A stretch of 64,000 nucleotides of DNA, taken from positions 62,001 through 126,000 of the forward strand of contig CAJXTB010000013.1 of the NCBI GenBank assembly GCA_913061235.1. Direction: 5' to 3'. The notes under the pieces were generated by a model. That model ran no database searches. It was not told the DNA's origin and saw only the letters and a program-made list of their open reading frames with translations. Position numbers and translations under genes: made by a program. Origin of the DNA: an uncultured Pseudomonadota bacterium (GTDB lineage Bacteria > Myxococcota_A > UBA796 > GCA-2862545). Positions 1 to 64,000 of the stretch are shown in pieces (position 1 is the first letter of the stretch; each line of letters begins with the position of its first letter).

Positions 1-397
1 GATGCTTCGTCGCTGCGCCCCTTGCGTACAGGAGTACGCTTCGGGGGCTTGCTCCTCGCCTCGAACCCCATCTCCCGCCGCACTGCTCCATCATGGGTGT
101 AGCTGAGTCTTGCGAGGCGCTTTGCGCTCGCGTTTGGGTCTTGCGAGGCGCTTTGCGCTCGCGTTTCAGGGCCTGGCTCCGTGCTTTGCACGGTCTGGGC
201 TTCCTCACTGACCGTCAGGCAGACCATTCAATTCGGACTCGGCTGGTGCCGGCGCTTGCCCTGACCCTCCACCCGCCAGGACTGCCCGCAGTGGAAACAA
301 CGGCTGCGGTGTCGCTGCGGACCCCCGTCAGATCAGCGACCGATGCCCAGTGAGGGGGCGCCCAGTACGAAGCTGTACCAACAACCCAGGACGTCCC
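1..397. other. Upstream non-coding stretch with hairpin
   Basis: No convincing gene is seen. Positions 17-48 can fold: GCGTAC (24-29) pairs with GTACGC (34-39) across a 4-base loop, flanked by GCCCC (17-21) and GGGGC (44-48). A 29-bp direct repeat follows at 107-166. Short ORFs here look like shadows. An AGGA motif just before position 398 probably serves the first gene. Confidence 0.4.
107..166. repeat. 29-bp direct repeat, two copies
   Basis: Copies at 107-135 and 138-166 are identical and separated by two bases. Each contains GCGAG and CTCGC arms, so each copy can form its own small hairpin. The function is unknown and no coding frame explains it. Confidence 0.75.
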
Positions 398-1924
398 ATG
401 CTTCGCTCTTCGCTCCTCACTGTTCTTGCCGCACTCCTGCTGGTGCCTGCAGACGCCCTGGTGACGTCGCTGACATCTGCCGCTGCCCCAGGTCTCCTCT
501 CCACGGCTCAAGCTGCGGACTTCACGGGAAGAATCCGCAACGTCAGAATCAAGAAGAAGCGCGTTGGAAGTGGATTTCGCGTGGTCACTCAGACCGCGGG
601 TGAGTTCGCCGGTGTGGCCAGCGTGCAGACCATTGTGCGCGTGTCTGGGGCCTCCGATGACGTGCTGGACGAACTCACAGCGCAGTCCCACGCAAACACA
701 CGGGTCGTTGGGTTCGGACCGGACGAGAGCGGCCTCTCCGATGGTGATACCGTCACTATCTTGCTCAGCAATGACCCCGATGACGACTTTGATTGGGACG
801 ATGCAGACGATGGCTACACTACCGAAGAGCGCTCGCGCCTAGAGTTGGTCTACGACGGCGACTTGGGCGAAGCGCGGGGAGAAGCGGGTCAGCGGGTCCG
901 CGTTCGGGTGAACAATCGCGGCGCGCTGCGCGTGGTGCTGACCAACGATGATGGCAGTTGGGACCCGCAGAGTGTCGCGAGCATTGGCTATCTGCTGGAA
1001 GGCCAGGCCGGAATTGGGGTGACCATCGACGAGGTCCGCCAGCGCTGGGTGACCGACGTCCAGGCCGACCTGACCGACTACGATGTGGTGAGTGTGGAGA
1101 CGACGCTGCTCGATGCACAGGGCGGCATTGTGGACACGCTGCTGGAGACGTCGTCTCTGACGGGTCTGCCGGCGCCTGGACTCGATTCGATTGCCGTTCG
1201 GGAGAACCGACGCGGCGAAGCAAAGCTGGTGACGTGGACAACGTCAGAAGGTGGGCCGGCTAGCCTTAGCGTGGAGCTCACAGATGCTGAGACGGGGGAG
1301 ACAACGGTGTCTGCGGTGGACAGCACTCCTGCGTTTACCGAGCGCACCTACACCTACGAGGGCCTTGAGTTTGACCCTGGCGAGAGCCCGACGGACTACG
1401 TCTACCTGTGCCTCATCGACATGATTAGCGCAGAGGGAGACCCCGTCGGCGAGCAATACGAGGTGGAACTCACTGTGCCGGTCTTGGCAGAAGGCGAAGA
1501 GTTCGCAGTCGACGTGGCCTCCTTCGCAGACGGCACTGGCTCGGTCAGCTTCCTCAACACAGGTGACGGCCTGCACGTGGTCGGCGCACTCTGGAATGAC
1601 GAAGCTGCACAAGCAGAGTCGTTCAACCTCATCTTCGAAGAGCCCTTTGAGGGACCGGCTCCGCTTGAGACGGAGGTCAATGTGCAGCTCGTGAGCCAGT
1701 TCGACAAGTGGGTCCAGACGGGAGCTGTTGCGCAAGTGGGGGCCTACAGTCTGACCGCCTCGCTCACCACGAGCGACGGTGAAGTACTGGATACGATGCG
1801 CGCTTCCGGCAGTGGCACCGGTTCGGTCAAAGAAGGCGAGATTGTCGCTGGAACGGTCGTGACTATTGGCGACAAGGAAGTCATTCTCAACATCGGCTTC
1901 AAGTCAGAGGGGAGCGGTTCGTAG
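398..1924 (+). CDS. Secreted protein of unknown function, 508 aa
   Basis: I do not recognise this family. The ATG at 398 is chosen because it starts a signal peptide (MLRSS followed by a hydrophobic core, then an Ala-rich cleavage zone ending near AQA-A) and has AGGA about 8 bases upstream; an in-frame start at 350 would put 16 untypical residues before it. The mature part has many Val/Thr/Ser strands and acidic loops, consistent with an all-beta extracellular protein, and there is no lipobox or C-terminal anchor. An Asp-rich run lies around residues 125-140. It stands alone: the next gene is convergent. The export call is fairly safe; the function is open. Confidence 0.75.
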   Translation: MLRSSLLTVLAALLLVPADALVTSLTSAAAPGLLSTAQAADFTGRIRNVRIKKKRVGSGFRVVTQTAGEFAGVASVQTIVRVSGASDDVLDELTAQSHANTRVVGFGPDESGLSDGDTVTILLSNDPDDDFDWDDADDGYTTEERSRLELVYDGDLGEARGEAGQRVRVRVNNRGALRVVLTNDDGSWDPQSVASIGYLLEGQAGIGVTIDEVRQRWVTDVQADLTDYDVVSVETTLLDAQGGIVDTLLETSSLTGLPAPGLDSIAVRENRRGEAKLVTWTTSEGGPASLSVELTDAETGETTVSAVDSTPAFTERTYTYEGLEFDPGESPTDYVYLCLIDMISAEGDPVGEQYEVELTVPVLAEGEEFAVDVASFADGTGSVSFLNTGDGLHVVGALWNDEAAQAESFNLIFEEPFEGPAPLETEVNVQLVSQFDKWVQTGAVAQVGAYSLTASLTTSDGEVLDTMRASGSGTGSVKEGEIVAGTVVTIGDKEVILNIGFKSEGSGS

Positions 1925-1980
1925 CTTTGGGGCTCGCTTGCGTTGGAGGTAGTCAGGGCAGCGAGCCTGGCCGGAATGGG

Positions 1981-2835
1981 TCAGGAGGTCAACGTCCGCG
2001 GAACCAAGTCATCTAGCCGTGTCGCGTCGACCTCCATGACGCCGTCGGCGGCCATGTCGACCATGTCCCCGAAGCCCTTGCCGAAGGCCAGCTGTTCGTG
2101 ATGGAACAGTGCTCGTGAAAAGACCGGCTGCAGCGTGCGGTCGTCGACCCCGTGCATGGTCATCATGAGGAAGTTCATGCGGTCCGGGTCATTCAAGATG
2201 GCATGCAGCGGGCTGTTTTCGTCAATCACATGCATGGCGGTGAAGGCCATGACGAAGACGGGAACATGTTGTCGGACAAGCTCGACATCCACCAACCTGC
2301 GAAAGCTCTCGTCGCCGTTTGGCTCCTCTAGCAGGACACCGATGTGAAGGGTGACGTCTAAGATGGGTGTGGTGCGTTCGTTCAGCATGCGGATGTGCAG
2401 GGTCGGGACACCTTGTCGGTCATGCACCGCCATGACGCTCGAGAATGCAACGCGCGCCTCGGGCAGCGAGAACTTCGCGTACAGGATGGCGGTCACCACG
2501 GCTACACCCGCTAGGCCAATGAAGGACTCTAGCGTGACCAAGAGGTTGGCCCAGGGGGTGACCGGCGTCATGCCGCCGTAGCCAATGGTCGACAATGTCT
2601 GAACGCTGAACCACAGCCGGTCCATCAGCGAGGACGCCCCTCGTACGCCGTTGGGGTCGAGGGAGAACAGTCCGGCGAAGAAGAGGCAGGCACCGGAATA
2701 TGCCGCAAACGCCAGCGCCATGGTCACCGTCCACGACGCCCCCATCAGTCGGGGGTAGATGTCTTGCAGCAGGCGGTTTGGCGTGCCTCTTACCCGCCAG
2801 CGTATGCCATCACGGAAGTTGGAACGATTGGCCAC
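1981..2835 (-). CDS. Inward-rectifier potassium channel, KirBac type
   Basis: Predicted inner-membrane potassium channel of the bacterial Kir family. There are two membrane helices flanking a pore loop with the selectivity filter TIGYG, then a cytoplasmic immunoglobulin-like domain containing the family segments FVMAFTAMHVIDENSPL and LMMTMHGVDD. The residue after GYG is Gly rather than the frequent Asp. The gene follows the upstream lipoprotein gene directly. The GTG at 2835 starts one base after that gene's stop, suggesting translational coupling; GTG at 2850 and TTG at 2892 are alternatives that would overlap it. The length, about 284 residues, is normal for KirBac proteins. The family call is secure; start and gating ligand are not. 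Confidence 0.88.
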   Translation of the reverse strand: MANRSNFRDGIRWRVRGTPNRLLQDIYPRLMGASWTVTMALAFAAYSGACLFFAGLFSLDPNGVRGASSLMDRLWFSVQTLSTIGYGGMTPVTPWANLLVTLESFIGLAGVAVVTAILYAKFSLPEARVAFSSVMAVHDRQGVPTLHIRMLNERTTPILDVTLHIGVLLEEPNGDESFRRLVDVELVRQHVPVFVMAFTAMHVIDENSPLHAILNDPDRMNFLMMTMHGVDDRTLQPVFSRALFHHEQLAFGKGFGDMVDMAADGVMEVDATRLDDLVPRTLTS

Positions 2836-2836
2836 G

Positions 2837-4552
2837 CTATGGCGCTTCACAGGTCGAGGAAGCGCCGCAAACAAGCGGGTCTTCGCACACAACTTGGTCG
2901 TTGCAGGCCTGCCCTTGTGTCGCCCAGAGCGGTAGCGGGTAGGCGTCTAGTGTCGCCCGTCCGCTAACGGCTCCGCGAAGCCGGAACAGGCTGTGGTCGG
3001 GGCTGACCTGCAGCGCGGTCGCCTCGCCAGCGGGCAGAGCTGGTACGGATGCGGGAAGGGGACGCTGTGTGCCGTCTTCCCAGGTGCGGACGAGCTTCGG
3101 GTCGTCTCGGACTTCGAAGTACCAGTCTCCGTTGCGGCGGTCTTGGGTCATGGAGAGCACCAGGCCGTCGAAGGTGTGACGCAGGGTGGCTGTGCCGGAG
3201 ATAGAATCGTAGACCCAGACCTCACCGGTTCCGCTCACTTCGCCAGCGAGTGCCACGAACACCGACCCATCTCGCGCTGAAGACAGGTTGATGATGGTGC
3301 GGTCAAAGGCGTGGACCAAGCGCCAGGACGGTTCGACGCCGGCCTCGGGTAGGGTGAACTGAACGAGGCGACCAAGGGTCTCCGTGGCGCAGCAGTTGTC
3401 GGTGGATGGCGTACACCAGTCGTCGGTGGTGGGATCGCAGGTGGTGCAGGTGTCGTCGGTGCTGCACATGTTCGAGCGGAAGTTGCCGACGAAGTAGGTG
3501 TCGCCTGGACCCACTGCGAGGCCGGTCGGGGTGGTCATGCGTCGGCCGCCGGGCCCGCTGGTGACGGGTGTGTCGAGGTAGCCAGTGGAGATGAACGGCG
3601 CGTCCAAGAAGCCTGGGCAGGTGCCTTGCTCGGCGCATCCGCAGGTTGGGTCTGTCTCATCGCAGGTGTACAGAAGGGTGATGCCATTCTGCGCTTGGCA
3701 CCCGCATGTGGCACAGCACTGGTAGAGCACCACAACACGGCCTTTTGTGGGGTCGGGGTCTACCAGACCGTAGCCCATGTTTTGGTTGGCGTTGCCGAAG
3801 TACCGCGTGGCGGTGTCCTCGGACTGGTCCACGTGTACGGTCCAGTCGGGACCGGAGACCAGCGTGGTCAGGTAGGTGTCGCAGGCGTAGTCAAAGTCGA
3901 TGTCCCAGATGGACCCCAGGCTTGCCGTCAGGTCGGCGGGGTCGACGATGCATTCCTCGCAGACGTCTTCGTCTACGAGTCCGTCGCAGTCGTTGTCAAA
4001 GCCGTCGCAGGACACCTCTTCGTCTTCCACTCCGATGCCGTTGCACTGCCAGTCTCCGTCAATGCATGAAGGGGCGTCCAAGGCGCACACACCCAAGCAG
4101 GCGTCGTTCGGAACGGGAGAGTTGTCGTCTTCGCATGCGACACATTCTCCGTCGTCGCAGAATGGTCGGTCGCCGGAACACGGGTTCGGGTCGCAGCGGT
4201 CCGGAGGGGTGGTGTCGGCGTCGGCGTCGGTGTCTGGTTCCGTGTCGGCGTCGGTGTCTGGTTCCGTGTCGGCGTCGGTGTCTGGTTCCGTGTCAGCGTC
4301 GGTGTCTGTGTCGACGGTGTCCGAGTCTGGGTCAGCGGTGTCCGCATCGGTGTCGGAGTCCGGGTCCGCGGTGTCTGCATCGGTGTCCGAGTCGGAATCA
4401 GCGTCGGAGTCGGAGTCCGCTTCCGAGTCGGACCCCGTGTCGGTGTCTACGTCCACTATGGTGTCTGTGTCGACGTCAGGGTCGACTGCGTTGGGCTTAC
4501 AGCCGGCCAACACGAACAGAGAGACGAAGGCGAGCCGAAGGGCGAGGGTCAT
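2837..4552 (-). CDS. Asp/Thr-stalk lipoprotein with MopE-type motif, 571 aa
   Basis: Predicted lipoprotein. The ATG at 4552 gives a signal peptide ending in the lipobox LAGC, with GGAG upstream. After the Cys comes an acidic stalk of about 90 residues built from repeating Asp-Thr/Asp-Ser/Asp-Ala pairs with Glu-Pro inserts. A Cys-rich segment follows, containing the MopE-like motif DGFDNDCDGLVDED, known from copper- or calcium-binding surface proteins. The C-terminal 350 residues have repeated strand patterns that could be a beta-propeller, plus Cys clusters. The stalk resembles SD-repeat spacers that hold a domain away from the cell surface. The following KirBac gene is coupled to it, though I see no functional link. 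Ligand and partner are unknown. Confidence 0.78.
   Translation of the reverse strand: MTLALRLAFVSLFVLAGCKPNAVDPDVDTDTIVDVDTDTGSDSEADSDSDADSDSDTDADTADPDSDTDADTADPDSDTVDTDTDADTEPDTDADTEPDTDADTEPDTDADADTTPPDRCDPNPCSGDRPFCDDGECVACEDDNSPVPNDACLGVCALDAPSCIDGDWQCNGIGVEDEEVSCDGFDNDCDGLVDEDVCEECIVDPADLTASLGSIWDIDFDYACDTYLTTLVSGPDWTVHVDQSEDTATRYFGNANQNMGYGLVDPDPTKGRVVVLYQCCATCGCQAQNGITLLYTCDETDPTCGCAEQGTCPGFLDAPFISTGYLDTPVTSGPGGRRMTTPTGLAVGPGDTYFVGNFRSNMCSTDDTCTTCDPTTDDWCTPSTDNCCATETLGRLVQFTLPEAGVEPSWRLVHAFDRTIINLSSARDGSVFVALAGEVSGTGEVWVYDSISGTATLRHTFDGLVLSMTQDRRNGDWYFEVRDDPKLVRTWEDGTQRPLPASVPALPAGEATALQVSPDHSLFRLRGAVSGRATLDAYPLPLWATQGQACNDQVVCEDPLVCGASSTCEAP
4215..4310 (-). repeat. 24-bp tandem repeat encoding acidic stalk
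   Basis: Three near-identical 24-bp units encode Asp/Thr/Glu-Pro residues of the lipoprotein stalk. They are in frame, so copy-number change would alter stalk length without breaking the gene. Confidence 0.7.
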
Positions 4553-4810
4553 GGAGTCTCCGAGAGTGCGACAACGGCAGTGGCCGCCCGCCAATGGTGG
4601 GACGCACCGGGTGCACGGTAGTCCAGAGTGCCACACGATGCCCATCGCTGTTGTCATTCGTAGGATTTGCGTGCGTAGGAGGTACCGACGAATCGTTGGA
4701 TCGCTGGTTGCTACCGTCCGAATGCAATCGCACTGCAAAGTCGGATTCGCCCTTACGGGACAACATGGCGAATTCATGACCGGTGAAGGGCCAAGAGGGG
4801 CGATCTTACC

Positions 4811-4818
4811 GGTACTGT
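4811..4818 (+). promoter_or_regulatory. Candidate -10 box (GGTACTGT), leaderless start
   Basis: GGTACTGT ends six bases before the ATG at 4825. If TACTGT is the -10 element, transcription would start at about the A of the ATG, giving a leaderless mRNA. The absence of a Shine-Dalgarno sequence fits. It is based on one motif only. Confidence 0.3.
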
Positions 4819-4824
4819 GCGCGG

Positions 4825-7599
4825 ATGTCATCTACAGCCAAAGTCCACGCCAAACAATTGCATCGCCACCTGGGTCTGTGGTCGGTGGTGAGCATCAGTG
4901 TCGGAGCCATGATGGGCTCGGGCATCTTTGTGCTCCCGCTGCTGGCCGCCGAAGTAGCGGGGCCCTGGGTGGCTCTGTCCTACGTACTCGCTGGCTTTAT
5001 CGTGCTTCCAGCCATGCTCTCCAAGGCCGAACTGGCGACAGCTATGCCCGTGTCAGGTGGAACGTACGTCTACTTAGACCGCAGCATGGGCCCTTGGATG
5101 GGCACCATTGGGGGTCTTGGTACGTGGCTCGCGCTCTCCGCGAAGACCGCCTTCGCGTTGGTGGGTCTTGGTGCTTACTTGGTGATCTTCAGCAGCTTTC
5201 CACCGGTTCTGTTCAGCCTGCTGGTTCTAGCTGCGCTGGTCGCCTTGAACATCTTGGGTGCGGGAAAGGCCTCAACGCTTCAGGTCATTGTGGTTGTGGG
5301 CTCTGCGGCGTCGCTGGTGGTGTTCGCGATGTTCGGGATCTCGGCCGCCGAGTGGGTCAACCTCACGCCAGCGTTTCCCGAGGGCGGCACTGGGATCTTG
5401 GCTGGGGCCGGGTTTGTGTTCGTCTCCTACAATGGCGTGACCAAGGTCTGTTCAGTAGCCGAGGAAATTGTAGAACCAGAGCGAAATATTCCGCTTGGCA
5501 TGGCCATTTCTCTGGTGGGAGTGATGGCGTTGTACGCCTTGATTGCCATGGTTGTGACAGGCAATGTTGACTACACTCAGACCCACCATGATGTGACGCC
5601 CATCGCCACGGCTGCCAAGGCGATTTTTGGAGAGACCGGCGCTCTCGTGATGTCCGCTGTTGCCGTGGCTGGGCTAATCTCCATGTGCAACGCTGGAGTG
5701 CTGGCCACCGCAAGATTCCCCTTCGCCATGAGCCGTGATGGGCTGATGCCCGGCTTCCTGGCTCGCATTCATACCAAGACTGGAACGCCGGCTTGGGCGA
5801 TTGGTTTCACCGCTCTGCTGCTTGTGCTTCTGGTCACGGCCTTGCCGGTCTACAGCCTCGCCAAGCTGGCCAGTGGCTTCACCATCTTCATCTTCTGCGT
5901 GGTCAACGCGGCGGTGGTCGTGCTGCGCGAGACATCTCCGGCATGGTACCGGCCCACGTTCAAGAGCCCTTGGTATCCGTGGACCCAGCTGCTCGGCATG
6001 CTGGGATGTATGGCGGTCCTGATCAGCCTGGGCTGGTTTCCTATGATGGGCATCGCTCTCGCGATTTTCGTGGGTACGAGCTGGTTCTTTGCGTATGGCC
6101 GGAGCCGCACCACCCGCACATCTGCGCTGGTACACCTGTACGAGCCCGCCGTTGTTGCTCGGACAGAAGAGGAAGAGAGCGTTCAGCTCGGTCCAGACGA
6201 GGTTCCTCGCGTGGTGGTCCCGGTCTTCGGTCACGAGCCCGCCCCGGGACGATTGGTTCGCTTAGCAGCGGCCTTTGCTGATGCTGGAGCCCTGGAGATT
6301 CTACGACTGGAGGAGGTCCCCCACGGCATGGACCTGGGGCACCTGATTCCCACTGACGACCAGATGGCCCGCCTGGCAAAGCAGAGCCGCGCGCTCGCTG
6401 CGGACCGGCACCTGGACGTCGAGTTCAAGGACGTCATCACCCACAATGCCCAGCGTGCCCTGCGAGACCACGCCCGTAGTTCTCGTGCCGAGTGGATTGT
6501 GATGGAGGGACCCAAGCGTCAGGGCCTGCGCTACTTGGTGCGTCATCCCATGTCCTGGTGGTTGGACCATGCGCCCTGTGACCTCGCTGTGTTCGACGAC
6601 CGCAGGCCGCCGGTACCGGAGCGCGAGAAATCGCCTGCTGCGGACCCCGACGCGCTTGAGGACGGGACCACGCTGATGGAGGTCCGCGAGGGTTTCACCC
6701 GTCTGCTCGTTCTGGCTGAGCCGGGCCCCTACGACACGATGCTCATCCATGTGGCCGACTCGCTGGCGAAGCAGAACATGGCGTCCATCACGCTGCTCAG
6801 AGTGGTTCCAACCGCCACAAGTGACGCTGGAATCGAGGGACAGAAAGGCTACCACCGCGAGCTCATGTCGCTGTCTAGCTCACATCTCAAGAGCATCGTG
6901 CTGCGCAGTGACGACCACGAACGAGCCATCACCGAGGTGTCATCGGAGTACGACCTGCTGATTATGGGAGCAGCGGCGGAGCGCGGCTGGCGCACCCTTG
7001 TCTTTGGTTCCGGCACCCAACGCATCGCGGATGCCGCGGCTTGCTCGGTGCTCCGTCTCAAGTCGCCCCAGGACCGGGTTCACCATCGCTTGCCATCCAA
7101 GGCAGATATCCCCACGGCGGGATTCGCTCTGGTGCCGTATCTGGAAGCCGGAGCTCTGCGGACGGGCTTTGCTGCTGGCTCCAAAAAGGAGCTGTTCTCG
7201 CGGATTGCAGGCACCCTGGACATCGATGGAGACGGCGTCTCAGAGGAGGCCATGCAAGCGTCCCTGTGGAGGCGCGAGGACCGTCAGAACACGGCTCTTG
7301 CTGGCGGCGTCGCGCTCACAGCGACCGTCGTACCGGGGTTGGGCACCACCCAGCTCGGTGTCTTTCTGCTAGACCAGCCCGTTGACTACGCATCTTTGGG
7401 ACGAGACCGCGTGGATGTCGTCTTTGTGGTGCTAGCGCCACCCCAGGAGCGCATGGACCAGCTGTGGCTCGTAGACCGACTTCACGAGATGATTCGCCGG
7501 ACAACCTTGGTCAAGGACCTGCGAGCCGCGTCGGATGCGGAGGGGCTGTATTCGGCGCTCGAAGCAGCCGAGACTGCGGTTGAGGCTCTAGAGGGCTAG
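4825..7599 (+). CDS. APC-family permease fused to USP domains and degenerate EIIA domain
   Basis: Predicted inner-membrane amino-acid transporter with a large cytoplasmic tail, 924 aa. Residues 1-440 are an APC-superfamily permease (SVGAMMGSGIFVLP near the N-terminus, about 12 helices). Two universal-stress-protein-like segments follow, about 460-605 and 624-750; the second has the GAAAERGW and SVLRL elements. Residues 758-922 match the PTS EIIA type-2 fold (SKKELF, RREDRQNTALAGGVAL, VDVVFVVLAP, LRAASDAEGLYSAL). The phospho-acceptor His that normally follows GIAxP is missing: the sequence reads GGVALTATVV. The domain is therefore probably a sensor or lock rather than a phosphocarrier. ATG 4825 is preferred over GTG 4783. 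Substrate unknown. Confidence 0.85.
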   Translation: MSSTAKVHAKQLHRHLGLWSVVSISVGAMMGSGIFVLPLLAAEVAGPWVALSYVLAGFIVLPAMLSKAELATAMPVSGGTYVYLDRSMGPWMGTIGGLGTWLALSAKTAFALVGLGAYLVIFSSFPPVLFSLLVLAALVALNILGAGKASTLQVIVVVGSAASLVVFAMFGISAAEWVNLTPAFPEGGTGILAGAGFVFVSYNGVTKVCSVAEEIVEPERNIPLGMAISLVGVMALYALIAMVVTGNVDYTQTHHDVTPIATAAKAIFGETGALVMSAVAVAGLISMCNAGVLATARFPFAMSRDGLMPGFLARIHTKTGTPAWAIGFTALLLVLLVTALPVYSLAKLASGFTIFIFCVVNAAVVVLRETSPAWYRPTFKSPWYPWTQLLGMLGCMAVLISLGWFPMMGIALAIFVGTSWFFAYGRSRTTRTSALVHLYEPAVVARTEEEESVQLGPDEVPRVVVPVFGHEPAPGRLVRLAAAFADAGALEILRLEEVPHGMDLGHLIPTDDQMARLAKQSRALAADRHLDVEFKDVITHNAQRALRDHARSSRAEWIVMEGPKRQGLRYLVRHPMSWWLDHAPCDLAVFDDRRPPVPEREKSPAADPDALEDGTTLMEVREGFTRLLVLAEPGPYDTMLIHVADSLAKQNMASITLLRVVPTATSDAGIEGQKGYHRELMSLSSSHLKSIVLRSDDHERAITEVSSEYDLLIMGAAAERGWRTLVFGSGTQRIADAAACSVLRLKSPQDRVHHRLPSKADIPTAGFALVPYLEAGALRTGFAAGSKKELFSRIAGTLDIDGDGVSEEAMQASLWRREDRQNTALAGGVALTATVVPGLGTTQLGVFLLDQPVDYASLGRDRVDVVFVVLAPPQERMDQLWLVDRLHEMIRRTTLVKDLRAASDAEGLYSALEAAETAVEALEG

Positions 7600-7953
7600 C
7601 GCTTGTCGCAGACGACGGGTGAAGCCGTGGCTTCGACAACCGTTAACGTCATGGCGGAGTTTGGGGCGCGTGCGTCAGCCTTCAGAACTTGACGCCGCCA
7701 GACGAGTTCTTTGAAGATTCGACTGTGTAGATGAAGAGGCCCTCAGGCTTGCAGTTCGCCGTTGCCGTCGGGCCCGGATTCCGAAATCGCGGCCCCCCCA
7801 ATGCGAGTGCATTCGCCCGGCTCTTGGCGTATCGAACCGCTGAACTCGAGAAATCAAGGGGGCTGCTTTCCCACCTCGGTCTCCGGACTCAAGGAACTCT
7901 TGGTCTTGAACGGCCAGCGAACTTGGTGGTAAACTAGCTTTTAGGGAGAATCA
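7600..7953. other. Intergenic region with promoter and inverted repeat
   Basis: No full gene is seen. An inverted repeat just after the permease stop (TTGTCG 7603-7608 with CGACAA 7634-7639, inner stem GAAGCC/GGCTTC 7621-7634) might terminate transcription but lacks a T run. On the minus strand, about 25 codons ending at 7682 read like a decayed C-terminus, too short to assign. The promoter of the next gene lies at 7906-7935. Confidence 0.4.
7906..7935 (+). promoter_or_regulatory. Sigma70-like promoter of C1q-domain gene
   Basis: TTGAAC (7906-7911) and TAAACT (7930-7935) are 18 bases apart, the -10 being preceded by GG. AGGGAG (7943-7948) is a Shine-Dalgarno sequence before the ATG at 7954. 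The same GGTAAACT occurs before the gene at 41399. Confidence 0.5.
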
Positions 7954-8775
7954 ATGCGTCTCACATCTGTCATCGTTGCGTGCCTATTACCCATGTTGGC
8001 ACAGGCCGTTCCCACCCAGACTCGGCACCAAGGACGTCTGCTGGACGTCAACGGTACCCCGGTCAATGGCACCGTCAACCTTACATTCGCGCTGCACTTG
8101 GACGCGACAACTACGTCGACCGTTTGGACCGAGTCCCATGCCGGTACCGTACTCGAAGATGGTGTTTATTCCGTGACCCTGGGCGAATCCAGCACGCTGG
8201 ATTCCTCGGTGTTCACGGGCAGCACGCTGTGGTTGTCAGTGACGACGCCTAGCGGCGAGCTGGGGCCGAGAACCGCTGTTCTCTCGGTGCCTTACGCGGT
8301 CCAGGCGGGCAGTGTGAGCGGTCCCGTCAACGCTACGTCGCTCACGATGCCTTCGCGGCCTGCGTTCTTCGCGCGTGCCCCTGCTGCCACTACCGAAGAC
8401 GCCGGCTGGACCGACACAATTGCGTTCACCGATACGGGCGCTGGTGCCTTTGACAACGGTGGCCACTTCTCGGCGGGCGTCTTCACAGCCCCGGTCGACG
8501 GCCTGTACTTCTTCACCTCATCGATTCGCATGGACAGCGTGAACAGCAACCACATGCGCATCATCATTGGAACGAATGGAAGCACCGATAACAACAGTAA
8601 TCCACACACTATCATAGGGTCGCCGTCTACTAATTACCACAGCCTGGTGGTCTCCGGCTTGAAGCACCTGAGCGCGAACGAGACCGCAAGCGTGAAGGTC
8701 TACGTGAACGGCGACTCTAGCTGGACGCGACAGACGGAAGGTAGCTTCTCTGGGTACCTCGTCTCTGAGCTCTGA
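7954..8775 (+). CDS. Secreted C1q-domain protein, 273 aa
   Basis: Exported protein with two modules. Residues 1-18 are a signal peptide ending AQA. Residues 20-115 form the N-terminal module that begins HQGRLLDVNGTPVNG and ends LSVPYAVQA; this module is common in bacterial secreted proteins and recurs here in the genes at 30097 and 41399. Residues 130-273 are a C1q/TNF-like jelly roll, shown by RPAFFARAP, the segment around FDNGGHFSAGVFTAPVDGLY, and the closing SGYLVSEL. C1q domains usually trimerise and bind ligands, so a surface or matrix binding role is likely. The start is fixed by the signal peptide and Shine-Dalgarno sequence. The ligand is unknown. Confidence 0.85.
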   Translation: MRLTSVIVACLLPMLAQAVPTQTRHQGRLLDVNGTPVNGTVNLTFALHLDATTTSTVWTESHAGTVLEDGVYSVTLGESSTLDSSVFTGSTLWLSVTTPSGELGPRTAVLSVPYAVQAGSVSGPVNATSLTMPSRPAFFARAPAATTEDAGWTDTIAFTDTGAGAFDNGGHFSAGVFTAPVDGLYFFTSSIRMDSVNSNHMRIIIGTNGSTDNNSNPHTIIGSPSTNYHSLVVSGLKHLSANETASVKVYVNGDSSWTRQTEGSFSGYLVSEL

Positions 8776-8820
8776 CTCGGTGTTTGCCCGCCGTTGGAAG
8801 AACAATGGCGGTGAGGGGAC

Positions 8821-9273
8821 TCACCACTCCCACAGCGAGCGGTCGCACACCAAGACCTGGTTGTTGTACCCGTTGTGTCGAGTCTCATCGCGCAGGAAGA
8901 TACGGTTGGACCACATGTACAGACCGAACGAGTCGTAGGTGCCTTGCGGACCTTCGAGCCACAGGCGGTCGTCGTAGCCAGAAGTGAGGGTGTTGTACCA
9001 GACGTGGTGGAACAGCACAGCGATGCCGTTGCCCATGGGGTGGCAGTCGCGCAAGACGTCCGCGGCTACGAGCTGAGCGCTGCGTCCTGGTTGCCCTTGG
9101 ACCTGCCAAGTGGGACCCACTTCTGACAAGGCTATCGGGCTGGAGTTCTCCATCCGAGCTGCCCCGTAGGGAACAGCGCACAGGAGACACAGCACAGCAC
9201 TCGCCAAGACGAAAAGGATGGCGACGGCGATGGTGCAGCCGCGTCGGCGCGAGGAGGGGGCAGGTTCGGTCAT
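8821..9273 (-). CDS. Small membrane-anchored hypothetical protein, 150 aa
   Basis: Not recognised. The ATG at 9273 gives MTEPAPSSRRRGC, a basic cytoplasmic N-terminus, followed by one strong hydrophobic helix (residues 14-37). The remaining ~110 residues would be outside the membrane, with Trp/Tyr-rich strands such as WQVQGQPG and DRLWLEGPQGTYDSFGLY and two Cys that could form a disulphide. It looks like a signal-anchored periplasmic domain. It lies between two unrelated exported genes, with no operon partner. The upstream extension to 9411 is not convincing. Confidence 0.6.
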   Translation of the reverse strand: MTEPAPSSRRRGCTIAVAILFVLASAVLCLLCAVPYGAARMENSSPIALSEVGPTWQVQGQPGRSAQLVAADVLRDCHPMGNGIAVLFHHVWYNTLTSGYDDRLWLEGPQGTYDSFGLYMWSNRIFLRDETRHNGYNNQVLVCDRSLWEW

Positions 9274-9320
9274 TGCAGGGATGTTGCCACAGGCGACCGG
9301 GAGTTGGGCATCAACACCGC

Positions 9321-11516
9321 TCAGGCCACGCGGCGGCGACGTCGAATGGCCAGCATGGCGAGTAGGCCAAACATCCACGTTGCCGAGGGACTGGAGGTGG
9401 TGCAGCCACACTCGCCGTCGGCCGTCTCAATAGTCTCTGTGTCGATGTCGGCTTCTGTGTCAATGCCGATGTCGGTGTCGATCTCTGACAGTGCTGCATC
9501 GTCGCCCGAGCAGTCCTGGTCCACGCCGTCGTCCGGCACGTCCTCGGCGTCTGGGTTGACCCCGGCGTCTTCGTCGTCGCAGTCGTCTACGGGTAGGTCG
9601 CCATCGTAGTCCTGGCCGGTGGGCACGTGGCCATCTCCGTCGCAGTCGTAGTCGTCTTCATCCTGGGTGACGGTACCGCAGTCGGCGTCGATTCCGTCGT
9701 AGCAATCATCGATAGCGCCCGCATAGATGAAGTCAGCCGCGTCATCACAGTCGTCGACGGGAAGTGGTCCCGCGTAGTCAGTACCCGGCGGCACGTGGCC
9801 GTCGCCATCGCAGTCGTAGTCGCTGGTGCTGTTGTTGAGGGTGTCGCCGCAGTCGGAATCGATACCGTCGTAGCAGATGTCTTCGGCGCCTGGGAACACG
9901 TCTGCGTCGTCGTCGTTGCAGTCGTCTTGCGGCAAGACGCCGTCGTAGTCGATGTCTGGGGAAACGCTGCCGTCTCCGTCGCAGTCGTAGTCGTCGGCTC
10001 CGTCACAGTTGCTGTCTACGCCGTCGTAGCAAGCGTCAACGAGGTTAGGAGCGAGGTTCGGGTCGTCGTCGTTGCAGTCGCCGCTGGGCAAGTCGCCGTC
10101 GTAGGGAATGTCGCTCGGCACGAAGCCGTCTCCGTCACAGTCGTAGTCGTCGTCTTGTTGGCAGTCCGCGTCGATGCCGTCGTAGCATTCGTCGACAGCA
10201 CCCGAGTTCACGTCAGCATTTTCCTCGTCGCAGTCTAGGCCGGCGCATGCATCGCCGATTCCGTATCCGTCGCCATCTTCGTCGGTGCAGGGGTCGGTGC
10301 TGTCGCCGGTGCCATCGCCGTCTGAATCGGTCTCCACGGTCACTGTGCTCGTGGTCGCTACCCCGTTGGGTGATTTGCACTCCACCTCGACGTCGAACCC
10401 ACCGGACGAGCCGGCCGCCAGCTCAACTGCCAGGGCGCCTACCAGGACCACGGTGAAGTCGGGGTCGGAGCTGGTGACGCCCTTGATCTGACAGATGCCG
10501 CAGCCGTCTACCGGTACCTCGATGTCCACTCGGGTGTTGTCGGACGTCAAGGGGAGTACGGCCGGCTGGGCAACAACGCCAAGGATGGTGATTGAGTCAT
10601 CAGGTACCACGCCTGGATCCAGGGCACTTCGCGTGGCGAAGGAGCCGGTCTCCCCTGGCGCCAATGACAGAATGGACTGAACGCCAATGCCAACGTCTGC
10701 CACCAGGCTGCCGGGCTCGTACGTGCGAGAGCACCACGGTCCGCCTGTGTAGCGGAACGGCTCGTTGAGTTCGTCCAAACCCCAACCATCCTGGGTCATC
10801 AGTCGGGCAAAGTCCGAAGCGCCGCTTCCATTGTGCCACGCGCGCCATCCCTCAAACACGGCGTCGCCTGAGGCGTCGATGGTCAGTCCAACGGCGTTGC
10901 CGCTTGTGGCGATGCGGACGGCCTGGTTGTTCTCATCGACGCCTCCGCCGATGTTTTGCCGCCAGCCTCCCTCCCATTCGAGGTCGGCGTCTACGAACCG
11001 GGACCAGATCATGTCGGCGTCTTCCGAGCCGTTGTTGGTCGCGGTGTAGGTCTGAAACAATGTGGCCCCACACACGAACTGGTCGAGCTCAATGGCCAGG
11101 TCGGGCTTGCCCGCGACCACGAAGTTCGTGCGCCGGTGGTGCTCACTGACCAGCTCATCGGACAGCACGTGTTCGTCGGTGGCCAGCACATCCGTGGGTC
11201 GTTCGTAGCCGACGCAGTCGAGCCCGGGAGCGTTGTTGTAGAGGGGGTGGTACATCCATCCCCCGTTCCACAACGGCTGTCGCCATTGGCCACCTTGGTC
11301 GAACAGCGTCGTCACGCTGCGGCAGTTGGCTTGGTTGTTGGTCAGCTCTCCGAGCGGGTCGAACTGCATTCCGTGGCCGCCGCACCCGCCAATATGACCA
11401 AACTCGTCGACCCCGAAGGTACCGTACCCTTCGCCATCGCCGCCTTGCAGAACGAGTTCCTGTGCGCTCGCTGGCAGACAAAAGACCAACCCGAGACCGA
11501 AGAGACTGAAGCGCAT
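9321..11516 (-). CDS. MopE-repeat surface protein with MYXO-CTERM tail, 731 aa
   Basis: Exported and probably surface-anchored. ATG 11516 starts a signal peptide ending SAQ. The first ~380 residues form an unassigned beta-rich domain with scattered Cys. From about residue 390 there are tandem Asp-rich units of the type ECYDGIDADC...DYDCDGDG, five to six copies spaced 40-45 residues apart. This is the MopE/thrombospondin-3-like putative metal-binding motif, and the units alternate with calcium-type DxDGDG loops. After a Thr/Asp linker the C-terminus has Cys-Gly-Cys, a hydrophobic helix and RRRRR, a MYXO-CTERM-like sorting signal that in myxobacteria is cut and leaves the protein on the cell surface. 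Metal binding is inferred from the motif only. Confidence 0.88.
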   Translation of the reverse strand: MRFSLFGLGLVFCLPASAQELVLQGGDGEGYGTFGVDEFGHIGGCGGHGMQFDPLGELTNNQANCRSVTTLFDQGGQWRQPLWNGGWMYHPLYNNAPGLDCVGYERPTDVLATDEHVLSDELVSEHHRRTNFVVAGKPDLAIELDQFVCGATLFQTYTATNNGSEDADMIWSRFVDADLEWEGGWRQNIGGGVDENNQAVRIATSGNAVGLTIDASGDAVFEGWRAWHNGSGASDFARLMTQDGWGLDELNEPFRYTGGPWCSRTYEPGSLVADVGIGVQSILSLAPGETGSFATRSALDPGVVPDDSITILGVVAQPAVLPLTSDNTRVDIEVPVDGCGICQIKGVTSSDPDFTVVLVGALAVELAAGSSGGFDVEVECKSPNGVATTSTVTVETDSDGDGTGDSTDPCTDEDGDGYGIGDACAGLDCDEENADVNSGAVDECYDGIDADCQQDDDYDCDGDGFVPSDIPYDGDLPSGDCNDDDPNLAPNLVDACYDGVDSNCDGADDYDCDGDGSVSPDIDYDGVLPQDDCNDDDADVFPGAEDICYDGIDSDCGDTLNNSTSDYDCDGDGHVPPGTDYAGPLPVDDCDDAADFIYAGAIDDCYDGIDADCGTVTQDEDDYDCDGDGHVPTGQDYDGDLPVDDCDDEDAGVNPDAEDVPDDGVDQDCSGDDAALSEIDTDIGIDTEADIDTETIETADGECGCTTSSPSATWMFGLLAMLAIRRRRRVA

Positions 11517-11558
11517 TATTTCCCCCGTTAGGGCCGCCATTCCTGGGCGGCTGGCCAG

Positions 11559-11566
11559 TGTACCAC
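11559..11566 (-). promoter_or_regulatory. Candidate -10 box (GGTACACT)
   Basis: On the minus strand GGTACACT lies 42 bases before the ATG at 11516. It belongs to the GGTAnnnT group found before other exported-protein genes in this window. No clear -35 is seen. Confidence 0.35.
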
Positions 11567-11938
11567 GAATTCCGCGGTGTTCTGTGTCTTCGGTGGCCGA
11601 CTCGTGAAGACCTCTGCGCTGGGCATTATCGTAATTTCATCAAACGTTTGTTTTGACGGGCCTACCGCGGTCATTGGAGCCGCAGTAGTCCGACCCTGAA
11701 CCCGTCCACGCAACGTGGGGTGGTTTGGGTCGACGCGGTGCATCCCGAACAATCGGTGGGGTTTGTACCGACCGGCCAGGTGCTGAAAAAGGTGAACTTA
11801 CAGCATTGGCCGAACAGGTTGACCTGCGGGATGCGGTGTTCAGGTCCGTGCATAGCGATACGGCGAAACGTGATTGTGTTGGGACACAGTACGTTGCGCC
11901 GGGGAAGCTAGGTCCGTGCATGAGCGGCGTAGCCCGGG
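11567..11938. other. Intergenic region, no gene supported
   Basis: Several short overlapping frames exist but none has a start, Shine-Dalgarno sequence or recognisable motif. It contains a segment (11812-11853) resembling one at 44799-44840, so it may hold the remains of a repeated element. Confidence 0.35.
11812..11853. repeat. Imperfect ~42-bp repeat, copy 1
   Basis: This segment aligns to 44799-44840 with roughly three quarters identity by eye, sharing blocks such as GGTTGA and TGTTCAGGT. Both copies lie upstream of exported-protein genes. It could be a coding relic or a regulatory element. Confidence 0.35.
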
Positions 11939-12637
11939 TCAACCTGGGGCGGCGCCGCTGGAGAGAGGTGAGCGCTGCCAATGCGTCTCAGGTGAACTTG
12001 GAAACCCGGTGGGTTCGTCTCCCAGTTGCCACTGGGGCAGCTTGTCCATGATGCCGCCGAACAGGGGAGACACGAGAAAGTCGTCGAGCCAGCTGCGTAG
12101 GGCTGGCCATTGTTGCTCGTCGAACCACTTGCGGTCGGTATTGGCAAACTGACGCACAAACGGCGCAATAGCGGCATCCGCCAGACTCAGGCGAGGACCG
12201 AAGAGCCAGGGTGACGCGTGTAGGCGACCCTCAAGCTCCATCAAGAAGACCGAGGCTAGACTCCGGTGCTCACTGGCCACAGCACCTTCATACCGGCTCG
12301 TGTATTTGTAACGGTCCAAGTGAGACTTGAACTCAGTCTGTGTGCGCTCGATGAGGGGCAGCATCTCGTCCAGAGAAGCGGTGGGGGCGAGCCAGCTTTC
12401 CGGGTCGTTCTTGCCAAGGGCCCAGAGCATTACGTCCAGACTCTCGTCAACTACAGTTCCATTCGGTAGTACCAATACCGGCACGGTCCCTTTGGGAGAG
12501 ATCTCGAGCAGGGACGAAGGCTTGTCTCGCAGCACTACCTCACGAATCTCGCAGTCCTGCCGGCTGATCTGTAGCGCTAGACGTGCGCGCATGGCGTAGG
12601 GACAGCGGCGAAAGGAGTACAAGACGGGTCTGGTCAT
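11939..12637 (-). CDS. Glutathione S-transferase family protein, 232 aa
   Basis: Cytosolic GST-fold protein. The N-terminal thioredoxin-like domain starts MTRPVLYSFRRCPYAMRARL, with a CPYA site at residues 12-15 in the position of the glutaredoxin-2 or omega-class catalytic Cys. The cis-Pro motif GTVPVLVLPNG and the glutathione-contacting DESLDVM follow. The C-terminal helical domain ends with the typical LSLADAAIAPFVRQF. A Cys at the active site points to glutathione-dependent thiol transfer or dehalogenation-type chemistry rather than conjugation. ATG 12637 is chosen because the fold starts there; the upstream extension is not protein-like. It is probably monocistronic. Confidence 0.9.
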   Translation of the reverse strand: MTRPVLYSFRRCPYAMRARLALQISRQDCEIREVVLRDKPSSLLEISPKGTVPVLVLPNGTVVDESLDVMLWALGKNDPESWLAPTASLDEMLPLIERTQTEFKSHLDRYKYTSRYEGAVASEHRSLASVFLMELEGRLHASPWLFGPRLSLADAAIAPFVRQFANTDRKWFDEQQWPALRSWLDDFLVSPLFGGIMDKLPQWQLGDEPTGFPSSPETHWQRSPLSSGAAPG

Positions 12638-12799
12638 AGGCTCTTGCCGCTCCGAGGATAGGATGGGAGTTGTATAAGCAGATGTGTGCGTTGCGAGCAC
12701 CTCAGGCGCTCGTTTGTCCACCCGTTTTCGCTGACCAGTCACGCTCCAGCAATGGATGGCGAACGTACGGGATGTTTTGCACACTCCACTTGTCCGATG

Positions 12800-14377
12800 T
12801 CAACGCACGGCCAGCTCGCCCTCGGCCGTGAAGTCGATGCGACTCGTTGCCACATTCTCAATGAAGAAGCGGTCGTGGCTGACCACCATGACGGCACCTG
12901 GGAAGTGGACGAGGGCCCGCTCCATGACCTGGGCGCTAGTCATGTCGAGGTGGTTGGTGGGCTCATCCAGCACCATCACTGAGGCACCAGAGAGCAGACA
13001 CTGGGCCATAGCGACACGCGCCTTCTGTCCGCCTGAGAGGGTGCCAATCTTGGCCTTCATGTCGGCCTCGGAGAACTGGAACATGGTGAGGAAACGGCCC
13101 ACTGCCTTCTTGGTCGCCGTGAGTGCCAAGCTGTCGGGTAGGGCGTTGACGGCGTGTGTGACGGTGTCTTTGGGGTCGAGCTCGTCGAGCATTTTGTTGA
13201 ACGAGACGAAGGTCTGGCCCCGGGTCCACTCGACCGTGCCAGCGTCCGCTTCGGTCAGGCCCGTCAGAACACGGAGCAAGGTCGACTTGCCGCTTCCGTT
13301 GGGGCCGCTGATGGCCAGCCGCTGTCCGCGTCGTAAATCGAAGCTCAGATTTGCGAATAAGTCTTGCTCGCCGTACGATTTGCTGAGTCCTCGCACCTCG
13401 CACAAGCATGCCTTGGTGCGCAGTCCCTTGTAGATCTCAGTGAGAATCTGGTCGACCGGCTTGGGGCCCTTGGCCTTGCGAATCTTGGAGAGCCGCTTGC
13501 CGAGGTCTTTGCTCTTGTTGCGGGCGGCCTCTCGCCGGTTGGCAATGCCCTCGGCTTCGTAGGCCAGCAGCTCGGACTCGTACACGAACTGCTTCTGGAG
13601 CGTCTTGAAGCGCAGCTGCTTTTCGACGACGTATGCGGCGAAGTTGCCGGTGTATTCATGCAGATGGTGGTTTTCGACCTCGATGATGCGGTTGACGACA
13701 CCGTCGAGGAAGGCCCGGTCATGGGAGACCACAATGGCCGCTCCGTGAAAGGTACGGAACCAGCTCTCGACCCACTCGACGCCGGCGACATCCAGGTAGT
13801 TCGTGGGCTCATCGAAGAGCAAGATCTCTGGCTTTTCAAGCAGAATCTTGGCCAAGGAAGCACGATTTCGCCAGCCGCCAGAGAGCGCGTCAATGGGACA
13901 GGTACGGTGCGCGTCGCTGAAGCCCAGCTTGGTCAGGACGGTGTCGATTTCCCGGTCCACGTCCCAGCCGTTGAGGCGCTCCATGTCCTCGAACAGCTCG
14001 GCCTGTCGCTCGATTAGGCCGTCCATCACGTCTGCGGCTGTGGTCTCGTCTGCCATTGCTGTATCGATGCTCGCGAGCTCTGCCTCTACGGCACGCACCT
14101 CTGCGAAGACTTCGGACAGTTCATCGAGGACGGTGGCGGACCCGTCGAGTTCTGAGAACTGCGAGAAATAGCCAATCTTCACGTTGTCCTGGACGGTGAC
14201 GACACCCTCTGTAGGCTGAAGCTGGTCCAAGAGGAGCTTGAGAAGAGTGGACTTGCCGGACCCGTTCTTGCCAATGAGGCCCACACGGTCCCCGGGCTCG
14301 AGTCGGAAGCACGCCTCGCGCAGCACTTGATTGTTGTCGAAGACTACCGACACATCGTTCAATCGGACCAGGCTCAT
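12800..14377 (-). CDS. ABC-F family ATPase, 525 aa
   Basis: Soluble twin-ATPase protein of the ABC-F class, which acts on ribosomes rather than in transport. Domain 1 has Walker A GKNGSGKST (residues 36-44), signature LSGGWRNRASLAK and Walker B LLFDEPTNYLD. A charged interdomain linker rich in Arg/Lys (near 270-310) follows. Domain 2 has GPNGSGKST, LSGGQKARVAMAQ and MVLDEPTNHLDM. No transmembrane part exists. The linker and overall size resemble Uup/EttA-type housekeeping factors more than antibiotic-resistance factors, but the subclass cannot be settled by eye. The start at 14377 gives the standard MSLVRLNDVSVVF beginning; longer ORF starts add an unconserved Pro-rich leader. Confidence 0.92.
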   Translation of the reverse strand: MSLVRLNDVSVVFDNNQVLREACFRLEPGDRVGLIGKNGSGKSTLLKLLLDQLQPTEGVVTVQDNVKIGYFSQFSELDGSATVLDELSEVFAEVRAVEAELASIDTAMADETTAADVMDGLIERQAELFEDMERLNGWDVDREIDTVLTKLGFSDAHRTCPIDALSGGWRNRASLAKILLEKPEILLFDEPTNYLDVAGVEWVESWFRTFHGAAIVVSHDRAFLDGVVNRIIEVENHHLHEYTGNFAAYVVEKQLRFKTLQKQFVYESELLAYEAEGIANRREAARNKSKDLGKRLSKIRKAKGPKPVDQILTEIYKGLRTKACLCEVRGLSKSYGEQDLFANLSFDLRRGQRLAISGPNGSGKSTLLRVLTGLTEADAGTVEWTRGQTFVSFNKMLDELDPKDTVTHAVNALPDSLALTATKKAVGRFLTMFQFSEADMKAKIGTLSGGQKARVAMAQCLLSGASVMVLDEPTNHLDMTSAQVMERALVHFPGAVMVVSHDRFFIENVATSRIDFTAEGELAVR

Positions 14378-14659
14378 TGGGCTCCAGGGGGCATGACGGG
14401 TCAAGCCCATCTGGGCACTGCCGCGCACGTAGTCGCGCGCGTGGACCCGTGCGAACTCTGCGGTCATTGAGGGAGGCGTCGGCGCGCTTGTCAGCTCGGG
14501 AACCATGGGATCTGAACTGCGTTGCGCATGACGATGCGGAATCGAACGGGACATCCGGCAGATGATTGGCGAGATGGAGCTCCCACCAGCTCGTCAGCCG
14601 GAGGAGTTGATTCTGATGTGACCGGCCATCCCAGCGTTGATGGGCGGCGTCACGTGAGG

Positions 14660-15820
14660 CTAGAGGGCCTCGGCAAGCGCCATCAAATACGCTTCAAGCT
14701 CGCCGAACGGCCCGCTCCTGGCATCACCGTTTGTGAGCACAATAAAGCCAACTCCGCGCTCCGGGTGTAGGCCCATAGATGTGGTGGTACCCACCTCTCC
14801 GCCGTCGTGCATGCGCCAGCCACCGTCGCTGCGGTCGTCTAGGAACCAGCCCAGAGCCGTTCCTGCAGCGCCGTCATCTGCGTGGCGTTCCAGCATCTCG
14901 CTCACGGTTGATGCTTGCAGAATCTGCTGGTCGTCTAGGGTGCCGTCGTTGAGCAAGGCGGCGAGCCAGCGGGCCATGTCTGGGGCACTTGAGCGCAGAC
15001 CACCGTTTGGGTAGTCGGCGAATGTGTAGTGTTCAACTGGCTCATCGCGGGAGACGTGCGGACGTGCAAGCGCCTCTTCGGCAAAGTCGGCTAGCCGCCA
15101 GCTCGTGTTCGTCATGCCCAGAGGCTCAAAGAGGGCGGTCTGACTGTGTTGCGCCAGGTCTTCGCCTGCTGCGTATTCGGCGACGTAGCCTGCCAGAGCA
15201 AAGCCCATGTTGGAGTACTCGAAGTCGTCTCCGGGGGACCATGGCTGGTAGTTGTTGGCTGCGTCGTAGTACGCACCGCCCGGCGTGAAGTAGCCTTGAA
15301 CAGCGTCTTGTAGGGAGATGCTAGGGTCGGCACCGTCCACGTAGAAGCTGTCCATGATGTCGCTGTCAGCGATGGCCGCGTGGTGGGTGAGCACGTCAAG
15401 CACGCGGATGGGCCCGTCTGGATGACGCACGGCAAACGGTAGAAACTCGTCGACAGCGGTATCGAGGCTGAAGTGGCCGGCGTCCCGCTGCTGAAGCACC
15501 AAGTTGGCGGTTACGGACTTGGAGATGGACGCCAGCAGGAACGCGGTGTCCTCCTGTACGACACGCTCGGTGTCTGCATCTGCGAGGCCAATGGCCGTAC
15601 ACCAGACCACGTAGGCCTGCTCAACAAGACAGGCGCTGAGTGCCGGCACCCGTGCGCGTGAGCGTAGGCTCTCTAGGTCAGCGGTGACCTGTGGGCCGTC
15701 GATTCGGGAGTCGTCGAAGCTTGAGGTGGGAAGGGGACCCGGTTCAGCGACACAGCCCCCTGCGCACAGGGCCACGCCGGCAAACAGAGCAGCGTTCGTC
15801 TGGCGAAGTGGGACGGTCAT
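14660..15820 (-). CDS. Serine hydrolase lipoprotein, beta-lactamase/PBP4 family
   Basis: Predicted lipoprotein of 386 aa with a class C beta-lactamase-like fold. The lipobox is CAGGC (Cys23). The catalytic SxxK motif is SISK (residues 98-101), the YxN motif is YSN in FEYSNMGFALAGY, and HDGG near residue 330 sits where the KTG-equivalent HxG is found. Members of the family hydrolyse esters, amides or D-amino acid peptides, so a true beta-lactamase role is not implied. ATG 15820 follows GAGG; a TTG at 15832 is less likely. It lies 16 bases after the CurA-like gene and is probably co-transcribed with it. Confidence 0.9.
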   Translation of the reverse strand: MTVPLRQTNAALFAGVALCAGGCVAEPGPLPTSSFDDSRIDGPQVTADLESLRSRARVPALSACLVEQAYVVWCTAIGLADADTERVVQEDTAFLLASISKSVTANLVLQQRDAGHFSLDTAVDEFLPFAVRHPDGPIRVLDVLTHHAAIADSDIMDSFYVDGADPSISLQDAVQGYFTPGGAYYDAANNYQPWSPGDDFEYSNMGFALAGYVAEYAAGEDLAQHSQTALFEPLGMTNTSWRLADFAEEALARPHVSRDEPVEHYTFADYPNGGLRSSAPDMARWLAALLNDGTLDDQQILQASTVSEMLERHADDGAAGTALGWFLDDRSDGGWRMHDGGEVGTTTSMGLHPERGVGFIVLTNGDARSGPFGELEAYLMALAEAL

Positions 15821-15836
15821 GTTGGGCCTCAACGAA

Positions 15837-16868
15837 TCAAGGGGTGAGGGCGATGACCCGCTTGCCGAAGGCTTCGCCTCGAAGCAAGCCGATGAATGCG
15901 GCGGGGGCCTGCTCCAAGCCAGAGATTACCTCTTCGCGGTATTGGATGTCTCCGTTCTTGACCCACTCGGTCATCTTCTTGGAGAACTCTCCGTACAGAT
16001 GCCCGAAATCGTCGAACACGATGAAGCCGCGTAGGGTCATTCGTTTGCGGAGAATCATGCCCATCAACAGGTTCAGACGGTCCGGACCCGGAGGTAGGGA
16101 GGTGGCGTTGTACTGCGAGATGAGGCCGCACACGGGAATTCGTGCTGATGTGTTGAGGCGTGGAAGGACCGCGTCTAGGACCGCGCCGCCTACGTTCTCG
16201 AAGTAGATGTCGATACCGCTGGGGACCGCGGCCTTCAGGGCATCAGCGAACCCATCTGCCTTGTAGTCAATGCAAGCGTCAAAGCCGAGAGTGTCGACCA
16301 CGTGTCCACACTTCTTGCTTCCGCCGGCGATGCCTACGACGTGGCAGCCCAAGAGCTTGCCGATCTGTCCGACCGTCGCTCCGACTGGGCCGCTGGCTCC
16401 GGCAACGACGAGGGTCTCACCGGCCTGTGGACGACCAATTTGGGTCAGCCCCGCCCAAGCTGTCAGGCCAGGCATTCCGAGCACGCCGAGCGCCCAAGAT
16501 GGGTTTTCCGGGTTGGGACCAAGGTTGATGAGCCCCTTGCCATCGGACAGCACGTAGTCCTGCCATCCACCGAAGGCGACGACCCAGTCGCCCACTGAAA
16601 ACCCAGGTACATCGGACGTCTCCACGGTGGCAACCGTGCCGCCCACCATGACTGCACCCAGCTCAACCGGTGGCGCGTAGGAGGGGGCGGCGCTCATTCG
16701 TCCACGCATGTAGGGGTCGAGGGACAGGTAGCGGTTGCGTAGCAATAGCTGGCCTTTGCCGGGTGTGGGAACGTCCACGGCCACGAGGCGCAGGGTGTTG
16801 GCGTCTGGCTCGCCCTTGGGGCGTTCTGCTAGGACAAAGGTGCGGTTCGAAGAGGACAGTTCTGCCAT
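15837..16868 (-). CDS. NADPH-dependent MDR oxidoreductase, CurA-like
   Basis: Cytosolic zinc-independent medium-chain dehydrogenase/reductase of 343 aa, of the leukotriene B4 dehydrogenase / curcumin reductase group that reduces enone double bonds with NADPH. Diagnostic elements are SLDPYMRGRM near residue 45, the GLTAWAGL helix, the nucleotide-binding ASGPVGATVGQIGK (about 155-170), the GIDIYFENVGG strand, GLISQYN, and the closing GKRVIAL. The zinc ligands of alcohol dehydrogenases are absent, as expected. ATG 16868 matches the family N-terminus; the longer open frame upstream runs through a pseudogene fragment and should not be used. The serine-hydrolase gene follows in the same transcript. 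Natural substrate unknown. Confidence 0.92.
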   Translation of the reverse strand: MAELSSSNRTFVLAERPKGEPDANTLRLVAVDVPTPGKGQLLLRNRYLSLDPYMRGRMSAAPSYAPPVELGAVMVGGTVATVETSDVPGFSVGDWVVAFGGWQDYVLSDGKGLINLGPNPENPSWALGVLGMPGLTAWAGLTQIGRPQAGETLVVAGASGPVGATVGQIGKLLGCHVVGIAGGSKKCGHVVDTLGFDACIDYKADGFADALKAAVPSGIDIYFENVGGAVLDAVLPRLNTSARIPVCGLISQYNATSLPPGPDRLNLLMGMILRKRMTLRGFIVFDDFGHLYGEFSKKMTEWVKNGDIQYREEVISGLEQAPAAFIGLLRGEAFGKRVIALTP

Positions 16869-16971
16869 GTGGGCTCCTCCGCCGTTCGAGCCGGCGTCGT
16901 TGGGGAGACGGCTCGGTAACCGACGCGCAGGGGGGGCCCGCGGCGAGTGCGTCAACCTGTGTCGTGCGCTG

Positions 16972-17075
16972 CTAGCGGACCCAGGTGCTACGCGGCCGGC
17001 GCCGTCGAAAAACCAGGTGGATAGTGCCTGATCGGTGGTGACGTTTAGTGTTCTCGCTGCCCATTCCACTGCATG
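16972..17075 (-). pseudogene. C-terminal fragment of fibrinogen-like gene, frameshifted
   Basis: Minus-strand reading gives VEWAARTLNVTTDQALSTWF, which matches WSARTLN...MSSWIYN near the end of the protein encoded at 25900-27456. A frameshift follows, and the other frame ends STWVR-stop at 16972. The last 25 bases (16967-16991) are identical to 25895-25919. It is therefore a truncated, frameshifted copy of a fibrinogen-like domain. No 5' part or start is visible, and the remaining bases from 16869 to 17349 show no other gene. Confidence 0.65.
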
Positions 17076-17290
17076 TCCTTCAGGGAGGCCGCGCTCCGGA
17101 GAACTCACTTGACCCCGAGTTTGTACGAAGGCGAGCGCCCTCGGTTCGAACAGCGGTACGCCCGAACGGAGGGTGACGATGTTGCGACCTTGGGTTTGCA
17201 CGAAGCCTCCGTCTGTCTGGGGGGCTCCCGGTGGTCGGTGTCAGTGACTGACGCCGTCTGCTGAGATGTATTTTGCGGCCTAGATTAATG

Positions 17291-17298
17291 GGTAATAT
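17291..17298 (+). promoter_or_regulatory. Candidate -10 box (GGTAATAT)
   Basis: GGTAATAT lies about 51 bases before the ATG at 17350, with TTTTGC at a suitable -35 distance. The gene itself is interrupted, but the promoter and GGAGAG Shine-Dalgarno sequence look intact. Confidence 0.35.
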
Positions 17299-17349
17299 GC
17301 GAACGCCACGCAATCCATCTCCCGGGCCGCGAGTCCGGCGGAGAGAACC

Positions 17350-20300
17350 ATGATCTTTCTTCTCCTGGCCGGCCTGTCTCACGCTGGCTGCGATCTTGAG
17401 ACCCCTCTGCCTTACTGGATGGTCGGAGGGGGTGTGCCAGTGTCCACACCGCACCTTGTGCTTGAGGATTGGGCCGAGGTCGCGAGCGTTTCGGAGCCGG
17501 GTGGCAGGCTGGTCACCCTGACGGCGTCTGTTCGTAATACCGGGCCCGCAACCTAGCAGAATGGCTCGTACTTCGCGCCATGGAACTTACCCACGGGTGT
17601 CGAGGTACGGGCGAGGCGATTGGCATTTGACCAGCTGGAACCGTCAGCGGTCGCTGAGCCTCTTCAGACCGTGGATGTCTTCGTTTCGACTGCTGCCGAG
17701 ACCGAGTTTCAAGCCTTGTTGGTCAGCGGTTTGGACGGCGTCATGCGCGGAAACGAGTCCATCGTCGGCACGGTGGTCGCTCAATCCATCGACGATGCCT
17801 CTCTCGATCTGTTCATGAGCGGTGACAGAACCACCTACGTCTTCTCCGCGAGCACTCCCTTCCTGGACGGTTTGGTTGTTGGTGATTTGGTGATTTCGCC
17901 TCAATCCACTGAGCTTCCTTGACCGGAGCCCATTCCGTGCTCGCTGTTTCCGTTTGAGGTCGCCAACATTGTGTCCGTCGGCGATGAGGTGCACATCACA
18001 CCAGGTCCCAATGCGCCGCTGTACTATACGTCCGGTAATAGCGTCGTTAACATCGATCTTAGCGGTGAAAATGCGCAGCTTCTCACGCCCACGGGGGGAG
18101 ACGATATTCGCTTGGTCCCAGGATATGGCGGACCTAGCGATATGTTGTTGGCTGACTTTCCGGACGGGGGTGAGACGAGCCCGTTGATTCGCTTCGCGGT
18201 TCCCGACTTTGAGCCGGTTGAGGGCGTGGTGGTGTCGGGTGACATCCTGCTGGAACGACTTGCGATGCCCACGTCGTTGCGCTTTCGGGACGGTGATGTG
18301 GAGTTTGACGCGGAGCCTGCGCTTGAGTGGCGCTTCATTGGGTCCATCACCGCCGAAACACAGGCCGAGCTGGACCACTCAACGCGGCTTGGACAGGTCT
18401 TCATAGACCTCGCGACGATTCCCGCAGGCGTCACCAATATCACGATTCACCTAGCGCTCGAGCTGACCCTTGAGGCTAGCCTCGACGTCGTTGCGGGCAC
18501 CACAATGGGCGTGGATATTCGCGGCCGGCAAGCAGCCGTCGTTCACGTCGACAGCGGCGGTGGCTCCTATGCGCGTTCCGACCGCAGCGGGCCCCGGCTC
18601 GACCTCACGCCGCCTCGGCTGGTTGAGGACACCCATGTGTCCGCTTCTATCGGGGTGGGCAGCTCAATCGGGCTGCTCCTAAGCGACTCCTACGACCTGC
18701 TTGACTTGACCTATTCGGTCGAGGGCATGGCACAGGGTCGCGTTGAGATTGACCCGAGTGCGAGCCCGGCGGTTCAGTCGGGTACGACCTGGCTCGCGGC
18801 CACCGAACTCACGGGTTCTATCCTCGGTGCCAGTGTCACCCTCGCCCGTGCCGAGGTCACCGGCTCCGACCTGGAGTCCATCGCCGCACCCCTAGAGACC
18901 CCGCCGGATGGTGGACCGGCCGGACGTGGTTACGCGCAGCATTGGGCTACCGTTTTTGATGGGTACGGTGTGGGCGGTCGGGTTCCGTCGGACCTCTCTG
19001 GTGACTTACTGGTCGTCGAGCGCGCAGGAACGGGGATTAGCACCTATCTGACGGCATTCGACCGCATGGGCGAGGTGCGCTGGGAGACCCATCTTCCGGA
19101 CTTTGGCGGCAATGTCGATGCGCTCTCCGATGGCGGCGCTGTACACTTCGCGGGTCGTATTCAGCGGGTTGATGATCAAGGTCAGCTCCTCTGGAGCTGG
19201 CAGCGGCCGGACTACTCAACGCTCTATTCGACGGTTGTGGCGGTGGCGGAGCGGGCCGATGGCACCGACGATATCTGGACGGCACACCGCTACAACACCT
19301 CTAGGAAGGAGCGCATTGCGCGTCACAATCCGGACACTGGAGAGCCCTTATTCTACAGGGAACTCACGGCAGATGGTGGGGTGGTCATCTGGAATACCCT
19401 CGCGGATGAGTACGGCGCTGTGCTGTGCGGATACTCGGCGCAGCGTCCTCTCTCCCAGGGCCGCATTAACGACGCGGTCGTCATCCGGATGGATCGGGAC
19501 GGTGAGCTGCTCTGGGCACGCAAGACCTCTGGCTACCCGTGGGGGTGTGCCGTTCGCCAGGATGGTAGCGGGAGCATGCTGATTTTTGGTCGGAATGCCC
19601 CCGAGTACTACGAGCCGCATGAGTCTCTGTTTGCCGCCGAGTATGATGTTGATGGCAACCTGATGTGGCATCGCACATATGGGCTCAGCGGCGACATTCC
19701 CGGGCAGGGGACAGCGGACCACTGGAGCGGGCCGCATCTTCTCGATGAGGTCAACCTCGCGGCGCCAATGGCCGAGGGCTGGATGCTCGCTGGGACCACC
19801 GGGTACCTCTCGGGAGAAGCGGCGTTCACTCTGTCGGTGAACCGGCAGGGTGACCCGATTGCGGCGCGCGTGATTGACGGCGTCGGTGTCACTCAGGTGC
19901 GCGGACTGCATCAGCGTGGCGACGCGTTCCTGGTCGCATTGACGAGTCCAACGCCCGGCCCACTGGTTCAGAGCGAAGACACTGTGCAGCTCCTGGCCAT
20001 GATGCCCCACGACGGCCGCATTGTCTTCGACCCAGAGGTTGGACTGACCTCCTATGCCATAGACGTAGTGGCAGATGACTATGGCGGGAATGCAGGTATC
20101 TGGGGCGTTTACACCACTCTCGATCTGCCCTTCGTTGTGGCCGTCGAAGACGTCGTGGAGCCCTGGACCGAGCGCAACGACAGCTTACTCGGGTCCTACA
20201 CATCCACCGTCGCAAACGCGACTTGGGCACCGGAGTGCGGGGAACCCTGTGTTCCTGTTGACCCTGACCCTGATACCGACCCTGATACCGACCCTGATAC

Positions 20301-20490
20301 CGACCCTGATACCGACCCTGACCCCGGCACCGACACGAGCGACACGGGTCTTGTGGACAGCGACAGTGACACGGTTTCAGAGGATGACGGTCCGCGGTGC
20401 GCGATGAGTCCCGGCTCGGTGCCGGTGTGGCTCGTGTTTCTGCCGCTGTTGGCTGTGCGCCGGCGCAGCTCTGGCCAATGGGTGCGATAG
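17350..20490 (+). pseudogene. MYXO-CTERM surface protein interrupted by in-frame TAG and TGA
   Basis: One continuous reading frame runs from the ATG at 17350 (Shine-Dalgarno GGAGAG) to the TAG at 20488, except for stops at 17554 (TAG, after NTGPAT) and 17920 (TGA, after STELP). Translation on both sides stays protein-like in the same frame: QNGSYFAPWNLPTGVEV after the first, PEPIPCSLFPFEV after the second. The N-terminus is a signal peptide (MIFLLLAGLSHA). The body contains beta-strand repeats with quinoprotein-like WDR/trp patterns. The C-terminus has a (DPDT)n stalk, Cys, a hydrophobic helix and RRR, a MYXO-CTERM-like tail. Each stop is one transition from a sense codon (CAG or TGG). It is most likely a recent pseudogene; recoding or sequence error are alternatives. 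Confidence 0.75.
20266..20313 (+). repeat. 12-bp tandem repeat, four exact copies
   Basis: GACCCTGATACC is repeated four times exactly, with partial copies on each side. It encodes the Asp-Pro-Asp-Thr stalk just before the C-terminal anchor and can change in number without shifting the frame. Confidence 0.9.
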
Positions 20491-20809
20491 TCATGTCATT
20501 GGACCCTTTTCGGAGGCTGGGCGAAGACTGGCAGTGGTGTCGAGCACAGGGAGTCTCCGTTGCCTACTGTGCTGCATCGTCGCCTGATTGCGCTAGCGCG
20601 AGCACATCCTAAATGTGTGTGCTCTGAGTCCGACTTCACCCGGGTGAACGAAGGGCGAGACGACTCGTGCTTCCGGCCAGAGCGGGAGCCCCTCTTCGAC
20701 TCCGCGACCCGTGACCGCTTCGCCGTTGCGGATCGGCGCCGACCCAACCCGACACGACCTGCAGCACACGAGTGCCGGTCGTCCGACTGCGACGCGCGCA
20801 TCACTCTTG
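20491..20809. other. Intergenic region, no gene supported
   Basis: Nothing with a recognisable product. A 7-bp inverted repeat (GAGCACA 20600-20606, TGTGCTC 20618-20624) could end the preceding transcript but lacks a T run. Confidence 0.35.
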
Positions 20810-21000
20810 CTAGCGCGTCAGCTCACATAGCCGTCTCGCTTCTTCCGTCGCTCGCTGACGGCGGCGGAGCAGCAGCAGAGACAGCGGCACGTCGCGGCAG
20901 TCGCCGTTCGTACACACTCCACCGAGCCAGTAGGCGTCGGTGCCGAGCACCGCGTCGGGGAATTGCGCGGTCACGAAGGCCTCTTCCTGGACAAAAACCG
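20810..21000 (-). pseudogene. Orphan C-terminal coding relic, about 63 codons
   Basis: Minus-strand translation reads TTVFVQEEAFVTAQFPDAVL, then GTDAYWLGGVCTNGDCRDVP, then SLLLLRRRQRATEEARRLC, ending LTR-stop at 20810. Codon third positions are mostly G or C, as in genes nearby, so this looks like genuine coding sequence. There is no start codon or upstream part: the frame runs back into the 3' end of the beta-helix gene at 21027, which uses a different frame. I read it as the tail of an older gene truncated here. The family is not recognised. Confidence 0.5.
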
Positions 21001-21026
21001 TTGTTTTCGCCCGGTGCGCGCGTCGG

Positions 21027-23030
21027 CTATGGGCGCTGCGCTGGGCTCTCCGACTCGGACAATCGTCGTGCGGCCAATAGGCCCATTGCTAGTAGAGCGA
21101 ACCCCCATCCGGCGGGACGTCCGTCACCTGTGGTTGAGCAACCGCTGCCAATGATGTAGCTGGTCGTGTAGTGCTGGTCGCAGTTGGCGTCGACACCGCT
21201 ATTCGCGACCTCGGGCGCTCCTGGGTACACGCTGGCATCGGAGTCGTCGCAGTCCCAGGGCGCGTTGATACCGTCATTGTCCTGGTCATCCCAGGCGTCC
21301 GAGTCGAATCCAGTGGCCCCGGTGGCGGGGGAGTCGAGTGTCGCCGCTGAGCCGAGACCTGGCTGCCAGGTGCTATCGGTGCAGGGGGCGTCCTCCACGT
21401 AGCCAAACAGGACAGGGTCTCCGGTGGTGTCGTTCAACCCCTGGTCGCTGCTGTCGAGGTCGCCAGCGAACATTACAAACGTCGATTTCCAGCGCAGGTT
21501 GAAGTCGCTCTCGATCTGTTGCGTGTTGAATCCGTAGATGGCGGGTATGTAGGGGCCTGTGGATTGGTAGTAGATGTTGTGTTGTAAGGAGGCAGAGGAG
21601 TCGTCCATTGCGAGTATCGGGCCCTTCCACCAGGCGGAGTTACTGGCGAAGGTGTTGTGCTCGAAGTCCAGAGTCGCGGACTCGGCTTTCACGGCGCCAG
21701 CGTCTGTGGACGATGAACCCAACAGTTCGTTTTCGACGAAGACACTGCCGCGGAGGGTAATGGGGGAGTCGTCACCAAACGCGGCGATACCGGCGCCCTC
21801 ACTGTGGGCGTTGTTCTTACAGAATAGACTCGAATAGGAGTCAAGTGAGCCGAAGTCGTTGGCGTATAGGCCACCGCCCTCCGCGGGTCCGCCGATAGCC
21901 ACGTTGCCGGCCAGCACGCTGTTGTGGAGCTCCATGGATTGCGCACTCTGTGAGGCGATGGCTCCACCGGTGGTCGCTGTGTTGCTGAGCCAACGGCTGG
22001 CGGTTGCGGTGAGCTCGCCGCGCTCTGACTGCTCCCCCTCCATTTGCCAGGCCCCTCCCGAGCCACCCGTGTTGGTCGTGAACACGGCGTCTTGAACCGT
22101 GACTGCGGAGCTTCCGAACTGACCAACGGCCCCGCCCCAATCGCGTGCCTGATTACCGCTCCACCGTCCGCCCTCGAGGGTCGCGGTCGTTTGCTGCACG
22201 AATAGCGACCCGCCCCGGTCGGCGGCTGCGTCGGTGTGGCCGTTGTACCGGAGAGTTGCGGCCGCCGTCGCGTCCACGTACACGTCGCCGCCTTCCGACG
22301 CAGAACCGTTGACGAATGTGCTGTCCGCGACAACAAGGGGGCCATTGGTCATAAAGAGGCTGCCGCCTCGGCCGAAATTCTGCACGCCATTGTCGCCGAA
22401 CTCAGAATCGTAGACGTCGAGCTGGCCCGCATCTACGTGGACCGCGCTTCCGTTGATGCCGGTGACGACGTTGAACTGTGAGTACTCGACCGAGACGTCG
22501 GAGTTTCTGCCTCGAATACCCGCGCCGCTGGCGATGGACGCGAGGCGGGCGAAGCGGCTCGATGACACTGTGATGGTGGAGTCGGTCGACGACAGAGCGA
22601 TGCCCGGAAGTCTGCTAAACACGTTTGCGACGTGGATATCCTCAATGTGGACCGTTGCGCTTGTTGCGGAGATTGCCCGCGCGGTGTCCGGTAGAGGAAA
22701 CCCGCCAATCTCCCCAGGGTCCACGCCGCTGGACGGGTTGAGCGTGAAGCCGATGATGCTCACGTCTGTGTTCTCGGACACCGTGATGACGTTGGTGCCA
22801 AGGCCATTCCAGACGGTGTCCGCTGAGCCCGCGAGGGAACGAATCACGACGTCGCGGGAGAGCGTCACCGACTCTGTGTACGTTCCTGGGTGGACCAGCA
22901 CGGTCCCCGCGGGTCCGGCGGCGGTGACCCCCTCGCCGATGGTGGAAAGCGTACACCCCGGACAGACTTCAACCGTCGCTGCTTTCGCTGCGAGCGGCAT
23001 GAGTCCAAGCATAATGAAGAATTTTCTCAC
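21027..23030 (-). CDS. Parallel beta-helix surface protein with MopE motif and MYXO-CTERM tail
   Basis: Exported protein of 667 aa. Signal peptide MRKFFIMLGLMPLAAKA (GTG start at 23030, ATG 23012 as alternative). The sequence TVEVCPGCTLSTIGEG with VLVHPGTYTE is the usual start of a right-handed parallel beta-helix (pectate-lyase fold). Repeated N/S/G-rich coils with GGxxY/F and NTA patterns run to about residue 540. A MopE-like DCDDSDASVYPGAPEV...DANCD follows, then Cys-Ser-Thr-Thr, a hydrophobic helix and ARR, giving a MYXO-CTERM-like anchor. No pectinase catalytic residues were recognised, so it may be an adhesin or polysaccharide-binding protein rather than an enzyme. Confidence 0.85.
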   Translation of the reverse strand: MRKFFIMLGLMPLAAKAATVEVCPGCTLSTIGEGVTAAGPAGTVLVHPGTYTESVTLSRDVVIRSLAGSADTVWNGLGTNVITVSENTDVSIIGFTLNPSSGVDPGEIGGFPLPDTARAISATSATVHIEDIHVANVFSRLPGIALSSTDSTITVSSSRFARLASIASGAGIRGRNSDVSVEYSQFNVVTGINGSAVHVDAGQLDVYDSEFGDNGVQNFGRGGSLFMTNGPLVVADSTFVNGSASEGGDVYVDATAAATLRYNGHTDAAADRGGSLFVQQTTATLEGGRWSGNQARDWGGAVGQFGSSAVTVQDAVFTTNTGGSGGAWQMEGEQSERGELTATASRWLSNTATTGGAIASQSAQSMELHNSVLAGNVAIGGPAEGGGLYANDFGSLDSYSSLFCKNNAHSEGAGIAAFGDDSPITLRGSVFVENELLGSSSTDAGAVKAESATLDFEHNTFASNSAWWKGPILAMDDSSASLQHNIYYQSTGPYIPAIYGFNTQQIESDFNLRWKSTFVMFAGDLDSSDQGLNDTTGDPVLFGYVEDAPCTDSTWQPGLGSAATLDSPATGATGFDSDAWDDQDNDGINAPWDCDDSDASVYPGAPEVANSGVDANCDQHYTTSYIIGSGCSTTGDGRPAGWGFALLAMGLLAARRLSESESPAQRP

Positions 23031-23348
23031 GAACCAGATGTAGCCGATTTGCTGGGGAACTGACTTGGAAGGAGCGAGGACATTGAGAGGATAGTCCCAG
23101 TACTCGCGTTGGCCTGTTCCCTCGGTTCATTCCCAGGCAGACGGGTGGTCATACATCGTCGCATATGCGCACGGGTTCGGCTGGCATTACTGCTTGGCTC
23201 GGCGTGTGTGCGGGTCGATAGACCGCAATGGCGATGGGCTTGGCACGCTTGGGGGCTACGGCACTGACCACAACGGTGGCCGCCGTTGCAGTCCGCGTCG
23301 ATGGGGGGGGGGCGCTCGGCCGTCCGACTGCGCACGGCGCGCCGATGG
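23031..23348. other. Intergenic region with G10 homopolymer
   Basis: No gene is supported. A run of ten G (23303-23312) is unusual for the window. It lies just upstream of a frame that looks like a decayed gene, so slippage may have contributed to the decay. A minus-strand open frame covering 23256-23633 has no motif or Shine-Dalgarno sequence. Confidence 0.4.
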
Positions 23349-23579
23349 CAGCATCACCACACAGCCGAGTTCAGCTACTGGTTCCAATATGTCGGCTACT
23401 AAGTCGAGAACTACAGAACGGAACCCGGTATTGAGGTGGTTGTACCCCCCGAACACGATGGCACAGACCCGGACGTCTAGCTTGAGCGTGGCCTCACCGA
23501 GGCGCTGGCCGCTTTGGCTGGAGTGCCGGAGCAGCCAGATTTGAGCGACCGGCCGCATGTGGAGCGTTCGCCTGGCTAG
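23349..23579 (+). pseudogene. Decayed coding segment with two in-frame stops
   Basis: The plus frame reads HHHTAEFSYWFQYVGY, TAA at 23400, VENYRTEPGIEVVVPPEHDG, TDPDV, TAG at 23478, LERGLTEALAALAGVPEQ and ends with TAG at 23577. The composition and amphipathic pattern look like a real protein, but there is no start and two internal stops. The family is not recognised. The opposite-strand open frame is the competing explanation. Confidence 0.35.
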
Positions 23580-23650
23580 AGTGTTTGGTTTGCGTGTGAT
23601 GCGGAGGGGCAGGGGTGGAGCGTATTTGCACATCTCAACTCAGGAGCATC

Positions 23651-24421
23651 ATGCGCACCGTCTTTACTCTCTCCCTCGTCCTTCTCATCGCGTGCCCCGG
23701 CGACGAGCCGCTCGACACGGACGATGGCGACACCAGTAGCGATACCGGCTCTGACTCTGACAGTGATTCGGACTCCGACAGTGATTCGGACTCCGACAGC
23801 GACACGGACAGCGACACGGACAGCGACACGGACAGCGACACGGACACGGACTCGGACTCGGACTCCGACAGTGATTCAGACACGGACGATGGACTCGCGT
23901 TTGCCGACGACGACCCGTCCGTCGGTCTGTATCAGTGGATTCAGAATCCGACGCCTTCGCCCAATGGCTGTGGACTGCAGATGTCCCAGACAGGCAATGG
24001 TCTACAGATCAGCGCTGTGCAGCCTGCCAACATGACCTTCCAAGCCAGAATCGACGCGCCATCGTTCGATGACCCCGGCGTCGTGGACTGCACTTACGAA
24101 GAGGACGGTGATTTCGCCTGTGCGCCTGTGGTCACCTCGTACAACTTTTCTGACTTTGGCATGAGTGGAACAGCCACCAAGTCGGTCGAGTATTCCGGAC
24201 TCTTTGTGGAGCGCATCCGCGTCATCAATGGTGCGGAGCACACGTTTAGCCCCGCCTATTCACTGCGCGCCGACGTGGACGTGGAGTACACCTGCGCGGC
24301 CTCTACCCAAGACTGTGCGACCGCGGCCATGCAAGGATTCAACGTCACAGCGCTCCCGTGCCGCTCCGAGTTCACTGAGCCTGCGACCAACCTCTCCGAC
24401 CCGTCACTGCCTTCGCGCTAG
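23651..24421 (+). CDS. Ser-Asp-repeat lipoprotein, 256 aa
   Basis: Predicted lipoprotein. ATG 23651 follows CAGGAG; the signal peptide ends in lipobox LIAC. Residues 20-90 are almost pure Ser-Asp and Thr-Asp repeats, like the stalks of Gram-positive Sdr proteins. The C-terminal ~165 residues form a compact domain with six Cys, probably disulphide-bonded, that I do not recognise. The stalk should push that domain away from the membrane. It stands alone between relics. Calcium binding by the acidic stalk is possible but not shown. Confidence 0.75.
   Translation: MRTVFTLSLVLLIACPGDEPLDTDDGDTSSDTGSDSDSDSDSDSDSDSDSDTDSDTDSDTDSDTDTDSDSDSDSDSDTDDGLAFADDDPSVGLYQWIQNPTPSPNGCGLQMSQTGNGLQISAVQPANMTFQARIDAPSFDDPGVVDCTYEEDGDFACAPVVTSYNFSDFGMSGTATKSVEYSGLFVERIRVINGAEHTFSPAYSLRADVDVEYTCAASTQDCATAAMQGFNVTALPCRSEFTEPATNLSDPSLPSR
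23742..23882 (+). repeat. 6/18-bp tandem repeats encoding Ser-Asp stalk
   Basis: GAC(A/T)(G/C)(T/C)-type hexamers build the stalk, with longer identical units (for example repeated blocks of GGACAGCGACAC). The repeats are in frame and copy-number change would alter stalk length. Confidence 0.75.
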
Positions 24422-24652
24422 CGGACCCAGATCCAGGCGCGCCGTTTGCAGCGAACGGTCGGGTTCCACCGGTGTCCAACGCGGCGGTGTACCGAGGGCC
24501 AGCGTCCAGCCCTCGTCGGTGTCACACCACCCCTCGAACGTGCAGACCTCAGCGGTCTCGTCGCGCTCGGACAGGGCCGACACCGAGGCCTTCATCGTCG
24601 CCCGCCGCGACGCGAGCGCCGTGCCCTCGCCGTGCTCCAACGACGGCCACAA
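24418..24652 (-). pseudogene. Fibrinogen-like domain relic
   Basis: The minus frame from 24652 contains EGWCDTDEGWTLAL, resembling the YCDM...GGGWTLV signature of the fibrinogen-like genes in this window. A shift to another frame then ends WIWVR-stop at 24418, the same ending as those genes (TGGGTCCGCTAG). The region between is much too short for a complete domain. It is most simply a deleted and frameshifted remnant. A genuine 82-residue protein in the unshifted frame, overlapping the upstream gene by 18 bases, is less likely. Confidence 0.45.
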
Positions 24653-24694
24653 TCATAGGTTGCAGCGGGTGACCCCCGAGATAGCCCGGGCGGT

Positions 24695-25747
24695 ATGAAG
24701 ACACTCCTCTTGCTGCTGGCTGCCTGTGGAACGCCCCCAGAGCTGGAGGTGAAGTCAGACTGGCTCGAGTCCGACTGTGGTGAGCTCACCATCCAGGTTT
24801 CAGGGCAGACCCGGGCGAATACCCCGGTTGTGTTGAACACTTCTGGCGGGTCCGAGAGCGCACAGTCCGACGCCGCAGGGAGCTTCCGCTTTGAGCTCAC
24901 CCCGGAGGAGTTCTCGAGCGTCTTTGCGGTCGCCGGCGAAGGCAGCAAGACCACCGAGGCCATGGTCTACTCCCCGCGGCCCACTCTGCAACACGTCGCC
25001 AACGGCGACTCTCGCCGAAACAACTGCTTCAGCGTGGGAATGCTGTCTCGTTCCTGCAGTGTGGCCGTGAACTTCGGTGAGGTCAGCCTCAGCGGCGGAG
25101 TGACCAACGGCTCGCTCAAGATCGATGGGGTTCAGGCCCCCGAAAGCTCGTCGGGCTTCAAGCTGCCCGTGCCGTTCTCCACCGTGCAGACCTGGGACCT
25201 GTCGGTGTTCGACGAGGGCGCCGCGTGTGGACATCTGGTGATTCCGAATGTGGAGGCATCCTCTAGGGGCACCACGTTCACGGGTGAGGCCTGGGTGGGC
25301 CGGAGTGACGCCGAGCGTGTGATGACCGAGGCGCTGGCAGCACGTCTGGGAGGGGACGAGCCCTGGGCGGCGGCCGCAACGGGTGATGTCACGATGGTCG
25401 TGCGTCGACTCGGTGAGCGTGCCGAGCCCCGGCTCCTGCGCTGGGACGGCGACCTCAAGCGCCTCAGCGATGTCAAGTGGGTCGCGCGCATCACGCAGAC
25501 CACCGTCGATATCGGAAGCTGTGGCATGTATAGCAGTGACAGCGGTACCCGCACCGAGGTCATGGAGACCCGAACCGACGAGGTTGTCGAGCTCATCGAA
25601 CGGACCACGGGCCGTGTGCAGGCGCAGACCACCCTCAACGGGCGGCGATCTGGCTGTGGGTCCATCGCGTTCTCGACCTCACAGCGGTCGGAGGCCCCGA
25701 TCGAGGCCGTGGACGCCTGGCTCGCCGAGCAGCTGGCCGCGCTCTAG
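24695..25747 (+). CDS. Lipoprotein of unknown function, 350 aa
   Basis: Not recognised. A short signal peptide MKTLLLLLAACG ends in the lipobox LAAC at residues 8-11. The first ~100 residues look like an Ig-like beta domain (TIQVSGQTRANTPVVL, FRFELTPEEF); the remainder is mixed, with an amphipathic segment ERVMTEALAARLGG and paired Cys (CGMYS, CGSIAF). The arrangement suggests a periplasmic or surface domain held to the membrane. It is convergent with the beta-helix gene at 25900. No operon partner. Confidence 0.72.
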   Translation: MKTLLLLLAACGTPPELEVKSDWLESDCGELTIQVSGQTRANTPVVLNTSGGSESAQSDAAGSFRFELTPEEFSSVFAVAGEGSKTTEAMVYSPRPTLQHVANGDSRRNNCFSVGMLSRSCSVAVNFGEVSLSGGVTNGSLKIDGVQAPESSSGFKLPVPFSTVQTWDLSVFDEGAACGHLVIPNVEASSRGTTFTGEAWVGRSDAERVMTEALAARLGGDEPWAAAATGDVTMVVRRLGERAEPRLLRWDGDLKRLSDVKWVARITQTTVDIGSCGMYSSDSGTRTEVMETRTDEVVELIERTTGRVQAQTTLNGRRSGCGSIAFSTSQRSEAPIEAVDAWLAEQLAAL

Positions 25748-25899
25748 TCCATCACGACAAAGGACGCAGTGAGCTGCGTGTCCTCTTTGGGTTGGGGGTT
25801 GGGGACGCCGACCTGGGCACGGGCCACAATGGGCTGGACCGACCTCGGTCTACGACACTGGCCTCGACGGCGGCCATCGTGGCCGGGAGGACTCCGCTG

Positions 25900-27456
25900 C
25901 TAGCGGACCCAGGTGCTACAGGTGGTCGAAGAGGAGGTGGTGTAGTTGCCGAGGCCCGAAGCATTTCCAGTGTAGTTGCACGAGCAGGTGCTCTGCCCGC
26001 CGCTTCCAATCCAGACCGAGCCGAAGCGGTCGCCAGAGTTGTAGATCCAGCTCGACATACCAGCATTGGAGTTGCCGTTCAGTGTTCTCGCCGACCACCC
26101 GGCGCTGTGGGATGTCGATTGGGTAATTACGGTAGGATATTGGAGCGCAATCGCGCCACCCGCCTGTAGCGTGAGCCAGCCGACAGACCCGGTGAACCGG
26201 TTGGACTTGCAGAGTAGCAGCGGGTCATTGGACCACGCATAGCCAGGCAACAGACGCCCCCCTGCAACCGCTGGATCCGTGATGGCTCCCGAGGTTCGGC
26301 TGCCGAAGGTCGCGGCATTGGTCGGGTCGTTGTCCACCAGGGTCCAGCCCCCGCCTTCAAAGTCCATGTCGCAGTACACATTGAAGGCGTCACTGGGGTC
26401 TCCGGCATTCGGGTCGACGCGGTACACGCCGCTTCCGGAGTTGCCGTAGACATGTGCGTCTGTTGGATTGCGGTAGAACCAGCAGGAGTTGGCGTAGGTT
26501 CCGTCGTCCCACTCAAAGGCTCCACTAACCAGCGTAGTCGTGCCCAAGGACAGGCAGGACGGTGGGGAGGCCTCTCCAACAATGGTGGTTCCGCGCTGTT
26601 CAACGGCGTTGTCGGGGACGTCGCCCCAGGTCCGCACAAGGACATCTGCGCCTAGAATGACGTCACTACCTACGCAAGCGCTGCCCCGAACGTCGGCACC
26701 GCGGCCGAGGCGGCTGCCTGTCCCGATATGCGCGTCTCCGCCGACAGCGGCTTGCTTGCGAATGCGCACGTCGCTGCCAATCACGGCATCGTCGAAGATG
26801 TCGACATCAGGTCCGATGACGACGCTATCGCCAACGGTGGTTCCGGCGCCGACGGTAGCAGCGCGCGCGAAGATGGTGTTGTTACCAATGGAAGCGGCCT
26901 CGACGGTGACGAGGTTTCCAAGGGTGACATGGTGGCCGACAGACTCCGGCGTGCCATTGAGCTGGGCTGCGTAGCCGAGGGTCAGCGTTCCCCCTGACGC
27001 GACGGTGAAGCCGCCGTCGATAGACGCGGACCGGCCAACAAAGGCGTTGTCTCCGAGGTTCGCGTTGGGGCCGACGCTTGCCCTGCGGCCCAGTACGCTG
27101 TCTGTGCCCACTGTGGAGCCTGTGCCGATGCTCGCTTGGGATGCAAGGAAGGAGTCTGAGCCAACGAAAGCACCTGCACCCACGTGAGAGTCAGGGCCAA
27201 GCACCACTCCGGTCTGTACGGTCGCGCCGCTGTCCACGCGTGCTGCGAGACCGACGACTGTTCCGACGGGGAGCACAACGGTGGGGTCGATGCAGCTGTC
27301 CATCTCGCCGTCTGCGTCCCAGTCTGAGTCCGCGACCCCACACCCACACAGACCCGGGTCGACCTTGTTGGGGTCCGACGGGCAGGCGTCCTGTGCACTC
27401 GCGAGTACGGGCATGAGTAGGCCGATGGCCAGCACGAGTGGTGCAGAACGTGTCAT
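25900..27456 (-). CDS. Secreted left-handed beta-helix plus fibrinogen-like protein, 518 aa
   Basis: Exported protein. Signal peptide ends ASAQ. Residues 50-300 contain hexapeptide repeats of the [LIV]-G-x4 type (VGSDSF, IGTGST, VGTDSV, LGRRAS), building a left-handed beta-helix; here there is no acyltransferase context, so it is probably a structural rod. A conserved segment TLGYAAQL and the motif RIRKQ recur in the proteins at 44997 and 62587. Residues ~320-518 are fibrinogen-like: GVYRVDPN, YCDMDFEGGGWTLV, Cys pairs, ending STWVR. The design suggests a binding head on a stiff rod. The last 25 bases are duplicated at 16967-16991. Ligand unknown. Confidence 0.85.
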   Translation of the reverse strand: MTRSAPLVLAIGLLMPVLASAQDACPSDPNKVDPGLCGCGVADSDWDADGEMDSCIDPTVVLPVGTVVGLAARVDSGATVQTGVVLGPDSHVGAGAFVGSDSFLASQASIGTGSTVGTDSVLGRRASVGPNANLGDNAFVGRSASIDGGFTVASGGTLTLGYAAQLNGTPESVGHHVTLGNLVTVEAASIGNNTIFARAATVGAGTTVGDSVVIGPDVDIFDDAVIGSDVRIRKQAAVGGDAHIGTGSRLGRGADVRGSACVGSDVILGADVLVRTWGDVPDNAVEQRGTTIVGEASPPSCLSLGTTTLVSGAFEWDDGTYANSCWFYRNPTDAHVYGNSGSGVYRVDPNAGDPSDAFNVYCDMDFEGGGWTLVDNDPTNAATFGSRTSGAITDPAVAGGRLLPGYAWSNDPLLLCKSNRFTGSVGWLTLQAGGAIALQYPTVITQSTSHSAGWSARTLNGNSNAGMSSWIYNSGDRFGSVWIGSGGQSTCSCNYTGNASGLGNYTTSSSTTCSTWVR

Positions 27457-27971
27457 TGTGTGGTTTCCCCAGTTGTCGTCAGGCGTGAGCGTACACGCAG
27501 ACAGGCCTGCACAGTACTATCTTAGAGGTTTTGTTGCATCTGAAAGTGGGCGCAGTGGTGAGCATGGAGAACCACAGATGCGGCTACCGAGCCATCATCC
27601 GCACGGTTGAACCGCTGCAGTACCCAGCAATGCTGAGTTCGGCGACAGGGCACTGCGGGTGTAGCTATGCGAAGAAGCTCCGTTGGAGCATGACGGCCGA
27701 CAGTCGTCGAAAGAAGCCGTTAAATCAGTGTAAAGTGCGCGGTAAGCGCCGCCGCTGATTGTCCTGCGAGCACTCCCAAGGAGTGTTCGTGGGTAGACGT
27801 TGAGGAACACAGTTCATCCTGGCGTTCCCAGCAGGAATTTGGCTAGCTCCTCCAACGTGAAGGTGGCGTGGCCAACGGGCAACGCGCGCCGGGCACCATC
27901 GGTCGCTCTTGTGGTAAAAGCACAGTTGTTGGACGGGCATTGAATAGTCCCCGTCCGAGCTGGGGGATTTC
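27457..27971. other. Divergent intergenic region
   Basis: It separates two divergent exported-protein genes and should hold both promoters. A GGTAAAAG box (27913-27920) lies 51 bases before the plus-strand gene. No gene or relic could be supported in the rest. Confidence 0.4.
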
Positions 27972-28535
27972 ATGCGAATTGTAGGCATTGCCATCGGGTT
28001 GTTGCTGCTGGCCTCGTGTGGCGGGGCGAATGACTCTGACACCGTTGAGGACGACACAGAGGCCTCCACTGAGGTCGCGGCAACGGATGCGGCCGACGAG
28101 CGATGCGTAGAGGCGTGCGCGCGGCTGGAGTCGTGCTTTGATGATTTCTGTGACGAGCAACCGCTGTCGCCAGCCGATTGTGTTGCGGAGTGTGATGAGG
28201 ACCCCGAGGCGTTTCAGGTCGATGCCGTGCTTCTTGCGTCGTGTGCTCAAATCAACGCATCTATCTGCGTAGAAGAAGGGGTCGACGAGATCTGCGACTG
28301 TCCAACATCCGATGAGGGGACGTCCTGTACAGACACCTATACGTGCTTCGGGAACTGTCCTACGAGCGACGACTCCTGCATTCAGGCGTGCTTTGCAGCG
28401 GCAAGTCCAAGTGCGCAGCTCGCAATCCAAGCGGTGTCGGAATGTGCCAACGACTCGTGTGCAGGCGTTGAGGACCAACAGGCCTGTCTCAATGAGAATT
28501 GCTCGGATGAGATTGCGGAGTGCTTTTCCAGCTAG
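27972..28535 (+). CDS. Cys-rich lipoprotein, 187 aa
   Basis: Predicted lipoprotein: signal peptide MRIVGIAIGLLLLASC with lipobox LASC. An acidic linker (residues 20-42) is followed by about 18 Cys in CxxxC and CxxxxC spacing (RCVEACARLESCFDDFC, CIQACFAAASPSA, SDEIAECF). The spacing repeats roughly twice, suggesting two small disulphide-linked helical domains. Similar Cys-rich lipoproteins are common in myxobacteria but, as far as I know, lack a defined function. The gene is monocistronic. Confidence 0.78.
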   Translation: MRIVGIAIGLLLLASCGGANDSDTVEDDTEASTEVAATDAADERCVEACARLESCFDDFCDEQPLSPADCVAECDEDPEAFQVDAVLLASCAQINASICVEEGVDEICDCPTSDEGTSCTDTYTCFGNCPTSDDSCIQACFAAASPSAQLAIQAVSECANDSCAGVEDQQACLNENCSDEIAECFSS

Positions 28536-28657
28536 GGACCAGTCCACGTGACGTTTCCGTCGAAGGGCCCTGAGCGCGGATGAAGGCGCGTGGGCCGTCA
28601 TCGGTCTAGACTGCGCGCTCCTCACGGGCGCGCATCGCCTATAGACCACGGTCCTGC

Positions 28658-29209
28658 ATGCCCACCTTCCCCTCGACCTACGTTCGCCACATCATCCCGG
28701 CAGTCTTCACGCCAGGGGAATGTGCTCAGCTGCGGGCCACTCCCGGTCCGTTCGTGGAAGCGAAGGTTCAGCTAGACCCCGATGATCCGCGGGAAAACGT
28801 GCGCACGTCGACCGGGGTCCAGATGGCCCATGAGGCATCGACGGACTGGATTGTGGACCGGCTACACCCACACATCTTGGCCCTCAACCAGACCCTGGAC
28901 TTCGACCTTCAAGGCTGGGCGTCACCCGCTGTGCTCCGCTACTTGCCGGGTCAACACTACACCTGGCATGTGGACATGGGACGGGACGATCTGGCCAGTC
29001 GCAAGCTCGCAGTCATTGTGTTGTTGTCCGAATCGGGTGCCTACGAGGGAGGTGACCTCGAGTGGATGCCAGACCTCGGACTGTGTCAACGTGGTCTAGG
29101 AACGGTAATTATTTTCCCTACATTCATCCCGCATCGGGTGACCCCGGTGACGTCCGGAGAGCGCTTCGTGTTGGTAGCATGGGTGCATGGGGACCGGCCG
29201 TTTAGGTAG
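28658..29209 (+). CDS. 2OG-Fe(II) oxygenase, 183 aa
   Basis: Cytosolic non-haem iron dioxygenase of the PKHD/prolyl-hydroxylase-like group. The iron triad is visible as H104-x-D106 in WHVDMG and H159 in FPTFIPHRV; R169 in the SGERF segment should bind 2-oxoglutarate. YEGGDLEW is the usual strand between them. The protein is a single catalytic domain starting at the double-stranded beta-helix, with no substrate-binding extension. It is one of three candidate 2OG or JmjC-type oxygenases within 8 kb. The substrate cannot be predicted. Confidence 0.9.
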   Translation: MPTFPSTYVRHIIPAVFTPGECAQLRATPGPFVEAKVQLDPDDPRENVRTSTGVQMAHEASTDWIVDRLHPHILALNQTLDFDLQGWASPAVLRYLPGQHYTWHVDMGRDDLASRKLAVIVLLSESGAYEGGDLEWMPDLGLCQRGLGTVIIFPTFIPHRVTPVTSGERFVLVAWVHGDRPFR

Positions 29210-29233
29210 CTGTGCCCCCCTCCGGTCCAGACC

Positions 29234-29911
29234 CTATCGGCCGGCGTTGTCCATCCGTCGGTTGATGGACTCGGAGTAGTCGTGCACCCCGCCGCCGTTG
29301 TAGTCGTCAAGCGCGTTGTCCCAGTTGGTAAACTGGCTCTCGTAGCCGGCTACGCTCTTCGTTCCTCGCTGGGTGTCGTGCCAGCCTTCACTGTCGGCGT
29401 CGTCTGTCTTCGCCCGCGTGATCTCGCCCTTGTAGTAGGCCCAGTGAAGCGCAATGCGCAGGCTTGTCCGTGGGTCGAGCTTCTCGTGTTTGCCAGTCAG
29501 GCCGAAGTTCTGCTTCTCGGGTACCCAGTCTCCGGGCACGTTCATTTGCATCATGTCGCCCTGAGCAAACACATTCTGGTGGCCGCCGCTCTCTTGCAGC
29601 GCCCAGGCCTTGACCATGGCCGGATCGAGGTAGCTTGGGTGCTCTGGACCCCAGCCCTTCTCTGCGTTGAACTCCTGCACAACCTCGATAATCAGCGAGT
29701 CATTGGCTTGGTGCCATGGCGACTCGTAGCCCGCGAACTCCGGCAGAGTGGTCTGTTGCTCATCGCGCAGCGGCACCTCTGGCGAGCGCTGGCCCGACAG
29801 CCCGAGCATCTCCATGAGTGCCGCGTTGCCCATGTCTGCACCCGACGTCATCCGCTCTGGACGACTCTGCGGAACTGGAACCGTACTTGTTCGACGCGTC
29901 TGGCTGGGCAT
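29234..29911 (-). CDS. Lysozyme-like / transglycosylase-type protein, 225 aa
   Basis: Probably a peptidoglycan-cutting or -binding protein. The segment YLDPAMVKAWALQESGG has the helix and Glu position of lytic-transglycosylase-like folds (candidate catalytic Glu in QESGG), and GDMMQMNV then SLRIALHWAYYKGEI and NALDDYNGGG fit the rest of such a domain. There is no signal peptide. The basic, disordered N-terminus (MPSQTRRTSTVPVPQ) and GNAALMEMLG resemble leaders of proteins delivered by contractile or secretion machines. ATG 29911 has GGGAG upstream. Activity is inferred; a T6SS- or phage-like delivery route is speculation. Confidence 0.6.
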   Translation of the reverse strand: MPSQTRRTSTVPVPQSRPERMTSGADMGNAALMEMLGLSGQRSPEVPLRDEQQTTLPEFAGYESPWHQANDSLIIEVVQEFNAEKGWGPEHPSYLDPAMVKAWALQESGGHQNVFAQGDMMQMNVPGDWVPEKQNFGLTGKHEKLDPRTSLRIALHWAYYKGEITRAKTDDADSEGWHDTQRGTKSVAGYESQFTNWDNALDDYNGGGVHDYSESINRRMDNAGR

Positions 29912-30070
29912 GAGACTCCCTGGAGGATGTCGTCACTCTACACATGCGGTTCAGCGTCACCAAGTACCTTGTGCTGTCGGACGACAGAGCCCCGCACTCG
30001 ACACCCGTTGACTGGCTCCGGAGCAGACACCAAATCGACACAACGGCGCTGCTTGGCGGACCTTCCACAT

Positions 30071-30078
30071 GGTAGAAT
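30071..30078 (+). promoter_or_regulatory. Candidate -10 box (GGTAGAAT)
   Basis: GGTAGAAT ends 18 bases before the ATG at 30097; AGGGAGG (30085-30091) is a strong Shine-Dalgarno sequence. The same spacing and box type occur before the gene at 7954. Confidence 0.45.
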
Positions 30079-30096
30079 GCAGTCAGGGAGGGTGCA

Positions 30097-31332
30097 ATGA
30101 GGGTATTGGCAGTTGGGCTGGGTGTGATGTGGGCGCTTACCGCGGCGGCTGAGCCGGTATCGTTTCAGCACCAGGGCCGGTTGATGGACAGCACAGGTGA
30201 GGCCATCAACGGCTCCCACACTGTGAAGGTGTCCGTGTACGACGCGTCCGACGCAAGGCAGTGGAGCCAGAGCTTTCCGGGACTGGCGTTTGACGATGGG
30301 TACTTTACGGTGACTCTGACGGGAAGTTCGACAGACCCGGCCAATGTCACTCTGGATGAGCTGTTCGCCGGTGCGCATCAGACGCTGACGGTCGGCCTAC
30401 AACTCGATGGCGTTGCCGAGCTTGAGCCCCGGCAGGCCCTAGCGGACGTTCCTACAGCAGCGCTCGCGCGCCGAACAGAGGGGGCCGTTCTGGTGGATGT
30501 ATCTACCCAGACTGTCTGTGGTGAAGACGGTCGACTCGGCTTTGACAGCGCTGTCGGCTCGCTGTTCGTCTGCGTGAGCAACGGCTGGCAGGCTGTGGGG
30601 GCTGGCGGCTCCGGCATAGGAGAGGGCTCGTCCAGCGACAACCCGGGCCGGTCGTGCAAGGGCATTCGCGATGCTGGCGCTGCCGATGGCAGCGGCCTGT
30701 ACTGGATTGACCCGGTGGGCAGTGTTGGAGACTCTCCAGTTCAGGTCTACTGCGACATGTTGTTCAGCGGAGGAGGCTGGACCCTGGTGTCCTACGCGTA
30801 CCGACCGTCTGGAGGCGGCTCCACGGTCTACTCGCTGCCGAACGCATTTCAGGGGGTGTGGACGCCGGGCGTCCGCGACAACATCGCCGCAATCGACGCC
30901 AGCGAGCTTGTGCAAGAGAGCACGTCTGCCATGCTGACCACCGCCAACGGAGACTTCGTGGATGGTGCGATTGCCGAGTACACCAAGCAGTACTCCTGGC
31001 TCATTCCAGCGCCCCAGACAACCGTGTTCAGCCTACCGGACCAGTCCACCTGTGACTCAGTGTCGGTCACCGAGCACACCGGCAACAGCACCTTCTCGGC
31101 CTTCGTGCAGCGAAACAAGCTCCAGGTCTCGTGCAGCGGCAACAAAGCGGGCACCCCCTACGAACGCCAGTTTATCGGTTTCTGCAACAGCGGTTGCTGG
31201 GGTCGGTGCGGAGCCGATGGCCCGCAGTGCGACGGTATGGTCGTCCACTACGCCAGCGGCTACGACCCCGCTGTTTCCGGTGGAGCGGGTGATGCCGAGC
31301 GTGCGGGTAGCTTCGCGTTTTGGCTTCGGTAG
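30097..31332 (+). CDS. Secreted fibrinogen-like protein with shared N-terminal module, 411 aa
   Basis: Exported. Signal peptide ends AAAEP. Residues 25-125 are the QGRLMDSTGEAINGS...PRQALADVPTAALA module also present at 7954 and 41399. A short segment TVCGEDGRLGFDSAVGSLFV with a pair of Cys follows; this type of piece often precedes fibrinogen-like domains. Residues ~190-411 are fibrinogen-like (GLYWIDPVG, VYCDMLFSGGGWTLVSY, several Cys), ending FAFWLR. The shared N-terminal module with different heads suggests interchangeable surface-binding proteins. The ligand is unknown. Confidence 0.85.
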   Translation: MRVLAVGLGVMWALTAAAEPVSFQHQGRLMDSTGEAINGSHTVKVSVYDASDARQWSQSFPGLAFDDGYFTVTLTGSSTDPANVTLDELFAGAHQTLTVGLQLDGVAELEPRQALADVPTAALARRTEGAVLVDVSTQTVCGEDGRLGFDSAVGSLFVCVSNGWQAVGAGGSGIGEGSSSDNPGRSCKGIRDAGAADGSGLYWIDPVGSVGDSPVQVYCDMLFSGGGWTLVSYAYRPSGGGSTVYSLPNAFQGVWTPGVRDNIAAIDASELVQESTSAMLTTANGDFVDGAIAEYTKQYSWLIPAPQTTVFSLPDQSTCDSVSVTEHTGNSTFSAFVQRNKLQVSCSGNKAGTPYERQFIGFCNSGCWGRCGADGPQCDGMVVHYASGYDPAVSGGAGDAERAGSFAFWLR

Positions 31333-31709
31333 GGCACGCACCGTCGACGACAGGGTGCTTCCGGAGGCCCGCTGTAGGATGTGGCGAGCCGTTGCCGGTC
31401 ATGGACCAACGAGCGGTGTTTGACGGACGCGGACACGACGCCCCGTCCGCCGAACGGTTCCGAATCGTCGTAGTCGTGTGCGCCACGTGTACGGCGGTGA
31501 CCGACTGAGTCGGGGCAACGCCACGAGACCAATGTTGTTACCCGGGTAACAAGCATCTCAATCGCAGCACTCGGGCGGGCTGCCTTGGTTAGCAATCAGC
31601 CCGACGAGAAGCCAGATCCCGAACGCGTTGAGTTCTCTCAGCCAGGATTTCGTCGAATCACGCCATCTGCCAGCTTCCACAGCTGAACTTTTGAAGAGAG
31701 GTCTATTAA
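31333..31709. other. Intergenic region containing perfect palindrome
   Basis: No gene is firmly supported; a short plus-strand frame ending at 31508 (MDQRAVFDGRGHDAPSAERF onward) has no Shine-Dalgarno sequence and may be chance. The 18-bp palindrome at 31535-31552 is the notable feature. AGAGAGG (31694-31700) precedes the next gene. Confidence 0.4.
31535..31552. promoter_or_regulatory. 18-bp perfect palindrome, candidate operator
   Basis: TTGTTACCCGGGTAACAA is a perfect inverted repeat of two 9-bp halves. It lies between genes, about 160 bases before the lipoprotein at 31710. The length and symmetry fit the site of a dimeric repressor. No T run follows, so a terminator is less likely. Confidence 0.5.
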
Positions 31710-32141
31710 ATACGCATATTCAAACTGCTTTTTCTCATCGGGGCTGCTACCCTCGCCACTGCGTGTCCTAAGGTTGGAACCACTACCGCTGGGAACGTTC
31801 TGAAGATCAATCTGAGCGGTATTGCGAAGAGGCTGAATTGCTCACCGGACCAAGTGACTTTGGTAGAGCAAGGCGACCAAACAACTGTGAAGGCCAACGG
31901 GTGCGGTGCCAGTGAGATGTACACCCAGATTGGCGATGCGAGGGTATGGATTCCCATGCAGGACCTGCGTGCAAGGTCCGCCTTCGACCTCGACTGTGCG
32001 GAGGAAGACATCACTATGAGCGCGCTATCGGCGCGACAGCAGGGGGTGAGGGGTTGTGGAAACCGTGCCACCTACACGTATGTACGGACGGACGAGGACC
32101 GCTGGGACTGGATTATGGATAGCGCCAGTTCATCCCAATAA
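31710..32141 (+). CDS. Small lipoprotein with two GCG-type domains, apparent ATA start
   Basis: The usual start codons do not reveal this gene. In frame from ATA 31710 the translation is RIFKLLFLIGAATLATACPK, a good lipoprotein signal (lipobox LATAC), and AGAGG sits 8 bases before the ATA. A TAA at 31707 excludes any upstream start. The mature 120 residues contain two related units: LNCSPDQVTLVEQGDQTTVK with NGCG, and FDLDCAEEDITMSA with GVRGCGNRATYTYV. This Cys...GCGxxAxY pattern is frequent in myxobacterial lipoproteins of unknown function. Either ATA is used or an ATG has mutated. The first ATG in frame, 31854, would discard the signal and half of domain 1. Confidence 0.6.
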   Translation: MRIFKLLFLIGAATLATACPKVGTTTAGNVLKINLSGIAKRLNCSPDQVTLVEQGDQTTVKANGCGASEMYTQIGDARVWIPMQDLRARSAFDLDCAEEDITMSALSARQQGVRGCGNRATYTYVRTDEDRWDWIMDSASSSQ

Positions 32142-32308
32142 TCAAGAGTTTACTACGCTTTCAGCGTACGGTGGCTCTGGATTGCGCGGTTAGAGGTTCC
32201 AAAGCGAGAAGGGGCGACCGTGCATATTGGGCGCTGTGTGGACAGGTCTAAGAAATACTGGTTCTACCTTTCCTGTCTACAGTTCCATCCACGTCAACTG
32301 CCAGGTTC

Positions 32309-32911
32309 CTAGCGGAAGTCCTTGCGCCCCTTGTGCCGACCATCACACCACGGCTTGTTCTTAGACAGTCCACACCGACACAGGGTGCCGCGGTCTTCAG
32401 GCTGACCGGCTAGGCGCTCTACGTTGATGTCGTAGGGGACCTGCAGACGCACTTCGCCGCCTTCGACGATGTCGATGTCGCAGTCAGAGGTGGCGTCGAT
32501 CTGGACGTCTGCGCCCTTGGACTCCACGGCCAGTGCACCGGATGGACACAGGCCAACGACGCGCGCAATCTCGGCCGCTGCGTCGTCGTCTCCCGCCAGT
32601 TCAGCCTCGCGCAGGGCGCCCAGTGGCTTGCAGTAGAAGACGTGCATGCAGGTGTTGGGATTGAAGTGGGTGCGGACTGTGCGGCCTTCCCAGGTCTTGA
32701 TGGGCTTGGTCGTGGCCAGCTGGTTTTCGCCTTTGAACTCGGCGGCTTTGTGGCTTCCGTCGCAGAATGGCGCGTTCTTCGACTCACCACAGCGGCATAG
32801 GAAGACGTCGCCTTGTACGTCGACGGGCTCGCCGCAGTAGCGCATGCTCTTGGCGTTGCTGACCTTGATAGGGCCGTTTTCAAAGAGGGTGACGGAGGGC
32901 TTGTCAGACAT
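32309..32911 (-). CDS. Double CDGSH iron-sulfur protein with ferredoxin-like domain, 200 aa
   Basis: Predicted Fe-S protein. Two CDGSH motifs bind 2Fe-2S clusters through Cys3-His1: CRCGESKNAPFCDGSHK (residues 39-55) and CRCGLSKNKPWCDGRHK near the C-terminus. Between them, TCMHVFYC and GLCPSGAL resemble the (4Fe-4S) mono-cluster ferredoxin domain often fused to CDGSH motifs. There is no signal peptide, so the protein is cytosolic. Bacterial homologues are mostly uncharacterised; electron transfer or Fe-S sensing is likely. ATG 32911 is chosen because the conserved sequence starts there and CGGAGA lies upstream. Confidence 0.93.
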   Translation of the reverse strand: MSDKPSVTLFENGPIKVSNAKSMRYCGEPVDVQGDVFLCRCGESKNAPFCDGSHKAAEFKGENQLATTKPIKTWEGRTVRTHFNPNTCMHVFYCKPLGALREAELAGDDDAAAEIARVVGLCPSGALAVESKGADVQIDATSDCDIDIVEGGEVRLQVPYDINVERLAGQPEDRGTLCRCGLSKNKPWCDGRHKGRKDFR

Positions 32912-32981
32912 GGGTACTCTCGGAGAAGAATGGGGGGCGGAAACGCGGCCACCATAGATCAACGCGGCGTCGGACGGCGAT

Positions 32982-33899
32982 TTACCGCAAGAATGCGGGC
33001 GTGCCGACACCCACCTCGTACACAACATCACTGAAGAGACTGGTGATGTACACGCTGCAGACGTCGAAGTCTCCACGACCGAATGCCAAGCTTGCAGGGG
33101 AGTTGAGGCCGTCTGCAATCACGTCCACGTCTCCGTCGGCTGTCACACGCAATAGCTCGCCGGGCAGGTTGGACAGAACGAGGACGTCGCCGTTTGCGTC
33201 CAGGGCAATACCGTCCAAGGTGGCGTTGTCGTCGAAGGTTGCGACGGTGCGGACGTCGCCGGATTGGCCCTGCGCGCTGACGTCGACGGCATGAAGTGCG
33301 ATGGGGGCGTTGTAGGTCTGGGCGACGAATAGCGTTGTGCCGTCCTCGCTAAACACCATGCCATTGGGCGATTCGATACCGGTCAGCCACTCGCTCACGT
33401 CTCCGGCATCGGTCACTTCCCAGACGGTTGTGCCGCCTGGGCTGGAGACCAGCAGGGTGTCCCAGGGAGTGACCACAATGAAGTTGGCACCTGGGATTCC
33501 TGACGCAAGCACTTGTGATGTTCCGGTGTCCGTGTTGACCTGCATGACGCCACCGAGCTCGCCGGCGGGGCCATCGCCCCCCACAGCGACGAGCAATGCG
33601 TCCTGCCACCACACAAGGCCGACCGTCGACGTCATGGAGACCAGGGGTGAAACAACGCCGTCAGGGGCTACCTCAGCGACGAATCCACCACCTGTGTAGG
33701 CGACGCCTCCAACGAATAGGCGACCGTCTGGGGACAACGCAATGCCCTCCGAACCTTCGGTCCCAGCGCTCTCAAGGCCTGTTGCGAAGGTGAAGACGTC
33801 GCCTTCGGAGCGGCTGTCTGTTGGGCAGCTCTCCATCTCGACGGGTTCATCAGGCGTGGTGCAGGCGCATACCATCGCGAGTAGCAGGACACGGGTCAT
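32982..33899 (-). CDS. Beta-propeller lipoprotein, SMP-30/gluconolactonase-like
   Basis: Predicted lipoprotein of 305 aa; the signal ends VCAC. The body repeats about 45-residue blades with G-I-A-L/S-P-D-G-type turns (EGIALSPDGRLFVGG, PNGMVFSEDGTTLFVAQ, LDGIALDANGDVLVLSN), typical of six-bladed SMP-30/NHL-like propellers. In SMP-30 enzymes a Glu/Asn/Asp set binds metal; PNGM...SEDG and LDGIALDANG supply possible Asn/Asp ligands, so lactonase activity is possible but unproven. A plain binding role is equally likely. The gene is upstream of and co-directional with the CDGSH gene, with a 70-base gap. Confidence 0.8.
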   Translation of the reverse strand: MTRVLLLAMVCACTTPDEPVEMESCPTDSRSEGDVFTFATGLESAGTEGSEGIALSPDGRLFVGGVAYTGGGFVAEVAPDGVVSPLVSMTSTVGLVWWQDALLVAVGGDGPAGELGGVMQVNTDTGTSQVLASGIPGANFIVVTPWDTLLVSSPGGTTVWEVTDAGDVSEWLTGIESPNGMVFSEDGTTLFVAQTYNAPIALHAVDVSAQGQSGDVRTVATFDDNATLDGIALDANGDVLVLSNLPGELLRVTADGDVDVIADGLNSPASLAFGRGDFDVCSVYITSLFSDVVYEVGVGTPAFLR

Positions 33900-34059
33900 G
33901 TAGCGGCGTCGAATAGGGAACCTCCTGGGAGGGTTGGCGCCGCTAGCTTACGACGAACGCGGCGTATCGTGGTGGGTCTTCCACTGGGGTTCATGGGCTG
34001 TTGGACGTCGTCTCAGGAACTAACTGCACACGGAAGAGCGGCTCGCTGAGGCATTGCTG

Positions 34060-34065
34060 TAGGCT
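34060..34065 (+). promoter_or_regulatory. Candidate -10 box (TAGGCT), leaderless start
   Basis: TAGGCT ends six bases before the ATG at 34072, the same geometry as at 4813-4825. No Shine-Dalgarno sequence precedes this ATG. A leaderless transcript would explain that; the box itself is weak. Confidence 0.2.
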
Positions 34066-34071
34066 CCAGGC

Positions 34072-34665
34072 ATGCACACACCCTTCCTCCTGACGGACGC
34101 TAATGTTCGTCACCTCGGTGAGGGTGAGGTCTTCCAGATGGATGACTTTGCTTCACACAGCGAAGTCGAAGACTGGTCCGATGCCATAGCGCTGTCTCAC
34201 GACTCCTTCATCGCTGCTGGGACAGGGGCGAGCCATGCGCGCAGTTCAGGCGTGCGCAGTGACCGAACGATGTGGGAATCCGACCTGCCAGGACGTTTCC
34301 TTGGGATGCGGCAGCGCTTTGTGGAGGTTCGCACAGAGCTCAACGCGGCGGCATGGATGGGATTGGATGGATTCGCCATTCAGCTTGCGGTCTTCGGACC
34401 AGGAGGCCACTACCAGGCCCATCGTGACGCATTGCGTGGGGACGCGGCGCGCCGTGTCACCGCTATCCTCTACTTGAACGGTAAGTGGACGGCAGCGGAC
34501 GGCGGCTGTCTGCGGGTTCACACCTCGGAGACGCCTAGAGATATTGAGCCGCGAGGCGGGCGCCTGGTCGTGTTTCTATCGGACCGCGTTCTTCACGAAG
34601 TCCTCCCTGGCCATGTGGTTCGCAGCGCCGCCACGGCGTGGTTTCACGGGTATGGCAGCCGGTGA
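34072..34665 (+). CDS. 2OG-Fe(II) oxygenase, P4H-like, 197 aa
   Basis: Non-haem iron dioxygenase. The iron triad is H117-x-D119 in YQAHRDA and H175 in VLHEVLP; R184 in VVRSAATAWF is the expected 2-oxoglutarate ligand. The strand FAIQLAVFGPGGHY and GGCLRVH match prolyl-4-hydroxylase-like proteins. It has no signal peptide. It lies tail-to-tail with the PDZ-JmjC gene, 22 bases apart, so two related chemistries are adjacent. The substrate is unknown. Confidence 0.88.
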   Translation: MHTPFLLTDANVRHLGEGEVFQMDDFASHSEVEDWSDAIALSHDSFIAAGTGASHARSSGVRSDRTMWESDLPGRFLGMRQRFVEVRTELNAAAWMGLDGFAIQLAVFGPGGHYQAHRDALRGDAARRVTAILYLNGKWTAADGGCLRVHTSETPRDIEPRGGRLVVFLSDRVLHEVLPGHVVRSAATAWFHGYGSR

Positions 34666-34687
34666 GTGGCTGGCGAGCGCAACGACG

Positions 34688-36325
34688 TCAGGCCCGCTGG
34701 CTCAAGCGTTCCTCGACCAACGTCAGCAGGTCCGCCGCAAACAGGTGGTTGGCGAAGGCCTCATCGTCATTGGTCTCGCTTGATTCCGCGGCATCAACTC
34801 GCAGTCTCGGCAACGCTCCGGTCGTCATGATGCCATGGTAGAGCGACCCGCCGAGACTGTCCGCGCCGTTGCTGGCGAAGTGCAGTGCACCGGAGTGAAT
34901 GACGGCGATGTCTCCTGGTCGTAGCAAGACTAAAGAGATGTCGGGACTTGCCAGCAGACGGGCTTGGCGAGCAGACATGGGCCTATCTGTGGGCACAACC
35001 GTTGCCGGTTCGTCGGCGTTGTCTTCCCCGCTGTACGTGGCCGCGAGTTGAGGCGTTGCAGCATGGGACGCGACTCCCAATATCTTGGTTCCAAGAAGAC
35101 CATAGGCCACCTGCACTTGCGGGCAGATGTCGACATGGGCGCAGGTCAGCGACCCAGACTCGCCCAGGAACAACCGAGGGATGGGCTCGCGCCACAGCAA
35201 TCCAGGTCCGCACACGGCATCGAAAGCCGGGCCCGCAGCGGCGTGTTTACCGGGCACTCCAAGGCTGCGTAACGTAGGTGCTGCAGGCATTTCGACAGCG
35301 TACCAGTGGCTGTTTGGCGACGCGGTGTTGAACGTCATGGTGAGCCATTCATCAGCATCGCGGCGCGTATCGATGGCCTGCAGGATCTCTTCGAACGGCA
35401 GCGCCACGCCGCTTGTGTGCAGGACGAGGTCGGGGCTGGACAGCTGTGTGGCCACCATTCCGACGCGTACGCCAGCGGCCTCGGCAGCCTCACCCGAGTC
35501 CACCATTCCGACCTCCACGCCAGTGCCGACAGAGTCGTCATGAGCGGCCGGTGTGTTGTTGACGGCATCGGCGCTGGGAATCTCTGGGGCAAAGCCGATT
35601 CCCATGGGCTCGTCGGGGTCGAAGGTCACACGGAACGGACCCGTGCCAACGGCGGCGATGCAGCCATCCGCGATGTCCGTGCCCACCTGCGACAGGTCTC
35701 CCCACGTGGACTCACCAATGAGGCGGCCGTCGCCGGTCCATGCGGAGGGGGAACCGGTCACAGCGTCTGCGTCTAGACCTTGCTGAAGCAGCGCTATTAG
35801 GCCCGTCTCAGTGTTGGCAGTCCTGCTGGCTTTCGCGAGGACTTCGCGCGTAATGGTCACCCCACGGAGGGCCAATCTTTCGGCACCGTTGGGAAAGAGC
35901 AGCGGCTGGTCAATGGCCGAGTCGGTGAGTCGTGTGAGGAACCAACGGGCGTCGAAGGCGACGGCGCATGGGCCCGATGTCTGGCGGCGCGCAAGGGTAA
36001 TCTTCAAATCGGAAGGCCAGTGAGGTACGGCCTGGGCCACTGTCTGTGAGGACAGGAGCGTCTGACCCATGGCCAGGGCGAAGACGTCGTCTGAGGAGCC
36101 CAGCTCGAGCGTTTCTGACGCCGCTCCAAGCTCATTGAGCACCGTCCACGAAGTCCCGCCCTGGAACGCGAGTCGAACCTGTGGTGCGGCGTGGTCCACG
36201 CTTGGGCGCAGTGAGACGTCGTACAGCTCAGCGCCGTCTACCTGTCGCTGCATGCCGAGGAACTGTAGCGTGCGACCGTCGCCAAGTGGGACGGTCGGGC
36301 CAGCGGCCAGTGGGGTCTCGAGCAT
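34688..36325 (-). CDS. PDZ plus JmjC/cupin-type oxygenase candidate, 545 aa
   Basis: Two domains are recognisable. Residues 230-330 look like a PDZ domain (MGIGFAP, then DSGEAAEAAGVRVGM and LPFEEILQAI). Residues 375-500 look like a JmjC/cupin-8 hydroxylase core: RLFLGESGSLTCAHVD with H397-x-D399, GTKI, RPGDIAVIHSGALHFASN with H482, forming an iron triad. Lys/Thr residues that bind 2-oxoglutarate (T394 and K414) are in plausible places. The first 230 residues are unassigned. Joining PDZ to a JmjC fold suggests hydroxylation of a protein whose C-terminus is held by the PDZ domain; this is inference. No signal peptide. Confidence 0.68.
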   Translation of the reverse strand: MLETPLAAGPTVPLGDGRTLQFLGMQRQVDGAELYDVSLRPSVDHAAPQVRLAFQGGTSWTVLNELGAASETLELGSSDDVFALAMGQTLLSSQTVAQAVPHWPSDLKITLARRQTSGPCAVAFDARWFLTRLTDSAIDQPLLFPNGAERLALRGVTITREVLAKASRTANTETGLIALLQQGLDADAVTGSPSAWTGDGRLIGESTWGDLSQVGTDIADGCIAAVGTGPFRVTFDPDEPMGIGFAPEIPSADAVNNTPAAHDDSVGTGVEVGMVDSGEAAEAAGVRVGMVATQLSSPDLVLHTSGVALPFEEILQAIDTRRDADEWLTMTFNTASPNSHWYAVEMPAAPTLRSLGVPGKHAAAGPAFDAVCGPGLLWREPIPRLFLGESGSLTCAHVDICPQVQVAYGLLGTKILGVASHAATPQLAATYSGEDNADEPATVVPTDRPMSARQARLLASPDISLVLLRPGDIAVIHSGALHFASNGADSLGGSLYHGIMTTGALPRLRVDAAESSETNDDEAFANHLFAADLLTLVEERLSQRA

Positions 36326-36394
36326 GTAGTTTCCGGGGAGCCGGTGTGTGGCCGGCAGGTAACCCGGCTGTCGCTCAGCCCGTTCTGAGCAGGG

Positions 36395-37861
36395 TCATTG
36401 CGACTTACAGCACATGTTCATCCACACATCCGAGTTCCAGCCGTTGCCGTTGGCTGGGCTGTGCGTCCGCACACCGTTGCCGGCGAACGGGTTGGACTTC
36501 AGGTAGGTGCTGTTGGAGTGGTAGCTCCAGATGGCGCGTACGTAGTTGTCGTAGCGACCAAACCCGGATGGGCAGCTGTCGGAGCCGCGAAGAATGCAGT
36601 ACGGGCCGGAAGGCCACGAGTCCGCTTGGGTTGCCAGGTCGGAGTAGTCGTCGGAGTCCAGGTAGTCGGCGAGGATGTCGTCTACGTTCCGCACAGTGGT
36701 GGTCAACTCGGACGCGGGAGGAAAGCTCGCGACGGTGCTCTGCAGTGCGTACTCGGACAGCGAATCGGTGGTTGCGTAGGCGCTCAGGGCAGAGGTGCGC
36801 ACATGGTCAGACGCATCTGCGACCGTCATGTAGCCGCCAAGCTCTTGGGTGGTTGCGTAGGCATCCAGCGAGCCCGTTGTCGCGTAGGCGGACAAGGATG
36901 CGGTGGTGGCGTACTCTCCGAGGGCTGCGGTGGTCGCGTAGGCGGACAGCGAATCGGTGGTTGCGTAGGCGCCCAGTGATTGGGTTGTTGCGTAGGCGGA
37001 GAGGCTGGCGGTGGTCGCGTAGGCGTTCAGGGACTGGGTTGTGGCGTAGTCGCCGAGCGCAGCGGTTGTGGCGTAGTCGCTCAAGGACTGCGTAGTGGCG
37101 TAGTCACCGAGCGCTGCGGTTGTGGCGTAGTCGCTCAAGGACTGCGTAGTGGCGTAGTCGGCGAGTGCCTCTGTGGTTGCGTAGCTACCCTGCGATTCGG
37201 TGGTCGCGTAGTCTGCGAGTGCTTCTGTGGTTGCGTAGTCTGCGAGTGCTTCTGTGGTTGCGTAGTCGCCGAGCGCTTCTGTGGTTGCGTAGTCGCCGAG
37301 TGCCTCGGTGGTCGCGTAGTCCGTCAATGCCGCCGTGGTTGCGTAGTCGGACAGATCGGTTGTCGTCGCAAACACAGTCAATGACGTGGTTGTTGCGTAC
37401 GCTTCGAGCGACGCGGTTGTCGCGTAGTCGTCGAGCGCGGTGGTTGTTGCGTAGTCCGAGAGAGCCGCGGTGGTTGCGTAGTCGGCAAGGGTTGCGGTGG
37501 TCACGTGGTCGGCGGCGTCAGACAGGGTGACGTAGTCGGCGAGGTCTGCGGTGGTTGCGTAGTCGGCGAGGTCTGCGGTGGTCGCGTAAGGGTCTAGGGC
37601 ACCGAGCAGCATGGAGTCGGTCACCAAGGTGAGCCCGTCGTAGCCGGCAAAACCGGCGGTTGCAGCGTCGACATACGACACGGTCGCGAGCGTCTCGATG
37701 GTCGCTTCGGCGGCGACGAGCGCGGCTTCGGTCGCTTCGAGTCGAGCGGTGAGCTCTGCCTGGTCTGCGCGCATAGCGTCGAGCTCAGCGGTGAGGGTGT
37801 CTTCGTCGAGACCCCGGCAACCGGCCAGAACACAAACCACAACCAATCCGACAATGCGCAT
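36395..37861 (-). CDS. Nonapeptide-repeat lipoprotein, tail-fibre-like, 488 aa
   Basis: Predicted lipoprotein: ATG 37861 (GGAG upstream), signal with lipobox LAGC. Residues 20-75 form a coiled coil (LTAELDAMRADQAELTARLE). Residues ~95-385 hold about 33 units of nine residues, consensus Y-A-T-T-x-x-L-x-x, of which about 26 contain exact YATT. Similar Y-T-x-x-L repeats occur in phage tail fibres and trimeric rods, so a trimeric stalk is likely. The last ~90 residues form a small Cys-containing head (CILRGSDSC, WMNMCC). It is probably a long fibre anchored by lipid. It follows the PDZ-JmjC gene divergently in function; no partner is evident. Confidence 0.8.
   Translation of the reverse strand: MRIVGLVVVCVLAGCRGLDEDTLTAELDAMRADQAELTARLEATEAALVAAEATIETLATVSYVDAATAGFAGYDGLTLVTDSMLLGALDPYATTADLADYATTADLADYVTLSDAADHVTTATLADYATTAALSDYATTTALDDYATTASLEAYATTTSLTVFATTTDLSDYATTAALTDYATTEALGDYATTEALGDYATTEALADYATTEALADYATTESQGSYATTEALADYATTQSLSDYATTAALGDYATTQSLSDYATTAALGDYATTQSLNAYATTASLSAYATTQSLGAYATTDSLSAYATTAALGEYATTASLSAYATTGSLDAYATTQELGGYMTVADASDHVRTSALSAYATTDSLSEYALQSTVASFPPASELTTTVRNVDDILADYLDSDDYSDLATQADSWPSGPYCILRGSDSCPSGFGRYDNYVRAIWSYHSNSTYLKSNPFAGNGVRTHSPANGNGWNSDVWMNMCCKSQ
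36750..37590 (-). repeat. 27-bp tandem repeats encoding YATTxxLxx
   Basis: About thirty imperfect 27-bp units (core GTGGTTGCGTAGTC in plus orientation) are all in frame. Groups of neighbouring units are nearly identical, which indicates recent tandem duplication. Confidence 0.85.
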
Positions 37862-38029
37862 CTTTACTCCAGAACGGGCTTCAGTCTGCCGAATGCACCG
37901 CTCCTGATCAAGCCGAAACTGTCCGAAGCCGCACCTGGGTGTGCTGTACATGGGGACTCGCGGTGTCTGGCTGTAGGGGAGTGAGCCGGGTGGGCCGGGC
38001 CTGCGATTGGCGCTGCTGTTGCGCATTTG

Positions 38030-38797
38030 ATGGCGACGTTACAGCCCCGCATGAGTCGAGACCCCCACACGTTCAGCTGGCCCTCCATCATCGTTCGCAG
38101 CGCTGCGGCTGGCCTGTGGGCGTTGTTGTGTACGGTTCCAGCGGTGCTTGCGTTCCTTGTGCTCATTCCGTGGCGTGGTGCGCGCATTCGTGGGGGAAAT
38201 CTGTACGCAAAGACGGCGTGTTGGGTCGGTATGTGGCTGTTCAGCATGCCGGTCACCGTGGTCAACGCCGAGCGATTGGGCGCCGAGCCAGCCATCTATG
38301 TGGCGAACCACACCTCAACGCTGGACTTGTTCTTGGGGAGCGCGCTGTGCCCGGTGGGCGCTTGTGGCGTGGCCAAGAAGGAGATTGCACGCGTGCCGGT
38401 GTTCGGACAGCTGTACTGGCTGGCGGGTCACCTGCTCATTGACAGGGGAGACTCGGACAAGGCCCGTGCCTCACTCGCTGTCTTGTCCGAGCTGGTGAAG
38501 CGCTTGGGACTGTCGATCTGGATTTGGCCGGAGGGCACTCGCAGCCGTGATGGGCAGCTGAAGACGTTCAAGAAGGGCTTTGTTCACATTGCCTGCTCGA
38601 CGGGACTGCCCGTGGTTCCCGTGCTGCTTCGCGGCGTGGATGACCGGTGGCCAGCGAAAGGTCCTGTGACGGCCGGTCCGGTGATTGTCACGGTCCTAGA
38701 GGCGGTCGATACATCGGCGTGGACACCCAACACTGCTGGCGTTCATGCCGAGTTTGTAGAGGCCATCTTCCGACGTGAACTGTCCACAGCGCTCTAG
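38030..38797 (+). CDS. 1-acyl-glycerol-3-phosphate acyltransferase, PlsC family
   Basis: Inner-membrane acyltransferase of 255 aa that would acylate lysophosphatidic acid to phosphatidic acid in phospholipid synthesis. NHTSTLD (H94-x4-D99) is the catalytic motif, IDRG is the glycerol-phosphate region, WPEGTRSRDGQL is motif III, and VPVLLRG is motif IV. One hydrophobic helix lies at residues 25-48. ATG 38030 is used; TTG 38027 and ATG 38051 are alternatives. A second, more divergent PlsC-like gene is at 53253, so this one is the better candidate for the housekeeping enzyme. Confidence 0.9.
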   Translation: MATLQPRMSRDPHTFSWPSIIVRSAAAGLWALLCTVPAVLAFLVLIPWRGARIRGGNLYAKTACWVGMWLFSMPVTVVNAERLGAEPAIYVANHTSTLDLFLGSALCPVGACGVAKKEIARVPVFGQLYWLAGHLLIDRGDSDKARASLAVLSELVKRLGLSIWIWPEGTRSRDGQLKTFKKGFVHIACSTGLPVVPVLLRGVDDRWPAKGPVTAGPVIVTVLEAVDTSAWTPNTAGVHAEFVEAIFRRELSTAL

Positions 38798-38817
38798 ATG
38801 ACGTCCCACCAACGGGC

Positions 38818-41248
38818 TTACCGGTGCCGCACACGGCGTCGGGTCGCTAGGACCATGTGATTAGGGTCGAGGTCCACGCTCTGTGCGCTGCCTGGACTGT
38901 CCACGGTGGCTTGTCCGTGCCCGTCGACCACATCTACCCACACGGTCACGTCGCCGGACTCGCCGCTGACCACTACTGGCACATCGAAGCTGCCGAACGG
39001 TACGGAGGATTCAATGTCCAGGGCAATCTGGGAGCCCTGTTCGGTCCAGCTCAGCTCCAGCTCGGGACGAAAGCCGCCACGCACCCAGAAGTCGAAGAAG
39101 TCTGATAGATCCTCGCCAGACGTCAGCTCGAACGCAGCCTGGATGTCCTCGGTTCGCACGTCTGCGCGGTCGAAGTTGCGCGCGAGTCCGTCCACGGCAC
39201 CAAAGAAGGCGTCGTTGCCGATTCGGCCGTGCAGCATGTGCAGCAGAACGTACGGTCCCCAGTGGTAGATGATGGCGCTGCGGTGCGAGTAGGGGCGGGT
39301 CAGCGACGCGAACGTCTGGGTCTTGCGCAGGTCGCGCTCCCACTGGTGGCCGTAGCGCTTGAGTCGGTCTTGAAGGACGTCCTCGCCGAAGGCCGCTCCT
39401 AGGTAGAGCACGGCGTAGGTCTCGGCAAAGCTCTCGGCAATCCAGAAGTCTTCATTGCTTGCCGGTCGGATGACGTGGCCAAAGTACTGGTGAGCAATCT
39501 CGTGCGCGAGAACGCCGGACTCTAGATGGGGTGTGCCCGCCATTCCCGAACCGATCCAGGCGGGAGTTCGCGCTTGCTGCAGGTTGACCATGCCGTGGGG
39601 GGCAATCCAGGTGAAGCCTCCCCATGAGGTTGGAGCCTGTACAATCTCGAGTTCTTGGTGGGGGAACTGTGGAAGGTAGCCCTGGTAGAACGAGACGACA
39701 CGCCGAACTTCAGGAGCAAATTCCTGAATGGACGACGACCGGGAACGGAAGAGGCGCGTGTCTACTGCTGGCAGGTCATCGACGGCTGCAGACGACGCTG
39801 TTCGCCAGTCCCCTAGTGCAATGTCCGGCCACAGCGCGTCGCCTTCACCGCTGGACGCCTCTACGAATCGCCAGCCGTCCTCTTCCCAGGTTCGAGTCGT
39901 GTCACCACCGATTGCAGCGATAAGTTCGCTGTCGACGGGGACTCCGACCGTTGTGACGAATGGCCAAGGATTGCCAATGCGACGCGGGAGAAGGGCAGGC
40001 ACAATGTCGCGTAGGCCGGTGCTCCATCCGTTCGCCGTCTTCGCATTCCAGCCGCCAGACCAGCTGACGATGACCTCCACCTGCTCGCCGGCAGCCAGGG
40101 TTGTGGGAAGAAACAAGGGGGTCCAGCCCGACGCCTTGGTGGAGTCTTCATCTTCTGGGTCCAACCAAGTAAGCGGCGTACCGTCGGCCAATGTGACTGT
40201 GTCCAACGACCAGCCCTCATCGGGTGAGCGCCTGTTGAAGTCGTGCCGCGGAATGGACAACTCAATGACGTCAACGGGCTCTAAGGCTCGGATGGTCAGC
40301 CGAGACTCGCTGGTTGCCAATAGCCGATCATTCGTGGGGTTCTTTCGCACGCGAACGGTTGTGTTGGCCATGACCGCTTCGACCGGAGCCTGGAACTCAC
40401 GGGTTGGCGTGTGAGGAATGGCACAGACCACGGCGTATCCGGAGCCCCAGTTCTCTTTCCAGCCGCCGGCCGTCACAACGGGCGCGTCGAAGGCGTCGGA
40501 GCGGGCGTCCGGGTCCCAGGTCACGTTCAGCCACTGGTCTTCGTACAGCGGCCGATTCGGTCGCAGCGTGCTGACGACACCAAGACGATTGGACGTGTAG
40601 ACTTGGGCGCGCAGGACTGGGCGTCGGGTGTCGTCCGTCGCTTCGATAAGCAGTCGCTGCCATGCACCTGTTGTGTCCATCGTTCCAACGCGCTCGTCGA
40701 CAATGTGGCCGGCGGCGCGAAGAAAGCGGCCTGATTCCGAGGCTTCTACTTGGTTTCCTTCGGGCAGCTCCAGCCCAAAGATGACCGATTGAGTGATGGG
40801 TGTTGTCCACGAACCGTTGGCCACCGTGGCTTGCAGGTCCATGGGGGCGTGGCCCGCATGCAAGGTGAGTCGATTGGCGAAGGTCCACCGGTCAGCGCGC
40901 TCGGGGATTGGAACGGTTGCTGTGCCCGTTCCGATAAATACGTAGCCAGCGTGTGCGATGGGAAGAGTGGGCGACGGGATGGGGTGGTCGTCCTGGTCAT
41001 CGCCGGCGTTGGTGCGCAGTTGGTCTTTTTGCCAATCGCTCCACTGCTCGGTTGTCCAGCCGGACTCGAGCGGCACGACCATGCCGTCGTCCAGGTGGAT
41101 GGTGAATCCGCCCATGTCAATCGACACGTCACTGACATGCACCGCAAGCGCATCTTTGGGGGATTGAGATGGGTTGGGCGGATACGTATTGGTCCCGAAA
41201 ATCAACGGGTTCGGCAGCGAATACAAGAGCGGTCATCAATGTCAACAT
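38818..41248 (-). CDS. Exported M1-family metallopeptidase with apparent +1 frameshift
   Basis: Secreted gluzincin aminopeptidase-like protein of about 810 aa. The zinc site HEIAHQYFGH (near residue 582) with Glu 18 residues on (WIAESFAETYA) is the M1 signature; the GxMEN-like exopeptidase motif is not obvious, though IAPHGMVNLQQ lies where it is expected. ATG 41248 has TGAGG upstream and encodes the signal peptide MLTLMTALVFAAEP, but that frame ends within 40 codons. The catalytic frame joins by +1 at a C5-A3 run (41155-41162): ATC CCC C AAA GAT. An extra C by mutation or error, or programmed shifting at CCC-C, would explain it. Start codons inside the catalytic frame lack a signal. Confidence 0.78.
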
Positions 41249-41366
41249 GGTAGCCTCACGCGGTGTCGGACATACAACAAAACGCGGCGCAATGCACGAA
41301 TGCGTGTGGTTTTCATTGTGGTCCGTCCGCAGCAGCAGCTTGTTGTGTTGCGACCGCCTCTCATGC

Positions 41367-41374
41367 GGTAAACT
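41367..41374 (+). promoter_or_regulatory. Candidate -10 box (GGTAAACT)
   Basis: GGTAAACT is identical to the box before the gene at 7954 and ends 24 bases before the ATG at 41399. The two genes encode related N-terminal modules, so shared regulation or common ancestry is plausible. Confidence 0.45.
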
Positions 41375-41398
41375 AGTGGTCTTACCGTTGGGGACACC

Positions 41399-42616
41399 AT
41401 GCTGCTGCTCGCGCTCACTCTCGCTCACGCCACACCCATTCAGCTGACCCATCAGGGGCGTGTATTAGACGCGAGCGGTGGTCCACTGGAAGCCCCGCAG
41501 ACCCTGACAGTGTCGCTGTTTGATGCGGAAGACAGCTCGGATTCGTTCTGGAGCGACGACTTCTTGGTCGACCCGAGCGGCGGTTACTTTTCGGTGGTCC
41601 TGGGCTCGGGTGTGCTTCTCGACACCAGCGAGCTGTACCGCCAAGAGGTTTGGATTGAGGTGGTCGCGGGCATGCCCATGGGGCGGCAGCGACTGCTGAG
41701 TGTGCCTTACGCAGCGGTTGCGCATTCGGTGGACGGGGGGCGCGGCCGGTTTGATGGCGCGGTCACGTTGGGTACGGAAGAGGAGTCATTCTGCACACCG
41801 GAGACAGCCGGCTCTCTGGTGTGGGATGCGGCCAGCTCGCAAGTGAATGTGTGTGACGGCGACAACTTTCGGGTCATCGGAGGCGGTAGTGTTGTTCTGA
41901 ACTGCGGAAGTCGGCAGTGGTCTGATGGAACCTACGCGCGTAGCTGCAACGGCTACCGCAACCCGGTCGGGGTGTTTGAGTACACCGGTGACGTGGGGAC
42001 CGGGGTCTACACGATTGACCCCAATGGGGACGGCGTAGGCTTTGAGGCGTACTGCGAGATGGCGTTCGACGGTGGGGGCTGGACCAATGTTGGCTACAAC
42101 GTGAACGTGAGCCGCACCTACCTGACGGGGACATGGAGTGCGACGAGCACAAGCAATCCCGTGACACCAACGGACGGCCTGGAGCGCGCCATCAACCCCG
42201 AGTCGCTGGGCATGGTGTACAGCGAGATGGCCTTCTACATTGACGACCCGCAGTGGACCTCACCAACCCGTAGTTACACTGGTTGGTGGAAGGGCGCGAA
42301 CCCCGCAAGTACCTACCGAATTACGTCCAATTCCTGCCAGCTGCTCGAGCGGACCACTCCCAGTCAGTGGTCTGGCGAGCTGGTGTACTTTGCAGGAGAC
42401 GGTGCCAATGACAACGGCTGCTCTGGCGGCGGTTCTGCGCTCGGCGGACACACATGCGACGACGGCGGCGGGGGCGTGACCACGAACAATGTGTGGCCCG
42501 CCAACTGTAGCGACAGCCTGTGGGGGTGCAACTGCATCAGCTCTTATTCACCGACCGGCGCCTATAAACGGTCCGGCATCACCAACCAAGGCGAGCACTC
42601 GTACTGGGTCCGCTAG
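41399..42616 (+). CDS. Secreted fibrinogen-like protein with shared N-terminal module, 405 aa
   Basis: Exported. Signal peptide MLLLALTLAHA. Residues 15-110 are the shared module (LTHQGRVLDASGGPLEAPQT through LSVPYAAVA). A segment with Cys at both ends (FCTPETAGSLVWDAASSQVN) leads into the fibrinogen-like domain, residues ~165-405: SCNGYRNPVG, GVYTIDPNGDGVGFEAYCEM, FDGGGWTNV, several Cys, and the end SYWVR. Compared with the protein at 30097 the head is more diverged than the N-terminal module. The upstream divergent gene is the M1 peptidase. The ligand is unknown. Confidence 0.85.
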   Translation: MLLLALTLAHATPIQLTHQGRVLDASGGPLEAPQTLTVSLFDAEDSSDSFWSDDFLVDPSGGYFSVVLGSGVLLDTSELYRQEVWIEVVAGMPMGRQRLLSVPYAAVAHSVDGGRGRFDGAVTLGTEEESFCTPETAGSLVWDAASSQVNVCDGDNFRVIGGGSVVLNCGSRQWSDGTYARSCNGYRNPVGVFEYTGDVGTGVYTIDPNGDGVGFEAYCEMAFDGGGWTNVGYNVNVSRTYLTGTWSATSTSNPVTPTDGLERAINPESLGMVYSEMAFYIDDPQWTSPTRSYTGWWKGANPASTYRITSNSCQLLERTTPSQWSGELVYFAGDGANDNGCSGGGSALGGHTCDDGGGGVTTNNVWPANCSDSLWGCNCISSYSPTGAYKRSGITNQGEHSYWVR

Positions 42617-42632
42617 GGGCGCGTTCCCGGGT

Positions 42633-44744
42633 CTAGAAGACGTCGGGTCCAACGTCCCAGAACCAGTCGTCTCCGAAGTCTAGCGGGTAGGCCCAGCCGC
42701 TTGTGCGGTAGGTGACGCTGGTGTCCCATAGGTCGATGGCTTCGCTGACGTCCAAGTCCTCGCCGTCCTCCTGCCACCACTGCACGATGTCTGCGTTGTC
42801 TTGTGCGGCCAAGGCCAAGATATCGGCGTTGTTCTGCATGTCGTCTGACAGGAATGGCGCCCAGTAGTGACCGACGTACTCTTCAAGGACGCGCCTACGT
42901 ACATCTGTTGCGGTTGGGCGGTCCAAGATGGCTACGTTCAGCTCACCTTCGTACTTGTAGCCCCGATTGTTCCAGTTGCACGAGCCGACGGACACGTAGA
43001 CGTCATCCACAATGCGCAGCTTGCTGTGGTTGTAGATGGGGACGTCCAGAAGTTCGACGGTGTCCCAGAAAATGCCGACGTCGGTGTACAGGTCGGTCGC
43101 TACGAGCTGAATCAACACGTAGCGGTCCCCAAAGCGCTGGAACCGCTGGTCGTTCTCGACCGTCCACCGCAGACCGGGGTCGGACCCACTGACTGCGTTG
43201 GTCACCACAATGAGCACAAGGTCAGGCTCGTCCCACATGCGCTGTTCTAGGGTCTCGGCAATGATGGGCGCGCGGAAATACTGGTCTTCAATCAGCACGT
43301 ACTCGGTCGCCTGCTCAATGGCGCGAAGGTGAGTCTCTAGGATGGTCTGCTCAAGGAAGGGCTCGGGCATCGTGGCGACAATCTGAAGCGGAACGCCACC
43401 GGAAGGCTCACGGGCGGCGGGTAGTGCGGTCAGCGGTGTTGCGGAGTCCGCGTACAGGACGTCATCGGCAATGCCCTGTGACCATCGGGTGCGGAAGTAG
43501 TCTTCGACGTCTCGTGCGGCGGGGCCTTCGATGCGTACACTGAAGTCTTTTCGTGGGTCCAGCTCGCTCGGCTCGTTGCCGTATGCGACCTCAAGGCGGT
43601 CGTCTTCGTCGGCGTCGAAGGGCATGCGGCGGGGCTCGAAGACCGCATGGTCGCTTGTGTCCCAGTCGGCGGCCTTGGTGTTCATGCCGGTGATGAGGGC
43701 CACTGCGCCGTCGACCACAATGCCCTTTTGATGCCAGCTTGCGGCGTCGACCGCGTCTAGTCCTCTGCGTGCGGTGACATCGGCCTGTTCAGCACGCTCA
43801 TCGGGGTTCTCGCTGCGCACGCGCCGGAGGAAGGAGATGGGCTGGGGGACGGCGTCGTAGGTGTCATCAATGCTGACCTCGGTGACGTTGCCCTGGAGCA
43901 TGACCTCAAAGTCGTCTCCACTGTCCTGCGCGTAGGCGCGTAGGGCCGAGTCGGTATTGATGTAGGCGGTAAAGTCGAAGTTCTCGCCCCAGAAGCGGTT
44001 TATGAGCACTCGCGTGTCCACATCTGCCTCTTCCAGCACCGCCATCACCGTGTTGCCTTCACGCTGCGACTCGCTCATGGTCGCGTGGCCCAGGGGTCGA
44101 ATGAGCTCAAAGTCGCTCTCCCAGTACCAAGTCGACCAGGTGACCCGCTCTTGGGCCGACGCGACCATGTCATAGGCCGCCTGCCAGCCTTCTTCCCCGT
44201 CAAACAGCACCTCAGCACGGTTGTTCGTTGGGCGGTTGGCCGAGGGTGCGAACCAGTGGTGGTCCAGTCCAACCCAGACCGTCATGGTGTCACAGGACAG
44301 CCCGTCTACCGTGGTGATGTTGCGGGTCACGGCCCACCGACTGCGGTCATCGAGGCGTTCAACGCGTACGCCTGCGTTTGTGCTCTCAATGCGTACTCGC
44401 GCATTGTGGTGGTCCTGAGCGGACATGGAGACAGTCACGGCACCGGGCACATCTTGGCTCCACCACGCCACGCCGTCGCCACGACTGAAGGTGTCAGAGG
44501 ATGGCGTGGGGACCTCGCTCACGGACGCGGTTTGTGCCCATGGGTCCGTGCCTACTACCGTGATGAGTGTGCCTTCGCAGGCGTCATCGGGCTCTGGTAG
44601 GGGCTCTTGGGTGTCTGTGTCCGGGTCGTTACCGACATCTGGCTCAGACGTATCGGAGTCCGTGCCGTCGGTATCAGGGGCTTGGACGTCGACCTTTGGG
44701 GTACAGGCGGACAACAACAGGGCAATGAGAAATGGTGCTTTCAT
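42633..44744 (-). CDS. Phospholipase D-family lipoprotein, 703 aa
   Basis: Predicted lipoprotein: signal with lipobox LSAC, then an acidic Thr/Asp stalk (residues 20-50). A beta-rich domain (60-180) precedes the two HKD half-sites: WHQKGIVVDGAVALITGMN near residue 338 and NHSKLRIVDDVYVSVGSCNW near 572. Both have the expected His and Lys, and downstream Asn residues, so the enzyme should be active. It could cut phospholipids, as a toxin or scavenging enzyme, or synthesise cardiolipin-like lipids; export with a stalk favours action on external lipid. An active-site Asp of classic HxKx4D is present in GIVVDG and RIVDD. Confidence 0.9.
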   Translation of the reverse strand: MKAPFLIALLLSACTPKVDVQAPDTDGTDSDTSEPDVGNDPDTDTQEPLPEPDDACEGTLITVVGTDPWAQTASVSEVPTPSSDTFSRGDGVAWWSQDVPGAVTVSMSAQDHHNARVRIESTNAGVRVERLDDRSRWAVTRNITTVDGLSCDTMTVWVGLDHHWFAPSANRPTNNRAEVLFDGEEGWQAAYDMVASAQERVTWSTWYWESDFELIRPLGHATMSESQREGNTVMAVLEEADVDTRVLINRFWGENFDFTAYINTDSALRAYAQDSGDDFEVMLQGNVTEVSIDDTYDAVPQPISFLRRVRSENPDERAEQADVTARRGLDAVDAASWHQKGIVVDGAVALITGMNTKAADWDTSDHAVFEPRRMPFDADEDDRLEVAYGNEPSELDPRKDFSVRIEGPAARDVEDYFRTRWSQGIADDVLYADSATPLTALPAAREPSGGVPLQIVATMPEPFLEQTILETHLRAIEQATEYVLIEDQYFRAPIIAETLEQRMWDEPDLVLIVVTNAVSGSDPGLRWTVENDQRFQRFGDRYVLIQLVATDLYTDVGIFWDTVELLDVPIYNHSKLRIVDDVYVSVGSCNWNNRGYKYEGELNVAILDRPTATDVRRRVLEEYVGHYWAPFLSDDMQNNADILALAAQDNADIVQWWQEDGEDLDVSEAIDLWDTSVTYRTSGWAYPLDFGDDWFWDVGPDVF

Positions 44745-44798
44745 TGCACCGGTCTAACTGCACACGACTTAAAAAGCCTGTGCCGCACAGTGTTGTTG

Positions 44799-44840
44799 GA
44801 ACGGGTTGATCTGGGGACGCGTTGTTCAGGTGTGTGCAAG
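44799..44840. repeat. Imperfect ~42-bp repeat, copy 2
   Basis: It aligns with 11812-11853. Translating the minus strand of both gives weakly similar pieces (HTPEQRVP and HGPEHRIP), so a shared coding relic is possible. Confidence 0.35.
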
Positions 44841-44953
44841 GCGGCAACCGTCATGAGTGGCAATCCGCATATCCCGAGCGGGAGGGGGGCTCGCGCGGGA
44901 CTGGACGTTGGTCTCATCCGCATCAGAGCGTGGTGCGAACAAGGCGCTTCTGC

Positions 44954-44961
44954 GGTATTAT
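44954..44961 (+). promoter_or_regulatory. Candidate -10 box (GGTATTAT) and leader hairpin
   Basis: GGTATTAT ends 35 bases before the ATG at 44997. Between them GACGT/ACGTC (44972-44984) can form a small hairpin. GGGGAG is the Shine-Dalgarno sequence. Confidence 0.4.
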
Positions 44962-44996
44962 TACGGGGCAAGACGTTCGACGTCAGGGGAGCTTGT

Positions 44997-46427
44997 ATGT
45001 GGTTTGGATTGCTAAGCGTGCTGCTGGCACCGGTAGCTGGTGCGGCAGATGGAAACGCGAACGGGTGCGATGACGCCTACGAGGCCAATGGCGCCTGTGT
45101 GTCGACCACAGCCAGCGTAGACCCCAGCGTCACCGTTGGTGGCTCAAGCCAAGTTCGAGCGCGAGCGAGTGTTGGCCCCCGGACCGCGATTGGAAGTGGG
45201 GTCACCATTGGCGTGCGCGCGGCTCTTGCCGGGCGCGACGACCACGCATCCAACCCGGTCACGATTGGCAATGACGTGATCATTGGCCGCTCGGTCACAC
45301 TTGGGCCGGACCATGTCTTGGGCGCAGGTACCGTACTTTCACGTTCGGTTACCGCCGGGTCGGACCTGACCACCGGCGCCAACGCTTCGGTTGGCTACGC
45401 CTCACAGCTTGGCTCCAATGTCACCCTTGGCGACGCTTCTGTCATCGGTAGTCTGGTGAACCTTGGCGACTATACGGTCATCAGCAACTCCGCGGTTCTC
45501 GCGCGCAGCGTGACTATTTCATCGGCACTGAACTCCATTGATGGAACCGTGGTTTCTGGTGTTGTTGGCCCGGAAGTCTCGGTGGGTACCGGCGTTGAGA
45601 TTCAAGCCGGCGCACGCGTCCGCAAGCGTGCAGTCATTGCAGAGGGCGCCACAGTGGAGAGCACAGCACGCGTTGGCCGCGACGTCACCGTGGGGGCTGA
45701 TTCGATTATCCGCGGAAGTGTTCGTGCAGGTGCTGTGATTGGTGAGGGAGCGACTGTTGGCGACGGTGCCATTGTTGCCCGCGGTGCTGAGGTCTGTGCC
45801 TCGGTCACGGTCCCAGATGACGCGAACGTAGGCGACGTCTACCCGCCAGAGGGCTGCGTTGCGGCAACGGGATGCCATGCAATTTTGCTGGCTGGCGGCT
45901 CTACCGGCGACGGGCTGTACACGATTGACCCGGACGGAGCGGGCGGAGAAGCACCGATTGACGCGTACTGTGACATGACCACAGACGGAGGTGGCTGGAC
46001 TCTGGTAAGTCGCGTCAAGACCAGTACGACCGCTCACCGCGATGTTGCTGCGGTGGGAACCTTGACTTCCCCGGGGCAGGCCAGTGTCGCCAAGCTGGCA
46101 GATGTGGACATCAACGCTCTCCGGGGGCCGGACTACCTACAGAGCGTTGTGCGCTTCACCTGTGGCACCCTGACCACCTACTTCCAAGAGGACAAGACGT
46201 TCGATGCAACGGCGCTTTCTGCCGGTGCTATCGACCGTTGTGCCTCTACCTGGGACGCAACGACCTGGTACGAAAGCACCCCGTACTCTAGCCATGGCGG
46301 TCTCAATACCTACGGCCAGACCGCGAACTGTGGCTACATCATGTACACCCTGGGAGATAACAGCTTCGAAGGCTGCTACAGCGGGATCGACGGATACAAT
46401 CAAGACGGCGCCATGTGGGTGAAGTAG
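44997..46427 (+). CDS. Secreted left-handed beta-helix plus fibrinogen-like protein, 476 aa
   Basis: Exported. ATG 44997 (GGGGAG upstream) gives a signal peptide ending AGAA; the longer open frame upstream is not used. Residues 30-285 are hexapeptide repeats (VGGSSQ, VGPRTA, IGSGVT, IGVRAA) forming a left-handed beta-helix. SVGYASQL and RVRKRA match the equivalent positions in the proteins at 25900 and 62587. Residues ~295-476 are fibrinogen-like: GLYTIDPDG, YCDMTTDGGGWTLVS, Cys pairs, ending AMWVK. It is a paralogue of the protein at 25900. The ligand is unknown. Confidence 0.85.
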   Translation: MWFGLLSVLLAPVAGAADGNANGCDDAYEANGACVSTTASVDPSVTVGGSSQVRARASVGPRTAIGSGVTIGVRAALAGRDDHASNPVTIGNDVIIGRSVTLGPDHVLGAGTVLSRSVTAGSDLTTGANASVGYASQLGSNVTLGDASVIGSLVNLGDYTVISNSAVLARSVTISSALNSIDGTVVSGVVGPEVSVGTGVEIQAGARVRKRAVIAEGATVESTARVGRDVTVGADSIIRGSVRAGAVIGEGATVGDGAIVARGAEVCASVTVPDDANVGDVYPPEGCVAATGCHAILLAGGSTGDGLYTIDPDGAGGEAPIDAYCDMTTDGGGWTLVSRVKTSTTAHRDVAAVGTLTSPGQASVAKLADVDINALRGPDYLQSVVRFTCGTLTTYFQEDKTFDATALSAGAIDRCASTWDATTWYESTPYSSHGGLNTYGQTANCGYIMYTLGDNSFEGCYSGIDGYNQDGAMWVK

Positions 46428-46538
46428 AGGCTTCGACTGAGCGGTAAGTCAGTCGACACCGTCGCGACTCTGGGGCATCGGATGGGCCATCGCGCATCCA
46501 CTCTGTCCATGCGTCGCGCATCGGAATATGCAGCAGCC

Positions 46539-47483
46539 ATGTCAGGTCCCCTCGTCGTGCTCGGCCCTCAGCGGCCGAACCAAAACTTGAGTGCAGTCCT
46601 TGAGCGCTCGGTGACGGAGCCAGGGGCGATTTCCGTGATCAGCGCAGGCTGGCGGTATGACGAAGCGGACATTGGACCGCTGCAGGCTGCCTTACGTCGC
46701 CCGTCGCATCACTTGGCGCTGTACACTTGGTTTGACGAGCTGTTGCGGGCACACCCGGACCTCAAGCGCTCCTATAGGGCTCGGCAGGACGCTATTCGGG
46801 CACACAAGGTGTTGTACCGCATCCGCGTTGACGCCTCGCTCATTGCGGTTCGCAGGCTGCGAGAGCTGTACGACGGTGACCCGGACGGTGTGTGGCCTGA
46901 GCTTCAGCGCGCGGCAAAGGCTGTTCGGCGCGTCGATGACGACTTGATGGAGGAGTTGGACACCATCAACGCACGCTTCCCGGAGCTTGCGACACCGTGG
47001 GAACGTCCTGAGGTTGCCCCGTACGTCGAACGCATTCAGGCTATCGTCCAAGACTGTGCGGCAATCGCTATTGCCGGTGGACACGTGGCGGTGCTTCAGA
47101 ATCGCCTGCACTTTTTTGGCTTTGATGCCCTGTTGACCGCGTGGACCCGGCCTATCGTTGCGTGGTCCGGCGGCGCGATGGTGCTGACCGACCGCATTGC
47201 GCTGTTCTACGACGACCCCCCCGAGGGCCCGGGTGAGGCTGAGGTCTTGGGGCCCGGACTTGGCTTGTTGCCCGGCGTTGTGCTGTTCCCCCATGCTGAG
47301 CGTCGCTTGCGCATGGACCAGACGCACCGGCTGTCGAGCCTTGCGATTCGCTTTCAGCCCGCGGACTGCATCACCCTTGAGAATGGCGCCCATCTCGTCC
47401 GCAGGGACGACTCTTGGCATAACGAGGGAGTGTCCGGCTCGGCCCTACGAATCCGGCCTGACGGCACCCTGGAGACGCTCTAA
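46539..47483 (+). CDS. S51 / class-I glutamine-amidotransferase-like protein, 314 aa
   Basis: First gene of the ATP-grasp cluster. The fold is suggested by IAIAGGHVAVLQNRLHFF followed by IVAWSGGAMVL, where Ser210 occupies the nucleophile-elbow position used by peptidase S51 (cyanophycinase, dipeptidase E) in place of the Cys of glutamine amidotransferases. LFPHAERRLRM may carry the catalytic His. S51 enzymes cut peptides with unusual acidic or isopeptide links, which would fit a cluster that also makes amide bonds. ATG 46539 starts just before the conserved LVVLGPQRPN; 46482 and 46509 are alternatives. The next gene overlaps its stop by one base. Confidence 0.65.
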   Translation: MSGPLVVLGPQRPNQNLSAVLERSVTEPGAISVISAGWRYDEADIGPLQAALRRPSHHLALYTWFDELLRAHPDLKRSYRARQDAIRAHKVLYRIRVDASLIAVRRLRELYDGDPDGVWPELQRAAKAVRRVDDDLMEELDTINARFPELATPWERPEVAPYVERIQAIVQDCAAIAIAGGHVAVLQNRLHFFGFDALLTAWTRPIVAWSGGAMVLTDRIALFYDDPPEGPGEAEVLGPGLGLLPGVVLFPHAERRLRMDQTHRLSSLAIRFQPADCITLENGAHLVRRDDSWHNEGVSGSALRIRPDGTLETL

Positions 47484-48634
47484 TGGAACGCATTCTGGCG
47501 CTCATTGAGCAGCTCAACACCGGCCCAGACCGCCGACATGAGACGCTGTCGGCATTCGTGGACGGGAACAGCTTTCCCCTCGTTCATGAGCACCAGGCGG
47601 TGTTCTTCTTCTGGGACAGCCACCACACCGAAGGTGTCGTGCTCGCTCACTGGGTCTTCGGACTTGAGTCACGCCAGGAGTTTCAGCGCATTGAGGGAAC
47701 GGACGCCTTCTACCTGCACCTCGAGCTGCCCCTAGGCTCTCGTGTCGAGTACAAGCTGGAGCTCCATCGCGGCGGCGAGCGGCACTGGATTCGTGACCCG
47801 CGCAACCCGCAGCAGGCGTTTGACCCGTTCGGCTCAAACAGCGTGTGCACTATGACTGGCTACGCGGAGCCTGCCTGGGTGCGCCGAGCGCGTGGCGTGC
47901 CAAAGGGCCGCTTCGAGACGCTGCGCATTCCGTCGCAAGTATACGGTGGGGAACGCACACTTCGGGTCTACCTACCGGTCGAGTACAAACCGTCCAAGAG
48001 CTACCCAGTGATGGTGTGCCACGACGGCGACGACTACCTCAAGTACGCACGAGTGGATGCAGTGCTCGACAACCTCATCGCGCGGCACGAGGTGATGCCG
48101 ATGGTCGTGGTGTTCACGTCGGGTGGCGACCGGAACGCGGAGTACGCTGCTAATCCCAAGCAGGCCGCCTTCTTGGTAGACGAGGTCCTTCCTGCGGTTG
48201 AGCGGTCCTACGGTATCAGCCACGACCCCAAAGAACGCGGACTGATGGGGGCTAGTTTCGGCGGTGTGTCCAGCTTGTACACCGCGTGGAGCCGTCCTGG
48301 CGTGTTTGGCCGCCTGATGCTTCAGTCCGGCTCTTTCGCGTTCACAGACGTTGGCCACCACAACCGCGGCCCACTGTGGGACGACGTCGTTGCGTTCGTC
48401 AATGACTTCCGCCGTGACCCCGCCCGTGTTGATGCGCGCATGTTCCTGTCGTGTGGCACCTTCGAGTCGCTGATCTACTACAACCGGAGTCTGGTGCCTC
48501 TGCTCCGCTCCGCCGGACTTCAGGTGCGCTACGTCGAGGCTCAGGACGGTCACAACTGGATCGCTTGGCGCGACCGTCTGCGCGAAGGACTCACGTACCT
48601 GTTTCCCGGCCACCTTAGAATGGTGTACGAATAG
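47483..48634 (+). CDS. Alpha/beta-hydrolase of the enterochelin-esterase type, 383 aa
   Basis: Esterase-D/Fes-like hydrolase. Residues 1-135 form an E-set-like beta-sandwich (AVFFFWDSHHTEGVVLAHWV, FYLHLELPLGSRVEYKLELH), as in enterochelin esterases. The catalytic domain starts near RVYLPVEYKPSKSYPVMVCH; the nucleophile is Ser258 in MGASFGG, Asp may be in LSCGTFES region, and His in DGHNWIAW. No signal peptide. It starts within the stop codon of the S51-like gene (TAATG), so translation is coupled. In this cluster it may release or hydrolyse a conjugate, by analogy with siderophore ester cleavage. The substrate is unknown. Confidence 0.85.
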   Translation: MERILALIEQLNTGPDRRHETLSAFVDGNSFPLVHEHQAVFFFWDSHHTEGVVLAHWVFGLESRQEFQRIEGTDAFYLHLELPLGSRVEYKLELHRGGERHWIRDPRNPQQAFDPFGSNSVCTMTGYAEPAWVRRARGVPKGRFETLRIPSQVYGGERTLRVYLPVEYKPSKSYPVMVCHDGDDYLKYARVDAVLDNLIARHEVMPMVVVFTSGGDRNAEYAANPKQAAFLVDEVLPAVERSYGISHDPKERGLMGASFGGVSSLYTAWSRPGVFGRLMLQSGSFAFTDVGHHNRGPLWDDVVAFVNDFRRDPARVDARMFLSCGTFESLIYYNRSLVPLLRSAGLQVRYVEAQDGHNWIAWRDRLREGLTYLFPGHLRMVYE

Positions 48635-48663
48635 ACCCCCAACGGTGAATCACCGGAGTCAGC

Positions 48664-49914
48664 ATGGACGTCCGCAAAATCGGCCTGTCACTTGGAGCGG
48701 ACCTGTGCTGGCCCGCCGCTTACGAAGACCTGCTTGAGCTGATGGACTTAACTGTCGAGGTCGACGGTAAGGCAGTGCGTTTCGACGTAGAGCGAGTGGT
48801 CATTGAACCTTTCGACCTCCGCTATAAGCCCCGGTATGACTTGGTCTTGGACCGTCTGACTCACTGGTTCGACGTCTCGCGCGAGTGGATCAAGAAGATC
48901 ACGCTGATGGACGACGTGTACGTGCTCAACAACCCGTGGTCCATCCAGAGCATGGAGAAGCACACCAGCTACTGCGCCATGATTCGCTTGGGCTTTCCCA
49001 TTCCCGAGACTTGGATGATTCCGCCCAAGGAGTACGACCTCAAGCAGGGCGACACAGCGGTCACCATCAAGCGGTACAACAAGCTGTTTGACCTAGCGAG
49101 TGTTGGTGAAGCGACTGGGTATCCAGCCTTCCTCAAACCTTATGACGGAGGCGCCTGGGTTGGCGTGAGGCAGGTCAAGAATGACGACCAGCTACGCGAG
49201 GCGTACGACGCATCGGGCACACGGGTCAACCACCTACAGACCGGTGTAAAAGACTGGGACCTGTTCGTTCGCGGAGTGGGCATTGGGCCCCAGGTCAACG
49301 TCATTCGCTACGACCCCGACGCGCCGCTACATGGCCGTTACCTCGTAGACTTTCACTTCCTTGACGGCGCAGGTTGGGAGACAGCCCAGCGCACCACACG
49401 CGTCATCAACGCGTTCTTCGGCTGGGACTACAACTCGTGCGAGATGCTACGTTCGGACGGCATTCTACAGCCCATCGACTTTGCCAATCCGTGCCCAGAT
49501 AGCCAGGTCACCAGCCTGCACTTCCACTTTCCATGGATGGTGAAGGCGCTCATTCGATGGACCATCTACTGCGCTGCGGTTCGTCGTAAACCCACGCTGA
49601 ACCTGGACTGGGCCCCATTCTTCGCCATTGCAGATACCGACCTGCCGTTCGAAGAAAAGCTCATTCAGTACGACGAACTGGCCCAGGCTCATTTCGACAC
49701 CGAGCGCTTTGCTGCCTTCAACGACAAGTGGCTAGGCGACCTCGACGCGATTGCTCTGGAGTACTTCGGCACCGAGCGCTTTCGCGGCATTGTCCGCGCC
49801 AAGGCCGAGGCCATGTACCCAGCCCATGAGGTCGAGGCGTTCACCGAGCACTTCTTCGGCTTGGTCGGGTTTTGGCGAAAGACAGAGGCTGAACGCCTTG
49901 CGGCGACCTCGTGA
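48664..49914 (+). CDS. ATP-grasp ligase (first of three), 416 aa
   Basis: Predicted ATP-dependent ligase forming an acyl-phosphate and then an amide or ester. The nucleotide-binding piece is FLKPYDGGAWVGVRQV near residue 160, and the metal-binding end of the fold is around NLDWAPFF. The N-terminal part is RIRK-like and divergent (DVRKIGLSLGADLCWPAAYE). It is clearly different from the other two ATP-grasp genes of the cluster, which resemble each other. AAGGTG-like spacing of 29 bases from the esterase gene and a 4-base overlap with the next (GTGA) indicate one operon. Carboxylate and nucleophile are unknown. Confidence 0.78.
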   Translation: MDVRKIGLSLGADLCWPAAYEDLLELMDLTVEVDGKAVRFDVERVVIEPFDLRYKPRYDLVLDRLTHWFDVSREWIKKITLMDDVYVLNNPWSIQSMEKHTSYCAMIRLGFPIPETWMIPPKEYDLKQGDTAVTIKRYNKLFDLASVGEATGYPAFLKPYDGGAWVGVRQVKNDDQLREAYDASGTRVNHLQTGVKDWDLFVRGVGIGPQVNVIRYDPDAPLHGRYLVDFHFLDGAGWETAQRTTRVINAFFGWDYNSCEMLRSDGILQPIDFANPCPDSQVTSLHFHFPWMVKALIRWTIYCAAVRRKPTLNLDWAPFFAIADTDLPFEEKLIQYDELAQAHFDTERFAAFNDKWLGDLDAIALEYFGTERFRGIVRAKAEAMYPAHEVEAFTEHFFGLVGFWRKTEAERLAATS

Positions 49915-50636
49915 ACCGTCGCACATGGGCGTGGAAGAGCCCGCATCTGGACCGCGAGATGAACGTGGCGTGCTGGGGGCACTTCGGCGTACCCGTTCTG
50001 CTCTTTCCGACCGGTGCTGCCGACTTCTTGGACCACGAGCGGTTCCTCATGCTGCACAAGCTCGAGCCCCTCATCGACGCCGGACGCATCAAGGTCTACA
50101 CCTGCGACGCCATCACGGCGGACGGCTGGTTGAACGGCACTGCACACCCTGCACACAAGTCGTGGATGCAGGCGAGCTTCGACCGCTACTTGGTGAACGA
50201 ACTACTGCCGCATATCCAAGACGACTGTGGGGGTACCACCGGCATCATTGCGGCTGGCGCATCGATTGGAGCCTACAACGCGGTGGCTGCTGCTTGCCGG
50301 CATCCCGAGTGGTTCTCACGGGTCATTGCCATGAGTGGTACCTACGACTTTGACCGCTGGATGAACGGCTTCAAAGACGCGAATTACTACTTCAGCCAGC
50401 CACTGTACTTCGTACCCCGCTTGGAGGGACCGGAGCTTGATGCGCTGCGACAGGTGCACTTTGTCATTGCCAGCGGGCAGGGACGTGCCGAGGCGCCAGA
50501 CGAGTCACGCCGAATGGCCGAGGTGCTGAGCGCCCGTGGCGTGCCGGTCGACCTTCAGATCTGGGGCCGCGACGTACACCATGACTGGCCGACTTGGCGC
50601 ACCTGGTTGCCTCACTTCTTGGACATTGCCACTTAG
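49911..50636 (+). CDS. Alpha/beta-hydrolase, putative esterase, 241 aa
   Basis: A compact esterase-family protein. The nucleophile elbow is GASIGA with Ser118; His is probably in DVHHDWPTW and Asp in GRAEAPD. The start HLDREMNVACWGHFGVPVLLF is typical of this group, which includes proteins annotated as esterase family. There is no signal peptide. GTG 49911 overlaps the stop of the ATP-grasp gene by four bases (GTGA). Two different hydrolases within one ligase cluster suggest separate steps: for example activation or transfer, and release. Confidence 0.85.
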   Translation: MNRRTWAWKSPHLDREMNVACWGHFGVPVLLFPTGAADFLDHERFLMLHKLEPLIDAGRIKVYTCDAITADGWLNGTAHPAHKSWMQASFDRYLVNELLPHIQDDCGGTTGIIAAGASIGAYNAVAAACRHPEWFSRVIAMSGTYDFDRWMNGFKDANYYFSQPLYFVPRLEGPELDALRQVHFVIASGQGRAEAPDESRRMAEVLSARGVPVDLQIWGRDVHHDWPTWRTWLPHFLDIAT

Positions 50637-50669
50637 GGCCCGCTGTCTGCGGCTGACCCGGAGATTCCT

Positions 50670-51896
50670 ATGCACGTGATCTTTGTCGCTCCCCACTTTC
50701 CGGCCGGTCAGCGTCGTTTTGCGCAAGGTCTGAAGAATGTGGGTGCCCGCATCACGGGCATTATCGACTGCCCGATAGACTTCGTAGACTCGGCGGTCCG
50801 TGCGCTGATGGACGACTACGAGCGGGTGCCGAGCTTGGCGGACGAGGACGCCATGGTCGCCGCGGTCAAGCGTATTCAGGCTCGCGGTCCCTTTGTGCAC
50901 AGGCTGGAGGCGACCATCGAGTCGCACACGCTGATGACGGCACGTGTGCGCGAGCGCTGCGACATTCCGGGGCTGCCGTACGCGGTTGTAGAGCGCTGTC
51001 GGGACAAGCTGCTCATGAAGCAGTTCCTGGCCAAGCATGGCATTCCAGGTGCCCGTGCGGCCGAGGTCTCTACGGCCAGTGACGCGTGGGAGTTCGCCAA
51101 GCAGGTGGGGTTTCCGCTCATCCTCAAGCCGCGTGATGGTGCTGGAGCCTACGCCACCTACAAGCTGGAGAATACCGACCAGCTCGCTGTTGCTCTCGCG
51201 CAGACGGGTCTGGACAAGCGCAAGGGCTACTTTGTCATGGAGCAGTTCGTGAGCGGTCACGAAGGCTTCTACGACACCCTCACCGTCGGCGGAACCGTCG
51301 TCTTTGAGTTTGTGAGTCACTACTACCCGAACGTCTTGACGGCCATGCGCGACCGCAGCGTCTCGCCCATCATCATTGCGACCAACCGGTTGGAGCAGGG
51401 GGGCTACACCGAGCTGCGCCAGTTTGGACGCAAGGTCGTGACGGCGCTTGGCATCGAGACTGCCGCCACGCACATGGAGTGGTTCTTCGGAGAAAAAGGC
51501 TTGTTGTTCGCGGAGATTGGCGCGCGACCGCCCGGCGTTAACTACTGGGACATCTACAGCGCCATTGGCGAGGTCGACATCTACACCGAGTGGGCCCGTG
51601 CCGTGTGCTGGGGCGACGTTCACGCCACACCGGGTCGCCAGTACTCTGGGGGCATTGTCAGCATCCGTCCAGACCGCGACGGCCAGATTCGCGGGTACGC
51701 CGGGGCAGACGAGGTGCAGCGCCGCTTTGGCGAGTACATCTTCAAGGCACGACTACCCCCTGAAGGCACACCGACCCAGCCTATTGAGGCGGGCTACCTG
51801 GCGAATGCCTACGTGTGCGTCAAGCATGAGAACTACGATACCTGTCGGGACATCCTGCAGGAAATCGGCCGCACACTCAAGCTGTACGCTGCCTGA
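50670..51896 (+). CDS. ATP-grasp ligase (second of three), 408 aa
   Basis: ATP-grasp fold of the carbamoyl-phosphate-synthase/PurK type. Order: N-terminal Rossmann-like part (MHVIFVAPHFPAGQRRFAQG), central CRDKLLMKQFLAKHGIPGAR, the ATP loop FPLILKPRDGAGAYATYKL, the hinge YFVMEQFVSGHE, and the metal site LLFAEIGARPPGVNYWD. All ATP-grasp landmarks are intact. It is about 45% alike by eye to the next ATP-grasp gene, so the two arose by duplication. It probably joins a carboxylate to an amine or hydroxyl. Substrates are unknown. Confidence 0.9.
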   Translation: MHVIFVAPHFPAGQRRFAQGLKNVGARITGIIDCPIDFVDSAVRALMDDYERVPSLADEDAMVAAVKRIQARGPFVHRLEATIESHTLMTARVRERCDIPGLPYAVVERCRDKLLMKQFLAKHGIPGARAAEVSTASDAWEFAKQVGFPLILKPRDGAGAYATYKLENTDQLAVALAQTGLDKRKGYFVMEQFVSGHEGFYDTLTVGGTVVFEFVSHYYPNVLTAMRDRSVSPIIIATNRLEQGGYTELRQFGRKVVTALGIETAATHMEWFFGEKGLLFAEIGARPPGVNYWDIYSAIGEVDIYTEWARAVCWGDVHATPGRQYSGGIVSIRPDRDGQIRGYAGADEVQRRFGEYIFKARLPPEGTPTQPIEAGYLANAYVCVKHENYDTCRDILQEIGRTLKLYAA

Positions 51897-51970
51897 TCGC
51901 GAGGGGCCGGTCTCCGTGGTTATCGGGTTATAGACCACCAACAAAGTGCAACACCGTGGCAGGCCAATCC

Positions 51971-53188
51971 ATGAACGTCATCTTCTTGGCCCCGAACTAC
52001 CCCTCCGAGATGCAGCACTACACGCGCGGCCTAGCTGAGGTCGGCGCGCGGGTGCTGGGGGTTGGCGAGGCCCCACTGGAGTCACTGCCTGAGTCGCTCA
52101 AGGGGCACATGGCGAGCTACCTTCAGGTGCCTCGCTTGTTGGACGAAGACGACGTCATTGCGCGCGTTGAACAGTGGACTCGCGGCCACACCATTGCTCG
52201 CGTTGAGGGGCTCTGGGAGCCCGTCGTCATCTTGGCGGCTCGCCTTCGAGAACGTCTAGGTGTTGCGGGCATGTCCCTGCACACCGTGCGCGGATTCCGG
52301 GACAAGCAGCTGATGAAGGAGCGTGTCGCCGCAGCAGGTCTGCGCGTACCGCACTCGGCCAAGTGTGGAACCGAAGCCCAGGTCCGCGCAGCCGCAGAGG
52401 CCTGTGGCTTCCCGCTCATCGTCAAGCCAATCGACGGCGCTGGCAGCGCGGACACCTACCGCGTGGACAGTGCGGAAGAGCTCGACCGCGTCATCAACGC
52501 TGTGCGTCACATCCGCGTGGTGAGCGTTGAGGAGTTCGTAGATGGGGAAGAGTTCACCTACGACGCCATCTGTGTGGACGGTAAGCCGGTCTACGAGAAC
52601 GTGGCCCAGTACCTTCCGCGACCGCTCATCGCGCGCAGCAATGAGTGGATTAGCCCGGTCATCATCACCATCCGGGACCTCAAGCAGGCCCCCATCGCCG
52701 AGGGCATTGCGTTTGGTCGCAAGGTCGTGCGTGCGCTGAACATGGGAACCGGCTTTGTGCACATGGAGTGGTACCGGACGGCATCGGGCGAGGTTGTGTT
52801 CGGTGAGATTGGCTGTCGACCCGGCGGCGCACATCTCGTTGACCAGATGAACTTCACGTCCGATGTGGACCTGTTTCGCGAGTGGGCGAGGGCGGTGTGC
52901 CACCGCCGAATCATGACGAGCACACCGCGTGCCTACAACGTCGCCATCATCTTCAAGCGCGCTCAAGGCCAGGGGCGAATCAGTCGTATTGATGGCCTAG
53001 AAGCCTTCGGTAGTCGCTACGGTAAGTATGTGGTGGCCGACACGCTGTCTGCCGTGGGTACGCCACGTCGAAACTGGAAGAACACTCTGTTGAGCGACGG
53101 TTTTCTTATCTTGCGTCACCCGGAGTTTGCCGAGGCCAAGCGCATTGCTGAGGCGGCGGCTACGCAGATCACCCTGTACGCGGAATAG
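51971..53188 (+). CDS. ATP-grasp ligase (third of three), 405 aa
   Basis: Paralogue of the preceding gene. Landmarks: MNVIFLAPNYPSEMQHYTRG, FRDKQLMKERVAAAGLRVP, FPLIVKPIDGAGSADTYRV, VVSVEEFVDGEEFTYD and VVFGEIGCRPGGAHLVDQ, all in the expected order. ATG 51971 is preferred over GTG 51956 because it aligns with the start of the paralogue and GGCAGG lies upstream. Two related ligases in tandem would allow sequential addition of two building blocks, or act as a heterodimer; both are inference. Confidence 0.9.
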   Translation: MNVIFLAPNYPSEMQHYTRGLAEVGARVLGVGEAPLESLPESLKGHMASYLQVPRLLDEDDVIARVEQWTRGHTIARVEGLWEPVVILAARLRERLGVAGMSLHTVRGFRDKQLMKERVAAAGLRVPHSAKCGTEAQVRAAAEACGFPLIVKPIDGAGSADTYRVDSAEELDRVINAVRHIRVVSVEEFVDGEEFTYDAICVDGKPVYENVAQYLPRPLIARSNEWISPVIITIRDLKQAPIAEGIAFGRKVVRALNMGTGFVHMEWYRTASGEVVFGEIGCRPGGAHLVDQMNFTSDVDLFREWARAVCHRRIMTSTPRAYNVAIIFKRAQGQGRISRIDGLEAFGSRYGKYVVADTLSAVGTPRRNWKNTLLSDGFLILRHPEFAEAKRIAEAAATQITLYAE

Positions 53189-53252
53189 CGGCGGCGAGTC
53201 GTGTACCGAACCGATGCGCTTCAGCGGGTGGTACGCTTGGGCCGGAGGGCTC

Positions 53253-54008
53253 ATGCCCGGTCAGTCGAACGTGTTGGTGCGGGTGTTGTCGGCAGTGTTC
53301 GGCGTGTGGGCCTTGCTCGGCAGCATGGCCATGGCCGCCGTCTGTTGTATTGCCATGGTGCCCTTTGCACTGTTGCCCAAAGGCAAGCGTGAGCGGTACA
53401 CCCTGCCCATGGGGCAGCTGCTCTCATGGCTGATTCTGCGTGTGATGCTGCTGTCGCGCGTCCAGGTCCTCGGTGAGACACCTCCGCCAGGCGGCGCGAT
53501 GGTGCTGTGCAACCACCGCTCGTGGCTCGATGCCCTGATGCTGACTGCGTACACGGGCAGTGCGGGACTGGCCAAGCACGAGATTCGACGCATTCCCTTC
53601 ATTGGTGCTGCCGCCTCGCTCGCCGGAGCGGTGTTCATTGACCGCCGCAACCCCGAGTCCCGCGCGGCTGGGCGTCGCGGTGTCGTGGCGTTCATTGCCG
53701 CCGGGTTCAAGATTCAGCTGTTCCCCGAAGGAACGCGCACCCGGACTGGCGCCATTGCTGAGCGTGTGCATCTGTCCCTCATCTCGGACTGCTACGACGC
53801 CGGCCTGTCCGTACTGCCGTGTGCCGTCGCCCACACGGAAGATGCCCTGCCTACCGGGCAGTTCGGTGCGTTTCCACTCCAGCGCGCCACCCTGTACATC
53901 TGTCCGGTGATGCAGCCCTCGGAGTTCGATGACCGAGATGTGTTTGCCCAAGCGTGTTGGCAACAGGTCGTCGAGCAGGCCGACCGACTGAACGGCGTTT
54001 CGGAGTAG
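53253..54008 (+). CDS. PlsC-like acyltransferase, 251 aa
   Basis: Membrane acyltransferase, last gene of the ATP-grasp cluster. NHRSWLD (H88-x4-D93) and FPEGTRTR are the catalytic and substrate motifs; two hydrophobic helices precede them. ATG 53253 has GGAGG four bases upstream; the in-frame 53214 start has none. PlsC relatives also N- or O-acylate non-glycerol acceptors, such as ornithine-lipid OlsA. Within this cluster a lipid tail could be added to the amide product. The distance from the preceding gene is 64 bases, so membership of the operon is probable, not certain. Confidence 0.85.
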   Translation: MPGQSNVLVRVLSAVFGVWALLGSMAMAAVCCIAMVPFALLPKGKRERYTLPMGQLLSWLILRVMLLSRVQVLGETPPPGGAMVLCNHRSWLDALMLTAYTGSAGLAKHEIRRIPFIGAAASLAGAVFIDRRNPESRAAGRRGVVAFIAAGFKIQLFPEGTRTRTGAIAERVHLSLISDCYDAGLSVLPCAVAHTEDALPTGQFGAFPLQRATLYICPVMQPSEFDDRDVFAQACWQQVVEQADRLNGVSE

Positions 54009-54116
54009 GCCAAGCTGTTCCGGTTGGTCGCAGGCTTGAACGGCCTTCGCCGCAACGTCTTGGTTCTCGTCAGTCGCGAAATCGAGTAGACTCGCGCTCA
54101 GACCCCGAGGACTCTC

Positions 54117-54386
54117 ATGCCCGAAAAGAAACTGCGCGACTCACTCATCGAGCTTCGAACACAGCTAGACAAGCGCGAAGACCTCGACGACGAAGCGCGT
54201 CAGATGCTCGCGGAGCTGCACGACCGCATTGAGTCGACCTTGGAGATGACCGAGGAAGCGGCTCCGGTGCGTGCCGAAGCGGCAACTACTGCTACGAGTG
54301 CGAGTGCCGAGTTCGCGGCGAGCTACCCACGGCTCTCGGCGACTCTGGAACAAATCGCTGAGGTCCTGTCCGGCATGGGCATCTAA
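54117..54386 (+). CDS. DUF4404 family protein, 89 aa
   Basis: Small cytosolic helical protein. Residues 1-35 (KKLRDSLIELRTQLDKREDL and DDEARQMLAELHDRIES) form a predicted coiled coil, and YPRLSATLEQIAEVLSGMGI is the conserved C-terminal helix of DUF4404. The middle is Ala/Thr-rich. The family has no known function. In the 108 bases before it both strands give protein-like frames, so that gap may hold another relic that I could not assign. Confidence 0.75.
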   Translation: MPEKKLRDSLIELRTQLDKREDLDDEARQMLAELHDRIESTLEMTEEAAPVRAEAATTATSASAEFAASYPRLSATLEQIAEVLSGMGI

Positions 54387-54453
54387 ATGGGCGTGCCGGG
54401 CGCAATAGTAGGAGCCTGAACAGCAACAATGCGTACATGTACCGGGTTGCTCT

Positions 54454-54461
54454 GGTAGTAT
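54454..54461 (+). promoter_or_regulatory. Candidate -10 box (GGTAGTAT)
   Basis: GGTAGTAT lies 35 bases before the GTG at 54497, which has GGAGGG upstream. This argues that the ATG at 54437, before the box, is not the true start. Confidence 0.4.
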
Positions 54462-54496
54462 CTGCCGCGGGAACGTACCGGAATGCGGAGGGCAAT

Positions 54497-56107
54497 GTGG
54501 GATACGCACAACAGGCGACGGACTGGCTCTTTGGCTCCTCCAAGCAGACCGAGGCACCGGCGACTGCGAAGGCCAATGAGACAGGCAATGCCGCCACCGC
54601 CGAACAGCAGCAGCGCGCCAACTATGTGGTGCAGTCTGGCGACTCGGTAGCTGGAATCGCCAAGACGGGTACGGGCGACGCAATGCGCTACGTTGAACTC
54701 AACTTGTTTAACGGGCGTGACGCAGAGGCAACTTCGCTGGAGGGTGGAGACTCCCTAAGCATTCCAGCAGGAGGAGACTGGGACTTGGCTGCGCTCGGCA
54801 TCGCTGCTGCACCGGTTGAGCAGCTCGCCGCGCCGGAACCGGAGCAGGACGCAGCGGAAGAAGAGGGGTGGTACGACTGGGCACGTGGCGGTGTTGAGGA
54901 TGCAGTGGACGCCGGCAAGGATGCGTGGGAGAGCGGCTGGGAGGCAGTCGATGGTGTGGGGGACGCTGTGCGTGAGGGTTGGGACGACGGGATGGAGTGG
55001 GCCGGTGGCCTCGTTCCCGGTGGTCCTGCGATGGCGCCTGGCACACCCGCGGCCCCGGCTGCACCCGCTGCGCCGGAGCAATCTCCACGTGAGACTGCGC
55101 GCGAAGAGGCACTCAAGGACGGCAAGACGAACAATCTTGACGCGGCAGTGGACCTTGCTGACGACCTAACTATGCAGCACGGCTATGACGGCGCCGTTGC
55201 CGGCGATCTACAAGGGTCATCGCGGCGTCGGGCCATTCTGCGCGGCGATGTCGACGACTTGACGACCATCTTGTGTAGCGAGTTCACTGCCGCGACTCTG
55301 CAGGCGGCTGGCTACGACTTGACCGAGCACTACATGGACCCCGCCACTGGCGACTACATTGGGTACGCCGACGGCCAGCACTCGGACGGCACGGCAAAGA
55401 TGACCTTGGTCGACATCTACATGGTCGTCAACGCGCAGCCAGAAGCCACTCGCTCCATCATGGATGCTTCGGCTGGCGACTGCGAATCGGTCACGCAGGC
55501 CTCGGAGCGAGCCCAGGAGGTCGGCGGTGGGAACGTCCCTGGCAACTTCCAATATTGCGAGGAGCTCACGTTTGTGGACCAGACGGCGTCCACCGATCAC
55601 AACTTCGGCGCAGGTGCCGCTGCGGTCGCTCTTGGTGGATTCGAAGTGGTGCTCACAAGCCGCAAGCCGGGCGATATCCAGCAGTGGTTTAAGACGCGCG
55701 ACGGCGAGTACACGGGCGGCGGACACTCCTCGACCGTGTACAGCGTCAAGGGCAGTGGTGTGGCGTTGCTCGGCGGTGCGAACGGTCCTACGATTGAGGG
55801 CGGAGATGAAGACTTGCAACCAGGTTGGTACGAGATTCCTGCCGGAAGCGCTCTGCGCTGGGTCATTGGCCCAGACACGGAGCCGAGCGCTGTCGCCTCC
55901 CTGTCCGCTAGCGACATTCAGCTTATCGATGCGAATACCCGAGGTGCCGGGAATGATGCGACCAAGACGGGTTCGTTCGAGGCCCAGGAAGACTACAGCG
56001 ATTCCGGTCGGTCCAAGGTCACGAGTGCCGGGCGTCTGCCGACAAGCGACTGGTTCGCGTGGACCGCGACAGATGCGCCTGAGTCCACACAGCGATTGGA
56101 CGGGTGA
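54497..56107 (+). CDS. LysM protein with NlpC/P60-like domain, 536 aa
   Basis: Peptidoglycan-directed protein. A LysM domain lies at residues 42-90 (NYVVQSGDSVAGIAK, LNLFNGRD, GDSLSIPAG). An Ala/Pro-rich and Trp-containing linker is followed by a papain-like domain with candidate Cys near 260 (CSEFTAATLQAAGY) and His near 409 (GGGHSSTVYSVKG), with PGDIQQWF between, as in NlpC/P60 or CHAP amidases. There is no signal peptide, so export would need another route, as with the lysozyme-like protein at 29234. GTG 54497 is chosen for its GGAGGG. The following lipoprotein starts in its stop codon. Confidence 0.7.
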   Translation: MGYAQQATDWLFGSSKQTEAPATAKANETGNAATAEQQQRANYVVQSGDSVAGIAKTGTGDAMRYVELNLFNGRDAEATSLEGGDSLSIPAGGDWDLAALGIAAAPVEQLAAPEPEQDAAEEEGWYDWARGGVEDAVDAGKDAWESGWEAVDGVGDAVREGWDDGMEWAGGLVPGGPAMAPGTPAAPAAPAAPEQSPRETAREEALKDGKTNNLDAAVDLADDLTMQHGYDGAVAGDLQGSSRRRAILRGDVDDLTTILCSEFTAATLQAAGYDLTEHYMDPATGDYIGYADGQHSDGTAKMTLVDIYMVVNAQPEATRSIMDASAGDCESVTQASERAQEVGGGNVPGNFQYCEELTFVDQTASTDHNFGAGAAAVALGGFEVVLTSRKPGDIQQWFKTRDGEYTGGGHSSTVYSVKGSGVALLGGANGPTIEGGDEDLQPGWYEIPAGSALRWVIGPDTEPSAVASLSASDIQLIDANTRGAGNDATKTGSFEAQEDYSDSGRSKVTSAGRLPTSDWFAWTATDAPESTQRLDG

Positions 56108-56934
56108 TGCGTCCTGTACACGTGTTGTGTAGTCTCGTTGGGTTCGCCGTGGTCTGTATCGCGTGTGCCGGCGGCGTTGAGCCCGGCGTGGCGGAAGGCC
56201 CGGATGCCGAAATAGACGCGACTGCTTCTGAGGCGACTGGCGCCGCCGAACAGCCCGAGACGGCGTCGCTAAGCATCGCGTTGAGGGGAATGGCAAGCCG
56301 AACTCCCGAGCTGATAGATGCCAACGCCAGCGGAACTTACGTAGCGCTTCGCATCCCAACCCTGCGTGACGCGGACAGCGATGACATTGCTCGCTGCGCT
56401 TACGCGGGGCTTGCTGACGGCGTAGACGGCATGGAGCTCGCGCTGGTCGACTTTGAGACGCAGTCCGTTCAACAGTGGACCGTCTACCGAACGCCGACGC
56501 CGGACGACTCCAGCTGTACGAATGAGGCCGACGCCGTCGCAGAGTTGACGCTGGCTAAAGAGGCCATGGCTGCTGCAGGGCTGGATTCGACACAGCGCGG
56601 AGCTTGGTTCATGCCCGGTCCGTTTACCGCGGAAGGCAAGCATTCTCGTCGTCCAACGACCGAACAGCGGACCTTCGCACTGCCCAGCGGTGAGGTCATG
56701 TCCGTTGTTCTCGGGCACACATCGGACAGCGGATACCATACCTACACGGGCCGCGTCACCGGCTCCATCGGCGAGGCGACCGTCAGCCACTCCCCCAATC
56801 CGGCAATGGGAGGAGCGGGCGACTTGGAGGTTCGTGGGGCGGTTGAGACACAAGCGGGAACAGTGGTGCTGTTCGAGGCGACCCACGGTCCCGCTGGTAT
56901 TTGGTCAAGCTGGATGCTCACGCCGCCACGATGA
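56107..56934 (+). CDS. Lipoprotein of unknown function, 275 aa
   Basis: Predicted lipoprotein: signal with lipobox CIAC, and an acidic/Ala linker (residues 22-55). The remainder is an unassigned globular domain with two Cys (IARCAYAG, SSCTNEAD). ATG 56107 overlaps the stop of the LysM gene (TGATG), so the two are probably translated together. That suggests a linked role, possibly an immunity-type or periplasmic partner of the cell-wall hydrolase; this rests on position only. GTG 56104 is an alternative start. Confidence 0.7.
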   Translation: MRPVHVLCSLVGFAVVCIACAGGVEPGVAEGPDAEIDATASEATGAAEQPETASLSIALRGMASRTPELIDANASGTYVALRIPTLRDADSDDIARCAYAGLADGVDGMELALVDFETQSVQQWTVYRTPTPDDSSCTNEADAVAELTLAKEAMAAAGLDSTQRGAWFMPGPFTAEGKHSRRPTTEQRTFALPSGEVMSVVLGHTSDSGYHTYTGRVTGSIGEATVSHSPNPAMGGAGDLEVRGAVETQAGTVVLFEATHGPAGIWSSWMLTPPR

Positions 56935-56962
56935 CGGTCGCGGTCGGGCATGCGCACACAGA

Positions 56963-57559
56963 CTACAGCTGCACACCGACAGACAGGCGAAGGCTCATTC
57001 CGCGGAGATTCGTCGTTCCGAATGGCTCCAGCTCGATTGGCGCCGACCACTGGTAGCCGGCCGAGAACCGGAACTGCAGTGGGATGGGCAGAGCGGAGTC
57101 GGGGACGGTAATCTTCAGCGCCGGTGCCACACGAAAGCCAGGTGCAAAGCCGGTTGCGCTCTTCTGAATCGCGCTGTCGGGGTCGTCGCTGTCGTCGTCA
57201 AAGCGGGCGAGGGCGAACTGGCCGGTGCCGCTGGCTTCCCCGCCAACGGCGAAGAAGATGTTGACTGGAACGAGGGCTTCTAGACCCAGCGAGACGTCGG
57301 TCGCGTAGAAGGCGGCGGCACCGATGGTCTCGTTGTCCGTGCCGTACCATGTGGCGCCACGCCGTCCGTGATGGGAAGCGAGCTGTACGGTGAGGGCGTC
57401 GGTGAGGGCGAGACCCACCCGACCTCCAAAGACGGGCATGCTGTTGGCATTGCCAAAGCGATTTTGAGACCGACCACGGGTGGGCACGATGCCGACCTCT
57501 GGGGCAAGCTCTAGATGTAGGTCGCCGGCGCTGGCGAGAGAGAGAAGTAGGACAATCAT
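56963..57559 (-). CDS. Outer-membrane beta-barrel protein, 198 aa
   Basis: Small exported protein with a signal peptide (MIVLLLSLASAG). The mature part shows alternating hydrophobic/polar strands (LHLELAPEVGIVP, FGGRVGLALTDALTVQLASHH, LRLSVGVQL), and ends with an aromatic-free but hydrophobic strand, consistent with an eight-stranded barrel. It is last in a three-gene minus-strand operon; its ATG overlaps the stop of the upstream gene (ATGA). It could anchor or transport for the two lipoproteins. The barrel assignment is by pattern only. Confidence 0.7.
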   Translation of the reverse strand: MIVLLLSLASAGDLHLELAPEVGIVPTRGRSQNRFGNANSMPVFGGRVGLALTDALTVQLASHHGRRGATWYGTDNETIGAAAFYATDVSLGLEALVPVNIFFAVGGEASGTGQFALARFDDDSDDPDSAIQKSATGFAPGFRVAPALKITVPDSALPIPLQFRFSAGYQWSAPIELEPFGTTNLRGMSLRLSVGVQL

Positions 57560-59043
57560 GGGCTTTCCTCCAGCGTGAGCGGCTCGGTCTCGTTGAGGAT
57601 GTTCTGAAGGGCGAAGCCGCTGGCCTCAAGGAAGGTGTCGTCGCTTGGGTCGTACAGACTGACGAGCCCCATTGCGTTGTCGTGAGCAATGAAGAAGCGC
57701 CCATCTCCGAGGTCGCCAATGCCCACAGGTGCGTCGATGAGTGGAACGACGTCGGCGATGCCGGTCGCGAGCTCACCCCGCCACAGGCTGTCGATGCCGT
57801 CTTGCAGCACCAGCGCCCACACCGAGCCGTCGTCACCCGTCGTGAACGACAGGCCAACGCCTGGAGCGTCCAGAGCGTACGGGATGGTCTCGCCGCGAAC
57901 GCCGCGCAGGTCAATGAGTTCCATACCGGCGCGATTGGTCGAGGTTGGAGCGGTGAACGCAACACCGAAGGCGCCATCTGGAGACAGCGCCATCTCGTTG
58001 GGAATCGCTTGCAGGCGGTACTCCGTCAGCTCGCCGGTGGCGTACTCGTATCGGTAGACGTCGCGGCCGCGGTTCTCTGCATACAACAAAGCGTATCGGT
58101 CCGTAGACAAGATGCGTGACATCGGCTCGTCGAGGTCGATGGTGCGCAGCTCGAAGCGGTCGTGGTCCATGACAGTGAGCTCGCTGCGGCTCGGGAAGAC
58201 GAACAACGTCTCATCCGTGCTGGGCTCTACGTGCATGGCCGATGGAGTCCCTGGCAACGAGACCAGGTTCACGCTCGGGTCGAGTAGGTCCAGGATGTAC
58301 AGGTCACCGCCGCTGTTGGTGCTGATGAGCGCGAAGCGTCCGTCTGGCGTGAGGTCTACGCCAACCGGGGTGACCACGACGTCTGGGTCGAGGGTCAGCG
58401 GAAAGGTGGTGGAGGTGCGCGGCGGTGAGGCTGTGAGGTCGACGACTGCGACCTGACTCTGCGACAGAACCACAGCACTGACGCCGTCTTCTGTAAACAG
58501 GATGCGGTCGGCGGCGAAGCCCACTCGTACGGGGGTGCGGGTGCCGTCAACAAGGTCGAGGATGTCGATCTCGTTGAGATTGACGACACCGAGTGGACCC
58601 TCTGGAGGTGGACCCGCCAGCCAAGCGACGGCGCGCGTCTCACCAGGGGCAAAGGCCAAGGTATCGAGGTGCTTTCCGACGGGAACTTCGAGCTGGAGTT
58701 CACCGTCTTGGATCAGAGCAACAGTGCTGTCGGTGCGCAGGTCAGCGCACTCATCGCGACCGTCGGGCACGCAGTATTCACGGTCTAGGAATGTGGCGAT
58801 GCCGGTCTCGTCAGGCAGGACCATGAGGTTGCGGCGCTGACCGCCCTGTAGGTCTACAATGCTGTCGGCGCCGTCGGTGTCCACGTAGGCTAGAGCGCCA
58901 TCGGCGAGGGGAACGTACAGGGTGCCGCTGGCGGCGACGACGCCTGTCGGACTCCACAGAGGCTCTGTGTCCCAGTCCGAACCGTCGGGCATTCCAGACC
59001 AGCCGCAGCCGGCGAGGGCGAGCAGGGGAAGAAGGCGAATCAT
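57556..59043 (-). CDS. Beta-propeller lipoprotein, 495 aa
   Basis: Predicted lipoprotein; signal with lipobox LAGC. The body has YVTN/WD40-like blades with S/T-P-D-G turns (LTPDGRFALISTNSGGDLYI, ALSPDGAFGVAFT, FTEDGVSAVVLS), about seven in number. The C-terminus (SLYDPSDDTFLEASGFALQN) is related to that of the next upstream gene (SFYGADDQSLETLTGFELNS), so the two are paralogues. It lies between that paralogue and the barrel gene, with ATGA overlap to the latter. A binding scaffold role is likely. Confidence 0.8.
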   Translation of the reverse strand: MIRLLPLLALAGCGWSGMPDGSDWDTEPLWSPTGVVAASGTLYVPLADGALAYVDTDGADSIVDLQGGQRRNLMVLPDETGIATFLDREYCVPDGRDECADLRTDSTVALIQDGELQLEVPVGKHLDTLAFAPGETRAVAWLAGPPPEGPLGVVNLNEIDILDLVDGTRTPVRVGFAADRILFTEDGVSAVVLSQSQVAVVDLTASPPRTSTTFPLTLDPDVVVTPVGVDLTPDGRFALISTNSGGDLYILDLLDPSVNLVSLPGTPSAMHVEPSTDETLFVFPSRSELTVMDHDRFELRTIDLDEPMSRILSTDRYALLYAENRGRDVYRYEYATGELTEYRLQAIPNEMALSPDGAFGVAFTAPTSTNRAGMELIDLRGVRGETIPYALDAPGVGLSFTTGDDGSVWALVLQDGIDSLWRGELATGIADVVPLIDAPVGIGDLGDGRFFIAHDNAMGLVSLYDPSDDTFLEASGFALQNILNETEPLTLEESP

Positions 59044-59046
59044 GGT

Positions 59047-60654
59047 CTAGTCCTCAATCGCTGAGTTGAGCTCAAAGCCGGTGAGTGTTTCAAGAGACTG
59101 GTCGTCTGCGCCGTAGAAGCTGATGCGTCCGAGCGGGTGCTCTTGGCTCACCCATGCCGGCGGCTCAATGTCGTCCGTTGGGTCGAGGTCGGGGATGACG
59201 CCGACCCAGACAGGGTTGCTGCGCAGCTGCACGTCGGTTGCAATGAGCGTGTTGTAGTCGAGCACGGTGAGCAGGCTCTCCGTCTCGTAGATGAGGTACC
59301 CGCGGTCACCGGAGAGGCTGTTAACGAAGCCGCGTGCTTCAGACGGCAGACGCAGGGTGTTGGGCCGGAAGTCGTTCAGATCGATGAGCGACAGCGCCCA
59401 GCTATTCGTGAACGGACTCTGGGCTGCGTCGGGCGCATCTTCGCGTGTGTGAACCACCATCAGAGTGTCGCCGGTCGGTGTCACTGCCATTCCTGCAACG
59501 GGCTTGGGCAGCGAGCGCAGATCGATCTGGTCGGTGGTGAGGTCCCATGTGGCGTAGCGGTCTTCGAGCGTTGCGGTCGTGTAGATGACCGCCGTGTTGC
59601 CGCTGGGCGCGAACAGAACCGAGCCGAGTGAGGCATCTTCGGGAAGGGCGAGGACTTCGGGGGCGTCGAATGGCGCACCCAGGTCGAAGCGGTACAGCTC
59701 GTGGGAGCCGCGGCTCACGACGACCGCCGACTGGCCGTCGGGTGCAAGGTCGAGGTCGGTCGGATTGTCGCCAATCGGTGTGTACTGGACCACTTCGGTG
59801 TTCAGGTCCACCACGGCGATGCTGCTGGCGCCGAACTGGCGTACCAACGCGACATCTCCAGCAGGCGACAGCAAGACTTCTTCGGCGCTTGGCGGATTGA
59901 TCAGGTCTTCGCTGACGCGGACCAAGTTGGGGGACGGCGTGCTGGCGGTCAGGTCAATGCTCGCTAGCCAGGCGTCCGCCACGACCACCGCGAGACTGTC
60001 GTCCGGCGTGAAGGCGACGTCGCTTGGACTAAATCCAACGACCATCGGGTAGTGGGTCTGTGTGGTCAGGTCGACCAAGCTGATCTCGTTGAACGAGACG
60101 GTCCCGGTCGGAGTGGGGTCGTCTGGCCGCTCGGCACGAACGTCGTGCCACAGCAGAACCCAGCCACCATCGGGTGACATGACCATGCGGTTCATGTGCG
60201 GGCGAACGGGGACCTGCACTCCCATCAACGAGCCTGCGTCAAGCACGGTGACGGTGTCGTCTCCGCGGTTGAACACCGCTGCCGTTGCATAGTCTGGGCT
60301 GGTCAGAACAATCTGAGGGTCATTTCCCACACGGGTGGTCAGCACTTCCTTGGTGTGAACGTCAATACGGGTGACGGTGCCACGGTCCGGATTGGCAATG
60401 AAGACGTAGACATCGGTCTGTGCGGGCAGCAGTGCGGCAAAGCCGTCCTCGCGCTCGGGTGGGGCGGTGTCCGGGTCATTGTCGTCGTCCGGCGCCTCTG
60501 ATTGGTCGGTGTCGGCGTCGTAATCGGCGTCGGTGCCCCAGTCGGCGTCGGTGTCGGCTTGGTCAGCGTAGCCGTAGGCTCCGTCAGAGGAACAGCCAAC
60601 GGTCAGGGACAATCCGAGTGCGAGGGCAAGGATTGGGAAGGGGGAGCGGGTCAT
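59047..60654 (-). CDS. Beta-propeller lipoprotein with acidic stalk, 535 aa
   Basis: Predicted lipoprotein: ATG 60654 (GGAG upstream), signal ending TVGCSS. Residues 25-65 are an Asp/Thr/Ala stalk. The propeller has YVTN-type repeats with V-x-S-P-D-G turns (VMSPDGGWVLLW, FTPDDSLAVVVADAW, LAPDGQSAVVVSRGS). It is a paralogue of the next gene in the operon, from which three bases separate it. YVTN-like propellers in bacterial surface proteins usually bind ligands. The operon runs 60654 to 56963: two propellers and a barrel. Confidence 0.82.
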   Translation of the reverse strand: MTRSPFPILALALGLSLTVGCSSDGAYGYADQADTDADWGTDADYDADTDQSEAPDDDNDPDTAPPEREDGFAALLPAQTDVYVFIANPDRGTVTRIDVHTKEVLTTRVGNDPQIVLTSPDYATAAVFNRGDDTVTVLDAGSLMGVQVPVRPHMNRMVMSPDGGWVLLWHDVRAERPDDPTPTGTVSFNEISLVDLTTQTHYPMVVGFSPSDVAFTPDDSLAVVVADAWLASIDLTASTPSPNLVRVSEDLINPPSAEEVLLSPAGDVALVRQFGASSIAVVDLNTEVVQYTPIGDNPTDLDLAPDGQSAVVVSRGSHELYRFDLGAPFDAPEVLALPEDASLGSVLFAPSGNTAVIYTTATLEDRYATWDLTTDQIDLRSLPKPVAGMAVTPTGDTLMVVHTREDAPDAAQSPFTNSWALSLIDLNDFRPNTLRLPSEARGFVNSLSGDRGYLIYETESLLTVLDYNTLIATDVQLRSNPVWVGVIPDLDPTDDIEPPAWVSQEHPLGRISFYGADDQSLETLTGFELNSAIED

Positions 60655-60788
60655 GGAGCCTCCGTGAGGCAAGTTGGTACGCACACTCTGTGCCATGCCA
60701 GGATTATGACCGTCTACCGTGATCGATGCCTTTGTGCCTCAGCGTCACTCCGCGGAAAACAGGACATCCATGTCGCGGGCTGGTTGAT

Positions 60789-61592
60789 TTAGCGCTGGGG
60801 CTGCCGCTGAATCCGGTCCCGCCGGAGTCGGTGGGCGTCGTCGAACATGGACCACAGCAGGGCGAGCACCGCGGCGACAGACGCTAGGCCTACGCTCGCC
60901 GCAATGAGGAACAGCACCACAATCTGATAGCGAGAGGCCAGGACGGGGTCGGTACCGCCCAAGATTTGGCCGGTCATCATGCCCGGAATGGTGACGAGTC
61001 CGACAGCACTCATCACGTTCAAGATGGGAACCATGGCTACGCGTAGGGACTCGGCCGCGACCGGGCGTGCCGCCTCCCACCAAGTGGCTCCCAGTGCCAA
61101 GCGTGCTTCCACCAGACCGCGCTGGTCATCGAGAAGCGTCAGCACGCGCTCCATGCCTAAAGACACGCCAGTCAGGCTGTTTCCGAGCATCATGCCGAGC
61201 AAAGGAATGGCGACCTGCGGTGTCCACCATGGGTCGGCGCCGATTATGACGGTACTTCCAAGAACGGCGGTACTCCCGCATCCGATGAGCAGCGCGATGG
61301 TCGTGGTGCCCCAGTCTCCGCGCGTGCGTCGGGAGGAGCGGGCCAGAGCCTCGCGGGCAGCCAGGGCCACCATTGCACAGCCCATCGCGGCCACAAGCCA
61401 GCCGTTGGCGTACTGAAACACCGGAAGTAGGAGCCAGCCGAGCAGCGTGAGCTGAACCAGTGTTCGCAGTGTGGCGACAGCGAGCTTCTTCTCCAGACCG
61501 AGGCCGAACCCGAAGGACAGTAGGCCGTTCAGCACGATGAGCGCTGCGGCAGCACCCACCTGCCAAAGGGACAGGGGTAGGGCGCCGGTCAT
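60789..61592 (-). CDS. fetB: FetB-type ABC permease, UPF0014 family
   Basis: Inner-membrane permease of 267 aa with seven or so hydrophobic helices. The helix LGWLLLPVFQYA, MLGNSLTGVSLGMERVL, EARLALGATWWEAARPVAAE, and VGLVTIPGMMTGQILGG are characteristic of FetB/YbbM. In E. coli FetAB exports iron and protects against oxidative stress, so a metal or related export role is likely here. ATG 61592 overlaps the stop of the ATPase gene (ATGA). The longer open frame to 61808 is only the overlap with fetA. Confidence 0.9.
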   Translation of the reverse strand: MTGALPLSLWQVGAAAALIVLNGLLSFGFGLGLEKKLAVATLRTLVQLTLLGWLLLPVFQYANGWLVAAMGCAMVALAAREALARSSRRTRGDWGTTTIALLIGCGSTAVLGSTVIIGADPWWTPQVAIPLLGMMLGNSLTGVSLGMERVLTLLDDQRGLVEARLALGATWWEAARPVAAESLRVAMVPILNVMSAVGLVTIPGMMTGQILGGTDPVLASRYQIVVLFLIAASVGLASVAAVLALLWSMFDDAHRLRRDRIQRQPQR

Positions 61593-62224
61593 CCGAGCTC
61601 CAGGTGTCGCGAAGCCACACGGTCTGCCTGTCTTGGGTCGTGGGTCACCCACACGCACGTGCGCTGGGAGAGGGTAGCCTCGACGCGCTCGACGGACACC
61701 GGGTCCAGGTTCGCCGTGGGCTCGTCGAGGAGCAAGACCAAGGGCCGCCGAGACACGGCGACGGCCAGTGCGAGTCGTTGCCGTTCTCCACCCGACAAGC
61801 GCGACCACGGCTGGTCCCAGAGCTCAGGTGCCACTCCCCAGTCGGATGCTAGGGCGAAGGCGTCACCCACGGGTGCGGACCTCTGTGCGCTGAGTGCGGC
61901 AATGGCTGTGAGCCAGTCACGAGCGGTACTAGGCAGAGGAGGAGGTGTGGACGCGACGTAGGTCACCTGTCGTCGCCATTGCGGAATGCCATGCTCAGCG
62001 GGTGTGCGGCCGTTCAGTCGAAGCTCTCCAGCTGCGAACGGGTCGAGGGTGGCGAGCACGCGCAGCAGAGAGCTCTTGCCGACGCCGCTTGGGCCGACCA
62101 CCACGAGGTGATCTGTCGGGGCAAGTGTCAGCGAGAGGTCGCTGAGTAGGCGTCGTCCGCCAACATTAATGGCGAGTCCTTCAGCGCGTAACAGTGGCGA
62201 TGTCTCGGGCATGCTCGGCGTCAT
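61589..62224 (-). CDS. fetA: FetA-type ABC ATPase, 211 aa
   Basis: Cytosolic ATPase partner of the FetB-type permease. Walker A GPSGVGKSS (residues 44-52), Q-loop around YVASTPPPLP, signature LSGGERQRLALA, Walker B LVLLLDEPTANLD and the switch His in THDPRQ are all present. The size and the direct overlap with fetB fix the pairing. ATG 62224 is used; ATG 62212 is possible. In E. coli the pair exports iron; the ligand here is inferred from that relative. Confidence 0.92.
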   Translation of the reverse strand: MTPSMPETSPLLRAEGLAINVGGRRLLSDLSLTLAPTDHLVVVGPSGVGKSSLLRVLATLDPFAAGELRLNGRTPAEHGIPQWRRQVTYVASTPPPLPSTARDWLTAIAALSAQRSAPVGDAFALASDWGVAPELWDQPWSRLSGGERQRLALAVAVSRRPLVLLLDEPTANLDPVSVERVEATLSQRTCVWVTHDPRQADRVASRHLELG

Positions 62225-62586
62225 ACCCCACCTCCTTCATCCGCGGAATCGGAACACGGGTGTTTGAACGGAAGTGGAGGGGGCTGGACGCAGCAGCTCA
62301 TCCGCACGCGACACCCCGGCCGTTTAAGGACCCCGCGAAACCTGACGATGCGGTTCGTGGGCCGACACCCGCCCGGTATTCAGTGATGTGACAGCGTCAT
62401 CTGCCTCTGCGTCAGGCCTTTTGTGGCTACACTGTGGACCTCAACATGTAGGTGTGCTGTCCTGACTTTTGTTAGTATTATTTACGATTTTAGCCGTGGC
62501 AAGTTGTCGCAATAGAGCGATTTTTTCGATTTCAGAAATAGAACATTCATGGCCAGCCGGAATTAGGTTGAGTCTATGGAGGTCAC
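62225..62586. other. Divergent intergenic region, A+T-rich near 62460-62570
   Basis: It separates fetA and the beta-helix lipoprotein and should hold both promoters. The A+T-rich part (62461-62550) contains AGTATTAT-type boxes and stands out against the G+C-rich surroundings. GGAGG is the Shine-Dalgarno sequence for 62587. No gene is seen. Confidence 0.45.
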
Positions 62587-64000
62587 ATGCGAGTCGCCGT
62601 TTTAGTCTGTATGGTCTTGGCGGGGTGCGAAGCGTCCCCGGTTGCTGGATGGGACGCCAAGCAGACTGTGTTCTCGCGCGGCGGGGACACCGGGGGGCTT
62701 GTGTTGATGCCGATGCTGGACGCGTGTCCGGTGGGCTTCGATGATGTGGCCGTCATCCACCCAGAGGGGGCGAAGACCTGCGTGCACACGGGTGCCACGG
62801 TGCTCGGCACCTATGACCCCGGTGTGGTCATTGGGGATGGCGCGTACATCGCTGAGGGCGCGCATCTAGGCGCCGACTCGGTGCTTGGTGAGCTGGCAAC
62901 TTTGGGCGAGCGAGCTGTTGTGGGCGTCGATAGCGAGATTGGGGCGCGGACTGTCGTGAGTCGTACAGCACGTGTGGGCGACCGGACTGTGCTGGGGCCG
63001 GACACCAGCTTGGGTCGGGCCGCAGTGGTTGGCTCGGATGTGAGTGCCTCGGCCGGGGGGCTTTCCGTTGGGTACGCGTCCTCTCTGGGAGACCGCTGCG
63101 TGGTCTCGGGCGAGAACGTGACGCTGGGCAGCTTGGTGACAGTTGGGGCTGACTGTGAGCTTGGAGCGAACACCGTGCTCGCCCGCTCGGTGACGCTGGG
63201 CGATGGCGCGGCGCTTGGCGCTGGTGTGGTCATTGGGCCGGATGTGATTGCGGGTGCTGGACTCACCGTTGGCGACGGCGTGCGCATGCGCAAGCGGACT
63301 ACGGCGGGGCTCGACGTGATGGTTGGCGAAGGGGCGTCCATCGGTCGCGACTCAGTCCTAGGCGACAATGTGAGCATAGGAAGCGATGCGACGCTGAGGT
63401 CGAATGTCCAGGTTGGCAACTTGGGAACGGTCTCCGATGATGCCTTTGTAGACCGCGGAACAGTGGTCGATGGTGTCCCCATAGACCCATGCACGCAGGC
63501 GTTCGGGGTGTCGTGTGCCGAGTTCGAGTGGGACTACTTGAAGGCGTCGAATACGGACTCAGGTGATCAGTTTGGCTATGCAGTTGCGCTGTCCGGGGAC
63601 ACGCTAGCGGTGGGGACAATTGGAGAGCGGAGCAGCGCGACTGGTGTCAATGGCGACCAGACCTCGAATGACGCACCCTCTAGCGGTGCTGTGTACGTGT
63701 TTACTCGCAGTGCGGGCGTCTGGAGCCAGCAGGCCTATGTAAAGGCGTCGAACACGGACCGAGATGACCGTTTTGGCGGTTCGGTCGCACTGTCCGGCGA
63801 CACACTTGTGGTTGGCGCGAGCTGGGAGGACAGCTCCGCGACGGGGGTCAACGGCGACGAGAGTTTAGACAACGCAGGGTCTAGCGGCGCTGTGTACGTG
63901 TATGCGCGTAGCGGGAGTGTTTGGAGCCAGCAGGCCTACCTGAAGGCATCGAATGCGGCTGCGAATGACCACTTTGGCTATTCGGTCGCATTGTCTGGCG
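62587..64000 (+). CDS. Left-handed beta-helix plus FG-GAP lipoprotein (3' end outside window)
   Basis: Partial gene, 471 codons seen, open at the end. Signal MRVAVLVCMVLAGC with lipobox LAGC after GGAGG. Residues 75-290 are hexapeptide repeats (IGDGAY, LGADSV, VGDRTV, LGPDTS) with SVGYASSL and RMRKRT, matching the beta-helix paralogues at 25900 and 44997. From residue ~315 come FG-GAP (integrin alpha-like) repeats of 67 residues: FGYAVALSGDTLAVG, SSGAVYVFTRSAGVWSQQAY and so on; two complete and one partial are visible. Here the fibrinogen-like head of the paralogues is replaced by a propeller. Likely a surface-binding lipoprotein. Confidence 0.88.
   Translation, partial: MRVAVLVCMVLAGCEASPVAGWDAKQTVFSRGGDTGGLVLMPMLDACPVGFDDVAVIHPEGAKTCVHTGATVLGTYDPGVVIGDGAYIAEGAHLGADSVLGELATLGERAVVGVDSEIGARTVVSRTARVGDRTVLGPDTSLGRAAVVGSDVSASAGGLSVGYASSLGDRCVVSGENVTLGSLVTVGADCELGANTVLARSVTLGDGAALGAGVVIGPDVIAGAGLTVGDGVRMRKRTTAGLDVMVGEGASIGRDSVLGDNVSIGSDATLRSNVQVGNLGTVSDDAFVDRGTVVDGVPIDPCTQAFGVSCAEFEWDYLKASNTDSGDQFGYAVALSGDTLAVGTIGERSSATGVNGDQTSNDAPSSGAVYVFTRSAGVWSQQAYVKASNTDRDDRFGGSVALSGDTLVVGASWEDSSATGVNGDESLDNAGSSGAVYVYARSGSVWSQQAYLKASNAAANDHFGYSVALSG
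63541..64000 (+). repeat. 201-bp tandem repeats encoding FG-GAP blades
   Basis: The sequence AAGGC(G/A)TCGAA recurs at 63541, 63742 and 63943, exactly 201 bases apart, with high identity between units. It encodes 67-residue FG-GAP blades. The array continues beyond the window. Confidence 0.85.

Follow-up and report, generated by a model that had tools for sequence, protein, structure and literature searches.

We found that six adjacent genes on one strand of the window (the whole 64,000-nucleotide stretch of DNA that was analysed) make up a recurring module, encoding an S51-like protein, two esterases (Est1 and Est2) and three ATP-grasp proteins (AG1, AG2 and AG3). The module is common to bacteria of at least five phyla and is apparently undescribed. 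The window holds a reduced version of it, which is without the third LAL-type ATP-grasp gene (AGx), the GCS2-like gene and the dedicated paralogue of the glycogen synthase GlgA. As a tentative reading, which we consider quite possible and short of probable, these genes would be the reduced form of a multi-phylum module for intracellular, carrier-free amide synthesis, the product of which is made with or attached to alpha-glucan.

Six genes of the window form a recurring module

The window carries seven genes of interest:

46539 to 47483, + strand: S51-like protein (PF03575)
47483 to 48634, + strand: esterase 1, Est1 (Esterase, PF00756)
48664 to 49914, + strand: AG1, ATP-grasp protein (by predicted structure)
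49911 to 50636, + strand: esterase 2, Est2 (Esterase, PF00756)
50670 to 51896, + strand: AG2, LAL-type ATP-grasp protein (ATP-grasp families; profile match to 4wd3)
51956 to 53188, + strand: AG3, second LAL-type ATP-grasp protein (ATP-grasp families; paralogue of AG2)
53214 to 54008, + strand: PlsC-like acyltransferase (Pfam Acyltransferase)

All seven open reading frames were found at these coordinates, and Pfam and NCBIfam confirmed the class names that a preliminary description of this DNA had given them. The two overlaps that it had listed, TAATG at 47481-47485 and GTGA at 49911-49914, are both exact. The longest reading of the S51-like frame is 46482-47483; however, the true ATG is likely at 46539, the start preferred in that description, because the family alignment begins there. 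When the PlsC frame is opened at 53127, it overlaps AG3 solely by way of an improbable TTG start, and the ATG codons at 53214 and 53253 both lie past the end of AG3. PlsC had been counted as a member of the cluster, but in the other AG1-anchored loci searched, we found no homologue of it close to AG1, which rules it out as part of the module. Since PlsC sits outside the module, the lipid component or lipopeptide that had been predicted is unsupported. The PlsC-like protein itself has matches below cut-off to AGP acyltransferase and lyso-ornithine lipid acyltransferase models.

The upstream flank was read by eye only. At 42633-44744 on the - strand, there is a gene for a 703-aa, probably secreted protein that resembles cardiolipin synthase and other PLD-like proteins and has two phospholipase-D-like HxK motifs (HQKGIVVDG and HSKLRIVDD). 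Just upstream of the module, a + strand gene at 44607-46427 encodes many hexapeptide-like repeats, of the kind that form a left-handed beta-helix, and, C-terminal to them, a fibrinogen-like region. No structured RNA was found in the window between 44000 and 57000.

The module recurs across phyla and its members are retained together

A search of bacterial genome contigs retrieved 30 loci with AG1, and in most of them the gene order is S51-Est1-AG1-Est2, usually with AG2 and often with AG3. This four-gene order is found in dozens of loci from several phyla, so the neighbourhood is conserved beyond the source genome, which was the preliminary description's own test of its prediction. Among whole genomes, AG1 orthologues were counted in about 80 of the 284 from Myxococcota, about 27 of the 199 from Planctomycetota (matches above about 480 bits) and 5 of the 149 from Acidobacteriota. 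Among 249 Pseudomonadota genomes, and likewise among 80 genomes of the phylum of a record titled Krumholzibacteriota, the orthologue is present in the probe genome only; single records from rare phyla are to be read with caution, since the titles of some records, such as the loci given as Klebsiella pneumoniae, are clearly mistaken. Two loci with myxobacteria-like clusters lie on contigs of that title, which is probably wrong for both. AG1 had no match among 72,556 plasmids, which rules out a plasmid-borne module.

To count partners, we used 82 non-redundant AG1-anchored loci. Near AG1, we found Est1 in 64 loci, S51 in 62, Est2 in 60 and AG2 in 44, followed by AGx (35), AG3 (32), GlgA (29), GCS2 (20) and AstE (10). 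Five loci have one or more additional genes between Est1 and AG1. Fuller versions of the module also carry AGx, a GCS2-like protein with CBS domains, an amidohydrolase of AstE/N-formylglutamate-hydrolase type and a dedicated GlgA paralogue that is often in the module, four members that the preliminary description did not include. The GCS2-like protein has 670 aa with the CBS domains at its C-terminus, and its N-terminal half matches the YbdK family weakly, so that we call it a ligase only tentatively. Genes for AstE-like and N-formylglutamate-amidohydrolase-like proteins lie at cluster ends in different Myxococcota loci. In the window genome, GCS2 and AGx are absent, and the best matches to AGx there are AG3 and AG2 themselves.

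AG2 is present in 77 of the 284 Myxococcota genomes. AG1 and AG2 are found together in 75 genomes, AG1 only in 5, AG2 only in 2 and neither in 202; co-occurrence therefore extends to 75 of the 82 genomes holding either (Fisher p 8e-60, a value that ignores phylogeny and is descriptive only). In 38 of these 75 genomes, the two genes lie on separate contigs or more than 20 kb apart, some of them perhaps because of assembly breaks. Many of the surveyed genomes are draft MAGs. AG2-anchored loci without AG1 often retain AG3, AGx, S51, Est1 or GlgA, and there are several 19 kb AG2-anchored stretches that lack AG1 yet contain AG3, AGx, S51 or Est1. Co-retention despite scattering points to a shared function rather than mere linkage, and conservation together with co-retention rules out a chance neighbourhood. 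AG1 and AG2 are both present in one single-contig Myxococcota genome, so a cultured host probably exists.

The ATP-grasp proteins resemble amide ligases

AG1 is the most conserved member of the module (52-65% identity across phyla) and has no Pfam match over cut-off. Its AF2 model (pLDDT 86.5, pTM 0.88) has an ATP-grasp fold. The nearest fold is RimK (Z 20.7, 262 residues, rmsd 2.6, with the match spanning residues 4-306), followed by synapsin, PurK, LysX and Ddl; nothing beyond ATP-grasp was named in the structural library that was searched, and other families may lie outside that library. Based on the model, AG1 is a divergent ATP-grasp protein of RimK/LysX/Ddl type and a predicted ligase. 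Its likeness to the RimK, LysX, ArgX and MdnC ligases lies in the fold (Z about 20), whereas identity is 14-17% and AG1 has an additional C-terminal helical extension (about residues 317-415) beyond the RimK-matched part. Unlike the genes of that group, AG1 is found in neither a lysine-biosynthesis nor a graspetide context.

In Acidobacteriota and Planctomycetota genomes, we also observed a family of shorter AG1-like proteins (about 330 aa), which is common in Acidobacteriota. In one locus (L101:5827-11633), such a copy directly adjoins an Est2-like gene, which suggests a minimal pair of the short AG1 and Est2. Three Planctomycetota loci encode AG1-like proteins (about 350 bits) with the rest of the module absent; large proteins of about 830 aa, possibly kinases, lie nearby and are common to several loci.

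When we compared AG2 with solved structures by profile, it matched the L-amino acid ligase 4wd3 (E 7e-24), BacD (2e-15) and BL00235 (2e-15) over most of its length. AG2, AG3 and AGx form three separate clades with 100/100 support each, and every clade spans several phyla, so these paralogues probably arose before the module spread. Judging from this grouping, AG3 is an ancient paralogue of AG2. The LAL C-terminal domain (PF18603) is matched by AG3 with E 0.012 and by AGx with E 0.002, both under the gathering score. The chemistry of the L-amino acid ligases (an acyl phosphate, then an amide bond) is probably shared by AG2, AG3 and AGx, and the ATP-grasp genes are of the amide-ligase type, as the preliminary description had it. 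In contrast to known LAL pathways, the module pairs three to four ligases with S51, two esterases and often GlgA; we found no known LAL pathway of such composition.

Because the folds nearest to AG1 include RimK, LysX and ArgX, whose substrates are protein or carrier-protein termini, the ATP-grasp set might modify a protein, for example a glycogen-associated protein tagged in RimK-like fashion, rather than a small molecule. However, three LAL-type ligases and two esterases fit small-molecule chemistry better. In addition, systematic clustering of partners brought up neither a conserved carrier protein nor a conserved small target; this procedure took in ORFs of 130 aa or more only, so that smaller conserved proteins could escape. 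We regard protein tagging as highly improbable.

Amidoligase gene neighbourhoods, as Iyer and colleagues are said to have described them in 2009, are clusters of ATP-grasp and other amide ligases with peptidases, and the module is alike in general kind. No PADLOC model matches any of the seven proteins, which rules out a known type of anti-phage defence. Neighbouring genes of the six are less than 60 bases apart, which leaves no room for a graspetide precursor gene, so a graspetide or other RiPP is ruled out between the genes. The words S51, Myxococc and glycogen are absent from the graspetide survey PMC8939145.

The S51-fold protein has lost its triad in most homologues

The S51-like protein scores 25.7 bits with Peptidase_S51 against a gathering score of 23.9, and its AF2 model (pLDDT 87.7) is closest to PDB 7uqv (Z 17.7), 3en0 (Z 17.0) and 1fy2 (Z 16.4), the nearest folds being, in order, pseudo-CphB, cyanophycinase and peptidase E. 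Nothing beyond S51/CphB/PepE was found in the structural library, outside of which other families may match, and a profile of the S51 family matched no S51 entry among PDB sequences. The fold is common to all of these proteins; however, the module family differs by an inserted helical hairpin (about residues 80-170, counted in the reading from 46482) and by catalytic Ser and His residues that are not conserved. By family alignment to E. coli PepE, whose catalytic residues we take to be the reference for the triad positions, the triad is S229/H271/E300, and the window protein retains all three. Of 47 family members, 37 have the Ser and 20 the His; the two are combined in 16, of which 12 also have D/E at the third position. 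As the triad is mostly lost in the family, peptidase activity is unlikely as a conserved role. The sequences suggest that, in most homologues, the S51-fold protein probably serves for regulation or binding and not as a peptidase, and a dedicated peptide cutter, as first proposed, is at odds with a family in which just 16 of 47 members keep both Ser and His.

The nearness of this fold to pseudo-CphB and cyanophycinase could also point to a storage polymer, that is, a cyanophycin-analogous nitrogen reserve that is made by ATP-grasp enzymes and managed together with glycogen. The fold nearest to AG1, RimK, includes a structure titled poly-glutamate synthetase, and the CBS domains on the GCS2-like partner would suit such a reserve as well. 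Cyanophycin itself was ruled out: the match to the synthetase model is 44.7 bits against 877 and to the cyanophycinase model 16.9 against 126.6, both far under their cut-offs. With a Mur-ligase partner absent and the S51 triad lost in most family members, a storage polymer of this kind is decidedly unlikely.

Est1, an alpha/beta hydrolase of CE1/Fes type, has an N-terminal domain like that of Fes and conserved Ser and His catalytic motifs. It has the same catalytic domain and domain order as enterochelin esterase Fes and CE1 esterases; however, it scores under the cut-off of the Fes equivalog (106.4 bits against 222), and siderophore genes were not seen nearby. Est2 is a small alpha/beta hydrolase (PF00756) in which GASxG and HDWpTW motifs are conserved.

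A separate GlgA lineage is linked to the module

A glycogen-type gene is present in 32 of the 82 AG1-anchored loci (GlgA in 29 and a GlgC-like nucleotidyltransferase in 10); a GT3 glycogen synthase/phosphorylase protein, GH57, a debranching enzyme and GlgB are rarer. Among Myxococcota genomes, GlgA is found in 77 of 80 with AG1 and in 111 of 204 without it, a comparison that is not phylogeny-corrected. In a tree of 69 GlgA proteins, 38 of them module-linked, we found that 36 of the 38 fall in one clade with 100/100 support that has three other members only, and the remaining copies lie outside. In six genomes, a linked and an unlinked GlgA coexist; in every case, only the linked copy falls in the module clade. 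Linked GlgA passes TIGR02095 (524.5 bits for the copy of one locus, L019, against a cut-off of 328.45) and retains the KTGGL motif. On the evidence of the tree, the linked GlgA is a dedicated paralogue of the module: in contrast to generic GlgA (GT5), it is a separate, module-tied lineage, which is missing from the window genome. The sole GlgA of the window genome lies outside the module clade and adjoins GlgC on another contig, and it was ruled out as the missing module partner. A glucan link by way of the dedicated GlgA is, then, not essential in every host.

This absence, together with the 53 of 82 AG1 loci that have no GlgA nearby, would fit a pathway for a small-peptide secondary metabolite or a compatible solute (LAL/dapdiamide/NAGGN-like), to which the glycogen genes are neighbours for regulatory reasons only. 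The resemblance of AG2, AG3 and AGx to LAL, BacD, DdaF and PylC-type ligases is also as expected for such a pathway. In contrast, the dedicated GlgA lineage is kept across phyla, even beside a second, generic GlgA; clustering of ORFs of 130 aa or more showed no exporter or immunity gene that is conserved; and the module is spread far wider than a typical secondary metabolite. We judge such a pathway to be somewhat unlikely.

A proposed role in amide synthesis coupled to alpha-glucan

From the gene identities, conservation, co-retention, folds and the dedicated GlgA clade, we infer the substrates, the reaction order, the attachment to glucan and an intracellular product as follows. The six-gene set would make amides inside the cell without an NRPS or a ribosome. 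For this, AG1 and the LAL-type enzymes would turn amino-acid carboxylates into acyl phosphates, and AG1 with AG2, AG3 and often AGx would couple amino acids to give a small peptide or amide; in many genomes, the GCS2-like protein with its nucleotide-sensing CBS domains may assist the ligases. The RimK, GCS2, PepE/CphB, AstE and FGase families act on Glu or Asp, and by analogy with these related families, a likeness that is no proof of specificity, the substrates may be the acidic amino acids Glu and Asp. The two alpha/beta hydrolases, acting on acyl or aminoacyl esters, would trim, transfer or recycle acyl or aminoacyl groups, and in most lineages, the S51-fold protein would be a subunit for binding or regulation. 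Because there is no conserved exporter, the product would stay inside the cell, and because many fuller clusters include the dedicated GlgA paralogue, it may be made together with, or attached to, alpha-glucan. Against glucan coupling, GlgA is linked in 29 of 82 loci only, and the window genome has no AGx, GCS2 or dedicated GlgA. The more specific version, in which four cooperating ATP-grasp ligases and the dedicated GlgA paralogue make an oligopeptide or amino-acid amide that is covalently bound to alpha-glucan in at least five phyla, is unlikely.

In the preliminary interpretation, the conserved neighbourhood, the amide ligases and the absence of NRPS, carrier protein and conserved exporter have stood, whereas the lipid part and the S51 peptidase role have not. 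The extra members, the GlgA paralogue included, shift the likely product from a lipopeptide towards a compound coupled to alpha-glucan. The parts of the module belong to known superfamilies. In the open literature, to which our search was confined (subscription papers were outside its scope), we found no description of, and no product for, a module that combines them with the dedicated GlgA lineage; an earlier mention is possible.

Tight co-retention of the module in several phyla, even when its genes are scattered, probably reflects common functional selection, and the trio of AG1, AG2 and the GlgA paralogue provides specific markers for genome mining. If the glucan link is true, the module would represent an unrecognised connection between carrier-free peptide synthesis and bacterial glycogen metabolism.
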